This document shows positions 1 to 39,078 of a DNA stretch of 39,078 nucleotides, piece after piece. Position numbers and translations under genes: made by a program. The stretch is from assembly GCF_000455125.1 (NCBI RefSeq), contig NZ_AUWR01000024.1, positions 1 to 39,078 on the forward strand. Direction: 5' to 3'. Each line of letters starts with the position of its first letter. Positions within the stretch are counted from its first letter, which is position 1. Source of the stretch: Mycobacterium sp. UM_WGJ. Its GTDB lineage: Bacteria > Actinomycetota > Actinomycetes > Mycobacteriales > Mycobacteriaceae. Under the pieces are notes generated by a model. That model did not search any database. It was given only the letters and a program-made list of their open reading frames with translations, and was not told where the DNA came from.

Positions 1-23
1 ATGAACGCAGCGTCAACGCCGAA

Positions 24-797
24 TCACTTCGGCGCGAAACGCTGGCCGCCATCCAGACGGATGCACTGGCCGTTGAGCATCGGGTTCTCGACGATGGCCG
101 CCGCCAGTTTCGCGTACTCCTCGGGGCGACCCAGCCGCTTGGGGAACGCCGCATCCTTGGTCAGCACGGCGGCGAACTCGTCGGGGATGCCCTGGGTGAG
201 GCCCGTGGCGAACAGGCTGGGTGCGATCGCCAGCACCCGGACGCCCACAGCGCCCAGATCACGGGCCATCGTCAGGCACATTCCGGCGATGGCGGCCTTC
301 GACGCCGTGTAGGCGATCTGCCCGATCTGCCCCTCGAACGCCGCGATCGAGGACGTATTGATGATCACGCCGCGCTCGTCGTCTTCGGGCTCATTGGTGC
401 TCATGTGCCAGGCAGCGAGCCGGCTGACGTTGAAGGTCCCGACGACGTTGAGATCCTGGGTGCTGCGAAACGCCTCCAGGTCGTGCGGCCCGTCTCGTTT
501 GATCGTCCGCTCACCGATACCACCACCTGCGGTGGTGCCGCCGGCAGTGGTGACCGCGATGTGCAGCCCGCCCAACGCCTCGACCGCCTCGTTCAGCACC
601 CGCTCGATGCCGGCGAAATCGGTGACGTCGGCTTCGAAGAAGCTGCCGCCGATCGACTCGGCCACTTCTTTGCCCTTGGACTGCGGCCGGTCCAACACCG
701 CCACTCGGGCACCGCGTTTGGCCAACAGCTCCGCTGTCGCCTTACCGAAACCCGATGCGCCACCGACGATGATCGCGCGCTTGCCTTCGATCTCCAC
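24..797 (-). CDS. Short-chain dehydrogenase, 3-hydroxyacyl-CoA dehydrogenase type II-like
   Basis: This is a 257-residue cytosolic NAD(P)-dependent oxidoreductase with a classical SDR fold. The Rossmann glycine motif GGASGFG lies at residues 12-18. An Asp at 36 after the second strand favours NAD over NADP. The active site is visible as Asn117, Ser149/150, Tyr163 and Lys167 (YTASK). Overall it resembles type II 3-hydroxyacyl-CoA dehydrogenases, so I infer oxidation of a 3-hydroxyacyl-CoA in beta-oxidation; the substrate is unknown. I chose the GTG at 797 because GGGGAG sits a few bases upstream and homology begins there; the frame stays open further upstream. It lies 120 bases downstream of the SnoaL gene and has its own operator-like promoter region. 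Confidence 0.85.
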   Translation of the reverse strand: MEIEGKRAIIVGGASGFGKATAELLAKRGARVAVLDRPQSKGKEVAESIGGSFFEADVTDFAGIERVLNEAVEALGGLHIAVTTAGGTTAGGGIGERTIKRDGPHDLEAFRSTQDLNVVGTFNVSRLAAWHMSTNEPEDDERGVIINTSSIAAFEGQIGQIAYTASKAAIAGMCLTMARDLGAVGVRVLAIAPSLFATGLTQGIPDEFAAVLTKDAAFPKRLGRPEEYAKLAAAIVENPMLNGQCIRLDGGQRFAPK

Positions 798-848
798 GAA
801 CACTCCCCTTGTTTGGAACACGACGATCCGGGATCCGCCCCGGTGCCT

Positions 849-871
849 AATACTATAGCCATTCCCGTAAT
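849..871 (-). promoter_or_regulatory. Operator-like site, copy upstream of the SDR at 24-797
   Basis: On the plus strand this stretch matches the palindromic site at 17907-17929 at 15 of 23 positions by eye, sharing TAC, ATAG and GTAA blocks at the same spacing. On the minus strand it contains TATAGT, a plausible -10 box for the SDR gene, so a bound repressor would block it. The regulator is inferred to be the TetR protein encoded at 18033-18782. Confidence 0.45.
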
Positions 872-873
872 GC

Positions 874-889
874 ATTCGGTATAGCGAAT
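874..889. promoter_or_regulatory. Inverted repeat in the SDR promoter region
   Basis: ATTCG and CGAAT form perfect 5-base arms around a 6-base spacer (GTATAG), three bases from the operator-like site at 849-871. It may be a second regulator site or part of the core promoter. The sequence alone does not say which. Confidence 0.3.
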
Positions 890-917
890 AGGGATCGCGG
901 ACCGACGCATCAGGAGC

Positions 918-1406
918 TCAGTTCACGAACCGGCCGGCAACCCTGGCCAGCGTCGCGCGGACCCGCGGCGAGAGATAGACCGCGAACAGCCCGTTGAAGA
1001 TGTCCTCGCGCAGCCGGGTCAGCGTCGAGGTCTTGATCCGCCAGTCGCCGTCGACCTTTTCGTAGGTCTCGGTGTAGTGGCCATAGCCACGCAGGTTGAC
1101 GCCGGGGCCGAACCGCACCACGTCTTCGAGCGCCCACACCCCGTGCGCCGTGGTCGGCGAGTCCAGCGTGATGTCGGGCGCATGGACCTGGTGCACGGTG
1201 GGCTGGCCTCGCAGGCTTTTGCGGGTGAAGGCCACGAATTCATCGGCTCCCGTGACGACCTTGCCACCCGCGCCCGCGGTGTCGCTGACGAAGTCGTCGG
1301 TGAACAGGGCGCGCCAGGCCGCCCAGTCCTTGGTGTCCAGGTAGCGGCAGTAGCGGGACTTCAGGCGTTTGATCGCCTCGATCTGCGCCGCCGCGTCATC
1401 AGCCAC
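918..1406 (-). CDS. SnoaL-like / NTF2-fold protein
   Basis: This is a 162-residue protein with the SnoaL/ketosteroid-isomerase-like fold. It opens with an alpha-helical segment (IEAIKRLKSRYCRYLDTKDW) followed by the typical WRALFTDDF, then a cone of beta strands ending in WRIKTSTLTRL. Such proteins act as small isomerases, dehydratases or hydroxylase partners on cyclic substrates; the reaction here is unknown. I chose the GTG at 1406, which overlaps the end of the DUF35 gene by eight bases and suggests translational coupling. The much longer open frame upstream is a shadow of the DUF35 gene. The neighbours (DUF35, thiolase-like, acyl-CoA dehydrogenase) point to CoA-ester catabolism. Confidence 0.75.
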   Translation of the reverse strand: MADDAAAQIEAIKRLKSRYCRYLDTKDWAAWRALFTDDFVSDTAGAGGKVVTGADEFVAFTRKSLRGQPTVHQVHAPDITLDSPTTAHGVWALEDVVRFGPGVNLRGYGHYTETYEKVDGDWRIKTSTLTRLREDIFNGLFAVYLSPRVRATLARVAGRFVN

Positions 1407-1821
1407 GATCCGTCGCCGGTTCGTAGCGCAGCATGGTGACGTCGTGTTCGGGGTAATCGCAGAACACCGGCCGTACCCGCATCCCGACCGCCAGATCGGC
1501 CGGATCGGTGTTGACCAGTTCGGTGGAGAATCGCGGGCCCTCATCCCATTCGACGATCGCCAGCAGTTGCGGGACGGCGTCGGCGAAGTGCAGGCCGACC
1601 GGGCGGCGGGCCACGGTGAAGGAGTACAGCGTGCCCATCCCGGAGATTTCGCGCCATTGAAGATCGTCGGCCAGGGTGCGCGGTGCGCGGACCCGCGGGT
1701 AGAACACGTAGCTCTGGGTCGACGGCGAGTACTGGATGACGACGCGGTGCTGCGCCAGCGCATCCCAGAACGGAGCGGTAGTGGGCGTCTTGACCGGCAT
1801 CGGCCGTTCGAAGGTGGTCAT
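1399..1821 (-). CDS. DUF35 / OB-fold protein lacking the zinc-ribbon cysteines
   Basis: This is a 140-residue DUF35-type protein (Zn-ribbon plus OB-fold family), which normally partners thiolase-like proteins. The N-terminal part aligns with the rubredoxin-like ribbon region, but its four cysteines are missing: the segment reads VIQYSPSTQSYVFYPR, and the only Cys in the protein is near the C-terminus. The OB-fold part (GTLYSFTV, LLAIVEWDEGPR, VGMRVRPVF) is intact. In ChsH2-Ltp2 of steroid side-chain degradation, a DUF35 domain binds a thiolase-like subunit to form a retro-aldolase. The adjacent thiolase-like gene, 6 bases away, suggests the same kind of complex here. The ATG at 1821 is the clear start. 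Confidence 0.8.
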   Translation of the reverse strand: MTTFERPMPVKTPTTAPFWDALAQHRVVIQYSPSTQSYVFYPRVRAPRTLADDLQWREISGMGTLYSFTVARRPVGLHFADAVPQLLAIVEWDEGPRFSTELVNTDPADLAVGMRVRPVFCDYPEHDVTMLRYEPATDRG

Positions 1822-1827
1822 CGGGCT

Positions 1828-3036
1828 TCAGTCCCCTTCCAGGATGAGGGTCGTCTGTTCCGAGAGGATGCCGCCGTTACCCGAGACGAAGGCCCGGTTG
1901 CAGTCGGCCACCTGCGCGGCCCCGGCTCGGCCCATGATCTGGCGGGTGGCATCGCAGACGTGGTGCATGCCGCCGGCCAGGCCGGCCTGCCCGAAACCGA
2001 GCTGGCCGCCTGCGGTGTTGAGCGGGAAGTCGCCGCGGAAGGTCAGGTCGTGATCGGCGATGAACTGCATGCCTTTGCCCTTCTCGCAGAACCCGGCGTC
2101 CTCCAGGGACAGCAGCACGGTGATCGTGTAGCAGTCGTAGATGGAGACCATGTCCATATCCGCGCGAGTCAGATCCGTCATCGCGAAGGCGGTCTCGGCG
2201 GCCTCGCGGATCGGAGTCGCCAGCAGGTCTTCGGCGTACGTCGGGGTCTTGAATGGCACGTGTTCGCCGAATCCCTTGATCCACACCGGACGGTTACGGG
2301 CCCGCTTGGCGATGTCCGCACTCGCGATCACCACCGCAGCACCACCGACGCAGGGCATCACGATCTCGAGCATGTGCAGCGGGTCGGCGATCACCGGGCT
2401 GGCCAGTACGTCCTCGACGGTCAGCGGAGTGTCGCGCCAGATCGCGCCGTCGGTGTGATTGGCGTTGATGCGCTGGTCGACGACTAATTTGGCCATCGCC
2501 CGTTCGTCATAGCCGTAGACGGCGCCGTACCGGGTGGCGACCTGCCCGTAGGGACCGTTCTGGCCGAGGTTGCCGTAGGGAATCTCGAATTCGGCTTGCG
2601 GAGAACCGTATTGGTTGCTCGATGAGCCGAAGAACATGGCATCGACCAGCGGTTTGGGCTTACGTTCGGACATCGCGGTGATGTATCGGGCCGGCAGCGC
2701 ACACAGCACCACGTCACAGATGCCGAGTTCGATCGCCGCCGCGGCCCGCCACACCATGGCGGCCGCACTGGCGCCGCCCAGGTCCACGATCTCGGCGAAC
2801 CGTGCTGGGACCCCCAGGTATTCGGCGATCGTGGACGGCACGAAGATTTCCGATTCGCCCAGGTGCGAGGTGACGATGCCGTTCACGAGTTCGCCCGAAA
2901 GGCCCGCGTCGGCCAGCGCGTCCGCGCTCAACTCGGCCCATTGCTCCAGGGTGAACGGGGCGGGAGTGGCTTTGTTCATCCGCTCCGGCGGCAGCTCGAC
3001 GTAGCCGACGATCGCGGCGTCTCCACGTAATCCCAT
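1828..3036 (-). CDS. Thiolase-like (lipid-transfer / SCP-x type) protein
   Basis: This is a 402-residue thiolase-fold protein of the non-classical SCP-x/Ltp type. The usual nucleophile motif is replaced by LGGASAAAM around residues 86-94, with no cysteine. The C-terminal half keeps YDCYTI, the glycine-rich GGQLGFGQAGLAGG and a final GNGG. A protein without the nucleophilic Cys probably does not perform Claisen thiolysis. Paired with the DUF35 gene it more likely works as an Ltp2-like aldolase or C-C lyase on a CoA ester; this is inference. I chose the ATG at 3036 because AAGGA lies just upstream; an in-frame ATG at 3051 is possible. The fused acyl-CoA dehydrogenase gene ends 16 bases before this start. 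Confidence 0.8.
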   Translation of the reverse strand: MGLRGDAAIVGYVELPPERMNKATPAPFTLEQWAELSADALADAGLSGELVNGIVTSHLGESEIFVPSTIAEYLGVPARFAEIVDLGGASAAAMVWRAAAAIELGICDVVLCALPARYITAMSERKPKPLVDAMFFGSSSNQYGSPQAEFEIPYGNLGQNGPYGQVATRYGAVYGYDERAMAKLVVDQRINANHTDGAIWRDTPLTVEDVLASPVIADPLHMLEIVMPCVGGAAVVIASADIAKRARNRPVWIKGFGEHVPFKTPTYAEDLLATPIREAAETAFAMTDLTRADMDMVSIYDCYTITVLLSLEDAGFCEKGKGMQFIADHDLTFRGDFPLNTAGGQLGFGQAGLAGGMHHVCDATRQIMGRAGAAQVADCNRAFVSGNGGILSEQTTLILEGD

Positions 3037-3052
3037 GCGGGTGTCCTTCATC

Positions 3053-5272
3053 TCATTTGCGGGGCAGGCCGAGAATCATCTGCGCGATGATGTTCAGCTG
3101 AATTTCCTTGGTACCGCCACCGATCAGCTCGGCCGGCGACAACAGATACGGCTCGACAACGGCCGGGTCGGAGTCGGCCACCATCGCCAGTCGGCCGACA
3201 GTGGCCAATGTCGCGTGGAAGGTGCGGCGCAGCAGAACGTTCATCGCCACTTTGGCGATGCTCGACGACGCCCCGAAACCTTCGCCATCGAGCAGCCTGA
3301 TGATCTCGCGTACCCCGAGCGCCCTGATCGCATTGGCGTAGGCGTCGAGTTCGCCGAGTGCGCGCATCGCGTCATCGCGTGATCGGCCCGGGACCGCGGC
3401 GATGGACCGCAGCGCGACGGCTCGGTCATTCTCGACGTAGCCGCTGATGGCAGTGCGCTCCTCGGCCATGGTGGCGATCGCCAGCTGCCAGCCTTCGGTG
3501 GGCTCCCCGAGCAGCATCTCGTCGGGAACGAAGACGTCGGCGAGGAACACTTCGTTGAATTCGGCGGCCCCGGTGGCCATCACGATCGGCTGAACCTCGA
3601 TCCCGGCGGAGCGCATGTCCACGATGAAATAGCCGATACCGCGATGTTTGGCCGCCGCGGGGTCGGTGCGGGCCAGCAGTGCACCGTAGTCGGCCTGCTG
3701 CGCGGCCGACGTCCAGATCTTGTGACCGTTGATGCGCCATCCGCCGTCGACCTTGACCGCTCGGGTGGTCAGCGACGCCAGGTCGGAGCCGGCCCCGGGC
3801 TCGGAAAACAGCTGGCACCAGGCGAGCTCGCCGCGCTGTGTCGGGGGAATCAACCGCCGCTGCAGCGCATCCGGTGCGGCTCGTACCAGCGACGGCAGGA
3901 TCCATTCGGCGATGCCCAGCGACGGCCGGACCAGATCGGGGCGTTTGGCGAACTCCTCGACGATGATCAGCTGCTGCAACGGGGAGGCAGCCCGGCCCCA
4001 CGGCGCGGGCCACTGCGGGGCGATCAGCCCAGCGTCGGCGATCAGCGTGCGCTGCGGTCCCGTCTCAAAGTGCGGGTAGTCGCCTTGGCGTCCCGGACCG
4101 TCGTTGTCCAGCACTTCGGCGGCGTCGAGAGTCGCGGCGACACCCGCCCGGAACTCGGCGTCGGCGCCGCCGAGGTCGACGGTGAAGTCCCGCTGCTGCG
4201 CGACGGTCAGTTCGCCGAGCCGGCGCGCCCAGTCGGTGGCGGCGCCGATCGAAGCCGCGATGCTGGTGGCGCGGCGCCAATACAGGTGCAGATCGTGCTC
4301 CCAGGTGAACCCGATGGCGCCGAACATCGTCAAGGTGTCGAACACGGTGTCCGGGCATGGCGTGATCGCCGTCAATGCCGCGGTGGCGGCGGCAATCCGC
4401 TGCTGCTCGACCGTGTCGGTGGCGGCTCGCAGCGCATCCCAGGCAGCGGCGCAGGCCAATTCGGCGTTGACCAGCAACATGGCCGCCTGGTGTTGCAGGG
4501 CCTGAAATGTGCCGATGCGGACGCCGAACTGTTCCCTGGTGCGCAAATGCGCAGTGGCTGCCTCGACGCACCACCCGGCGATGCCGGCGCACACCGCGGC
4601 GGCGAGACCGACAGCCAGGTACTCCGCGCGCTCGGCGTCGATCCCGGCCAGGGCCGCGGCCGCGTTCGCGGGGTAATCAGCCAGCGTGATCGTGGCCAGG
4701 TCGGTGAGCAGGTCGGTGCCGGCCACCGGCACGATCGTCGCCCGGGCGGTTTCGACGACCGCCCAGAGTTCGGTTCCGTCCTCACCGCGAGCGCAGACCA
4801 GGGCAAGTCGAGCCGAGCGGGCACCCGAGATCACCTGGCAGGCACCACTGATCAGCCAACCGTCGTCGGCTCGTCGCGCAATGAATTCGGACTGCCCGGC
4901 AAGCACGACGGCTGCCGGTGCACCGGCGGCAAGAGCCCGCAGAAAGTCTTCCCGAGCCGGCGTGGACTCGGCGAGCAGCCCGACCACGCCCGCGGTCACC
5001 GTCGGCAGCAGCGGTCCGGGCAGGGACACCGTGCCGGCCGCTTCCAGGACAGCGGCGATGTCGAGCAGCCCGCCACCCTGGCCGCCGTACCGTTCGGGCA
5101 GGTGAATCGCATGAAACCCGTTGGCCACCAGATCGTCCCACCAGGGTGGCAGTTCCCCGGCGGCCAGCGCATCGAAGGCCTTGCGGGTGTCGGCCATCGG
5201 TGCGTGCCGGCCGGCGAACTGCCGCAGCGACTCGCCGAGCTGGCGTTGTTCGGCGCTGAGCGTCACGCTCAC
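3053..5272 (-). CDS. Fused double acyl-CoA dehydrogenase
   Basis: This 739-residue protein is about twice the usual acyl-CoA dehydrogenase length. Residues 1 to about 365 form one ACAD-like unit. From about 385 a second complete unit follows, with FAD-site motifs (FSEPGAGSDLASL, KIWTSAA) and the terminal GGGTKEIQLNIIAQ...LGLP signature. Long mycobacterial FadE proteins such as FadE34 have this fused layout, where one chain replaces an alpha2-beta2 pair. It should oxidise an acyl-CoA to the enoyl-CoA with FAD; the substrate is not predictable. GTG at 5272 is preceded by AGGAGAG. It starts 9 bases after the IclR gene, so the two are probably co-transcribed. Confidence 0.9.
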   Translation of the reverse strand: MSVTLSAEQRQLGESLRQFAGRHAPMADTRKAFDALAAGELPPWWDDLVANGFHAIHLPERYGGQGGGLLDIAAVLEAAGTVSLPGPLLPTVTAGVVGLLAESTPAREDFLRALAAGAPAAVVLAGQSEFIARRADDGWLISGACQVISGARSARLALVCARGEDGTELWAVVETARATIVPVAGTDLLTDLATITLADYPANAAAALAGIDAERAEYLAVGLAAAVCAGIAGWCVEAATAHLRTREQFGVRIGTFQALQHQAAMLLVNAELACAAAWDALRAATDTVEQQRIAAATAALTAITPCPDTVFDTLTMFGAIGFTWEHDLHLYWRRATSIAASIGAATDWARRLGELTVAQQRDFTVDLGGADAEFRAGVAATLDAAEVLDNDGPGRQGDYPHFETGPQRTLIADAGLIAPQWPAPWGRAASPLQQLIIVEEFAKRPDLVRPSLGIAEWILPSLVRAAPDALQRRLIPPTQRGELAWCQLFSEPGAGSDLASLTTRAVKVDGGWRINGHKIWTSAAQQADYGALLARTDPAAAKHRGIGYFIVDMRSAGIEVQPIVMATGAAEFNEVFLADVFVPDEMLLGEPTEGWQLAIATMAEERTAISGYVENDRAVALRSIAAVPGRSRDDAMRALGELDAYANAIRALGVREIIRLLDGEGFGASSSIAKVAMNVLLRRTFHATLATVGRLAMVADSDPAVVEPYLLSPAELIGGGTKEIQLNIIAQMILGLPRK

Positions 5273-5281
5273 GAGCTCTCC

Positions 5282-6184
5282 TTATGTTCTTCCACGCGCA
5301 GTCCACTGGGATTGGATACGCCCGGCGGTCTCTTGCACGGCCGCACCGAGATCGGCGACCTCCGCGGCGGTCAAGGCCGCGAACGGGGCGAGGCCCACCG
5401 ACATCGTCACCGTCCCGTCGATGTCGCGGACCGGAGCCGAGACACTGGCGATCGGATGCCGCTCGATGCCGCCGAGTTCGTCGGGCAGGTAGTCGACCTC
5501 GGTGAGATCGGCGAAGGCCGTGGCCAGTCGCGCGGTGATCTCGTCGGGCTCGCCGTCGGCCGCCAGCGCCTGCAGCGCCGAGTACACCCGGACGTATTCG
5601 CGGCTCATCCGGTCAATCGCATAGCCACGTCTGCCGACCTCGTCGAGCACCGCGCCCAGCCGTCGCCGTAGCCGCGGCGAGGGTGCGCCCAGCCCGCTCA
5701 GCCATTCCTTCTTGACCGGTTCGCCGGCGCCGGCGATGAACTCACGGCCGAAAGGTGCCACCAGCGGTATCCGGAATCCGGCTCCCAATCGCAGACCGGC
5801 GATCGACTCCCCAACCGAGTCGGTCACCACCACGGTCGCGCCCTGGCGGACACCGAGGATGGTCTGCCTGCCGACGGCGTCGAAGAGCCGCTGCAGCTCC
5901 GGCCGAAAGGCCTGCCGGTTGACCGGGCGGGCGAGCGCGGCCAGCGCGGGGCCCCAGGAATACCCGGCCGACTGGCGATCCCGCACGAGCCACTGCCGAC
6001 CCGCCAGGGTGGCAAGGATCGCGTGGCAGGTGCCGTGGCTGATGCCCAAGGTCTGCGAGATCTCCGAGAGGGAGAAACGCCGTTCCGGGTCGGCGGCCAG
6101 CAGCTCCAGGATCCGCATCACCCGCTCGGTCGGCGGCGACGAGACCGGACGGACCGTGCCGTCCGCGTCCGTCGCTGCCGTCAT
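5282..6184 (-). CDS. IclR-family transcriptional regulator
   Basis: This is a 300-residue regulator. An N-terminal winged helix-turn-helix (RVMRILELLAADPERRFSLS, then ISQTLGISHGTCHAIL) is followed by an IclR-type effector domain of about 180 residues that ends in a segment typical of the family (IASVSAPVRDIDG). IclR proteins bind small aromatic or acyl effectors and control nearby catabolic genes. The ATG at 6184 was chosen; a GTG at 6217 is in frame but would place the upstream palindrome inside the gene. The palindrome at 6199-6214, directly upstream, suggests autoregulation together with the downstream acyl-CoA dehydrogenase gene. Confidence 0.85.
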   Translation of the reverse strand: MTAATDADGTVRPVSSPPTERVMRILELLAADPERRFSLSEISQTLGISHGTCHAILATLAGRQWLVRDRQSAGYSWGPALAALARPVNRQAFRPELQRLFDAVGRQTILGVRQGATVVVTDSVGESIAGLRLGAGFRIPLVAPFGREFIAGAGEPVKKEWLSGLGAPSPRLRRRLGAVLDEVGRRGYAIDRMSREYVRVYSALQALAADGEPDEITARLATAFADLTEVDYLPDELGGIERHPIASVSAPVRDIDGTVTMSVGLAPFAALTAAEVADLGAAVQETAGRIQSQWTARGRT

Positions 6185-6198
6185 ACTTTCGAAAAATA

Positions 6199-6214
6199 CG
6201 TCGAATAGTCGACG
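6199..6214. promoter_or_regulatory. Palindrome upstream of the IclR gene (probable operator)
   Basis: CGTCGA and TCGACG form perfect 6-base arms around ATAG. The site lies 15 bases upstream of the chosen IclR start, and between that gene and the end of the SDR gene at 6235. IclR proteins commonly bind palindromes of about this length in their own promoters, so autoregulation is the simplest reading. Confidence 0.45.
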
Positions 6215-6234
6215 CACGCAAGTCTCATCGGACC

Positions 6235-7059
6235 TCAGCCGGCGGCCGCCACCCGCACGCGTTCCCGCATCGAGGCCACCACACCACCGTCGTTGAGGAT
6301 GTCGGTGCCGGTGAGATAACCCGCCTTGGCGCTGGCGCAGAACGCCAGCAGTTCAGCCATCTCCTCGGGCGTTCCCCAGCGCGGGACCGCGGCGTCGGCG
6401 ACCATCGCCCCCGCGCCGGCCTGCTCCTCCAACCGGCCCATCTCGGTGTCCACCGAACCCGGAGAGACCGAGACGATGCGCAACCCACGGCCGTTGAACC
6501 GTTCGGCCTGCGCGCTGGTGTACCAGCGCACGAACGCCTTGCTCACCGCGTAGGCGAACCCCGAACGCACCTCCGTTGGCATCGGGTCGCACACCGCCGC
6601 CATGGCCGACAAGAACGCGGCGGGGTCGAGTAGTGCCAGCGGGAACTGGCCGGCGGGAATCAGCTCGTCGGGCAGCAGGTGCGCGGCCATCGACGCCACG
6701 TTGACGATTGCGGCCCCCTCGGGGGCCACCCGAAAGAAGATCTCGTTGACGTTGACGGTGCCCACGGCATTGGTCCGCATGACGTAGTCCGCGCCGCCCA
6801 TGCTCGGGCTGACTCCGGCGGTGTGGATCACCGAGGTGACGGGCCCGAGGCCGGCCGCGGCATCGAACAGCGCGGCGACCGCGTTGCGGTCGGTGACGTC
6901 GCAGTGGACGCGGACGACGTCGAACTGCTTCAGCGCATCCGCAGCGGCGTCCAGCCGGTCTTGGCGGACATCGCAGAGCACCACGGGCTGCTCGCGACCC
7001 ACGATCTTCGCGGTGGCCAGACCCATCCCGCCCGCGCCGCCGGTGATCACCGAAACCAT
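6235..7059 (-). CDS. Atypical SDR with a long insert before the catalytic Tyr
   Basis: This is a 274-residue NAD(P)-binding protein. The glycine motif GGAGGMG lies at residues 7-13, an acidic residue follows strand two (LCDVRQ), and the active site is YAVSK. Between the serine-bearing strand (IVNVASMAAH) and the catalytic Tyr there is an insert of about 40 residues. This is much longer than in classical SDRs and resembles the 3-alpha-hydroxysteroid dehydrogenase/carbonyl reductase subgroup. I infer a hydroxyl/ketone oxidoreductase acting on a cyclic substrate. ATG at 7059 begins the Rossmann strand and lies 4 bases after the amidohydrolase stop, so the two are co-transcribed. Confidence 0.8.
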   Translation of the reverse strand: MVSVITGGAGGMGLATAKIVGREQPVVLCDVRQDRLDAAADALKQFDVVRVHCDVTDRNAVAALFDAAAGLGPVTSVIHTAGVSPSMGGADYVMRTNAVGTVNVNEIFFRVAPEGAAIVNVASMAAHLLPDELIPAGQFPLALLDPAAFLSAMAAVCDPMPTEVRSGFAYAVSKAFVRWYTSAQAERFNGRGLRIVSVSPGSVDTEMGRLEEQAGAGAMVADAAVPRWGTPEEMAELLAFCASAKAGYLTGTDILNDGGVVASMRERVRVAAAG

Positions 7060-7063
7060 CGGG

Positions 7064-8326
7064 CTATGCCTGCGCCAGCTGCTTCTCGGCGTACAGCCGC
7101 GCCCACTCGGCCCGCGGCCGGATCGACACATCGACATCGGTCGCCGTCGCCCGCAACGCCCCCACCGTCGCCTGCTCGCGCGGTGTCTTCGCGAACGGAT
7201 CCCAGCCGAAGAACCGGCAGGAGTTCTCCCAGGTGATCTTGTTGATGTCGGAGTCGTCGGCGCCGGCAGCCTCCAGCTCGGCGAGCACCTGCTCGGGGGC
7301 GTCCGGCCAGAAGCAGTCCGAGTGCGGGTAGTCGCACTCCCAGGCGATGATGTCGATGCCGATCTCGTGGCGCAGCTTCAACGACGTCTTGTCGGTGACG
7401 TAGCAGGCCAGCGAGTGCTCGCGGAACACCTCGGACGGCAGCTTGTCGCCGAAGTCGCGGCGCAGCCACTTCTGGTTGGTGTAGTGCCGGTCGCTGCGAT
7501 CCAGGTAGAACGGGATCCAGCCGATACCGCCCTCGGAGAACGCGAATTTCAGGTCGGGATAGTTGCGCATCGCCGGACCCCACAACAGGTCCTGAGCGCA
7601 CATCGCCGAGATCTGGGTGGCCAGAATGATCAGGTTGTCGATCGGGGCGTTGGGGGCCATGCTGATCGCCCCGAAACCGGTGCCGATGTGCAGACACATC
7701 ACCACACCGGTCTCCGAGAGGGTGCGGAACACCGGGCCCCAGTATTCGTCGTCGTGGTAGCTGGGTAGGCCCTCCAGGTGCGGCAGTTCGGGCATAGTGA
7801 CCGCCCGACAGCCCTTGGCCGCCACCCGGCGGATCTCGGCGCACATCGCCTCGGGGCTCCAGGTCGGCAGGATCGCGATCGGGATGAACCGGCCGGGATA
7901 GGAGCCGGCCCACTCGTCGATGTGCCAGTCGTTGTAGGCCGACACCATCACCAGCGTGACGTCCTCGCGAGTCATGTTGAGGTGACGTGCGGAGAATCCG
8001 GTGAAGGTCGGGAAGCACATCGAGGCGAGGATGCCGTTCCGGTTCATGTCGCGGACCCGCTCGTGCACGTCGTAAACGCCCGGGCGCATCTCGGCGAAGC
8101 CGGCCGGGTCGCGGCCCCACTCCTGCGCGGGCCACGACACCACCGCGTTCAGTCCGCTGACGCCCTGCGGTCGGCCCTGATACATCCACTGGTCGACGCC
8201 CTTTTCGTCGGTGACGACGATCGGCGCCTCCGCCTTGTACTTGGCCGGGACGTGGTTGAGGAACATGTCGGGCGGCTCCACCACATGGTCGTCGATGCTG
8301 ACCAGGATCAAGTCGTCTGTCTTCAT
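7064..8326 (-). CDS. Amidohydrolase-2 family metal-dependent enzyme
   Basis: This is a 420-residue TIM-barrel protein of the amidohydrolase-2 (ACMS-decarboxylase-like) family. The first metal motif is DDHVVEPP, with His14 and Glu17, a DxHxxE variant of the usual HxH. Later ligands fit MCLHIGTGF and the terminal ECDYPHSD. Family members are decarboxylases, hydratases or hydrolases that use one divalent metal, often on ring or ring-cleavage products. I chose the ATG at 8326; the open frame upstream runs into the divergent AraC gene. Only 25 bases separate the two divergent starts, which suggests that the AraC protein controls this gene and the SDR downstream. Confidence 0.82.
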   Translation of the reverse strand: MKTDDLILVSIDDHVVEPPDMFLNHVPAKYKAEAPIVVTDEKGVDQWMYQGRPQGVSGLNAVVSWPAQEWGRDPAGFAEMRPGVYDVHERVRDMNRNGILASMCFPTFTGFSARHLNMTREDVTLVMVSAYNDWHIDEWAGSYPGRFIPIAILPTWSPEAMCAEIRRVAAKGCRAVTMPELPHLEGLPSYHDDEYWGPVFRTLSETGVVMCLHIGTGFGAISMAPNAPIDNLIILATQISAMCAQDLLWGPAMRNYPDLKFAFSEGGIGWIPFYLDRSDRHYTNQKWLRRDFGDKLPSEVFREHSLACYVTDKTSLKLRHEIGIDIIAWECDYPHSDCFWPDAPEQVLAELEAAGADDSDINKITWENSCRFFGWDPFAKTPREQATVGALRATATDVDVSIRPRAEWARLYAEKQLAQA

Positions 8327-8351
8327 ACCTCTACTAGTACCCTGGGAAACC

Positions 8352-9170
8352 GTGACCGTCTCTGCGCGTTCGGCCATAGAGTTTGCCGAACCGGCCAACA
8401 TCGACATGCGCCGCGGTGGTCGCGCGCGGGCCGGCAGCTACCTCTACGAGGGGCAGCAGCTCATCACCGGCTGGCACTCCCACGACATGCACCAGATCGA
8501 GTACGCCGTCGGCGGCGTGGTCGAGGTCGAGACCGCCGCAGCGCACTATCTGCTACCGCCGCAGCAGGCGGCCTGGATTCCCGCCGGCCTGGAGCACCAG
8601 GCCGTTATGCGCGCGGAGGTGCGCACGGTGGCGGTGATGTTCGACCCCCAATTGGTCGCGCACGCCGGAGACCGGGCCCGCATCCTGACCGTCTCGCCGC
8701 TGATCCGGGAGATGATGTTGCATTCACTGCGCTGGTCCATCGAACGGATCGACGGTGATGTGATCTCTGATGACTTCTTCCGCACCCTGGGACACCTGGT
8801 CTCCGACGCCCTGGACCACGAGGCACCGCTGAGCCTGCCCACCTCGGATCATCCGATCGTCGGCGCGGCAATGGTCCACACCAAGAAACACCTGGCGTCG
8901 GTGACCGCGGCCGACGTGTGCCGCGCGGTCGCGGTGTCCGAACGCACCCTGCGCCGTCAGTTCGAAGCGGTGATCGGCATGTCCTGGCGCACCTACCTGC
9001 TACACGCCCGAATGCTGCAGGCGATGGCCCTGCTGGCCGCCCCCGATCAGGGGGTGCAGCAGACCGCTACGGCCGTCGGCTTCGAAAGCCTGTCCGCGTT
9101 CACCCGGGCATTCACCAAGTTCGCCGGCGAGGCGCCGTCGAACTATCACCGCCGGATCACGGCGGTTTAG
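8352..9170 (+). CDS. AraC-family transcriptional regulator
   Basis: This is a 272-residue regulator with an N-terminal cupin sensor (WHSHDMHQIEYAVGG, IPAGLEHQ) and a C-terminal double helix-turn-helix. The latter includes SERTLRRQFEAVIGMSWRTY and the signature VGFESLSAFTRAFTKFAGEAP. The sensor probably binds a small hydrophobic or aromatic effector. I chose the GTG at 8352 because the cupin begins soon after. There is no strong ribosome site in the 25-base gap, so the mRNA may be leaderless or nearly so. It is divergent from the amidohydrolase gene and is the obvious candidate to regulate it. Its last codons fall within the first copy of the repeat at 9162-9264. Confidence 0.85.
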   Translation: MTVSARSAIEFAEPANIDMRRGGRARAGSYLYEGQQLITGWHSHDMHQIEYAVGGVVEVETAAAHYLLPPQQAAWIPAGLEHQAVMRAEVRTVAVMFDPQLVAHAGDRARILTVSPLIREMMLHSLRWSIERIDGDVISDDFFRTLGHLVSDALDHEAPLSLPTSDHPIVGAAMVHTKKHLASVTAADVCRAVAVSERTLRRQFEAVIGMSWRTYLLHARMLQAMALLAAPDQGVQQTATAVGFESLSAFTRAFTKFAGEAPSNYHRRITAV

Positions 9171-9264
9171 CGAGGTTCGACGCAGGAGAGCCGAAGCTGG
9201 AACCGCCAAATGAACCGAGCGGTTTAGCGAGGTTCGACGCAGGAGAGCCGAAGCTGGAACCGCC
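9162..9264. repeat. Two-copy tandem repeat with inverted ends (57-base period)
   Basis: A 46-base unit occurs at 9162-9207 and again, identical, at 9219-9264, separated by 11 bases. Each unit starts GCGGTT and ends AACCGC, so its ends are inverted repeats and single strands could fold. The AraC stop codon lies inside copy one. The size and position after a gene recall mycobacterial interspersed repeats, but I cannot assign it to a known class. Bases 9265-9285 hold nothing recognisable. Confidence 0.8.
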
Positions 9265-9285
9265 GCATGAACACTGCTTCCTGAA

Positions 9286-10464
9286 CTACGACGTCTTTAC
9301 GGCCGGCGCCGCGTAATTCGGCTTGCCAAGGCCCAGCACGTACTGGGCGATCATGTTGCGGAACACCTCCAGGGTGCCGCCGTAGATGCCGACCAAGGGT
9401 GCGAACCGGAAAACATAATCCGACGCCCCATCGTCGATAGCACCGTCGGTGTCGATCGGCAACGCCGATGCACTTCCGAGCAGGTCCATCAGGTCCGGCG
9501 ACACGTCGCGCATCGCCTGCGCCAGTGCCACCCGTCCGAAAATCGACGGAGCCGACAGCGACGACTCCACCCGAGCGGCCGCCCGCCCGAGCCGGTAGGC
9601 CACCGAACGATCCGCGATACTCCCCGACCTCCCGACCACCTCGCCCGCTTTGTCGACGGCGACCGCCATGAAGTTCGCCTGGTGCATCATGATCGAGACG
9701 TCCTGCAGTCCATCGGGATTGGCGTCCACTGCACCGTGCTCGACGTTGAGAGGTTCGCGCAGCACCGTCCAGCCCCCGTTGACCTCGCCGAGGCGGTACT
9801 TGTCGTCGACGCGGACGTCGCTGTAGTAGACGATGTTGGTGCGGTCGCCGTCGACGGTGCGCAGGCCCTGGATCTCGATGTCAGGAGTGTTCAGCGGCAC
9901 CAGGAACATGGTGAGGCTCTTGTGCTTCCGCGCGTCCGGATCGGTGTTGGTGATCAGGAAGACGTATTGGCAGTTGTGGGCCCCGGTGGTGAACATCTTG
10001 GAGCCGTTAATGATCCAGTTGTCGCCGTCACGCACCGCGCGGGTCTTGCAGGTCGCGATATCGGAGCCGCCTTCGGGCTCGGTGTAGCCCAGGCAGAGTC
10101 GGACGTGGCCGCTGAAGACCCCGGGCAGGATTTCCTCGCACAGCTCGGGCGAGCCGAAGGAGGCAACGGAGCGGGCCACCATCGCCGTGGTTCCCCACGT
10201 CACCCAGGGCACGTGGGCGCGGCGCTTCTCCAGCTCCCAGATGCGTCGGCGCACGCGGGGGAAGCCGCCGTCTGCCTCGGTCTTCCACTCCGATTCCAGG
10301 TAACCCGCGGCACCGAGCGCCAGGTGGACGCCCTCGTCGAAGTTGTCCCCGGTCTCGCGGTCTCGGCGTTTGACGTCCTCGGTCACGTGGGTGGCCAGGA
10401 ATGCGCGCACCTCGTCGCGGAAAGCCAGGTCACCGTCGGTCAGTTGCGGTTGTGCGAAGTCCAT
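9286..10464 (-). CDS. Acyl-CoA dehydrogenase (FadE-type, probable alpha subunit)
   Basis: This is a 392-residue protein with the full acyl-CoA dehydrogenase fold. FAD-binding motifs are LGYTEPEGGSDIA and SKMFTTGAHNCQY, and the C-terminus carries YGGTLEVFRNMIAQ...LGLG. The Glu found at YEGT in medium-chain enzymes is Gly here (YGGT), so the catalytic base must sit elsewhere. Mycobacterial steroid FadE pairs form alpha2-beta2 enzymes from adjacent genes. The second dehydrogenase gene lies 13 bases upstream, so I infer such a pair. ATG at 10464 is the start; the open frame upstream is a shadow. Confidence 0.88.
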   Translation of the reverse strand: MDFAQPQLTDGDLAFRDEVRAFLATHVTEDVKRRDRETGDNFDEGVHLALGAAGYLESEWKTEADGGFPRVRRRIWELEKRRAHVPWVTWGTTAMVARSVASFGSPELCEEILPGVFSGHVRLCLGYTEPEGGSDIATCKTRAVRDGDNWIINGSKMFTTGAHNCQYVFLITNTDPDARKHKSLTMFLVPLNTPDIEIQGLRTVDGDRTNIVYYSDVRVDDKYRLGEVNGGWTVLREPLNVEHGAVDANPDGLQDVSIMMHQANFMAVAVDKAGEVVGRSGSIADRSVAYRLGRAAARVESSLSAPSIFGRVALAQAMRDVSPDLMDLLGSASALPIDTDGAIDDGASDYVFRFAPLVGIYGGTLEVFRNMIAQYVLGLGKPNYAAPAVKTS

Positions 10465-10477
10465 GATGATCGATGTC

Positions 10478-11548
10478 CTATTCGGCTGCGCGGGCGGCGG
10501 TTTCGCGGGCGGCAATGATGTCGCCGATGCGACAGGCGGTGGCGCCGGGGTCACCGCCGGCCAGTGGCCAGCCGCGGGCCCGCACCAGGTAGGCGGTGGC
10601 GGCGGCTTCGGATGAAACTCCCAGACCGCCCTGGATGTGCACCGCCATAGTGGCGGCCTTGGCGGCTTCCTCCGCCATGAAGACGAAGGCACAGGCCGCC
10701 AGTTCCGGACGCTCGTCGGGCTCGTTGTCCATGAACCATCCGGCGCGATAGGCCAGGTTACGTCCGGAGGCGACCGTGATCGCCATATTCGCCAACGGGT
10801 GCGAGATCGCCTGCAGGGTGCCGATCGGCACCCCGAGCGTGTAGCGGGTCTTGGCGAATTCCGCGGCAATGGTCATGGTCTGCTCCACCATCCCCACCAG
10901 CGCGGAAGCGGTCAGCAGCCGCCATTCATCCAGCGCCCGCTGATATTCCGTCAACGCCTCGGGTCCGCTGGCCAGTACGGTCGCCACGTCGGCGTCGGCC
11001 GGATCGACCCAGGCCATCGGCAACCGGCCGATGTTGTCGACATGGACCGGCCGGGTGCCGAAGGAAAGTCGCACCACCGAATCACCGTCACGGACGATGA
11101 TCGCGTCGGCGATCGAACCGGTCGGCAGCAGTCGGGGTCCGGCCGCAGCATCCTGGTGCGGGTCGAGCGCGATCAGTCGAGTCCCGCTCACGATGTCGGA
11201 AGTGTCGTCGGCTTCCGGCGGTAACCCGCCCAGCCGTTCCAACAGGCGCGCGGCGCAGACCTGGTCGATCCACGGAACCGGTGCCAGCGCGCGGCCGATC
11301 TCCTCGGCAACCAGCGCGAGGTCGACCAGCGTGGCACCATCGCCGCCGACCGACTCCGGCAACGCCATGGTGGTGGCGCCCATCGCACACAGCCGCTCCC
11401 ACAGGTTCTTGTCGAAACCGGATTCCTCTGCGGCGCGGACCGTTTCGATTCCGCAGTGTGTAGCGAAGAACTGCTGGTAGGCATCGCGCAACGCGACGTG
11501 GTCCTCGGTCAGGCTGTAATCCAGCCTGCGCAGTTCGAATCGATCCAT
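10478..11548 (-). CDS. Acyl-CoA dehydrogenase (FadE-type, probable beta subunit)
   Basis: This 356-residue protein is shorter and more divergent than its neighbour. The N-terminal helical domain (YSLTEDHVALRDAYQQFF, MALPESVGGDGATLVDLALV) is clear. The middle lacks the usual FAD-site strand motif. The C-terminal helical domain has FAKTRYTLGVPIGTLQAISH and HIQGGLGVSSE. This mix of one complete and one degenerate subunit is typical of the heterotetrameric FadE pairs of mycobacterial sterol degradation. ATG at 11548 is preceded by AGGAGAG. The amidohydrolase gene ends directly upstream, so all are in one operon. Confidence 0.85.
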   Translation of the reverse strand: MDRFELRRLDYSLTEDHVALRDAYQQFFATHCGIETVRAAEESGFDKNLWERLCAMGATTMALPESVGGDGATLVDLALVAEEIGRALAPVPWIDQVCAARLLERLGGLPPEADDTSDIVSGTRLIALDPHQDAAAGPRLLPTGSIADAIIVRDGDSVVRLSFGTRPVHVDNIGRLPMAWVDPADADVATVLASGPEALTEYQRALDEWRLLTASALVGMVEQTMTIAAEFAKTRYTLGVPIGTLQAISHPLANMAITVASGRNLAYRAGWFMDNEPDERPELAACAFVFMAEEAAKAATMAVHIQGGLGVSSEAAATAYLVRARGWPLAGGDPGATACRIGDIIAARETAARAAE

Positions 11549-11549
11549 C

Positions 11550-12413
11550 TCAGCTCTCCTGTTCGGGTACGGCGCCGTGTTCGACGAAGAAGAAGTCGGC
11601 GGCATTGCGGTAGAGGTACTTGTCGAGCACTTCGGGCGGCAGGTCCAGCGCGCGCGCCTCGGGCACCACCCGCTCCATCCGAAGCACCGGCCAGTCCGAG
11701 GCGAAGATGACCTTGTCTGCGCCCCGGGTTCGCATGAAGTGCAGCAGGGTTTCTGGCAATCGTTTCGGCGACCAGGCCGAGGTCATCAATCGTAGGTTGC
11801 GGTATTTGATGAGCATCCGGATCGCGACGTCCCACCATGGGTCGGCGCCGTGAATCATGCACAGCCGCAGTTCGGGGAAGCGCACGCAGACTCGATCCAG
11901 GTGAATCGGGTGCTGCACCTCGCCCGGGATCGGCGGACCCGGAATGCCGGTGTTGACGCACAGCGGCAATCCCAGTTCGGCGCACTTGGCGTACAGCGGG
12001 TAGTAGACGGCGTCGCTGGGCGGATATTGGCCGTCGCCCCAGAAGCTCGGTCCCACAACGGCATACACCACCGGGAGGTCGTTGACCACGGCGCCCAGCT
12101 CTCGCAGCGCGGGCACCGGACGCAGCAGGTTCATTCCGCCCATCGACAGCACGAAACGATCCGGCCGGGCTTCGACGAACTTTCGCGCGGTCACCGATGG
12201 CTTGACCAGGTTGTCCATCAAGACGGCCTTGGCCACGCCATGAGCGTCCATCTCGTCGAGCAACGCCGACATGTCGACCGGCGCGAACATCGACTCGGGC
12301 CCCTTGAAGTAGTCATCTCGCGTTCTGACCATCCAGGACGGCTGTTCTTTCTCGCCGAAGTGCACGTTCACCAGGCAATCGATGACGCGGGACTGCTCGC
12401 TCATGCCCGTCAT
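11550..12413 (-). CDS. Amidohydrolase-2 family protein
   Basis: This is a 287-residue TIM-barrel amidohydrolase-2 protein, shorter than the other three in the window. The first metal motif is altered: the N-terminal strand reads DCLVNVHFGEKEQP. The middle has GLPLCVNTGIPG and LCMIHGADPWW, where His would bind metal. The last strand is IFASDWPVLRMERV with the catalytic Asp. It is probably a decarboxylase or hydrolase of a CoA-linked or free acid intermediate; the reaction is unknown. The ATG at 12413 overlaps the stop of the acyl-CoA synthetase gene by four bases. A second ATG nine bases on is also possible. Confidence 0.78.
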   Translation of the reverse strand: MTGMSEQSRVIDCLVNVHFGEKEQPSWMVRTRDDYFKGPESMFAPVDMSALLDEMDAHGVAKAVLMDNLVKPSVTARKFVEARPDRFVLSMGGMNLLRPVPALRELGAVVNDLPVVYAVVGPSFWGDGQYPPSDAVYYPLYAKCAELGLPLCVNTGIPGPPIPGEVQHPIHLDRVCVRFPELRLCMIHGADPWWDVAIRMLIKYRNLRLMTSAWSPKRLPETLLHFMRTRGADKVIFASDWPVLRMERVVPEARALDLPPEVLDKYLYRNAADFFFVEHGAVPEQES

Positions 12414-14029
12414 GCCGTAGCCACCTCCTCATTCACCTGTCGTTTGGCCCAGCGGTAGTCGGCCTTGCCATTGCCCAGCCGGCGCACCTGCGCCACCATG
12501 ACGAACGCCTTGGGCACCTTGAAGCCCGCCAGCACCGATCGGCAGTGTGCCTTCAACTGCTCCTCGACGACACCCGAATCCGGTTGCGGAACAACCAGCG
12601 CGACCAGCTCTTCACCCCAACGCTCGCTCGGCCGGCCCACCACCAGCGCATCGGCCACCGCCGGGTGAGCGCGCAGCACGTCCTCGACCTCCTCGACGAA
12701 CACCTTCTCCCCGCCGGTGTTGACCACCAAGGAGTCACGACCGAAGAGCCGCAGCGTGCCGTCTTTCTCGATGCTGGCGCGGTCGCCAGAGATCACCATC
12801 GGATGCCCGTCGATCTGACCGAAGGTGCGCTGGGTCGCCTCGGCGTCGTCAAAGTATCCGAGCGGGATTCGGCCGGTCCGCACCACCCAACCCACCTCGG
12901 GATCACCGGGTTCTAAGAACCGGGAACGGTCCTGCGACACCACCGATCCCCCGGTCCGCAGGTCGAAGGTGTCACGCCGCGCGTCGCGCTGGCTGCGCCC
13001 GAAGCCCAGATTGCCGGTTTCCGAGGAGCCGTACCCGTTGATCAGGGTGATCTGCGGGAGAAGCTCCAGCAGCGCCGCCTGATACTTCGGGTTCGTCGCC
13101 GCACCGCCGGTGGCGACGGAGTGCAGCGAAGACAGATCGTAACCGCCCCTGCCGATCTCGGCGACCAATGGTGCGGCATAGGCGTCACCCACCATTGTCA
13201 TTAACCCGACCTTCTCGCGCTCAACGGTTCTCAGCGCCTCGCGGGGGTCGAACCTGGTCCGGCTGTCGTGGAGAATCACCGTCTGGCCGCTCAGGATCGC
13301 TGAGAATGCGGTCCACATTCCGGCCGCGTGCATCAGCGGCGACAGCGCGAACCAGGGCGCACCGGCGTACTGCACCTTCTGGTGGATCTCCGCCGCGCTG
13401 GCATGGTCGTCACCGACCATCGATGACACGTAGATGTCGCTTTGTCGCCACAGCACGCCCTTCGGGCGCCCGGTGGTTCCCCCGGTACAGATCATCAGCA
13501 GATCATCCGGGGATGGCGTCACCTCCTGATCGGTATCGCCTTGCGCCAGTGCATCCTCCAGCGCTACTGCGTCGAGTCCGGGGTCGTTGGTGGCGCCGTC
13601 GTCGATCCGGATCAACAGCTCGGCGCCGGATTCCCGAAGGGTGCCGGCGAATTTCGTCTCCAGGCTGGCGTGGTAGATGACGGCTCGGGGACGCAGGTAG
13701 TCGAGGAGCTCGCCGGCTTCTGCCGGGGTGTAGTAGTGATTGACGTTGACCGGGACCGTGCGGGCCTTGAGACAGCCGATCACCATGTCGGGATACAAGT
13801 CGTTGTGCATGAGCAGCGCGACGCGGTCCTGGCCGCACTCCCAGTTGCGCAACTCCGCGCGCTCACGCTGGGCGCCGAGCCCGCGGCCGGCCAGGTAGTT
13901 GGCCAGCCTGCGGGTGCGTTCCGCGGATTGCGCGAAGGTGCTGCGACTGTCCCCGCAGATGGTCATGGCTCGGTCCGGCACGACCTCGGCGATCGCGTCG
14001 AGGACCGCGCCGAGGGTCCATTCGCCCAC
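12410..14029 (-). CDS. AMP-forming acyl-CoA synthetase (FadD family)
   Basis: This is a 539-residue adenylate-forming enzyme. The phosphate loop is CTGGTTGRPKG at residues 181-191, the adenine motif is INGYGSSETGN, and the core ends with VISGDRASIEKDGTLRLFGRDSLVVNTGGEKV. The C-terminal lid carries a Lys in RRLGNGKADYRW. It activates a carboxylic acid to its CoA thioester with ATP. The start is GTG at 14029, two bases after the neighbouring amidohydrolase stop. It sits between two amidohydrolases and two acyl-CoA dehydrogenases, which suggests activation of a cyclic acid followed by dehydrogenation. Confidence 0.9.
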   Translation of the reverse strand: MGEWTLGAVLDAIAEVVPDRAMTICGDSRSTFAQSAERTRRLANYLAGRGLGAQRERAELRNWECGQDRVALLMHNDLYPDMVIGCLKARTVPVNVNHYYTPAEAGELLDYLRPRAVIYHASLETKFAGTLRESGAELLIRIDDGATNDPGLDAVALEDALAQGDTDQEVTPSPDDLLMICTGGTTGRPKGVLWRQSDIYVSSMVGDDHASAAEIHQKVQYAGAPWFALSPLMHAAGMWTAFSAILSGQTVILHDSRTRFDPREALRTVEREKVGLMTMVGDAYAAPLVAEIGRGGYDLSSLHSVATGGAATNPKYQAALLELLPQITLINGYGSSETGNLGFGRSQRDARRDTFDLRTGGSVVSQDRSRFLEPGDPEVGWVVRTGRIPLGYFDDAEATQRTFGQIDGHPMVISGDRASIEKDGTLRLFGRDSLVVNTGGEKVFVEEVEDVLRAHPAVADALVVGRPSERWGEELVALVVPQPDSGVVEEQLKAHCRSVLAGFKVPKAFVMVAQVRRLGNGKADYRWAKRQVNEEVATA

Positions 14030-14031
14030 CG

Positions 14032-15282
14032 TCAGACCGAAGCTGCCAGGTGGGCAACGCCCGGTGCGGTACGGTTCGGATCACCCAGCAGAGTCAATGC
14101 ATTGTCCCGCATTACCATTCGGGTATCTTCCACGCTGAACTCGGGGAACTGCGGGATGTCAGCGGTGAAGGTGGTCGGGTCGGCCAGGCCCTCACCGTGC
14201 GGCCAGTCCGAACCGAACAGGATCTTGTCGACGCCGATGGTGTCGGCCAGCAGCTTCACGTCGTCCTCGTAGTAGGGGGCAATCCAAACGTTGTTGCGCA
14301 GCTGCTCGATCGGATCTTCCCGGTAGTGGTACGGCGCATTGTTGGCCGACTTCTTCAACCGCTTGATCAGCCGGTAGACGAAGTAGGAGCCGTTCTCGAT
14401 GCTGACCACCCTGAGCTTGGGGTGACGGGTGAACACCTGGTGCACGATCATCGAGGCGATGGTGTCGTGGATCGCGCGGTCGTCCATGATCACCATGTCC
14501 AGCGGGTCGCGCTTACCGAATCCCTTGAACACCCCGCTGCCGCCCCACAACGCCGGGATCGCCATGTAACCGGAGTCGGACAGGTGAAAGACGACCGCGA
14601 CGCCCGCCTCAGCAAGGCGCGCCCACACCGGGTCGTGCACGGGGTCACCGAGGGACCGGGCCCTAACCTCGCCGGGCACCGGCGCCGGGCGCACACACAC
14701 CAGCTTGGCGCCGCGACTGATCACGAATTCGACTTCCTCGACGGCCTTTTCGGGGTCGGCCAGCGAGATGATCGGTGCGGATATGACGCGACCGTCGGGA
14801 CGGTCGAAGCCCCAGTCCTCGTCGAGCCACAGGTTGAACGCGTGCACCGACGCCATGGTGGCGGGGATGTCGTGCTTGAGCCCTTCCTCCACACCGCAGG
14901 CGAAGGTCGGCAGCATGAACACCGTCTCCAGCCGCTGCCGGTCGAGCACCTGCACGCGGGCGTCGCGGTTCTGGTATTCGGGATGTGCGGCGAGCCGGTC
15001 GACCTTCATCAACGACGCCGGGTCCACGCCTTCGGGGATCTCGCCGCGGAACAGCAGATCCAGGCAGCCGGGTTCGATGATCGGATCGAAGTTCGGGTTC
15101 GGGATGAAGTGGTTGACGACCCCGCCGAACACCGCCAGGGTGCGCTTGCCGTCCTGCACCATCTGGACACCGCGGCTGCGGAATTCCTTGGGCAGGTGTC
15201 GGGTGAAGGCGTCCAGCGGCTCGTAGTAGTGGTTGTCGACGTCGACGGCCAAGTACGGGAGCCGTTCGGGTGCGGCAGTCAT
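14032..15282 (-). CDS. Amidohydrolase-2 family metal-dependent enzyme
   Basis: This is a 416-residue TIM-barrel amidohydrolase-2 protein. The first metal motif is VDNHYYEP (His18, Glu21). Later features are VVFHLSDSGY, HPKLRVVSIENGS and the terminal FGSDWPHGEG with the catalytic Asp. It is closely similar in plan to the gene at 36733. I infer a decarboxylase, hydratase or C-C hydrolase in ring degradation. I chose ATG 15282, preceded by GAAAGG. A GTG at 15300 would overlap the upstream crotonase stop by four bases (GTGA), so coupled initiation from there is the alternative. Confidence 0.82.
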   Translation of the reverse strand: MTAAPERLPYLAVDVDNHYYEPLDAFTRHLPKEFRSRGVQMVQDGKRTLAVFGGVVNHFIPNPNFDPIIEPGCLDLLFRGEIPEGVDPASLMKVDRLAAHPEYQNRDARVQVLDRQRLETVFMLPTFACGVEEGLKHDIPATMASVHAFNLWLDEDWGFDRPDGRVISAPIISLADPEKAVEEVEFVISRGAKLVCVRPAPVPGEVRARSLGDPVHDPVWARLAEAGVAVVFHLSDSGYMAIPALWGGSGVFKGFGKRDPLDMVIMDDRAIHDTIASMIVHQVFTRHPKLRVVSIENGSYFVYRLIKRLKKSANNAPYHYREDPIEQLRNNVWIAPYYEDDVKLLADTIGVDKILFGSDWPHGEGLADPTTFTADIPQFPEFSVEDTRMVMRDNALTLLGDPNRTAPGVAHLAASV

Positions 15283-15296
15283 GCGCTCAACCTTTC

Positions 15297-16139
15297 TCAC
15301 GTGAGGGGCGGGAAGTTCGGCGGGCGTTTCTCGAAGAAACTCGTGATGCCCTCGATCAGGTCGGGCCGCGCCAGCGATTCGTACATCAGGGTTTCGGCGC
15401 GCGCGCTCACCGCGGCCACGTCATCGAGCGCGTCGCCGTAGGCCTGGCCTTTGATCACCGCCAGCGATGCCGGTGAGCAGTTCGCGGCGATGTCGCGCGC
15501 GTAGTCCATGGCACGTTCCAGCAGCAGTTCGGGCGCCACGACGTGGTTGACCAGACCAAGCTCGCGGGCTTCCTCGGCCAGGAACGTGCGTCCGGACAGC
15601 AGCAGGTCCATCGCCGCTCCCCAGCCGGTCAGCCGCGGAAGTATCCAGGTGATCCCGTGTTCGGCGATCAGTCCGCGTCGGGTGAACGCGGTGGCGAATT
15701 TGGCTCCTGCCGCGGCGAAGCGGACGTCGCACATCAGGGCGTGAGTGAGGCCGATCCCCACGCAGGAGCCGTTGATGGCCGCGATGACAGGCTTGCGCAG
15801 TTCGGTCAGGAAGTGCGGGTGACGGTCCCCGACCAACTGGGCCACATCGGTTCCCGAGGTGTCGGCGCCGGGATCCTCGAGACTGGTGGCGGGCCCCAGG
15901 TCGGCGCCGGCACAGAAGCCCCGGCCGCTGCCGGTCACCACGATCGCGCGCACCGCCGGATCCGTCTCGGCGTGATCGATCGCGGCGTAGAAGCCGGCCG
16001 CGATGTCCGGCCCCCAGACGTTGAGCCGCTGCGGGCGGTTGAAGGTGATCACCCCGACGCCGTCACGTACGTCGTAGAGCACCGCGGCGTCGCTACGCGG
16101 GCCCGTCTCCACGAGCGTGCCGTCGTCGGCAGCGGTCAT
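15297..16139 (-). CDS. Crotonase-fold protein lacking both canonical catalytic Glu
   Basis: This is a 280-residue crotonase-superfamily protein with the CoA-binding and oxyanion segments intact (GRGFCAGADLG, AAINGSCVGIG). At the two catalytic Glu positions of enoyl-CoA hydratase it has Thr (GLTHALMCD) and Phe (FATAFTRRG). The FTRRGLIAEHG segment marks a common mycobacterial EchA subgroup. It may be an isomerase or another crotonase activity rather than a simple hydratase. ATG at 16139 has a strong AGGAGG ten bases upstream. A promoter with an operator-like site lies at 16194-16216, so this is probably the first gene of the operon running to 9286. Confidence 0.85.
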   Translation of the reverse strand: MTAADDGTLVETGPRSDAAVLYDVRDGVGVITFNRPQRLNVWGPDIAAGFYAAIDHAETDPAVRAIVVTGSGRGFCAGADLGPATSLEDPGADTSGTDVAQLVGDRHPHFLTELRKPVIAAINGSCVGIGLTHALMCDVRFAAAGAKFATAFTRRGLIAEHGITWILPRLTGWGAAMDLLLSGRTFLAEEARELGLVNHVVAPELLLERAMDYARDIAANCSPASLAVIKGQAYGDALDDVAAVSARAETLMYESLARPDLIEGITSFFEKRPPNFPPLT

Positions 16140-16193
16140 CGACCCCGCACCTCCTCGCCTCGGCCGCCTGCAGGAATCAGGCTGGAGTAGCTC

Positions 16194-16216
16194 TTTACTG
16201 TATACCTTTCGGTAGC
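16194..16216. promoter_or_regulatory. Operator-like site upstream of the operon starting at 16139
   Basis: The stretch reads TTAC at 16195 and CGGTA at 16210, matching the palindrome at 17907-17929 at 14 of 20 positions by eye. On the minus strand it contains TATACA, a plausible -10 box. A repressor bound here would cover the promoter of the six-gene operon. Binding by the TetR protein at 18033 is inferred. The rest of the 16140-16290 gap shows only the ribosome site. Confidence 0.45.
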
Positions 16217-16290
16217 GCATTCCGCAAGCCGTGCCGATCCGGACGAAGGCCGGTATGTCAGCAGGTCAGCCCTTATTTCGGGATTGCAGA

Positions 16291-17088
16291 TCAGGTGAAA
16301 TCCGAGCCACCGTCAACGTTGATATTGGCTCCGGTCATGTAGGCGTTGCGACGGGAGGCCAGAAACGCTGCGACCGCACCCACTTCGTCCGGCAGGCCGG
16401 CGCGCGGCAAGTGCGCCGGGTGACCGAAGTGCGCGGTGATGGCGTCCATCAGCCGGTACGGGTCGTCACCGTCCACACCGACCGAGCGGGCCCAGCCGAC
16501 CAGTCCCTCGGAGGCGACGCTGCCGGGCGAGACCACGTTGACCAGGATCTCGTCGGGCGCCAGCAGCAGCGCCAGGTTCTTCGAGATGCTGTTGACCATC
16601 GCCTTCGCGGCCGTGTACGCGACCAGGACCGTACTTTGGCGCTGCGTCGATTGCGCCGAGAAGTTGACGATCCGGGCCCATTCGGCGTTGCGCAGCAACG
16701 GCAACGCCGCCCGAACGGTGTGCACCATCCCCATCGCGCCCTGATCGATCGCCCGGCGCCACTGCTCATCGGTGAGGTCCTCGAAGGTGCCCTGCACGTC
16801 GGGCCCGGCCGCGTTGATCAGGATGTTGAGCTCGCCGCCCCAGCGCCTCCCGAGTTCGGCGAAGGCTTCCTGCACCCGCTGCTCATCACAGGCGTCGGCG
16901 ACCACGCCGATCGCCTCCGGGCTGCCGCGCCCCATCAGGTCGTCGCACGCACGGTCCAGGTCGGCCGCCGAGCGCGCCATGACTGCAACCCGAGCCCCGT
17001 CGTCAGCCAGACACCGCGCGGTCGCCAGCCCCATTCCCCGGCCGCCACCGACGACGACGGCGCGCGCGTCGCGCAAACCCAGATCCAC
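16291..17088 (-). CDS. Short-chain dehydrogenase/reductase
   Basis: This is a 265-residue classical SDR. The glycine motif is GGGRGMG near residue 14. The NxxG-region is LINAAGPD, and the active site is Ser in NFSAQS followed by YTAAK. The end INVDGGSDFT is typical of beta-oxoacyl reductase-like members. The residues after strand two (VMARSAADLD) suggest NADP rather than NAD. It is probably a hydroxyacyl or ring-alcohol oxidoreductase. It follows the crotonase at 17105 by 16 bases, and both are likely expressed from the promoter facing the TetR gene. Confidence 0.85.
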   Translation of the reverse strand: MDLGLRDARAVVVGGGRGMGLATARCLADDGARVAVMARSAADLDRACDDLMGRGSPEAIGVVADACDEQRVQEAFAELGRRWGGELNILINAAGPDVQGTFEDLTDEQWRRAIDQGAMGMVHTVRAALPLLRNAEWARIVNFSAQSTQRQSTVLVAYTAAKAMVNSISKNLALLLAPDEILVNVVSPGSVASEGLVGWARSVGVDGDDPYRLMDAITAHFGHPAHLPRAGLPDEVGAVAAFLASRRNAYMTGANINVDGGSDFT

Positions 17089-17104
17089 GCTCGCAGGCCA
17101 GGCG

Positions 17105-17866
17105 TCAGGCGCCGGTCCAGTTGGGGGCGCGCTTCTCGGCGAACGCGACAGCGCCCTCCCTGGCGTCGCGGGAGGCGAACACCGGCGCGATCAGCTCGCC
17201 CTGCTTGCGCCAGATCTCATCCTGGCTCCAGCCCGCGGACTTCACCATGATCTCCTTGGTCACCGCGACGGCCAACGGGCCGTTCGCGGTGATCCGCTCG
17301 GCCAGAGCAATGGCCCCGTCCAGCGCTTCACCCGGCTCGGTCAGCACGTTGACGAAACCCCACTGAGCGCCCTGCTCGGCGGTGAAACTCTCACCGGTCA
17401 AAGCCAATTCGAGCGCCTTCTGATACGGAATGCGGTGCGGCAACCGCAACAGGCCACCGCCTGCGGCCACCAGGCCCCGTTTGACCTCCGGGATACCGAA
17501 TTTCGCGTCCTTGGCGGCCACCACCAGGTCGGTGGCCAACACCAACTCGGTGCCGCCGGCCACCGCGTGGCCCTCGACGGCGGAGATCAACGGCTTGCGC
17601 GGCGGGCGCTCGGTGAAGCCCAACCCACGTCCCGGGACATACGCCAGCTCCCCGGCCGCGAACGCCTTGAGGTCCATTCCCGCGCAGAAATTGTCGCCGG
17701 ATCCGGTGAGCACCCCGACCGACAGTTCCGGGGTGTCGTCGAGTTCGTCGCAGGCTGCGGCCAGCCCCTCGGCGACCGCCTTGTTGGCCGCGTTGCGCAC
17801 TTCCGGCCGGTTGATCGTGATGACGAGAATCCGTCCGCGACGCTCACGCAGTACCGCTTCTGACAC
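17105..17866 (-). CDS. Enoyl-CoA hydratase with both catalytic Glu
   Basis: This is a 253-residue crotonase and the only one of the six in this window that keeps both hydratase Glu residues: GTELVLATD and FGIPEVKRG. The oxyanion segments DNFCAGMDL and EGHAVAGG are intact. It should hydrate a 2-enoyl-CoA to the 3-hydroxyacyl-CoA. The length is that of single-domain EchA proteins. The start ATG at 17866 follows TGAGAGGTGAG-like purines. It is divergent from the TetR gene at 18033 and shares a 166-base intergenic region that contains the best operator palindrome of the window. Confidence 0.9.
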   Translation of the reverse strand: MSEAVLRERRGRILVITINRPEVRNAANKAVAEGLAAACDELDDTPELSVGVLTGSGDNFCAGMDLKAFAAGELAYVPGRGLGFTERPPRKPLISAVEGHAVAGGTELVLATDLVVAAKDAKFGIPEVKRGLVAAGGGLLRLPHRIPYQKALELALTGESFTAEQGAQWGFVNVLTEPGEALDGAIALAERITANGPLAVAVTKEIMVKSAGWSQDEIWRKQGELIAPVFASRDAREGAVAFAEKRAPNWTGA

Positions 17867-17906
17867 CGCTCACCTCTCAGGCGTTGTGACAAGCTATATC
17901 AAAATG

Positions 17907-17929
17907 CTTACCATAGGCTTTACGGTAAG
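17907..17929. promoter_or_regulatory. Palindromic operator between the crotonase and TetR genes
   Basis: CTTACCATA and TACGGTAAG form 9-base arms with one mismatch around a 5-base spacer. This is the best palindrome of a recurring motif seen also at 849-871, 16194-16216 and 21619-21641. It lies in the divergent gap next to a TetR gene, the usual position for a TetR operator. TATAGC at 17893-17898 (read on the minus strand) could be the crotonase -10. Confidence 0.6.
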
Positions 17930-18032
17930 AGAAGCTCGATGACCGGTGACGGCGCCGGGTACAGGTAGGTTTGACGGCTAGGTTTAACCCCGAAGAAGCC
18001 GGCCGTGTCGACCAGAACTGGAGGTACCCGCA

Positions 18033-18782
18033 GTGGCAAAGCAGCCAGTCGCCGAGAAACGTCAACGGCGCGAACGCGGATCGATCAACCCCGATGACAT
18101 CATCGACGGCGCGTTCGAACTCGCCGAGCAGATCGGGGTCGACAACCTGAGCATGCCGTTGCTCGGTAAGCATCTCGGCGTCGGCGTGACGAGCATCTAC
18201 TGGTACTTCCGCAAGAAGGATGAGCTCCTCAATGCGATGACCACCCGGGCCCTGCGCCAGTACACGTTCGCCACCCCGTATGTGGAGGCCAAGGACTGGC
18301 GTCAGACGTTGAGCAATCACGCACACAGCATGCGCTCGACTTTTCTGGGCAACCCGATCCTGTGCGATCTCATCCTGATTCGGGCCGCACTGAGTCCGCG
18401 GGCCGCACAGCTCGGCGTCCAAGAAGTGGAGCGGGCGATCGCCAGCCTGGTGGAGGCAGGCTTGTCACCGCAGGACGCCTTCGACACCTATTCGACGGTC
18501 TCGCTACACATCCGCGGTTCGGTGGTGTTGCAGCGCCTCTACGAGAAGAACCGGGCATCAGATGCCGAGGGGCCGTCCGATTTCGAGGAAGCCCTCGTCA
18601 TCGACCCGGCTGTGACCCCGCTGCTGGCAGAGACCACCGGGCAGGGCCATCGGGTCGGCGCGGCCGACGATGCCAACTTCGATTACGGCCTCAATTGCAT
18701 CCTCGATCACGCCGAGCGGCTGATCGAACAGGACGCCAAGTCGGCGCGGCGTCGCACCGCACCGACTTCGGCTAAGCGTTAG
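18033..18782 (+). CDS. TetR-family transcriptional regulator
   Basis: This is a 249-residue TetR protein. The DNA-binding domain spans about residues 20-65, with the helix-turn-helix MPLLGKHLGVGVTSIYWYFR followed by KKDELLNAM. The remaining all-helical part would bind a ligand, probably an acyl-CoA or lipid intermediate in this context. GTG at 18033 is preceded by TGGAGGT at 18019-18025. It is divergent from the crotonase/SDR operon, and its stop overlaps the stop of the convergent thiolase gene by four bases. The palindrome at 17907-17929 and its relatives at three other promoters suggest that it controls several units here. Confidence 0.88.
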   Translation: MAKQPVAEKRQRRERGSINPDDIIDGAFELAEQIGVDNLSMPLLGKHLGVGVTSIYWYFRKKDELLNAMTTRALRQYTFATPYVEAKDWRQTLSNHAHSMRSTFLGNPILCDLILIRAALSPRAAQLGVQEVERAIASLVEAGLSPQDAFDTYSTVSLHIRGSVVLQRLYEKNRASDAEGPSDFEEALVIDPAVTPLLAETTGQGHRVGAADDANFDYGLNCILDHAERLIEQDAKSARRRTAPTSAKR

Positions 18783-19954
18783 ACCTCGATCACCACGGCG
18801 CCGCCCTGGCCGCCGCCGGCACACATGGCCGCCACTCCGATGCCGCCGCCGCGCCGTTTGAGCTCGTAGAGCAGGGTGGTCACCATCCGGGCGCCGGAGG
18901 CGGCGATCGGGTGGCCGAGGCTGCAGCCGCTGCCGGAGAAGTTCACCAGCTCTTCGTCGATGCCGTACTCCTTGCATGCCGCGATCGGCACCGAGGCGAA
19001 GGCCTCGTTGATCTCCCACAGTGCGACGTCGCCGACCGACAACCCGGCCCGCTGCAGGACCTTGCCGATTACCTTGACGCCGCCGAGTCCGGTGTCGCGG
19101 GGCGCGACACCGACCGACGCCCACGCCTTCACCGTGCCCATCACATTGAGACCGCGAGCTTGCGCGTAGTCACTGTCGACGAGCGCCACTGCGGCCGCGG
19201 CGTCGTTGGTGCCACTGCTGTTTCCGGCGGTGATCGAGAATCCCTCGATCTCGGGGTGCAGTACCTTCAGGGCCGCCAGCTTCTCCACAGTGGTTCCGCG
19301 GCGCGGGAACTCGTCGACGCTGAACTCAGTCACCGAGCCGTCGGGCAGCTGGACCTTCAGCGGCACGATCTCGTCGACGAACTTGCCGGCGTCGATCGCG
19401 GCGATCGCCCGCTGATGCGATCGTGCGGCCCAGGAGTCCATCTCCTCGCGGGTGATGCCCGCCGCCTGCGCGGTGTTCCATCCCACCGTGATCGACATGT
19501 CGCGGGTGGGCGCATCGACCGTTTCCGGATGCGTCGGCGGCATCCAGGGCTCGGCGAAGGTCAGCTCCGGTCCCGGGATACGCATCTTCATCAGCGGCAG
19601 CATCGACAGTGACTGCACTCCACCGGCGATCAGCACCCGCTCCATGCCGGAACCGATCTGGGCGGACGCATTGCCGATCGCGGTCAGGCTGCCGGCGCAG
19701 TGCCGGTTGACGGCCTGGCCGGGCACCGACTCCATCCCGCAGGCGGCCGCCGCGAAGCGCGCCAGGTCGCCACCGCCGTAGTGGGATTCGGCGAAGATCA
19801 TGTCGTCGATATCCGCGGGCGCGATGCCGGCCCGACGGACCACCTCGGGCACCACCGTGGTGATCAGCGCCTCCGGTGGCGTGTTGACCAGGGTTCCCTT
19901 GAACGAGCGTCCGATGGCCGTCCGAACGGCACCGACGATGACAGGTGTAGGCAT
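18779..19954 (-). CDS. Acetyl-CoA acetyltransferase (thiolase)
   Basis: This is a 391-residue classical thiolase with all catalytic elements: the nucleophile Cys86 in NRHCAGSL, NEAF, the His in SLGHPIAASG, and the second Cys in AMCAGGGQGG. It should cleave a 3-oxoacyl-CoA with CoA to release acetyl-CoA, or run the reverse. The length is normal for FadA-type enzymes. ATG at 19954 lies 64 bases after the crotonase gene, whose gap contains TTACA and TGTAA as a loose inverted repeat. It is convergent with the TetR gene. Confidence 0.9.
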   Translation of the reverse strand: MPTPVIVGAVRTAIGRSFKGTLVNTPPEALITTVVPEVVRRAGIAPADIDDMIFAESHYGGGDLARFAAAACGMESVPGQAVNRHCAGSLTAIGNASAQIGSGMERVLIAGGVQSLSMLPLMKMRIPGPELTFAEPWMPPTHPETVDAPTRDMSITVGWNTAQAAGITREEMDSWAARSHQRAIAAIDAGKFVDEIVPLKVQLPDGSVTEFSVDEFPRRGTTVEKLAALKVLHPEIEGFSITAGNSSGTNDAAAAVALVDSDYAQARGLNVMGTVKAWASVGVAPRDTGLGGVKVIGKVLQRAGLSVGDVALWEINEAFASVPIAACKEYGIDEELVNFSGSGCSLGHPIAASGARMVTTLLYELKRRGGGIGVAAMCAGGGQGGAVVIEV

Positions 19955-20018
19955 TTTTCCGACCTTACATTATTCGCTGCTTTTGTAAAGACACTCGCCG
20001 GCTTCACGCAGCCGATTC

Positions 20019-20906
20019 TCACGGCTCCGGCACGTGAAAGTGCTCGTCGCGCAGCCGGAAAGCTTCCTTGGTTCCGTGCTGCGCCCGGGTCTTGACGAAG
20101 TTGAACTCCCCCGGTGCGAACTGCAGGTTGGTGCCGTAGGCGTGGAACAGATAGCCGGCCACCTCTTCGCCCTGGTATGCCTGACTCTGCTCGACGAGCC
20201 GAAACGCCTCCTTGGCGATCACGACCCCGTCGGCGGGCATCTTCGCGGCCTTGCACGCCCAGTACCGTGCCCGCGCGGTCACCGCCGCCGGATCGCAGGT
20301 CTCGGTGAACACGCCCAGATGTTCGACCGCCGCGGCCTCGATGGTGTCCCCGGTCAGCAACAGCCGCCGGGCCAGCACGGGGCCGAGTCGGTGAAAGAAC
20401 ATGTGCAGGCTGCCCAGTGCCGGGCCCAGAAACCGCGTCGCGGGCATGCCGATCTTGGTGTCCCGCGCGATCACCGAGATGTCGGTCATCAGCGCCATCT
20501 CGAAACCGCCGCCGAGCGCATACCCGCTGATCTCACCGACCGTGACCTTCGGAAAGCCCATCAGGTTGTGATAGAAGCCGAACGATTTGCGATCCACCGT
20601 GAGCCGGCGACGCTGGCTCGGCCTGCTCTTACTCGCCGGCTGCGCGCCCTCGCCGCGCTCGCCGTACCAGCCGTAGGCGTTGTTCATGTCGGCCCCGGCA
20701 CTGAACACGCCTTCGGTGCCGCGCAGCAGCACCACAACCAAGTCGTCGTCCTCGGCGACCCGGTCCAGACAGCGGGCGACCGCGTCGCGCATCGCGGCAT
20801 CGTAGGAATTGCGCCGGCCGGGGTTGTTCAGCGTGATGGTGGCGATGCGCCCGTCGGGGTCGACATCGAAAAGCACCCGGTCGTCGGTGGTCTCGGCAGC
20901 GCTCAT
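20019..20906 (-). CDS. Crotonase-fold protein with one catalytic Glu
   Basis: This is a 295-residue crotonase. The first catalytic Glu is kept (GFEMALMTD); the second is Ala (IGMPATRFLG). Oxyanion segments EGVFSAGADM and SGYALGGG are present. After the active-site loop there is an extra charged stretch (SKSRPSQRRRLTVDR) not found in simple hydratases. The C-terminal tail is long and rich in aromatic residues. It may be an isomerase, dehalogenase-like or C-C lyase crotonase. It follows the thioesterase gene with a four-base ATGA overlap, so the two are translated together. Confidence 0.82.
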   Translation of the reverse strand: MSAAETTDDRVLFDVDPDGRIATITLNNPGRRNSYDAAMRDAVARCLDRVAEDDDLVVVLLRGTEGVFSAGADMNNAYGWYGERGEGAQPASKSRPSQRRRLTVDRKSFGFYHNLMGFPKVTVGEISGYALGGGFEMALMTDISVIARDTKIGMPATRFLGPALGSLHMFFHRLGPVLARRLLLTGDTIEAAAVEHLGVFTETCDPAAVTARARYWACKAAKMPADGVVIAKEAFRLVEQSQAYQGEEVAGYLFHAYGTNLQFAPGEFNFVKTRAQHGTKEAFRLRDEHFHVPEP

Positions 20907-21595
20907 CGGTGGGACCCCTCATCCTGTCTGCGGCCGAATCGAATGGCACTCAATCTGTCCGGCGGCGCCGCCGCAGTGGTGACTTCGCCGGTGCACAGCA
21001 CCTCGCCGCGATAGCGAAGTCGCGCGGTCGCGGCGATACCCCGCTCCACCTCGGCCCGCACGATATCGAAATCCAACTCGGTGAGAATGGGCGTCGGACG
21101 CCGGTAGGTGACCAACAAGGAGCGGGTACGCCCGGCCGAGCCGGCCGCGCAGCTCTGATGCTGCGTCACGCAGTCGAAGAACACTCCGAGAAAGCCGCCG
21201 TGCACCAGCCCCGGAGGCCCTTCGTAGGGCAGCGGGAAAGTGACTGTGCCCGAGGCGGTCTTGCCATCGAGGTGGTCGAACCGATACTCCGGGAAGCAGG
21301 GGTTGAACGACCCGACGTCGAATGCGTGCCCCAGGTAGATCCGGCCCGCTGGACCGTCAGCGGCTTCCATGCGGGGCATCGCCTCTACCGCGGCGACCGC
21401 GGCCAGTTGCCGCTCCCAGTCGGCGAACTGCGTCAGCATGTCGTCCACCGCCGGATGCGATTGCTCCAACGCCAGCAGCAGCCCGGTCAGGCGCCGCATG
21501 GCGCCGGCCGCCGCGACGGTCTGCGCCAGCGGCAGCTCACCGAAACGGGCGGCATCATCGGCCGAAGCCGCAGAGTTCCCCGAACCGTCCGCCAT
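20903..21595 (-). CDS. PaaI-type hot-dog thioesterase
   Basis: This is a 230-residue protein. About 100 N-terminal residues are helical, and the hot-dog fold follows, with the characteristic PPGLVHGGFLGVFFDCVTQH. It then continues through LLVTYRRPTPILTELDFD and ends with GEVLCTGEVTTA. Such proteins hydrolyse acyl-CoA esters and can free CoA from dead-end intermediates. ATG at 21595 faces the divergent crotonase at 21676 across 80 bases that contain an operator-like site. It is the first gene of the three-gene unit reaching to 18779, although the 64-base gap after the crotonase could hold a second promoter. Confidence 0.82.
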   Translation of the reverse strand: MADGSGNSAASADDAARFGELPLAQTVAAAGAMRRLTGLLLALEQSHPAVDDMLTQFADWERQLAAVAAVEAMPRMEAADGPAGRIYLGHAFDVGSFNPCFPEYRFDHLDGKTASGTVTFPLPYEGPPGLVHGGFLGVFFDCVTQHQSCAAGSAGRTRSLLVTYRRPTPILTELDFDIVRAEVERGIAATARLRYRGEVLCTGEVTTAAAPPDRLSAIRFGRRQDEGSHR

Positions 21596-21618
21596 AGGCC
21601 TTTCTCCGCCGAATCGCG

Positions 21619-21641
21619 CTAATCGTATAGCCTACTGTAGC
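21619..21641 (-). promoter_or_regulatory. Operator-like site in the divergent thioesterase/crotonase promoter
   Basis: Read on the minus strand, the site begins CTACAGTAGGCTATACGATT and matches the palindrome at 17907-17929 at 15 of 21 positions by eye, including the central TAGGCT and TACG. On the plus strand the stretch holds TATAGC twice, a possible -10 for the crotonase-synthetase operon. It would let one regulator control both divergent units. Confidence 0.45.
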
Positions 21642-21675
21642 TATCACGATATAGCGTTGAAAGGTGGACACCACC

Positions 21676-22503
21676 GTGGCCGACGCCCCCGACTCCGAGT
21701 CCGACTCCGCCCCCGACGGCGCGGTGACGGCGCTGCGTGACGGCGCGCTGCTCCGGCTCACCCTGGCGCGCCCGGATCGCCGGAACTGCCTGAGCGCACC
21801 GATGACCGATGCACTGGTCCGGGCCCTGACCGAGGCGTCGAGCGACGACACGTTGCGCGCCATCCATATCCGGGGTGCCGGCGATGACTTCTGCGCGGGC
21901 GCCGACTGGGTCGCGACCAATGCCGGCGGCCAGCGTCCCCGCACCGGCGATCTGGTGCGCCGCGTCCCGCACGCCGCGCACCGGGTGATCGAACTGCTGC
22001 AGACCATCCAGTTGCCGGTGGTGTGCAGCGTCCGAGGCTGGGCGGTGGGTCTGGGCTGCAATCTGGCGCTGGCCGCCGACTTCACGGTGGCCGCCACCGA
22101 CGCGGTGTTCTGGGAGCCGTTCGTGGCGCGCGGCTTCAGCCCCGACTCGGGATCGACCTGGCTGCTGCCCCGTCTGGTGGGACTGGCTCGGGCCCGACGC
22201 ATGTTGCTGCTCGGCGAACAGGTCAGCGGCTCATCCGCACAGGACTGGGGACTGATCCACCAGGCGGTGGCGCCGGCAGACGTCGACCGCGCCACCGAAG
22301 AGCTGTTGACCACCTTGGCGCAGGGACCCACGGTCGCGATCGGCCTGGCCAAACAGGCGCTGCATTACGGGCAGCAGGCAACGCTGCCGCAGGCGTTGAC
22401 CCAGGAGCTGTTCAATCTTGAACTCAGCTGCCGTACGGGAGATTTCAAAGAGGGCCTCGCCGCCTTTGCGCAGCGTCGACCGCCTGACTTCACCGGCCGA
22501 TGA
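21676..22503 (+). CDS. Crotonase-fold protein lacking both canonical Glu
   Basis: This is a 275-residue crotonase. It has the oxyanion segment DDFCAGADWV and the helix GWAVGLG. At the catalytic positions it has Asn (GCNLALAAD) and Phe (FWEPFVARG), with a downstream Asp in FSPDSGST, as in some ring-isomerising or PaaG-like members. The likely role is isomerisation or another non-hydratase reaction on a CoA ester. I chose GTG 21676 because AAGGTGG sits 7 bases upstream; GTG 21664 is in frame. It is the first gene of a seven-gene plus-strand operon. Its stop is 17 bases before the next start. Confidence 0.83.
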   Translation: MADAPDSESDSAPDGAVTALRDGALLRLTLARPDRRNCLSAPMTDALVRALTEASSDDTLRAIHIRGAGDDFCAGADWVATNAGGQRPRTGDLVRRVPHAAHRVIELLQTIQLPVVCSVRGWAVGLGCNLALAADFTVAATDAVFWEPFVARGFSPDSGSTWLLPRLVGLARARRMLLLGEQVSGSSAQDWGLIHQAVAPADVDRATEELLTTLAQGPTVAIGLAKQALHYGQQATLPQALTQELFNLELSCRTGDFKEGLAAFAQRRPPDFTGR

Positions 22504-22520
22504 GAAGGAAAGAGACGGCA

Positions 22521-23327
22521 ATGCCGACATTCGACACCATCGACTACGACGTACGCGGGCACACCGCCACCATCACGCTGAACCGTCCTGAGGCGCTCAA
22601 TGCGCTCAGCCCGCACATGGTCACCGAACTGCGGACCGCCTATGCGCAGGCCGAGAGCGACGACGCGGTGTGGGTGGTCATCGTCACCGGCAACGGGCGG
22701 GCGTTCTGCACCGGCGCCGACGTGAAGGAGATCCCCGGCGACGGCAAGGTGATCAATGAACGGCCGTATCTTTCCACCTACGACCAATGGGAGGCGCCGC
22801 AAGAGGGCACTCCCCCGTTCCGGACGATGGCCAAACCGGTGCTGGCGGCCATCAATGGGATCTGTTGCGGCGCAGGGCTGGACTGGGTGACCACCTGTGA
22901 CATCGTGATCGCCTCGGACCGCGCGACGTTCTTCGACCCGCATGTCTCGATCGGCCTGGTCGCCGGGCGCGAAGTGGTGCGGTTGGCCCGAGTACTGCCC
23001 CGCTCCATCGCGCTGCGGATGGCCATGATGGGCAAGCATGAGCGCATGGACGCGCAACGCGCCTACGACCTCGGCATGATCAGCGAAGTGGTGGAGCACG
23101 ACCGATTGCTGACCCGCGCACACGAGATCGCCGATGTGCTGAACTCCAACGCACCGCTGGCGGTACGCGGAACTCGGCTGGCGATCCTCAAGGGCTTGGA
23201 CCTGCCGCTGCACGAGGCGGAGATGCTCGCCGAGTCATTCCGGGAACGCAACCTGCACACCGAGGACTCCCTGGAGGGACCCCGAGCCTTCGTCGAGAAG
23301 CGCACACCGGATTGGCAGTGCCGATGA
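22521..23327 (+). CDS. Crotonase-fold protein with Asp and His at the Glu positions
   Basis: This is a 268-residue crotonase. The oxyanion segment is GRAFCTGADV and the central helix follows GICCGAG. The catalytic Glu positions carry Asp (GLDWVTTCD) and His (FFDPHVSIG). The FDPHVSIGLV motif is shared with the next gene (FDSHVSAGLV), so the two are probably related paralogues. A classical hydratase activity is doubtful; other crotonase chemistry is likely. ATG 22521 follows AAGGAAAGAG. An in-frame ATG at 22500 overlaps the previous stop and is the alternative. Confidence 0.84.
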   Translation: MPTFDTIDYDVRGHTATITLNRPEALNALSPHMVTELRTAYAQAESDDAVWVVIVTGNGRAFCTGADVKEIPGDGKVINERPYLSTYDQWEAPQEGTPPFRTMAKPVLAAINGICCGAGLDWVTTCDIVIASDRATFFDPHVSIGLVAGREVVRLARVLPRSIALRMAMMGKHERMDAQRAYDLGMISEVVEHDRLLTRAHEIADVLNSNAPLAVRGTRLAILKGLDLPLHEAEMLAESFRERNLHTEDSLEGPRAFVEKRTPDWQCR

Positions 23328-24112
23328 GCACTGAGTTCACCACCATCCTGCTCGACTTCGATCGCGCCGCACGCGTCGCCACCATCACGTTGAACCGGCC
23401 GGACCGGCTCAACGCGTTCGACCGCACCATGTGCCAGGAGGTGGCAGCGGCATGGCGGATCGTCAAATTCGATACCGAGGTCAACGCCGTCGTGCTGCGT
23501 GCCACGGGTGACCGAGCATTCAGCGCCGGCCTGGACATCAAGTCCTCCTACGGCCAGCCCGACAACGTCTGGAACCACGAAGATCCCGGCGAGTTGCTGA
23601 GCCCCAAGTGGCAGAAGATGTTCAAACCGGTCATCTGCGCCGTCCAGGGCATGTGTACGGCGGGCGCGTTCTACTTCCTCAACGAGGCCGACGTGGTGAT
23701 CTGCTCGGACGAGGCCACCTTCTTCGACTCCCACGTCTCCGCCGGACTCGTCTGCGCGCTGGAGCCGATCGGGCTGATGCGCCGAATCGGGCTGGGCGAA
23801 ACCCTGCGGATCGCGCTGATGGGCAACGATGAGCGGGTCAGCGCCGACACCGCGTTGCGCATCGGCATGGTGACGGAAGTCGTGACTCGAGAACAGCTTT
23901 GGGATCGAGCACACGAGATTGCCGCCACGATTGCGGCCAAGCCGCCGTCGGCCACCCAGGGCACGGTGAAGGCCATCTGGGAATCCCTGGACAAGCCGTA
24001 CCGCGCCGCCCTGGATCAGGGCCTGATCTACACCAGGCTGGGCAACCCGCTGGGCCAGGCCGAACTCGAGGCGCTACCGCCGCACCCCGCCGCCCCGCCG
24101 CGGATCCGCTGA
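23324..24112 (+). CDS. Crotonase-fold protein with Tyr and His at the Glu positions
   Basis: This is a 262-residue crotonase that begins TTILLDFDRAARVATITLNR. The oxyanion segment is DRAFSAGLDI. At the Glu positions it has Tyr (GAFYFLNEAD) and His (FFDSHVSAG). It shares the FD-x-HVS-x-GLV signature with the gene just upstream, which suggests either a heteromeric enzyme or successive steps on related substrates. ATG at 23324 overlaps the previous stop by four bases (ATGA), and its own stop overlaps the next start by one base. All of this points to tight co-translation. Confidence 0.84.
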   Translation: MSTEFTTILLDFDRAARVATITLNRPDRLNAFDRTMCQEVAAAWRIVKFDTEVNAVVLRATGDRAFSAGLDIKSSYGQPDNVWNHEDPGELLSPKWQKMFKPVICAVQGMCTAGAFYFLNEADVVICSDEATFFDSHVSAGLVCALEPIGLMRRIGLGETLRIALMGNDERVSADTALRIGMVTEVVTREQLWDRAHEIAATIAAKPPSATQGTVKAIWESLDKPYRAALDQGLIYTRLGNPLGQAELEALPPHPAAPPRIR

Positions 24113-25581
24113 TGGCACATCCATTGAGCCGGCGCATCGCCGCGGTGCTCGATCTGGCACCCGAGGAACCGGCATTGCAGTACGACGGCCGCTGGTATTC
24201 CTGGTCGCAACTCGGAGCCCTGACGCAGCGCATCGCGGAACTGACGCCGGCCGGTGCACGAGTCGGGATCCTGCTGCGCAACCGGCCCCCACAGGTAGCC
24301 GCACTGCTCGGGGTGTTGCTGGCCGGGGGCTGCGTGGTGGTGATCAATCCGTCCCGCGGCGACGACCGCACCCGCAGCGAAATCGATGCGCTGGAACTGC
24401 CGGTGATCATCGGGCAGGCCGATGATCTGGCCGCCCTGGTCACCGCGACACCGCGCACCACGCTGGTGACGGTCTCCGATCTCGCCGAGGCCCCGCAGGT
24501 CACCGTGGCGGACGAGCCCCCCTCCGATCCCGGACGCCCCGGCGTGGCGGTGTGGATGTTGACCAGCGGAACGACCGGACCACCCAAGCGTGTCGACCTG
24601 CGTTACGACATGCTGGCGCACAGCGTGATCGGCCCCGACCCCGAGCATGCCTCCACCCCAACACAGGTGCGCCGCGGCATCGCGATCGTCAACTCACCGC
24701 TGGTGCACATCGGGGGCGTGTACCGGGTGCTCCAGTGCCTCGCCGACGCACGATCCTTCGTCCTGCTGGAGCGATTCGAGTTGCGACGCTGGACCGAGGC
24801 GGTACGCACCTGCCGGCCGAGCGCGGTCTCGCTGGTGCCGGCCGCGTTGCGCGCGGTGCTGCATTCGGACCTGAGCCGCGAGGATCTGGCCGGCATCCGC
24901 GCGGTCACCTCGGGCACGGCCCCGCTGTCCGCCGATGACGCCGACGCGTTCACCGCCAAGTTCGGCATTCCGGTGCTCACCTCCTATGCGGCAACGGAAT
25001 TCGGTGGCGGCGTGGCCGGCTGGACGCTGGCCGACTACCAGAAGTTCTGGCAGGACAAACGCGGCAGCGTCGGGCGCGCCAGCCTCGGCGCGCAACTGCG
25101 CGTGGTCGACGACACCGGCGCCGAACTCGGCGCCGATCAGCCCGGGTTGCTCGAGGTCAAGCCTGGCCAGCTGGGGCCCACCGCGGATTGGATGCGCACC
25201 ACCGACTTGGCTCGTATCGATGCCGACGGCTTCCTGTGGATCCTGGGCCGGGCGGATCAGGCCATCATCCGTGGCGGATTCAAGGTGTTGCCCGACGATG
25301 TGCGGGTAGCGCTGGAGGCCCACCCGGCGGTCCAAGGCGCCGCCGTCGTGGGCCGCGCCGACGAGCGTCTCGGACAGACGCCGGTGGCGGCGGTCGAGCT
25401 GCGCTCAGGTGCCGTCACCGACGCCGCGACGCTGACCGAATTTCTGCGCGGCCGGCTGGCCGGATATGAAATTCCCACCGAGATCGCGATCGTCGACGTC
25501 ATCCCGCGCACACCGTCGGGCAAAGCCGACCTGGGTGCGGTTCGGGACCTGATCGGCCTGGCGAGCAACCATGCTCGCTGA
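24112..25581 (+). CDS. AMP-forming acyl-CoA synthetase (first of three)
   Basis: This is a 489-residue adenylate-forming enzyme. The phosphate loop is LTSGTTGPPK at residues 150-159. The adenine region is SYAATEFGG, the hinge is DADGFLWILGRADQAIIRGG, and the C-terminal lid carries the catalytic Lys region RTPSGKAD. It should form an acyl-adenylate and then the CoA ester. It is slightly short for a FadD but complete. It starts within the stop of the third crotonase (TGATG) and overlaps the next synthetase gene by 11 bases. Confidence 0.88.
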   Translation: MAHPLSRRIAAVLDLAPEEPALQYDGRWYSWSQLGALTQRIAELTPAGARVGILLRNRPPQVAALLGVLLAGGCVVVINPSRGDDRTRSEIDALELPVIIGQADDLAALVTATPRTTLVTVSDLAEAPQVTVADEPPSDPGRPGVAVWMLTSGTTGPPKRVDLRYDMLAHSVIGPDPEHASTPTQVRRGIAIVNSPLVHIGGVYRVLQCLADARSFVLLERFELRRWTEAVRTCRPSAVSLVPAALRAVLHSDLSREDLAGIRAVTSGTAPLSADDADAFTAKFGIPVLTSYAATEFGGGVAGWTLADYQKFWQDKRGSVGRASLGAQLRVVDDTGAELGADQPGLLEVKPGQLGPTADWMRTTDLARIDADGFLWILGRADQAIIRGGFKVLPDDVRVALEAHPAVQGAAVVGRADERLGQTPVAAVELRSGAVTDAATLTEFLRGRLAGYEIPTEIAIVDVIPRTPSGKADLGAVRDLIGLASNHAR

Positions 25582-27090
25582 AACCCTGCCGCAGATCCTG
25601 CGCACCCAAACGCGGACCCGCGGTGCCCACCCCCTGCTGATCTGCGACAGCGAGCGGATCAGCTACGCCGAAGCCGAGCGGCGCTCGGCGCAGCTGGCCC
25701 TTGAGTTGATCGAACTCGGGGCGGGTCGAGGCACTCATGTCGGATTGCTGTACCCCAACGGCGCTGCCTTCGTGGTGGGCATGCTCGCCGCGGCACGCAT
25801 CGGCGCGGTGGTGGTTCCGTTCACCACCTTCGCAACGGTTCCGGAGTTGCGTCATCAACTGGCACACAGCGACGTACGCATCCTTCTCACCGCCGACAAC
25901 TATCGATCACACGACTACCGGCAGCGGCTGACCGAAGCGCTGGCCGACGTCGACCTGCACAGCACCGCACCGCTGTTCAGCGTGCACGCACCTCAGCTGC
26001 GCCGGGTGGTGTTCGGCACCGCGACCCCGGGGCACAGCGGCGCCGGACTCGGCCAGCTCGCAGCCCTGGAGGACGAGGTCGACCCCGGCGATCCGCTGTG
26101 CATCGTCTACACCTCGGGCTCCACCGGCGCACCCAAGGGCGTGATACACACCCACGCAGGGCTGCTCGGCCAACAACGCGACCTGAATGCGCTGCGTGGA
26201 CTGACGGCGAGCGACATTCTGTTCAGCAACTCGCCCTTCTTCTGGATCGGCGGCCTGGCCTTCTCACTGCTGTCCAGCGTGCTGGCCGGATCGACACTGC
26301 TGTGCTCCAACGCCACCGACCCGGCGGACACACTGGATCTCCTGGAGGCCGAAAAGCCCACAATGGCCAATGGGTTCATCACCGGAATCGCGGCCCTGAG
26401 CCACCACCCCAGCCTTGGCCGCCGCGACCTGTCCACACTGCGCCGCGGCAACCTGTACCCGATCATGGCGCCGGACGCCCGCCCCGCCGACCCCGAGCTG
26501 CGACACAGCATGCTCGGGATGACTGAGACCGGCGGACCCGTGCTGCTCAGTGCCGATACCACCGATCAACCCGAACACCGCCGCGGCAGCTTTGGAAAGC
26601 CCGCGCCGGGGTTCGAGTGCCGTGTCGAGGACGGAGAACTGTGGGTCCGCGGCCGCTACCTGATGCAGCGCTACCACAAGCGCAGCCGCGAGGAATGCTT
26701 CGACGCCGACGGCTGGTTCCACACCGGAGATATGGTCCGCACCGACACCGATGGCTTCTACTACTTCCTGGGCAGGCGGGACAGGTTGATCAAGACCGCC
26801 GGGGTCAACGTCTCGCCCGCGGAAGTGGAACAGGCCATTGCCAGGGTCACCGGCGGATCGGTCGCATATGTGGTCGGCGTCCCCGATCCCGAACGCGGCA
26901 GGTGGTGGCCGCGGTGATCGTGCGCGGCACCGACGATGCCGACCTCGACGCGTTGCGCCGGCTTCTCTCTGAACAACTTTCGAGCTACAAGGTGCCGCGC
27001 AGAATGACCACCGTCGGCGCCGAACAGATCCCCCTGCTGTCCAGCGGAAAGGTCGATCTGCGCCGGTTGGCCGAGGTGTTCGATGCCTGA
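25571..27090 (+). pseudogene. AMP-forming acyl-CoA synthetase interrupted by a frameshift
   Basis: The reading frame from ATG 25571 encodes a FadD-type enzyme with phosphate loop YTSGSTGAPKG, MLGMTETGG and the hinge DTDGFYYFLGRRDRLIKTAG. It then ends early at 26917. The missing C-terminal lid (from VVAAVIVRG to the lysine segment LLSSGKVDLRRL) continues in another frame to the stop at 27090. The frames join near 26898-26900, where GGCAGGTGG would read through if it were GGCCAGGTGG, so one base appears to be missing. This is either a true frameshift mutation or a sequencing error. Without the lid the enzyme should be inactive. The gene overlaps its neighbours by 11 and 8 bases. Confidence 0.8.
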
Positions 27091-28636
27091 GTCCACGCCG
27101 CGGGCACTCACCGTCGACGCCGTGGTGCGGTCGCGGGCAGCCGCCAACCCGAGCACACCGATGGTGATCGATCCGATCGGCCGGCTCAGCTACGGCGACC
27201 TCGACACGTCGTCGCGGGAGCTGGCGGCGGTCCTCGTGCAGGCCGGGGTCGGCAAAGGTACTCGGGTGGGACTGATCATGCCCAACCGGGTCGACTGGGT
27301 TCGCATCGCGGTCGCGGTCACCCGGATCGGGGCGGTGCTGGTGCCGCTGAGCACACTGTTGACCCCACCGGAACTGCGGGCTCAGTTGCGGATCGCGGCC
27401 GTGCAGATCCTGATCAGCGTCGAAGAGTTCCGGGACCGCCGCTACCTGGACCATGTACCCGCGGAATCGCTCCCCACAGAGGATCTTCCTGCGCTGCAGC
27501 ATGTCTGGTCCACGCAGGCTCTGGCATCAGCCACCGCCGGGCCGGGACCCCGCAAGATCGTCGACGCCTTGGCTGCGACCGTGGTTCCCGCCGACCCGAT
27601 GACGATCATCTTCACCTCCGGCAGCAGCGGGCCGCCCAAGGGGGTGCTGCATTCGCACGGCAGCGCCTTGGGCGCAGTCGGATCCGGGCTGGCGGCCCGC
27701 TGCATCGGACCGGACACCCGCTTGTATCTGCCGATGCCGTTCTTCTGGGTCGGTGGCTTCGGCGGCGGGGTGCTCTCGGCACTTTTGGCCGGAGCGGCCC
27801 TGATCACCGAGGAGATCCCGAAACCCGAGACCACCTTGGGCCTGCTGGAATCCCAGCGGGTCACCCTGTTTCGGGGATGGCCGGACCAGGCCGCGGCACT
27901 GGCACAGCACGCCACTGATGCCGACCTGTCGGCCTTGCGGCCCGGCAGCCTGGAGGCATTGCTGCCGCCGGCATTGCGCGCCGAGCCCGGCGCGCGGGCC
28001 AATCTGTTCGGAATGACCGAGACGTTCGGCCCGTATTGCGGTTATCCCGCCGACACCGACCTGCCGCGTTCAGCGTGGGGCAGCTGCGGTAAACCCTTCG
28101 CGGGCATGGAGGTTCGGGTCGTCGACGCCGACACCGGCGTTCCGGTACCCGCCGATCGGGTCGGGATGATCCAGCTGCGCGGGCCGCACACGTTGCGGGG
28201 CATCTGGGGGCGCTCTCGAGAAGAGGTCTTTACCGTCGACGGCTTCTACCCGACTGGCGACCTGGGCCGCCTCGATCCCGACGGGTTCCTGTTCTACCAC
28301 GGCAGATCCGACGACATGTTCAAAGTCAGCGGCGCCACGGTCTATCCGAGCGAAGTCGAGAAGGCGCTGCGCAGCATCTCCGGCGTCGCGACCGCGGTCG
28401 TCACCAGCGTGCCCGACGGTGAACGGAACCGCGTGGGAGCGATGGTCGCCGGCGATGGGCTGACCGTCGAAGGACTGCGCGACCGGTGTCGTGATCTGGT
28501 GAGCTCGTTCAAGGTACCGACGGTGTGGCTGGTGGTGCCCGCAGCCGATGCCATCCCGCATGGGCCGACCGGCAAAGCAGACAAACGACGAGTGCGAGAC
28601 ATGCTGGCAAGCCCAGTCCACGCCGACCCGGCGTGA
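27083..28636 (+). CDS. AMP-forming acyl-CoA synthetase (third of three)
   Basis: This is a 517-residue FadD-type enzyme. The phosphate loop is FTSGSSGPPKG at residues 177-187. The adenine region is NLFGMTETFGPY, the hinge is DPDGFLFYHGRSDDMFKVSG, and the lid Lys is in PHGPTGKADKRR. It is most similar in layout to the frameshifted gene just upstream (both keep FFW-(I/V)-GG after the phosphate loop), so the two probably arose by duplication. It should activate a carboxylic acid to the CoA ester. It overlaps the preceding reading frame by 8 bases and is followed after 22 bases by the SDR gene. Confidence 0.9.
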   Translation: MPESTPRALTVDAVVRSRAAANPSTPMVIDPIGRLSYGDLDTSSRELAAVLVQAGVGKGTRVGLIMPNRVDWVRIAVAVTRIGAVLVPLSTLLTPPELRAQLRIAAVQILISVEEFRDRRYLDHVPAESLPTEDLPALQHVWSTQALASATAGPGPRKIVDALAATVVPADPMTIIFTSGSSGPPKGVLHSHGSALGAVGSGLAARCIGPDTRLYLPMPFFWVGGFGGGVLSALLAGAALITEEIPKPETTLGLLESQRVTLFRGWPDQAAALAQHATDADLSALRPGSLEALLPPALRAEPGARANLFGMTETFGPYCGYPADTDLPRSAWGSCGKPFAGMEVRVVDADTGVPVPADRVGMIQLRGPHTLRGIWGRSREEVFTVDGFYPTGDLGRLDPDGFLFYHGRSDDMFKVSGATVYPSEVEKALRSISGVATAVVTSVPDGERNRVGAMVAGDGLTVEGLRDRCRDLVSSFKVPTVWLVVPAADAIPHGPTGKADKRRVRDMLASPVHADPA

Positions 28637-28658
28637 ACCTACTACGGAGGGAACGGAT

Positions 28659-29480
28659 ATGACGGGCCGATTGGCCGACAAGGTGGCATTCGTCACCGGT
28701 GCGGCACGGGGACAGGGACGCGCCCATGCGGTACGGATGGCCGGCGAGGGTGCCGACATCATCGCGGTGGACGTGGCCGGGAAGCTGCCCGACTGCGTAC
28801 CCTACAACCCGGCAAGCCCGGAGGATCTGGCCGAAACCGTCCGACTGGTACAGGCCACCGGGCAGCGCATGGTGTCCTCGATAGTCGACACCCGTGACTA
28901 CGACGGCCTGCGTGAGGCAGTCGCTGATGGGGTGGCCCAACTCGGACGCCTCGACATCATCGTCGCCAACGCCGGCGTTGCTGCCCCACAGGCCTGGGAT
29001 GCGATCTCCCCGGAGAACTTTCGCGACGTCATGGACATCAATGTGACCGGCACCTGGAATACCGTGATGGCCGGTGCCCCGCACATCATCGCCGGGAAGC
29101 GCGGCGGCTCGATCATCTTGATCAGTTCGGCCGCCGGCATCAAGATGCAGCCGTTCATGGTGCACTACACGGCCAGCAAGCACGCCGTCACCGGAATGGC
29201 CCGAGCCTTTGCCGCCGAGTTGGGCAAGCACGCGATTCGCGTCAACAGCGTGCACCCCGGCCCGGTCAACACCGATATGGGCACCGGCGACATGGTCAGC
29301 GCGCTGGGTCAGGCGATGGAGACCAATCCTCAGCTGTCGCAGATGCTCACGCCCTTCCTGCCCACCTGGGTGGCCGAACCGGAAGACATCGCCGGCACCG
29401 TGTGCTGGCTGGCCAGTACCGACTCGCACCTGGTCACCGCCGCCGCGATTCCGGTGGACCAGGGCTGCACACAGTACTGA
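28659..29480 (+). CDS. Mycofactocin-coupled SDR
   Basis: This is a 273-residue SDR with the glycine motif GAARGQG, INVTGTWNT and the active site Ser in LISSAAG followed by YTASK. Between strands two and three it has an extra segment (PYNPASPEDLAETVRLVQAT). This is the hallmark of mycofactocin-coupled SDRs, whose tightly held NAD is re-oxidised by the redox peptide mycofactocin rather than exchanged. It probably oxidises an alcohol of the pathway substrate. ATG at 28659 is preceded by GGAGGG at 28647-28652. It is the last gene of the plus-strand operon. Bases 29481-29590 downstream show no clear terminator. Confidence 0.88.
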   Translation: MTGRLADKVAFVTGAARGQGRAHAVRMAGEGADIIAVDVAGKLPDCVPYNPASPEDLAETVRLVQATGQRMVSSIVDTRDYDGLREAVADGVAQLGRLDIIVANAGVAAPQAWDAISPENFRDVMDINVTGTWNTVMAGAPHIIAGKRGGSIILISSAAGIKMQPFMVHYTASKHAVTGMARAFAAELGKHAIRVNSVHPGPVNTDMGTGDMVSALGQAMETNPQLSQMLTPFLPTWVAEPEDIAGTVCWLASTDSHLVTAAAIPVDQGCTQY

Positions 29481-29590
29481 GCGAGACCATATTCTGGCGA
29501 TCAACACTGGATCCGATTTCACCCGGCTATGGTTGAGCGCCTGACACCGTCAGCAGCGCGGCGACGACGACAACAGAAATGAGGACGGCC

Positions 29591-29926
29591 ATGAGCCCAC
29601 TGCGGGATCGCGCCACCACGCCCCTAGTCGCGCTTGCTGTGACGTCCCTGGCGCTGATCGGACTCGCCTTACCGGCCGGCAGCCGAGCTGACCCGCTAGA
29701 CGGCTGCGGCTACGGCATGTACTTCAACACCGAGACAGATCAGTGCGAGCCCGGCGGCGTAAACCCACACCCGTTCATCGGACCTGTCGGACCGGCCGGC
29801 GTCGGTGTCGGGGGTCCCGTCGGGCCCGGCGGCGTTGTCGGCCCCGCCGGCGTCGGCCCGGCTGGCCCGGGACCGGTTGGGCCCGGCCCGGTCGGCCCCG
29901 GCCCGGCAGGACCCGGCCGGCGCTAG
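29591..29926 (+). CDS. Small secreted Gly/Pro-rich protein
   Basis: This is a 111-residue protein with a Sec-type signal peptide: basic start, a hydrophobic core (LVALAVTSLALIGLALPAG) and probable cleavage near SRADP. The mature part has a short two-cysteine motif (CGYGMYFNTETDQCEPGG) and then about 50 residues of almost only Gly, Pro, Val and Ala in a collagen-like pattern (GPVGPGPVGPGPAGPG). Small exported proteins with a Cys-YGMY-type motif occur in mycobacteria, with no known function. ATG 29591 follows GAGGA; ATG 29579 is in frame. It is convergent with the membrane operon, with 7 bases between the stops. Confidence 0.7.
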   Translation: MSPLRDRATTPLVALAVTSLALIGLALPAGSRADPLDGCGYGMYFNTETDQCEPGGVNPHPFIGPVGPAGVGVGGPVGPGGVVGPAGVGPAGPGPVGPGPVGPGPAGPGRR

Positions 29927-29933
29927 ATATGCG

Positions 29934-30317
29934 TCAGTGCGCCTGCGCAATCCGCTCATGGTGCAGGCGCACCAGCTCGCGGAAGCCGAGCCGGTGGTAC
30001 TTGGGCACGGGTTGAATGCCCCACTCGTCCTGCGCACTGGCCTTTCCGGCCGCTCCCTCCGGCGGGCCGAGTGGCGGGTAGGGATACTTGCACTCCAGCG
30101 TGTCGTCGGAGAACCGGGTCTTCAGCAGCTCGCTGCAGATCTGGGTCAGGCTCAACGTGGGGTAGCCGTAGTACACCGCCATGAAGGGCAAGGTGAACGC
30201 GCCCTCGATGACCAGCGCCACCAGACACACCAAGGTGGCGCGCTTGATCCACTTGTGCATCCGCGCGTAGTACGGGGTGGTGCCCGGCGGTAGCGCTTCG
30301 GGGGCAGAGGTTTCCAT
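29934..30317 (-). CDS. 127-residue single-pass membrane protein of the NorQD-like operon
   Basis: I do not recognise a family. The protein has a short N-terminal tail, one transmembrane helix at about residues 27-50 ([20 protein letters not shown]) and a 75-residue soluble part. Two cysteines, at 61 and 76, could form a disulfide if this part is outside the cytoplasm. There is no CxxCH haem motif, so it is not a NorC-type cytochrome despite the NorQ/NorD neighbours. The C-terminus is rich in His and Arg ([12 protein letters not shown]). It is the last gene of the operon, 15 bases after the second polytopic protein, and is probably a subunit of the same membrane complex. Confidence 0.75.
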
Positions 30318-30332
30318 CGTGGGACTCCTTTG

Positions 30333-30575
30333 TCAGTCGGAAAAGATCTCCCGGTTCACGGTGTGCAGGTACGGGATCGCCAAAAACGGTGTGATGTAGA
30401 AGATGTCGTAGAGCCACCAGCCGATCACCGGGAACACCACTCCCGCGTAACGCACATCGGCATACATGGTCATGTTGAACACGTAGAGAATCCAGATGAG
30501 CACGCCCATCCAGCAGGTCACCACCATCCACTGATGGCCCCAGCGCTTCATCTGCAAAAACCCGATCGCGGCGGC
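30333..30575. repeat. Long direct repeat, copy 1 (3' ends of paralogues B and A)
   Basis: This tract and 33646-33888 are direct repeats with about 15 mismatches over some 245 bases by eye, mostly at third codon positions, and long identical runs. The proteins differ at one of the last 80 residues, compared with about 38 differences in the preceding 132. The abrupt change suggests recent gene conversion or recombination between the two genes. Confidence 0.85.
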
Positions 30576-31034
30576 GCAGCGCATCGCGAATACCGTCAGG
30601 ATCATGCCGAACACCATGGATTTCTCACCCGGGCCGGCGGAGCCGCCGATCCACAGCTCGTTGTAGTGCCAGAAGTAGCCGGCATCGAACATGCCGCCCC
30701 AACCGACCATCAGTACCCGGTTGATCAGGGTGTGGTTGGCGACGAGATCCAGCGCCCACCCGAGGCTGTTCAGCGCCCCGTCGATCAACACCAGGTATCC
30801 GATCAGGGTGACTATCATCGGCCGCACGGCCAGACCGGCGTGCAGTGCTTGTCGTTGCAGCAGGGCACCGCGCAAGAAGATCGGCAGCCCGATGATGCCC
30901 GGCACCCACATTCCCATCAGCGCCGCGCCTGCGATCATCCAGCGGTCCGCCCGCCGCTGGGCGGCACGAGATTGGGTCTCGTGCTCCTCGATCCCGGCGA
31001 AATCCGTCGTCGAACCGGGCGGCGTCGGGCTCAT
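30333..31034 (-). CDS. Polytopic membrane protein, paralogue B
   Basis: This is a 233-residue protein of unknown family with about six transmembrane helices (roughly residues 33-55, 70-98, 105-130, 138-160, 168-190 and 196-222). Polar residues lie within or next to helices: DAGYFWHYNELW (residues 117-128), WGHQW (165-169) and YLHTVNREIFSD at the C-terminus. All are identical in paralogue A at 33646. These His, Asp and Glu residues are candidate metal ligands; this is inference. The start ATG at 31034 overlaps the stop of the 42-residue peptide by four bases. Its last 80 codons are almost identical to those of paralogue A. Confidence 0.82.
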   Translation of the reverse strand: MSPTPPGSTTDFAGIEEHETQSRAAQRRADRWMIAGAALMGMWVPGIIGLPIFLRGALLQRQALHAGLAVRPMIVTLIGYLVLIDGALNSLGWALDLVANHTLINRVLMVGWGGMFDAGYFWHYNELWIGGSAGPGEKSMVFGMILTVFAMRCAAAIGFLQMKRWGHQWMVVTCWMGVLIWILYVFNMTMYADVRYAGVVFPVIGWWLYDIFYITPFLAIPYLHTVNREIFSD

Positions 31035-31159
31035 AACTGCCACCAGCCTCGGGCGAACGACATATACAGCTGGATGCCGAACATGATCGCCAAATAGCCG
31101 TAGATGAAGATCTGAAAGACGATCAGCGCTCGCTTGCGATTGCGTTCTTGCTGGTCCAC
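31031..31159 (-). CDS. 42-residue membrane peptide between NorQ-like and paralogue B
   Basis: This is a small protein with a charged N-terminus (DQQERNRKRA) and one transmembrane helix (LIVFQIFIYGYLAIMFGIQLY), ending FARGWWQL. GTG at 31159 is preceded by AAGGAAG. It starts 17 bases after the AAA+ gene stop, and its stop overlaps the start of paralogue B by four bases, so coupled synthesis with paralogue B is likely. By size and position it may be a small subunit or assembly factor of the membrane complex. I recognise no family. Confidence 0.75.
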   Translation of the reverse strand: MDQQERNRKRALIVFQIFIYGYLAIMFGIQLYMSFARGWWQL

Positions 31160-31175
31160 TTCGCGACTTCCTTTC

Positions 31176-31970
31176 TTAGGGGCGCTCGGTCTGAGTGGTG
31201 AGCACGCTGGCGGCCACTTCACGCAAGCCGTCGTGAATTCCGCCGTCGGTGGTCAGCGGGGCCAGGATGCACGCTTCGGCGGCCTCGGGCTCGCTCGCGC
31301 CGGCGGCCACCAGTTGCGCGGCGTTGACCAGGGTGCGGGTCGACGGCGGTTCGAAGTGCAGCGCCTGGTCTGCGGTGCGCAGGGCGGTGGCGCACTGCAC
31401 CAGGCGATCAGCGATCTGCGGTTCGATACCGGTTTCGGCGACGATCACCTGCGCTTCGAGATCGGGCGCCAGGTAGTGCATGGGTAGCGTGGCGAACCGT
31501 TGCCGGAAGGACGGCTTCAGCTCCTTGAGTGAGCTGCGGTAGGCCGGATTGTAGGAGCACACCAGCATGAAGGTGTCTGGGGCCGTGATGTTTTCCCCCG
31601 CACGGTCGAGGTACAGGGTGCGACGGTGATCGGTCAGCGAGTGCAGCACCGCCAGCGAGTCATGCCGCGCCTCCACAACTTCGTCGAGGTAGCAGATCGC
31701 CCCGGACCTTACCGCTTTGGTCAGCGGCCCGTCGGTCCACACCACGTCGCCGCCGGCCACCAGGAAGCGACCCACCAGGTCCGAACTGGTCAGGTCGTCA
31801 TGGCAACTGATGGTGATCACCGGCCGGCCCAGCAGCGAGCCCATATGCTCGACGAGCCGGGTCTTACCGCAGCCGGTCGGGCCGGTGAGCATCACCGGTA
31901 TGCGGCGCCGGTACGCCTTCTCGAACAACTGCACTTCGTTGCCGTTGGCGAAGTAGACATCGCTGCTCAT
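31176..31970 (-). CDS. NorQ/CbbQ-type MoxR AAA+ ATPase
   Basis: This is a 264-residue ATPase of the CbbQ/NirQ/NorQ/GvpN group. Walker A is GPTGCGKT at residues 30-37 and Walker B is CYLDE at 93-97. A sensor Asn sits in CSYNPAY (138-144), and an arginine-finger candidate in FRQRF (155-159). These ATPases work with a VWA protein to remodel a client: NO reductase (NorQD), Rubisco (CbbQO), or, in related pairs, CO dehydrogenase. The VWA partner lies 22 bases upstream. No known client gene is present, so the paralogous membrane proteins are the likely client. ATG at 31970 has GAGGAG upstream. Confidence 0.92.
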   Translation of the reverse strand: MSSDVYFANGNEVQLFEKAYRRRIPVMLTGPTGCGKTRLVEHMGSLLGRPVITISCHDDLTSSDLVGRFLVAGGDVVWTDGPLTKAVRSGAICYLDEVVEARHDSLAVLHSLTDHRRTLYLDRAGENITAPDTFMLVCSYNPAYRSSLKELKPSFRQRFATLPMHYLAPDLEAQVIVAETGIEPQIADRLVQCATALRTADQALHFEPPSTRTLVNAAQLVAAGASEPEAAEACILAPLTTDGGIHDGLREVAASVLTTQTERP

Positions 31971-31992
31971 CGGGCTCCTCGCACCTGGTCGG

Positions 31993-33429
31993 TCATGCTG
32001 CGGTCAGTTCGCGGTGTACGTGGGCCAGTACGCGCGGTAGCTCCGCGACCCGCCGAATCCGTTGGGAGCGGCGCGGTCCGAAAACCTCCGGGAGTGGATC
32101 GACCCGCACGGGCCCGACGCCGAGGTAGTACACGCATACACCGGCTTGGTCGGCTTCCTCGACGGCGTGTGCGACATCGGCCCAGGCATATCGGCCTTCG
32201 TAGCCCTCGTCGGACATCAGCCCGTCGCCGATCATGAGGAGTAGCCGCCGTTCGGACGGCTGCGCCAGCAGCCGGTTGGTCAGATGGCGCAGCGGGGCGC
32301 CCAGCCGGGTGTAGCCGCCGGTCAGCAGTCCCGAACCGCTCGGGGCCACGAACTTGCGGTCGTCGAAGTCCTTGAGGCAGTGCACTTCCACGTGGTGGCG
32401 GGTGTTACCGGTGAACGCGAAGATGCCGTGGCGCTGACGCGTGCTCGTCATCGCCGCCGAGAGCGCGTCCGCGCAGGCCAGCTCCAGTCCGAACAGTCGG
32501 CCACCGTGCACTCCCAGCGAGGAACTCGCATCGAGCAGCACCGCGGTGGTCACGTCCCGGCCTGCCGGCAGCAGCTCCCGGAAGATCCGCGGCTCGCCCG
32601 CCGCCCCGGCCAGCACGTCGAGGCGGTGGTTGACGTAGGCGTCGACGTCGAGATCGGATCCGTCGGCGAGCCGGTTGGTCATGGCACGGACGGTGTGTTG
32701 TTGAAACCACTTCCGCAGATCGACCGCCACCGGGGACGGCTCGCCTGACGATGAGCGCCGGTCGCGTTCCACCACCGCGACGTGGTCTGGCAACAGGGTG
32801 CCGGTGTGCATACTCCACTCCGGGTACGGGACGCCTGGTCGCCGGTCGCGACCGAGAAAGCGATCGTCGTCTTCGGGCCGGCTCGGCGGCGGCATGGTGG
32901 TGTTGCGAACTCCCCCGTCCCCACCCACCGGTACCGAATATGGGCGTGGGCGCCGCTTTTGGTTGCTGGACCAAGGCATGCGGCCGAGCCGGCGAACCGA
33001 GGAGGCCAACCGTCCCGGCTCGGTCCAGCCCACCGGCAGTGTCCCGGTGAGCGGATGCCCGGGCAATGGCTGCCGGGAGCGTGCCAAGGCGCTCGCCCGA
33101 TCGAACATCTCGACGGCCGGCGTCTCGGGATCGGCGGGATCGAGATCTGGCAGCACCCGCCGCAGCTCGGCCACCAGGCCGGGCCAGCGCCCGACGACCC
33201 AACCGAGGGCCACCTGCGCCTCGACGAACGTCAGGGCCGAAAGCTCCCGCGATGAGAGGTCGGCCAAACGGTACTGTGCGAGCCGCTCCTTGGAGGGTGC
33301 GCATTGCAGCGCCACTCCGCAGGTCAGCGTTCGTCTGGTCCAGCCCTGCCCTGAGGAATGAGGGGGATGGGGCACGTAGACGGTGGAAAGATTCGCACTC
33401 AGGCTGAAACTTCTTTCGGCGCCGGTCAT
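31993..33429 (-). CDS. NorD-type von Willebrand factor A protein
   Basis: This is a 478-residue protein with a C-terminal VWA domain. The MIDAS residues are DASSS (300-304), a Thr in GGYTRLG near 374 and an Asp in MIGDGLMSDEGYEG near 401. The N-terminal 280 residues are a NorD-like adaptor region with an Arg/Pro-rich linker (SSNQKRRPRPYSVPVGG). NorD/CbbO-type proteins bind the client and the AAA+ ring through their metal site. I chose the ATG at 33429. No good ribosome site precedes it, and TTG codons nearby or upstream are possible starts. The frame stays open to 33588 but there overlaps the 34-residue peptide gene. Confidence 0.88.
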   Translation of the reverse strand: MTGAERSFSLSANLSTVYVPHPPHSSGQGWTRRTLTCGVALQCAPSKERLAQYRLADLSSRELSALTFVEAQVALGWVVGRWPGLVAELRRVLPDLDPADPETPAVEMFDRASALARSRQPLPGHPLTGTLPVGWTEPGRLASSVRRLGRMPWSSNQKRRPRPYSVPVGGDGGVRNTTMPPPSRPEDDDRFLGRDRRPGVPYPEWSMHTGTLLPDHVAVVERDRRSSSGEPSPVAVDLRKWFQQHTVRAMTNRLADGSDLDVDAYVNHRLDVLAGAAGEPRIFRELLPAGRDVTTAVLLDASSSLGVHGGRLFGLELACADALSAAMTSTRQRHGIFAFTGNTRHHVEVHCLKDFDDRKFVAPSGSGLLTGGYTRLGAPLRHLTNRLLAQPSERRLLLMIGDGLMSDEGYEGRYAWADVAHAVEEADQAGVCVYYLGVGPVRVDPLPEVFGPRRSQRIRRVAELPRVLAHVHRELTAA

Positions 33430-33521
33430 CAACCGTGCGCCGTCGCGGCGTCGGTCGCTCAAGGCGACTGCCGTGAGCGCGCAGCTGGTCTCCAGCGCCA
33501 GGGGGTCCACGCCCGGCTCGG

Positions 33522-33626
33522 TCAGAAGGTTCCGATGCTGGAGAACATCCAGTACCAGAATGCGATGATCAAACACGTCCCGCCCCACGCGGCGACGTAG
33601 CGCAGAATCTCCCAGAGCCAGGCCAT
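33522..33626 (-). CDS. 34-residue membrane peptide after paralogue A
   Basis: This small frame begins MAWLWEILRYVAAWGG and continues through a hydrophobic segment to FSSIGTF. It is almost entirely one Trp-rich transmembrane helix. ATG at 33626 is preceded by AGGAAA, and it begins 19 bases after the stop of paralogue A. A 92-base space with no other obvious signal separates it from the VWA start. It parallels the 42-residue peptide that precedes paralogue B, although the two peptides are not clearly similar. It is probably a small subunit of the complex; no family recognised. Confidence 0.65.
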   Translation of the reverse strand: MAWLWEILRYVAAWGGTCLIIAFWYWMFSSIGTF

Positions 33627-33645
33627 CAGAATTTCCTATCGTTGA

Positions 33646-33888
33646 TCAGTCGGAGAAGATCTCCCGGTTGACGGTGTGCAGATACGGGATCGCCAAAAAC
33701 GGTGTGATGTAGAAGATGTCGTAGAGCCACCAGCCGATCACCGGGAACACCACACCGGCGTAGCGCACATCGGCGTACATGGTCATGTTGAACACGTAAC
33801 CGATCCAGATGAGCACGCCCATCCAGCAGGTCACCACCATCCACTGATGACCCCACCGCTTCATCTGCAGAAATCCGATCGCGGCGGC
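33646..33888. repeat. Long direct repeat, copy 2
   Basis: This is the partner of 30333-30575, in the same orientation about 3.3 kb away. Recombination between the copies would delete the 34-residue peptide, VWA, AAA+ and 42-residue peptide genes and fuse the two paralogues, so the pair is also a possible instability point. Confidence 0.85.
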
Positions 33889-34344
33889 GATTCGCATGGT
33901 GAAGACGGTGAAGATCAGCCCGATCTCCCAGCCTTTCTCGCCCGGGCCGGCGGCCCCGCCGATCCACAGCTCGTTGTAATGCCAGAAGTAGCCGGCGTCG
34001 AACATCGCGCCCCAGCCGTTGAGCAGGACACGGGCCAGCAGCGTGTGGTTGGCCACCATGTCCAGCGCCCATCCCACCGCATTGATCGCGGCGTCGATGA
34101 TGACCAGATAGCCCAGCAGCGTCACGAGCATGGGCCGAACGGCCAGTCCGTCGTGTTGAGCCTTGCGCTGCAACCAGATTCCGCGCAGAAACAGCGGGAG
34201 GCCGAAGACACCGGCCGCCGCCGTACCGATGAGCATGCCGCCACAGATCATCCAGCGGTCAGCTCGACGCTGGGCGGCCCGCGAGAGCTCCAGGTGCTCA
34301 TCGAACCCGAGGCCGTCACGCAATTGCTGCGGTGCAGTAGGCAA
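33646..34344 (-). CDS. Polytopic membrane protein, paralogue A
   Basis: This is a 232-residue membrane protein, colinear without gaps with paralogue B from residue 21 on. It is about 70 percent identical over residues 21-152 and differs at only one of the last 80 residues. It has about six transmembrane helices and the same polar motifs (DAGYFWHYNELW, WGHQW, TVNREIFSD). I chose the TTG at 34344 because GAGGGGGG lies just upstream and the resulting N-terminus matches the length of B; no ATG is available before the first helix. It is the first gene of the membrane operon, 79 bases after the TetR gene, with a palindrome in that gap. The function is unknown. Confidence 0.8.
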   Translation of the reverse strand: MPTAPQQLRDGLGFDEHLELSRAAQRRADRWMICGGMLIGTAAAGVFGLPLFLRGIWLQRKAQHDGLAVRPMLVTLLGYLVIIDAAINAVGWALDMVANHTLLARVLLNGWGAMFDAGYFWHYNELWIGGAAGPGEKGWEIGLIFTVFTMRIAAAIGFLQMKRWGHQWMVVTCWMGVLIWIGYVFNMTMYADVRYAGVVFPVIGWWLYDIFYITPFLAIPYLHTVNREIFSD

Positions 34345-34395
34345 TGACCGCCCCCCTCGCCGTTCAAGCAACGCCTACGACAGTAAGGAACTCAC

Positions 34396-34407
34396 TGACT
34401 CAAGTCA
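34396..34407. promoter_or_regulatory. TetR operator candidate before the membrane operon
   Basis: TGACTCAAGTCA has 5-base inverted arms (TGACT/AGTCA) around CA. The identical 12 bases occur at 35074-35085 on the other side of the TetR gene. Its place between the TetR stop and the first gene of the NorQD-like operon suggests that it controls that operon. Confidence 0.6.
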
Positions 34408-34423
34408 ATGATTTTTGAGGGGG

Positions 34424-35038
34424 TCAGCGCGTGGCGCCCAGGCCGCGCAAGGTCCTGGTCACGTAGTCCGCGACCAATTCCGGACGAGATGGCCAGTCAT
34501 GGGTCGTGATGAGCAGGGCGTAGAGGCCGAGCAGGAAGAACACCGCGCTGTTCATCGCGACGACGTCGTCGTCGATCTCGCCGCACTCCCGCGCCGCCTC
34601 GATACGCTCGGCGATCAACTCGATCAGCGGGTGATGCTCGCCATTTTCGGCAGGCGGTCGGGTCGGCGAGAAGTGCAGCGCCAAGAATTCGGTGAACAGC
34701 GGATCGCCCAGGCGTCGCTCCAGATCGATGATCAGGCGCGCGGACTCGCCCAAGATGTCCGAAAGCGCTTGGTGTCCGCCGAGGAACTTCTCGAACTGCT
34801 TGGTGATTCGTTCTTCCTCCCGGCGTTCCAACTCCAGCAGCACGTGCTCCTTGGTGGGGAAGTGAAAGAAGAATGTGCCGTGCGCGACGCCGGCGGCGGC
34901 AACGATGGCGCCGACGTCGGCTTGAGCCATCCCCGTCCGCTTGAACTCGGCGGTCGCCGCACCCAGCAGCCGCTCACGCGTCTGCAGCCGCCGGGCGTCG
35001 CGCGCCGTCATCTTCTCCGGCTTGTCCGCCACAGCCAC
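34424..35038 (-). CDS. TetR-family transcriptional regulator
   Basis: This is a 204-residue TetR protein. The helix-turn-helix is in VGAIVAAAGVAHGTFFFHFP followed by TKEHVLLELE (about residues 42-70). The C-terminal ligand domain ends LLGLYALLITTHDWPSRPEL. GTG at 35038 is used; a GTG two codons on or an ATG at codon 10 are alternatives. It lies between the Bfd-like gene and the membrane operon, and both flanks carry the same palindrome (34396-34407 and 35074-35085). Autoregulation and control of the NorQD-like operon are therefore likely. Confidence 0.88.
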   Translation of the reverse strand: MAVADKPEKMTARDARRLQTRERLLGAATAEFKRTGMAQADVGAIVAAAGVAHGTFFFHFPTKEHVLLELERREEERITKQFEKFLGGHQALSDILGESARLIIDLERRLGDPLFTEFLALHFSPTRPPAENGEHHPLIELIAERIEAARECGEIDDDVVAMNSAVFFLLGLYALLITTHDWPSRPELVADYVTRTLRGLGATR

Positions 35039-35073
35039 GACAGTAGCGCCTCACTGCACCGGCGCGTACTAGA

Positions 35074-35085
35074 TGACTCAAGTCA
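35074..35085. promoter_or_regulatory. TetR operator candidate upstream of the TetR gene
   Basis: This is identical to the palindrome at 34396-34407. It lies 35 bases upstream of the TetR start and overlaps the last codons of the Bfd-like gene. That is a normal place for an autoregulatory operator. Confidence 0.6.
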
Positions 35086-35260
35086 GCGTTGTGGATTCCC
35101 GCAGAGTCGTCGCGATCAGCGCCCGGATGTTATTTCGGCAGCGTCCACACACCGTCCCGGCCCCGGTACGCTCGCCGACCTGCTTAGTGGTCGTGGCGCC
35201 GGCTCGCGCCGCGTCGATGACCTGCTGACTGGTCACCCCGGCGCACAGGCAGACGTACAC
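35078..35260 (-). CDS. Bacterioferritin-associated ferredoxin-like [2Fe-2S] protein
   Basis: This is a 60-residue protein with cysteines at 4, 6, 38 and 41 (CLC near the start, CGRC later). This is exactly the spacing of the Bfd [2Fe-2S] fold. The sequence between them (VTSQQVIDAARAGATTTKQV) matches the Bfd helix. Bfd proteins pass electrons, classically to bacterioferritin for iron release. No bacterioferritin gene is in the window, so it may instead serve a redox enzyme of this cluster. GTG at 35260 lies 6 bases after the CoA ligase stop, so the two are co-transcribed. Confidence 0.88.
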   Translation of the reverse strand: MYVCLCAGVTSQQVIDAARAGATTTKQVGERTGAGTVCGRCRNNIRALIATTLRESTTLT

Positions 35261-35266
35261 GGCGCC

Positions 35267-36730
35267 TCAGGGCCCGGCCTCGAGGGCCTTCGCCGCCAGC
35301 CGCACTTTGTCCACCTTGCCCGTCGCATTCAGCGGCAGCGTGTCGACGAAACACACCGAGCGCGGTACCTTGAACCCGGCCATTCGGTCGCGGCTCCAGG
35401 CGATCAATTCCGTCTCGGAGAGCGGTGTGTCCGCGGCACTTCTCACCACAAACGCCTTGCCCACCTGTCCCATTCGCGAATCCGGCACGCCGATCACCGC
35501 AACCTGGGAGACCCCCGGATGCTCCAGCAGGAAGCCCTCGATCTCGGCGGGATAGGCGTTGAAGCCGCCGACGATGAACATGTCTTTCTTGCGGCCAACG
35601 ATGCGCAATCGGCCGGCGGCATCGAGCGTGCCGACGTCCCCGGTGTGCAACCAGCCGTGCGCGTCGATCGCTTCGGCGGTCGCATCCGGGTCGTCGAGGT
35701 AGCCGACCATCACGTTGTAGCCACGCACCAGGACTTCGCCGTCGGCGGCGATGCATACCTCGATGTCCTCACAGGCCTGTCCGGCCGTGGTCGCGATGTC
35801 CTCGAACGAGTCGCCGCGCCGGGAGGCCGTCACAGTGCCGGCTTCGGTGAGCCCGTAGCCGGTCATGATGGATCGGAACGGCAGCTCATTGCGGATCCGG
35901 CGGACCAGGTCCACCGGGATGTCCGCAGCGCCGGTGACCGCAGCACGCAGCGTCGACAGGTCGCGAGGCCCGCGCGCGTCCAGCAGTGACTGATAGAGCG
36001 TGGGCGGACCCGGAAGCATGGTGATGCGCTCGGATTCAATCAGTTTCAGCACCGTGCCGACATCGAAGACCCGCACCGGCACCATGGTGGCGCCCCGGAT
36101 GCACGCGGCGATGCAGCCCGCCTTGTAGCCGAACGTGTGGAAGTAGGGGTTGACCATCAGGTACCGGTCGCCCTCGCGCAGGTCGGCCAGATCGCACCAT
36201 TCGGCATAGAGCCGCAGGTTCTGCTGATGGGTCATCATCACCCCTTTGGGCCGGCCGGTGGTACCCGAGGTGAAGATGATGTCGGCGATGTCGCCGCCCT
36301 CAACGCTGCGTTGCAGCGGCGAACCGCTGCTCAAGAAATCCGATCCCAGGTCGATCACCGGAACACCGGGCGGGGCACTGAAATCCAGTCCGAGAAAGCC
36401 CTTCTCCACCAGAACGAGCTTGGCGCCGCTGCGGCGGATGATGTCCTCGGCCTCCTTGGGTTTGAACCGGGTGTTGACCGGAACCAAGACACCGCCGGCG
36501 GTCAGCAGCCCGAATGCGGCGATGATCCAGTCCCCCGAATTCGGCGCCCAGATCGCCACCCGGTCGCCCTTGGCGACACCCGCCGCTGCGAATGCTCCTG
36601 CCGCGCAAAGGACCCGATCGGCCAGCTCAGCGAAGCTCAACCGCACCGGGCCGTCGACGATCGCCTCGGCATCCCCGAAGCGATCGCCGACACTTAGGAC
36701 CATCTCGGGGATGGTCTCCCAGCGTGGCAC
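35267..36730 (-). CDS. AMP-forming CoA ligase (FadD3-like)
   Basis: This is a 487-residue adenylate-forming enzyme. The phosphate loop is FTSGTTGRPKG at 153-163. The adenine motif is TGYGLTEAG, the hinge is DAAGRLRIVGRKKDMFIVGG, and the lid Lys is in NATGKVDKVRL. The N-terminal RVAIWAPNSGDWIIA and VPVNTRFKPKEAEDI resemble FadD3, the CoA ligase for the indane-propionate remnant of steroid rings; the match is only by recall. GTG at 36730 follows the amidohydrolase stop at 36733 by two bases. The longer open frame upstream is a shadow of the amidohydrolase gene. Confidence 0.87.
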   Translation of the reverse strand: MPRWETIPEMVLSVGDRFGDAEAIVDGPVRLSFAELADRVLCAAGAFAAAGVAKGDRVAIWAPNSGDWIIAAFGLLTAGGVLVPVNTRFKPKEAEDIIRRSGAKLVLVEKGFLGLDFSAPPGVPVIDLGSDFLSSGSPLQRSVEGGDIADIIFTSGTTGRPKGVMMTHQQNLRLYAEWCDLADLREGDRYLMVNPYFHTFGYKAGCIAACIRGATMVPVRVFDVGTVLKLIESERITMLPGPPTLYQSLLDARGPRDLSTLRAAVTGAADIPVDLVRRIRNELPFRSIMTGYGLTEAGTVTASRRGDSFEDIATTAGQACEDIEVCIAADGEVLVRGYNVMVGYLDDPDATAEAIDAHGWLHTGDVGTLDAAGRLRIVGRKKDMFIVGGFNAYPAEIEGFLLEHPGVSQVAVIGVPDSRMGQVGKAFVVRSAADTPLSETELIAWSRDRMAGFKVPRSVCFVDTLPLNATGKVDKVRLAAKALEAGP

Positions 36731-36732
36731 CC

Positions 36733-37923
36733 CTAGACGGTGACGAGCCGACCGAGGTTGCCGCCCATGATCTTGGCCTGGTCCTCGATGGGCAGATGCG
36801 ACAGCGCGGTGATGTAGTGGGTCGGCTCGGCCAGGCCCTCCGGGTGCGGCCAGTCCGATCCGTAGAGCACCTGGTCCACACCGACCAGGTTGATCAGGTC
36901 GTCGATGCCCTCCTCGTAGAACGGGCTGACGTAAATCCGGTTCTTGATCTCCTCCATCGGGTTTCCGAGGAACGCCTCGGGCGCCTTCCGGTAGACCTCG
37001 GCCATGGAATCCAACAGCGGGAACATCCACTTGGAGCCGGCTTCCACGATGCCGACCTTCAGCTTCGGGTGACGGAACAGCGCGCCGTGAATGACCCACG
37101 ATGCCACCGCATCCTGGATCGGACGCCACTCGTTGAGGATGCCCATGGCGTTGGTCTGGAAGGGCAGCATCTCTTCCACCGCACCGTCCCACTCGGAGGT
37201 GTAGCGGGAGTAGCCGCTGTCCGACGAGTGCATTCCGATGAAGACGTCGTATTCGACGCACTTCTCCCAGAACGGGTCGAACTCGGGCAGCGCGAACGAA
37301 CGCGGGCCGCGGAAGCCGGGCACCGGAGCCGGGCGGATCAGAATCGCGCGGGCGCCGCGCTTGACCACCCACTCCAGTTCCTCGATGGCCTTCTCGACGA
37401 TCGGGAGGGTGATGACCGGCGTGGTGAAGATGCGGTTCTGGTAGTTGAAGCCCCAGACTTCGTCCAGCCACTGGTTCAGCGCGTGGATGATCACGTGGAT
37501 AGTGACCGGGTCGTCACGCAGTCGTTCCTCGATGAGGCTGGCCAGCGTCGGAAACATCAGCGAACGGTCGATACCCAGCTCGTCCATCAGCTCCAGCCGC
37601 GGGGCGGGCTCGAAGAACGCCGGGATGGACTTCATCGGCTCGCCGAACAGTTCCCGCTTGCTCTTGCCGTCGGGGTTGCCGTACTTGAAGTACTCCTCCC
37701 AGGCGCCGGGCTTGGCGACCACCGAGAAGGTGGGGTTAGGGATGTAGTTGCTGATCTGGCCGCGGATGGCGATCTTGGTGCGCCCGTTGACCTCGACGTA
37801 CTGGACGACGTCCTTGTACTCCTTGGGCAGGTACTTGGTCAGCGCTTCGGGCGGCTCGTACAGGTGGTTATCCGCATCGAACAAGGGGAACGGGACGTCC
37901 ACGCGATGTGACAGTTGACCCAT
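36733..37923 (-). CDS. Amidohydrolase-2 family metal-dependent enzyme
   Basis: This is a 396-residue TIM-barrel amidohydrolase-2 protein. The first metal motif is DADNHLYEP (His20, Glu23). Later elements are GMHSSDSGY, HPKLKVGIVEAGS and the terminal YGSDWPHPEG. It is closely similar to the enzyme at 14032. I infer a decarboxylase, hydratase or hydrolase acting on a cyclic intermediate. ATG at 37923 has AAAGGAG upstream. It heads the unit running through the CoA ligase and the Bfd-like gene, and has a 25-base perfect-arm palindrome 17 bases upstream. Confidence 0.85.
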   Translation of the reverse strand: MGQLSHRVDVPFPLFDADNHLYEPPEALTKYLPKEYKDVVQYVEVNGRTKIAIRGQISNYIPNPTFSVVAKPGAWEEYFKYGNPDGKSKRELFGEPMKSIPAFFEPAPRLELMDELGIDRSLMFPTLASLIEERLRDDPVTIHVIIHALNQWLDEVWGFNYQNRIFTTPVITLPIVEKAIEELEWVVKRGARAILIRPAPVPGFRGPRSFALPEFDPFWEKCVEYDVFIGMHSSDSGYSRYTSEWDGAVEEMLPFQTNAMGILNEWRPIQDAVASWVIHGALFRHPKLKVGIVEAGSKWMFPLLDSMAEVYRKAPEAFLGNPMEEIKNRIYVSPFYEEGIDDLINLVGVDQVLYGSDWPHPEGLAEPTHYITALSHLPIEDQAKIMGGNLGRLVTV

Positions 37924-37940
37924 GAAATGCTCCTTTTCGG

Positions 37941-37965
37941 TTCATGAGAATCTTATTCTCATGAA
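37941..37965. promoter_or_regulatory. Palindrome with 11-base perfect arms upstream of the amidohydrolase gene
   Basis: TTCATGAGAAT and ATTCTCATGAA flank CTT. The site overlaps the stop codon of the upstream acyl-CoA synthetase and lies 17 bases before the amidohydrolase start. It is AT-rich with no following T-run, so an operator (GAGAAT/ATTCTC half-sites suit a TetR-type regulator) is more likely than a terminator. It differs from the palindromes flanking the TetR gene at 34424. Confidence 0.6.
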
Positions 37966-39078
37966 GGTGTCGTTGCAACACCCTCGGCGAGCTGCTTGCG
38001 GACCAGGTATTTCTGCACCTTGCCGCTGGGCGTGCGCGGGAAGTCCGCGACCTCCTGCAATTCCTCGGGCCACTTCTGTCGCGCGACGCCCATCCGTTCG
38101 AAGTGCTCCCGCACCTGCGCCATGGCCGGCAGCTCGCACCCCGGCTTGAGGCGCAGGACCGCGACCGCCCGCTCCCCCAACCGGGAATCCGGCGCCGCGA
38201 CCACCACCGCCTCGGCCACCTCAGGCATCGTCAGCAGGACGTCCTCGACCTCCACCGCGCTGATGTTCTCGCCGCCGCGGATGATCACGTCGGCTTTGCG
38301 GTCGGTGATGGTCAGATACCCGTCGGCGTCGAGCACCCCGATGTCCCCGGTGTGGTACCACCCGTCGGCGTCGAAAGCCGCCGCGGTCAACGCGTCATCG
38401 GTGTAGCCCAGGCACAAGTCGGGTCCCCGGCTCAGAATTTCGCCGTCGGGGGCCAACCGCACCTCCACACCGGGCCGGGCATCGCCATCGGTGAACAGCC
38501 GCTTGCCCTCGGGCGCACTGGGACGTGAACCCGTGATCGACGGATGCTCGGTGCTGCCGTAGGAGCGGAAGACGAAGATGCCCAAGTCGGCAAGTCGCCG
38601 GGTGACCGCGCCCGGCACCGTCGACCCGCCCAGGCCGACGTGGCGGATGTGCTGCAGGTGGGTGTCGGTGAAGTCCGGGTGGTCGAGCAGGCTGGTGACG
38701 AAGTACGGCGGTCCGCCGCCGATCGACACCCCCTGTTCGGCCATCAACGCCAGCACCTGGGCGGGATCCCAGACGTCGGCGAGATCGATCGGCGCCCCCT
38801 CCAACACCGGGATGAGAAACGCTCCCACCATTCCGATGAAGTGTCCGACCGGGGTGGCGGTCAGCTGCCGGCCGCGGTCCTTGGGGTAGTTGGCGAGCAG
38901 CTGGCGGGTCTCGCAACACAGGGTCTGATGACTGTGGATCACGCCCTTGGGCTCGCGGGTGGTCCCGGAGGTGAATGCGATCAAGGCCGGCGCCGCGGGA
39001 TCGGCGTCCAGGGTGCCCGCCATCGGCTCGTCGGCGAGCAGGTCTTCGAAGTTCTGACCGACCACGCTCGCACTGTTC
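37959..39078 (-). CDS. AMP-forming acyl-CoA synthetase (N-terminus beyond the window)
   Basis: This is the C-terminal part, over 370 residues, of a FadD-type enzyme; the frame is open to the right edge. The phosphate loop is FTSGTTREPKG, the adenine region is FRSYGSTEHPS, the hinge is DADGYLTITDRKADVIIRGG and the lid Lys is in FPRTPSGKVQKYL. It should activate a carboxylic acid to its CoA ester. The RSYGSTEHPS segment resembles synthetases that sit beside cyclic-acid degradation genes. Its stop codon lies inside the palindrome at 37941-37965. The start and full length cannot be seen. Confidence 0.88.
   Translation of the reverse strand, partial: NSASVVGQNFEDLLADEPMAGTLDADPAAPALIAFTSGTTREPKGVIHSHQTLCCETRQLLANYPKDRGRQLTATPVGHFIGMVGAFLIPVLEGAPIDLADVWDPAQVLALMAEQGVSIGGGPPYFVTSLLDHPDFTDTHLQHIRHVGLGGSTVPGAVTRRLADLGIFVFRSYGSTEHPSITGSRPSAPEGKRLFTDGDARPGVEVRLAPDGEILSRGPDLCLGYTDDALTAAAFDADGWYHTGDIGVLDADGYLTITDRKADVIIRGGENISAVEVEDVLLTMPEVAEAVVVAAPDSRLGERAVAVLRLKPGCELPAMAQVREHFERMGVARQKWPEELQEVADFPRTPSGKVQKYLVRKQLAEGVATTPS

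Follow-up and report, generated by a model that had tools for sequence, protein, structure and literature searches.

A conserved mycobacterial gene cluster that sets a NorQ/NorD-type AAA+/VWA pair among membrane proteins without a known family

Seven genes on the minus strand of the window (the 39,078-nucleotide stretch of Mycobacterium sp. UM_WGJ DNA analysed here) likely encode a multi-subunit membrane complex together with a dedicated NorQD-type maturation pair that serves it. This reading is supported by the conservation of the gene order, by the relationship of the pair to NorQ and NorD, by the occurrence of the membrane protein A and a close VWA protein in the same 20 genomes, and by the finding of no further NorQ-type ATPase in the genome of the window.

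Cluster layout and the AAA+/VWA pair

The window belongs to a 4.47-Mb draft genome. The cluster occupies positions 29934-34371, and its genes and neighbours are as follows.

A, 33646..34371 (-): polytopic membrane protein without a known family, 241 aa from a TTG start that is uncertain
pepA, 33522..33626 (-): 34-aa single-TM peptide, probable subunit
VWA protein, 31993..33510 (-): NorD-like C-terminal half with MIDAS DxSxS-T-D
AAA+ ATPase, 31176..31970 (-): NorQ/CbbQ family, with CbbQ_C domain
pepB, 31031..31159 (-): 42-aa single-TM peptide from GTG, probable subunit
B, 30333..31043 (-): paralogue of A, 236 aa, 78% identical to A
C, 29934..30317 (-): 127 aa, one TM, with a 17-residue motif
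TetR-family regulator, 34424..35038 (-): upstream of A in the window
Mycofactocin-coupled SDR oxidoreductase, 28659..29480 (+): above the TIGR03971 cut-off, non-core neighbour
Bfd-like protein, 35078-35260: near the cluster

All seven cluster genes lie on the minus strand in the order A, pepA, VWA, AAA+, pepB, B, C, as the initial annotation had claimed, and the His/Asp/Glu motifs that it quoted are present in the window proteins; the start that it gave for A (34344) is another TTG. The GTG start of the VWA gene at 33510 is approximate and was placed from the beginning of the homologue matches; the start of the SDR at 28659 is a predicted one within an ORF that opens at 28548. The tail of C, which probably lies outside the cytoplasm, carries two conserved Cys residues, and the CxxCH motif is absent from this protein.

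The AAA+ protein belongs to the NorQ/CbbQ family (MoxR clade) by its Pfam domains (AAA_5 and CbbQ_C), by its Walker A (GPTGCGKT) and Walker B (ICYLDEVVEA) motifs and by a match over nearly the full length to NorQ of the NorQD complex (E 7.2e-77), with CbbQ (6l1q) matched at E 6.3e-71; midasin also scores high, across its repeated AAA domains. No second NorQ-type ATPase was found in the genome, where the other AAA match is 23% identical (E 6.8e-5). Residues 238-494 and 254-529 of the VWA protein match two NorD proteins in phmmer searches (E 2.4e-34 and 1.9e-27), and these matches span its MIDAS residues (LLD.SSS, GYTRLGA and GDG), which are at least 97% conserved among 82 sequences. The Pfam VWA profile scores the protein below its cut-off; the MIDAS DxSxS-T-D and the NorD-like C-terminal half mark it as a VWA partner of the NorD/CbbO kind. 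For residues 1-237 phmmer found no solved relative by sequence, and such an unmatched N-terminal half is what a new client adaptor would show. The NorQ/NorD-type pair proposed at the outset is thus borne out by the matches to NorQ, CbbQ and NorD.

In the published NorQD model, a finger of the VWA protein sits in the pore of NorQ, and the client is opened for iron by a twist that ATP drives; CbbQO, a related pair, acts as an activase (PMC13036017), and metal insertion therefore does not follow from the presence of a pair alone. The same account describes a norCBQDEF cluster in which NorQ and NorD stand with their client, cytochrome-c nitric oxide reductase, and with small membrane proteins (PMC13036017). 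Our cluster resembles it in grouping a NorQ-family AAA+ protein, a NorD-type VWA half with MIDAS, a membrane client and small membrane proteins, but differs in that NorB and NorC were not seen by eye among the window ORFs, the N-terminal half of the VWA protein is unmatched by NorD sequence, A and B have no Pfam family and C has no CxxCH motif. The CbbQ_C domain and the AAA+ similarity are shared with the Rubisco activase CbbQ/CbbO, whose client is however soluble, and inspection of the window ORFs by eye showed no Rubisco gene.

Conservation and distribution of the cluster

When A was queried against GTDB genome contigs, 312 relatives were found, of which the best 80 loci were analysed; the titles of their records name Mycobacterium, Mycolicibacter, Mycolicibacterium, Aldersonia and Nocardia, and the closest named matches of A are Mycolicibacter species (at most 94% identity). 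Mycolicibacterium vanbaalenii and M. vaccae are also represented among these loci. The exact seven-gene order on one strand was recovered by script in 75 of these best 80 loci, so the arrangement is not a matter of chance, and L033, where an extra AveC-linked pair adjoins the cluster, is a 76th ordered locus (76/80). The exceptions are two loci cut by contig ends inside the VWA gene (L025 and L074), one with A on the opposite strand and apart from the other genes (L069) and one with A alone (L012). One A-like and one B-like copy occur in 77 of 82 loci. A relative of the TetR regulator (E<=1e-3, a match anywhere in the locus being accepted) is present in every one of the 75 loci with the strict order; in most of them it lies upstream of A or in the gap that separates A from pepA.

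The two peptides have diverged from the window sequences with a median pN/pS of 0.21 each (pepA in the 63 of 75 loci with full-length matches, pepB in 75/75) at identities of 66-100%, so that these small ORFs look like genuine coding genes. Their consensus sequences are WE..RY..AWGG....I.FWYW.F...GTF (pepA) and RK.ALI..Q...YGYL..MF..Q.YMSF.RGWW.L (pepB). The CydX-type small subunits of cytochrome bd offer an analogy for single-TM peptides of 34-42 aa as members of a cluster. Catabolic neighbours differ from genus to genus. The Bfd-like protein was considered as a core electron donor and rejected: it is found in five of the eight Mycolicibacter loci and in none of the remaining loci of the 80, with a separate copy at L121, and is therefore not a core member. 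Searches of phage records gave no relative and those of viral contigs none that was confirmed, and plasmids yielded one distant copy.

Within the order of the window, A was found in 23 of 249 genomes (E<=0.01), of which three (G1152, G1034 and G1041) have short marginal matches; the remaining 20 are the same 20 of the 249 that hold a close VWA protein (E<=1e-40), with at most 11 candidates scored per genome in the A search and at most five in the VWA search. These genomes are related and do not represent 20 independent events, but the pattern that the initial annotation had named as contrary to its proposal, A usually occurring without the pair, is not what this survey shows. The class-wide sample gave A in 25 of 394 genomes (one marginal), among them 17 of the 26 that belong to the GTDB genus of the window, and the phylum-wide sample gave it in 9 of 396, adding one genome from another class (G505). 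Further counts were 2/249 in the class of G505 (one marginal), 3/35 in the order of G242 and 3/5 in the family of G035, and the distribution of A outside the genus is patchy.

Twelve divergent copies outside the main set were compared; L123 (G288, a marginal A match) was left out, having no match with any window protein. A pair is linked in six of the twelve and none is linked in the other six. A single A stands in the order pepA, VWA, AAA, pepB, A, C in L113 (another genus of the family) and in L114-L116 (another order), while L120 has a short C, A, VWA and AAA, and L138 (another class, 37% identity) has two small TM proteins, A, VWA and AAA. In L121 and L122 pepA, pepB, A and C form a unit without the pair, and close VWA proteins are encoded elsewhere in these genomes. 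In L118, A is accompanied by small TM proteins and followed by an FtsH/Cdc48-type AAA and next by a Rieske protein; the same genome also contains L120. L117 and L119 come from genomes whose VWA proteins are all distant (E 1.1e-28 and 3.8e-23); two genomes with a distant A have this pattern (G012 and G069). The plasmid copy, from Mycobacterium branderi (L145), has A and one small TM protein without a linked pair, near an annotated Rieske domain protein, a GMC oxidoreductase and a mycofactocin-coupled SDR. Since a single A occurs in other lineages, the A/B duplication is not essential, and the duplicate B appears to be a lineage feature; what stays together seems to be A and small one-TM proteins that resemble C or the peptides. 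As L121 and L122 show, A, C and the peptides can be grouped with no pair next to them.

Nature of the membrane proteins and rival readings

Neither A, B, C nor pepB gave a Pfam or NCBIfam match at E<=1, and the match of pepA to DUF3149 (E 0.018) was below cut-off. Thirteen diverse A proteins gave single weak Pfam matches to DUF4190, YWFCY and EBP (EXPERA/EBP, PF05241, in one of the 13 at E 0.21), and a profile search of PDB sequences returned one match (E 0.096). The PmoA/AmoA and AmoC profiles were not matched at E<=1 by A, B or the 13 diverse A proteins, nor was the heme-copper oxidase family of NorB matched by A or B, which have no Pfam family at E<=1. The profile comparison that had been recommended for A and B has accordingly matched no characterised family. 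Structure prediction, recommended alongside it, gave two AlphaFold2 models whose confidence is too low for a fold assignment; the better one reached pLDDT 66 and pTM 0.53, and no match in the Foldseek searches was significant.

The polar residues that are invariant across the 13 diverse A proteins are R79, D93, N97, D125, E145 and R203, while D104 is kept in 12 of them and H109 in 11 (L145 has a His one place earlier). No His is fully invariant in this set; outside the main clade H131 is replaced by Asp or Asn and H175 by Phe, Leu or Tyr, and H232 survives in L118 and L119 only. Most of the His positions noted by the initial annotation thus change in distant A proteins, while D93, N97, D125, E145 and R203 do not, and its His motifs are not a feature of the whole family. 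A carboxylate-rich site in A is possible on this pattern of residues.

NorQD-type pairs of mycobacteria accompany polytopic membrane proteins of two kinds, and this, whether or not the two are related, strengthens the inference of a membrane client and also supplies the main rival. Proteins of the AveC_like family (PF17198, the avermectin spirocyclase/dehydratase family) occur in 27 of 61 genomes, including that of the window; a NorQ-type AAA, 47-51% identical to the window's, directly adjoins 14 of 30 AveC loci (1.5-kb flanks), and both AAA and VWA are present in 6 of 11 longer AveC loci, while at L033 a window-type cluster and an AveC-linked pair lie side by side. AveC is described as an enzyme of spiroketalisation and dehydration (PMC13303154). 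On such grounds A and C could together be a split, distant AveC-like relative, that is, a non-redox cyclase, dehydratase or isomerase of lipids or polyketides that the pair remodels or reactivates, which we regard as unlikely but as the best of the alternatives. In hhalign comparisons (L166 being left out of the trimmed AveC alignment) the C motif IEG..LP..Y.YP aligns to AveC (P 0.0083) and so does the D...N motif between TM2 and TM3 of A (P 0.0094 to 0.0099), both at a probability of only 4-5%, but for A a placement on another stretch of AveC scores just as well (P 0.0091). None of A, B, C and the 13 diverse A proteins matches the PF17198 profile at E<=1. Among 17675 control ORFs, three of the five best sub-threshold matches of the C profile were AveC proteins, though these three are homologous to one another and score E>=1.4, and the A profile listed no AveC protein. 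A linked pair is also missing from four short-form AveC loci and from the window genome's own AveC copy among the 11 longer loci. The short motif likeness of C and A to AveC is thus suggestive at best. Like the window, the AveC_like loci combine a polytopic membrane protein with neighbouring genes for a NorQ-type AAA and a VWA protein, and short motifs may be shared, but they have one large protein in place of A, B, C and the peptides, the families differ by profile, and the AveC-locus VWA is only 30-32% identical to that of the window.

A transporter or lipid-handling channel made of A, B, C and the peptides, which the pair would help to assemble and which would catalyse nothing, is improbable. 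In its favour, the five proteins all have the look of membrane proteins, no known enzyme family is matched by any of them, and uptake systems are often found in mycobacterial lipid-catabolic clusters; against it, no transporter family was matched in Pfam or NCBIfam, and the known NorQ-family pairs act on enzymes or gas vesicles, not on transporters. More improbable still is a soluble oxygenase elsewhere (a P450, a Rieske protein or another) as the real client, with A, B and C as a membrane platform for the pair; P450 genes near L115, L117 and L138 and the Rieske 2Fe-2S protein annotated near the M. branderi plasmid copy would suit this, but A, C and the peptides of L121 and L122, and A with its small TM protein in L145, stand without a linked pair.

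Proposed function and significance

We give an even chance to the reading that the cluster encodes a membrane enzyme complex of A/B, C and the peptides under TetR control, in which the NorQ/NorD-type pair inserts or activates a metal in A/B. The subunits of the complex would be A with B (in other lineages a single A), C with its one TM and the two peptides, each likewise with one TM; that all of them join in one complex is more tentative than the role of the pair. The cytoplasmic AAA+/VWA pair would mature it by metal insertion or activation in A/B: by analogy with NorQD, the ATPase hexamer would turn the VWA protein, opening A/B for metal, and the VWA protein would be docked by its MIDAS together with an adaptor domain of its own at the N-terminus. 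Both the metal and the oxidation are putative. More tentatively, the enzyme might oxidise, probably hydroxylate, a hydrophobic substrate, and the resulting alcohol might pass to the neighbouring mycofactocin-coupled dehydrogenase and on to CoA-ligase steps. The TetR protein would control the cluster.

The neighbourhood is compatible with such an alcohol-making hydroxylase. An SDR at least 41% identical to that of the window is found in 24 of the 80 loci, eight of them Mycolicibacter (a raw count), and each of the six SDRs that were compared with NCBIfam (the window's and those of L012, L021, L069, L033 and L121) passes the TIGR03971 cut-off; the mycofactocin SDR adjoins the window copy, L012 and L121 and lies within 8 kb in L021, L069 and L033. 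The mycofactocin-coupled SDR, which fits this function and does not show it, is more recurrent than the CoA ligases and the non-core Bfd-like protein from which the pathway had first been guessed, and that guess now looks weak. The conserved core holds no electron-transfer partner. A multi-subunit membrane complex, as predicted here, and possible hydrophobic substrates are shared with the copper membrane monooxygenases (PmoA/B/C and AmoA/B/C), but no profile match and no cupredoxin-like subunit was seen in the cluster, and these enzymes are not known to be matured by NorQD.

It is conceivable, though we think it rather doubtful, that the cluster represents a membrane metalloenzyme of a new class whose site, rich in carboxylates (D93, D125, E145 and perhaps H109), is loaded by a NorQD-type pair of its own and which oxidises lipophiles and feeds mycofactocin dehydrogenases, with the AveC-like proteins and their NorQD-type pairs as a second arm. 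Among the titles and abstract starts listed for NorQ/NorD/MoxR and for AveC in mycobacteria there was no description of the cluster, and although A is present in 17 of the 26 genomes sampled from its genus, the membrane proteins of the cluster fall below all Pfam and NCBIfam cut-offs. If they do form an enzyme complex, the short list of clients known for NorQ/NorD-type machines would gain a further class and, with it, an example of a membrane client that is conserved along with two micropeptides. Whether metal insertion is a general task of such machines could then be tested on a well-defined system, and a recurrent part of mycobacterial metabolism would receive a function.

Genes within and flanking the cluster

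Among the best 80 of 312 relatives of the membrane paralogue A, a TetR-like gene was placed between A and the gene for the 34-residue peptide in 24 loci (handles L014 to L081), where its product shared 52–58% identity with the window TetR and was, in 10 of these loci, the only TetR match. The window further encodes a small protein between the SDR oxidoreductase and C (127-residue membrane protein) genes, present in some Mycolicibacter loci but not all, for which Pfam returned no family:

29579-29926, small protein of exported appearance whose repetitive tail is rich in Gly, Pro and Val

Inspection of the ORFs by eye indicated a dense CoA-dependent catabolic region across the window (1-39078), including several enoyl-CoA hydratases, acyl-CoA dehydrogenases, CoA ligases and amidohydrolases, together with IclR/AraC/TetR-type regulators.

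Divergent copies of A

Cytochrome P450 genes were located near divergent A loci:

L115:4076-5191, cytochrome P450
L117:11069-12430, cytochrome P450
L138:7156-8391, cytochrome P450

In another divergent locus (L118:8230-10700), the gene after a distant A homologue encodes an AAA ATPase of the FtsH/Cdc48 type, and a Rieske protein gene comes next; the AAA lies at the position equivalent to that in NorQ-type loci but is of a different type. An 864-kb Mycobacterium branderi plasmid also carries an A homologue (L145, 7121-9711), preceded upstream by an 82-residue protein resembling, by eye, a fusion of the 34-residue peptide and C; genes of oxidative catabolism and a toxin-antitoxin pair of the VapC kind lie nearby.

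AveC_like loci with a NorQ/NorD-type pair

AveC_like (PF17198) membrane protein genes with a linked NorQ-type AAA/VWA pair were detected in mycobacterial hosts:

L033:13452-16748, main-set locus
L177, L178, L180, L184, L185, L186

These loci possibly represent a second NorQD-client system.
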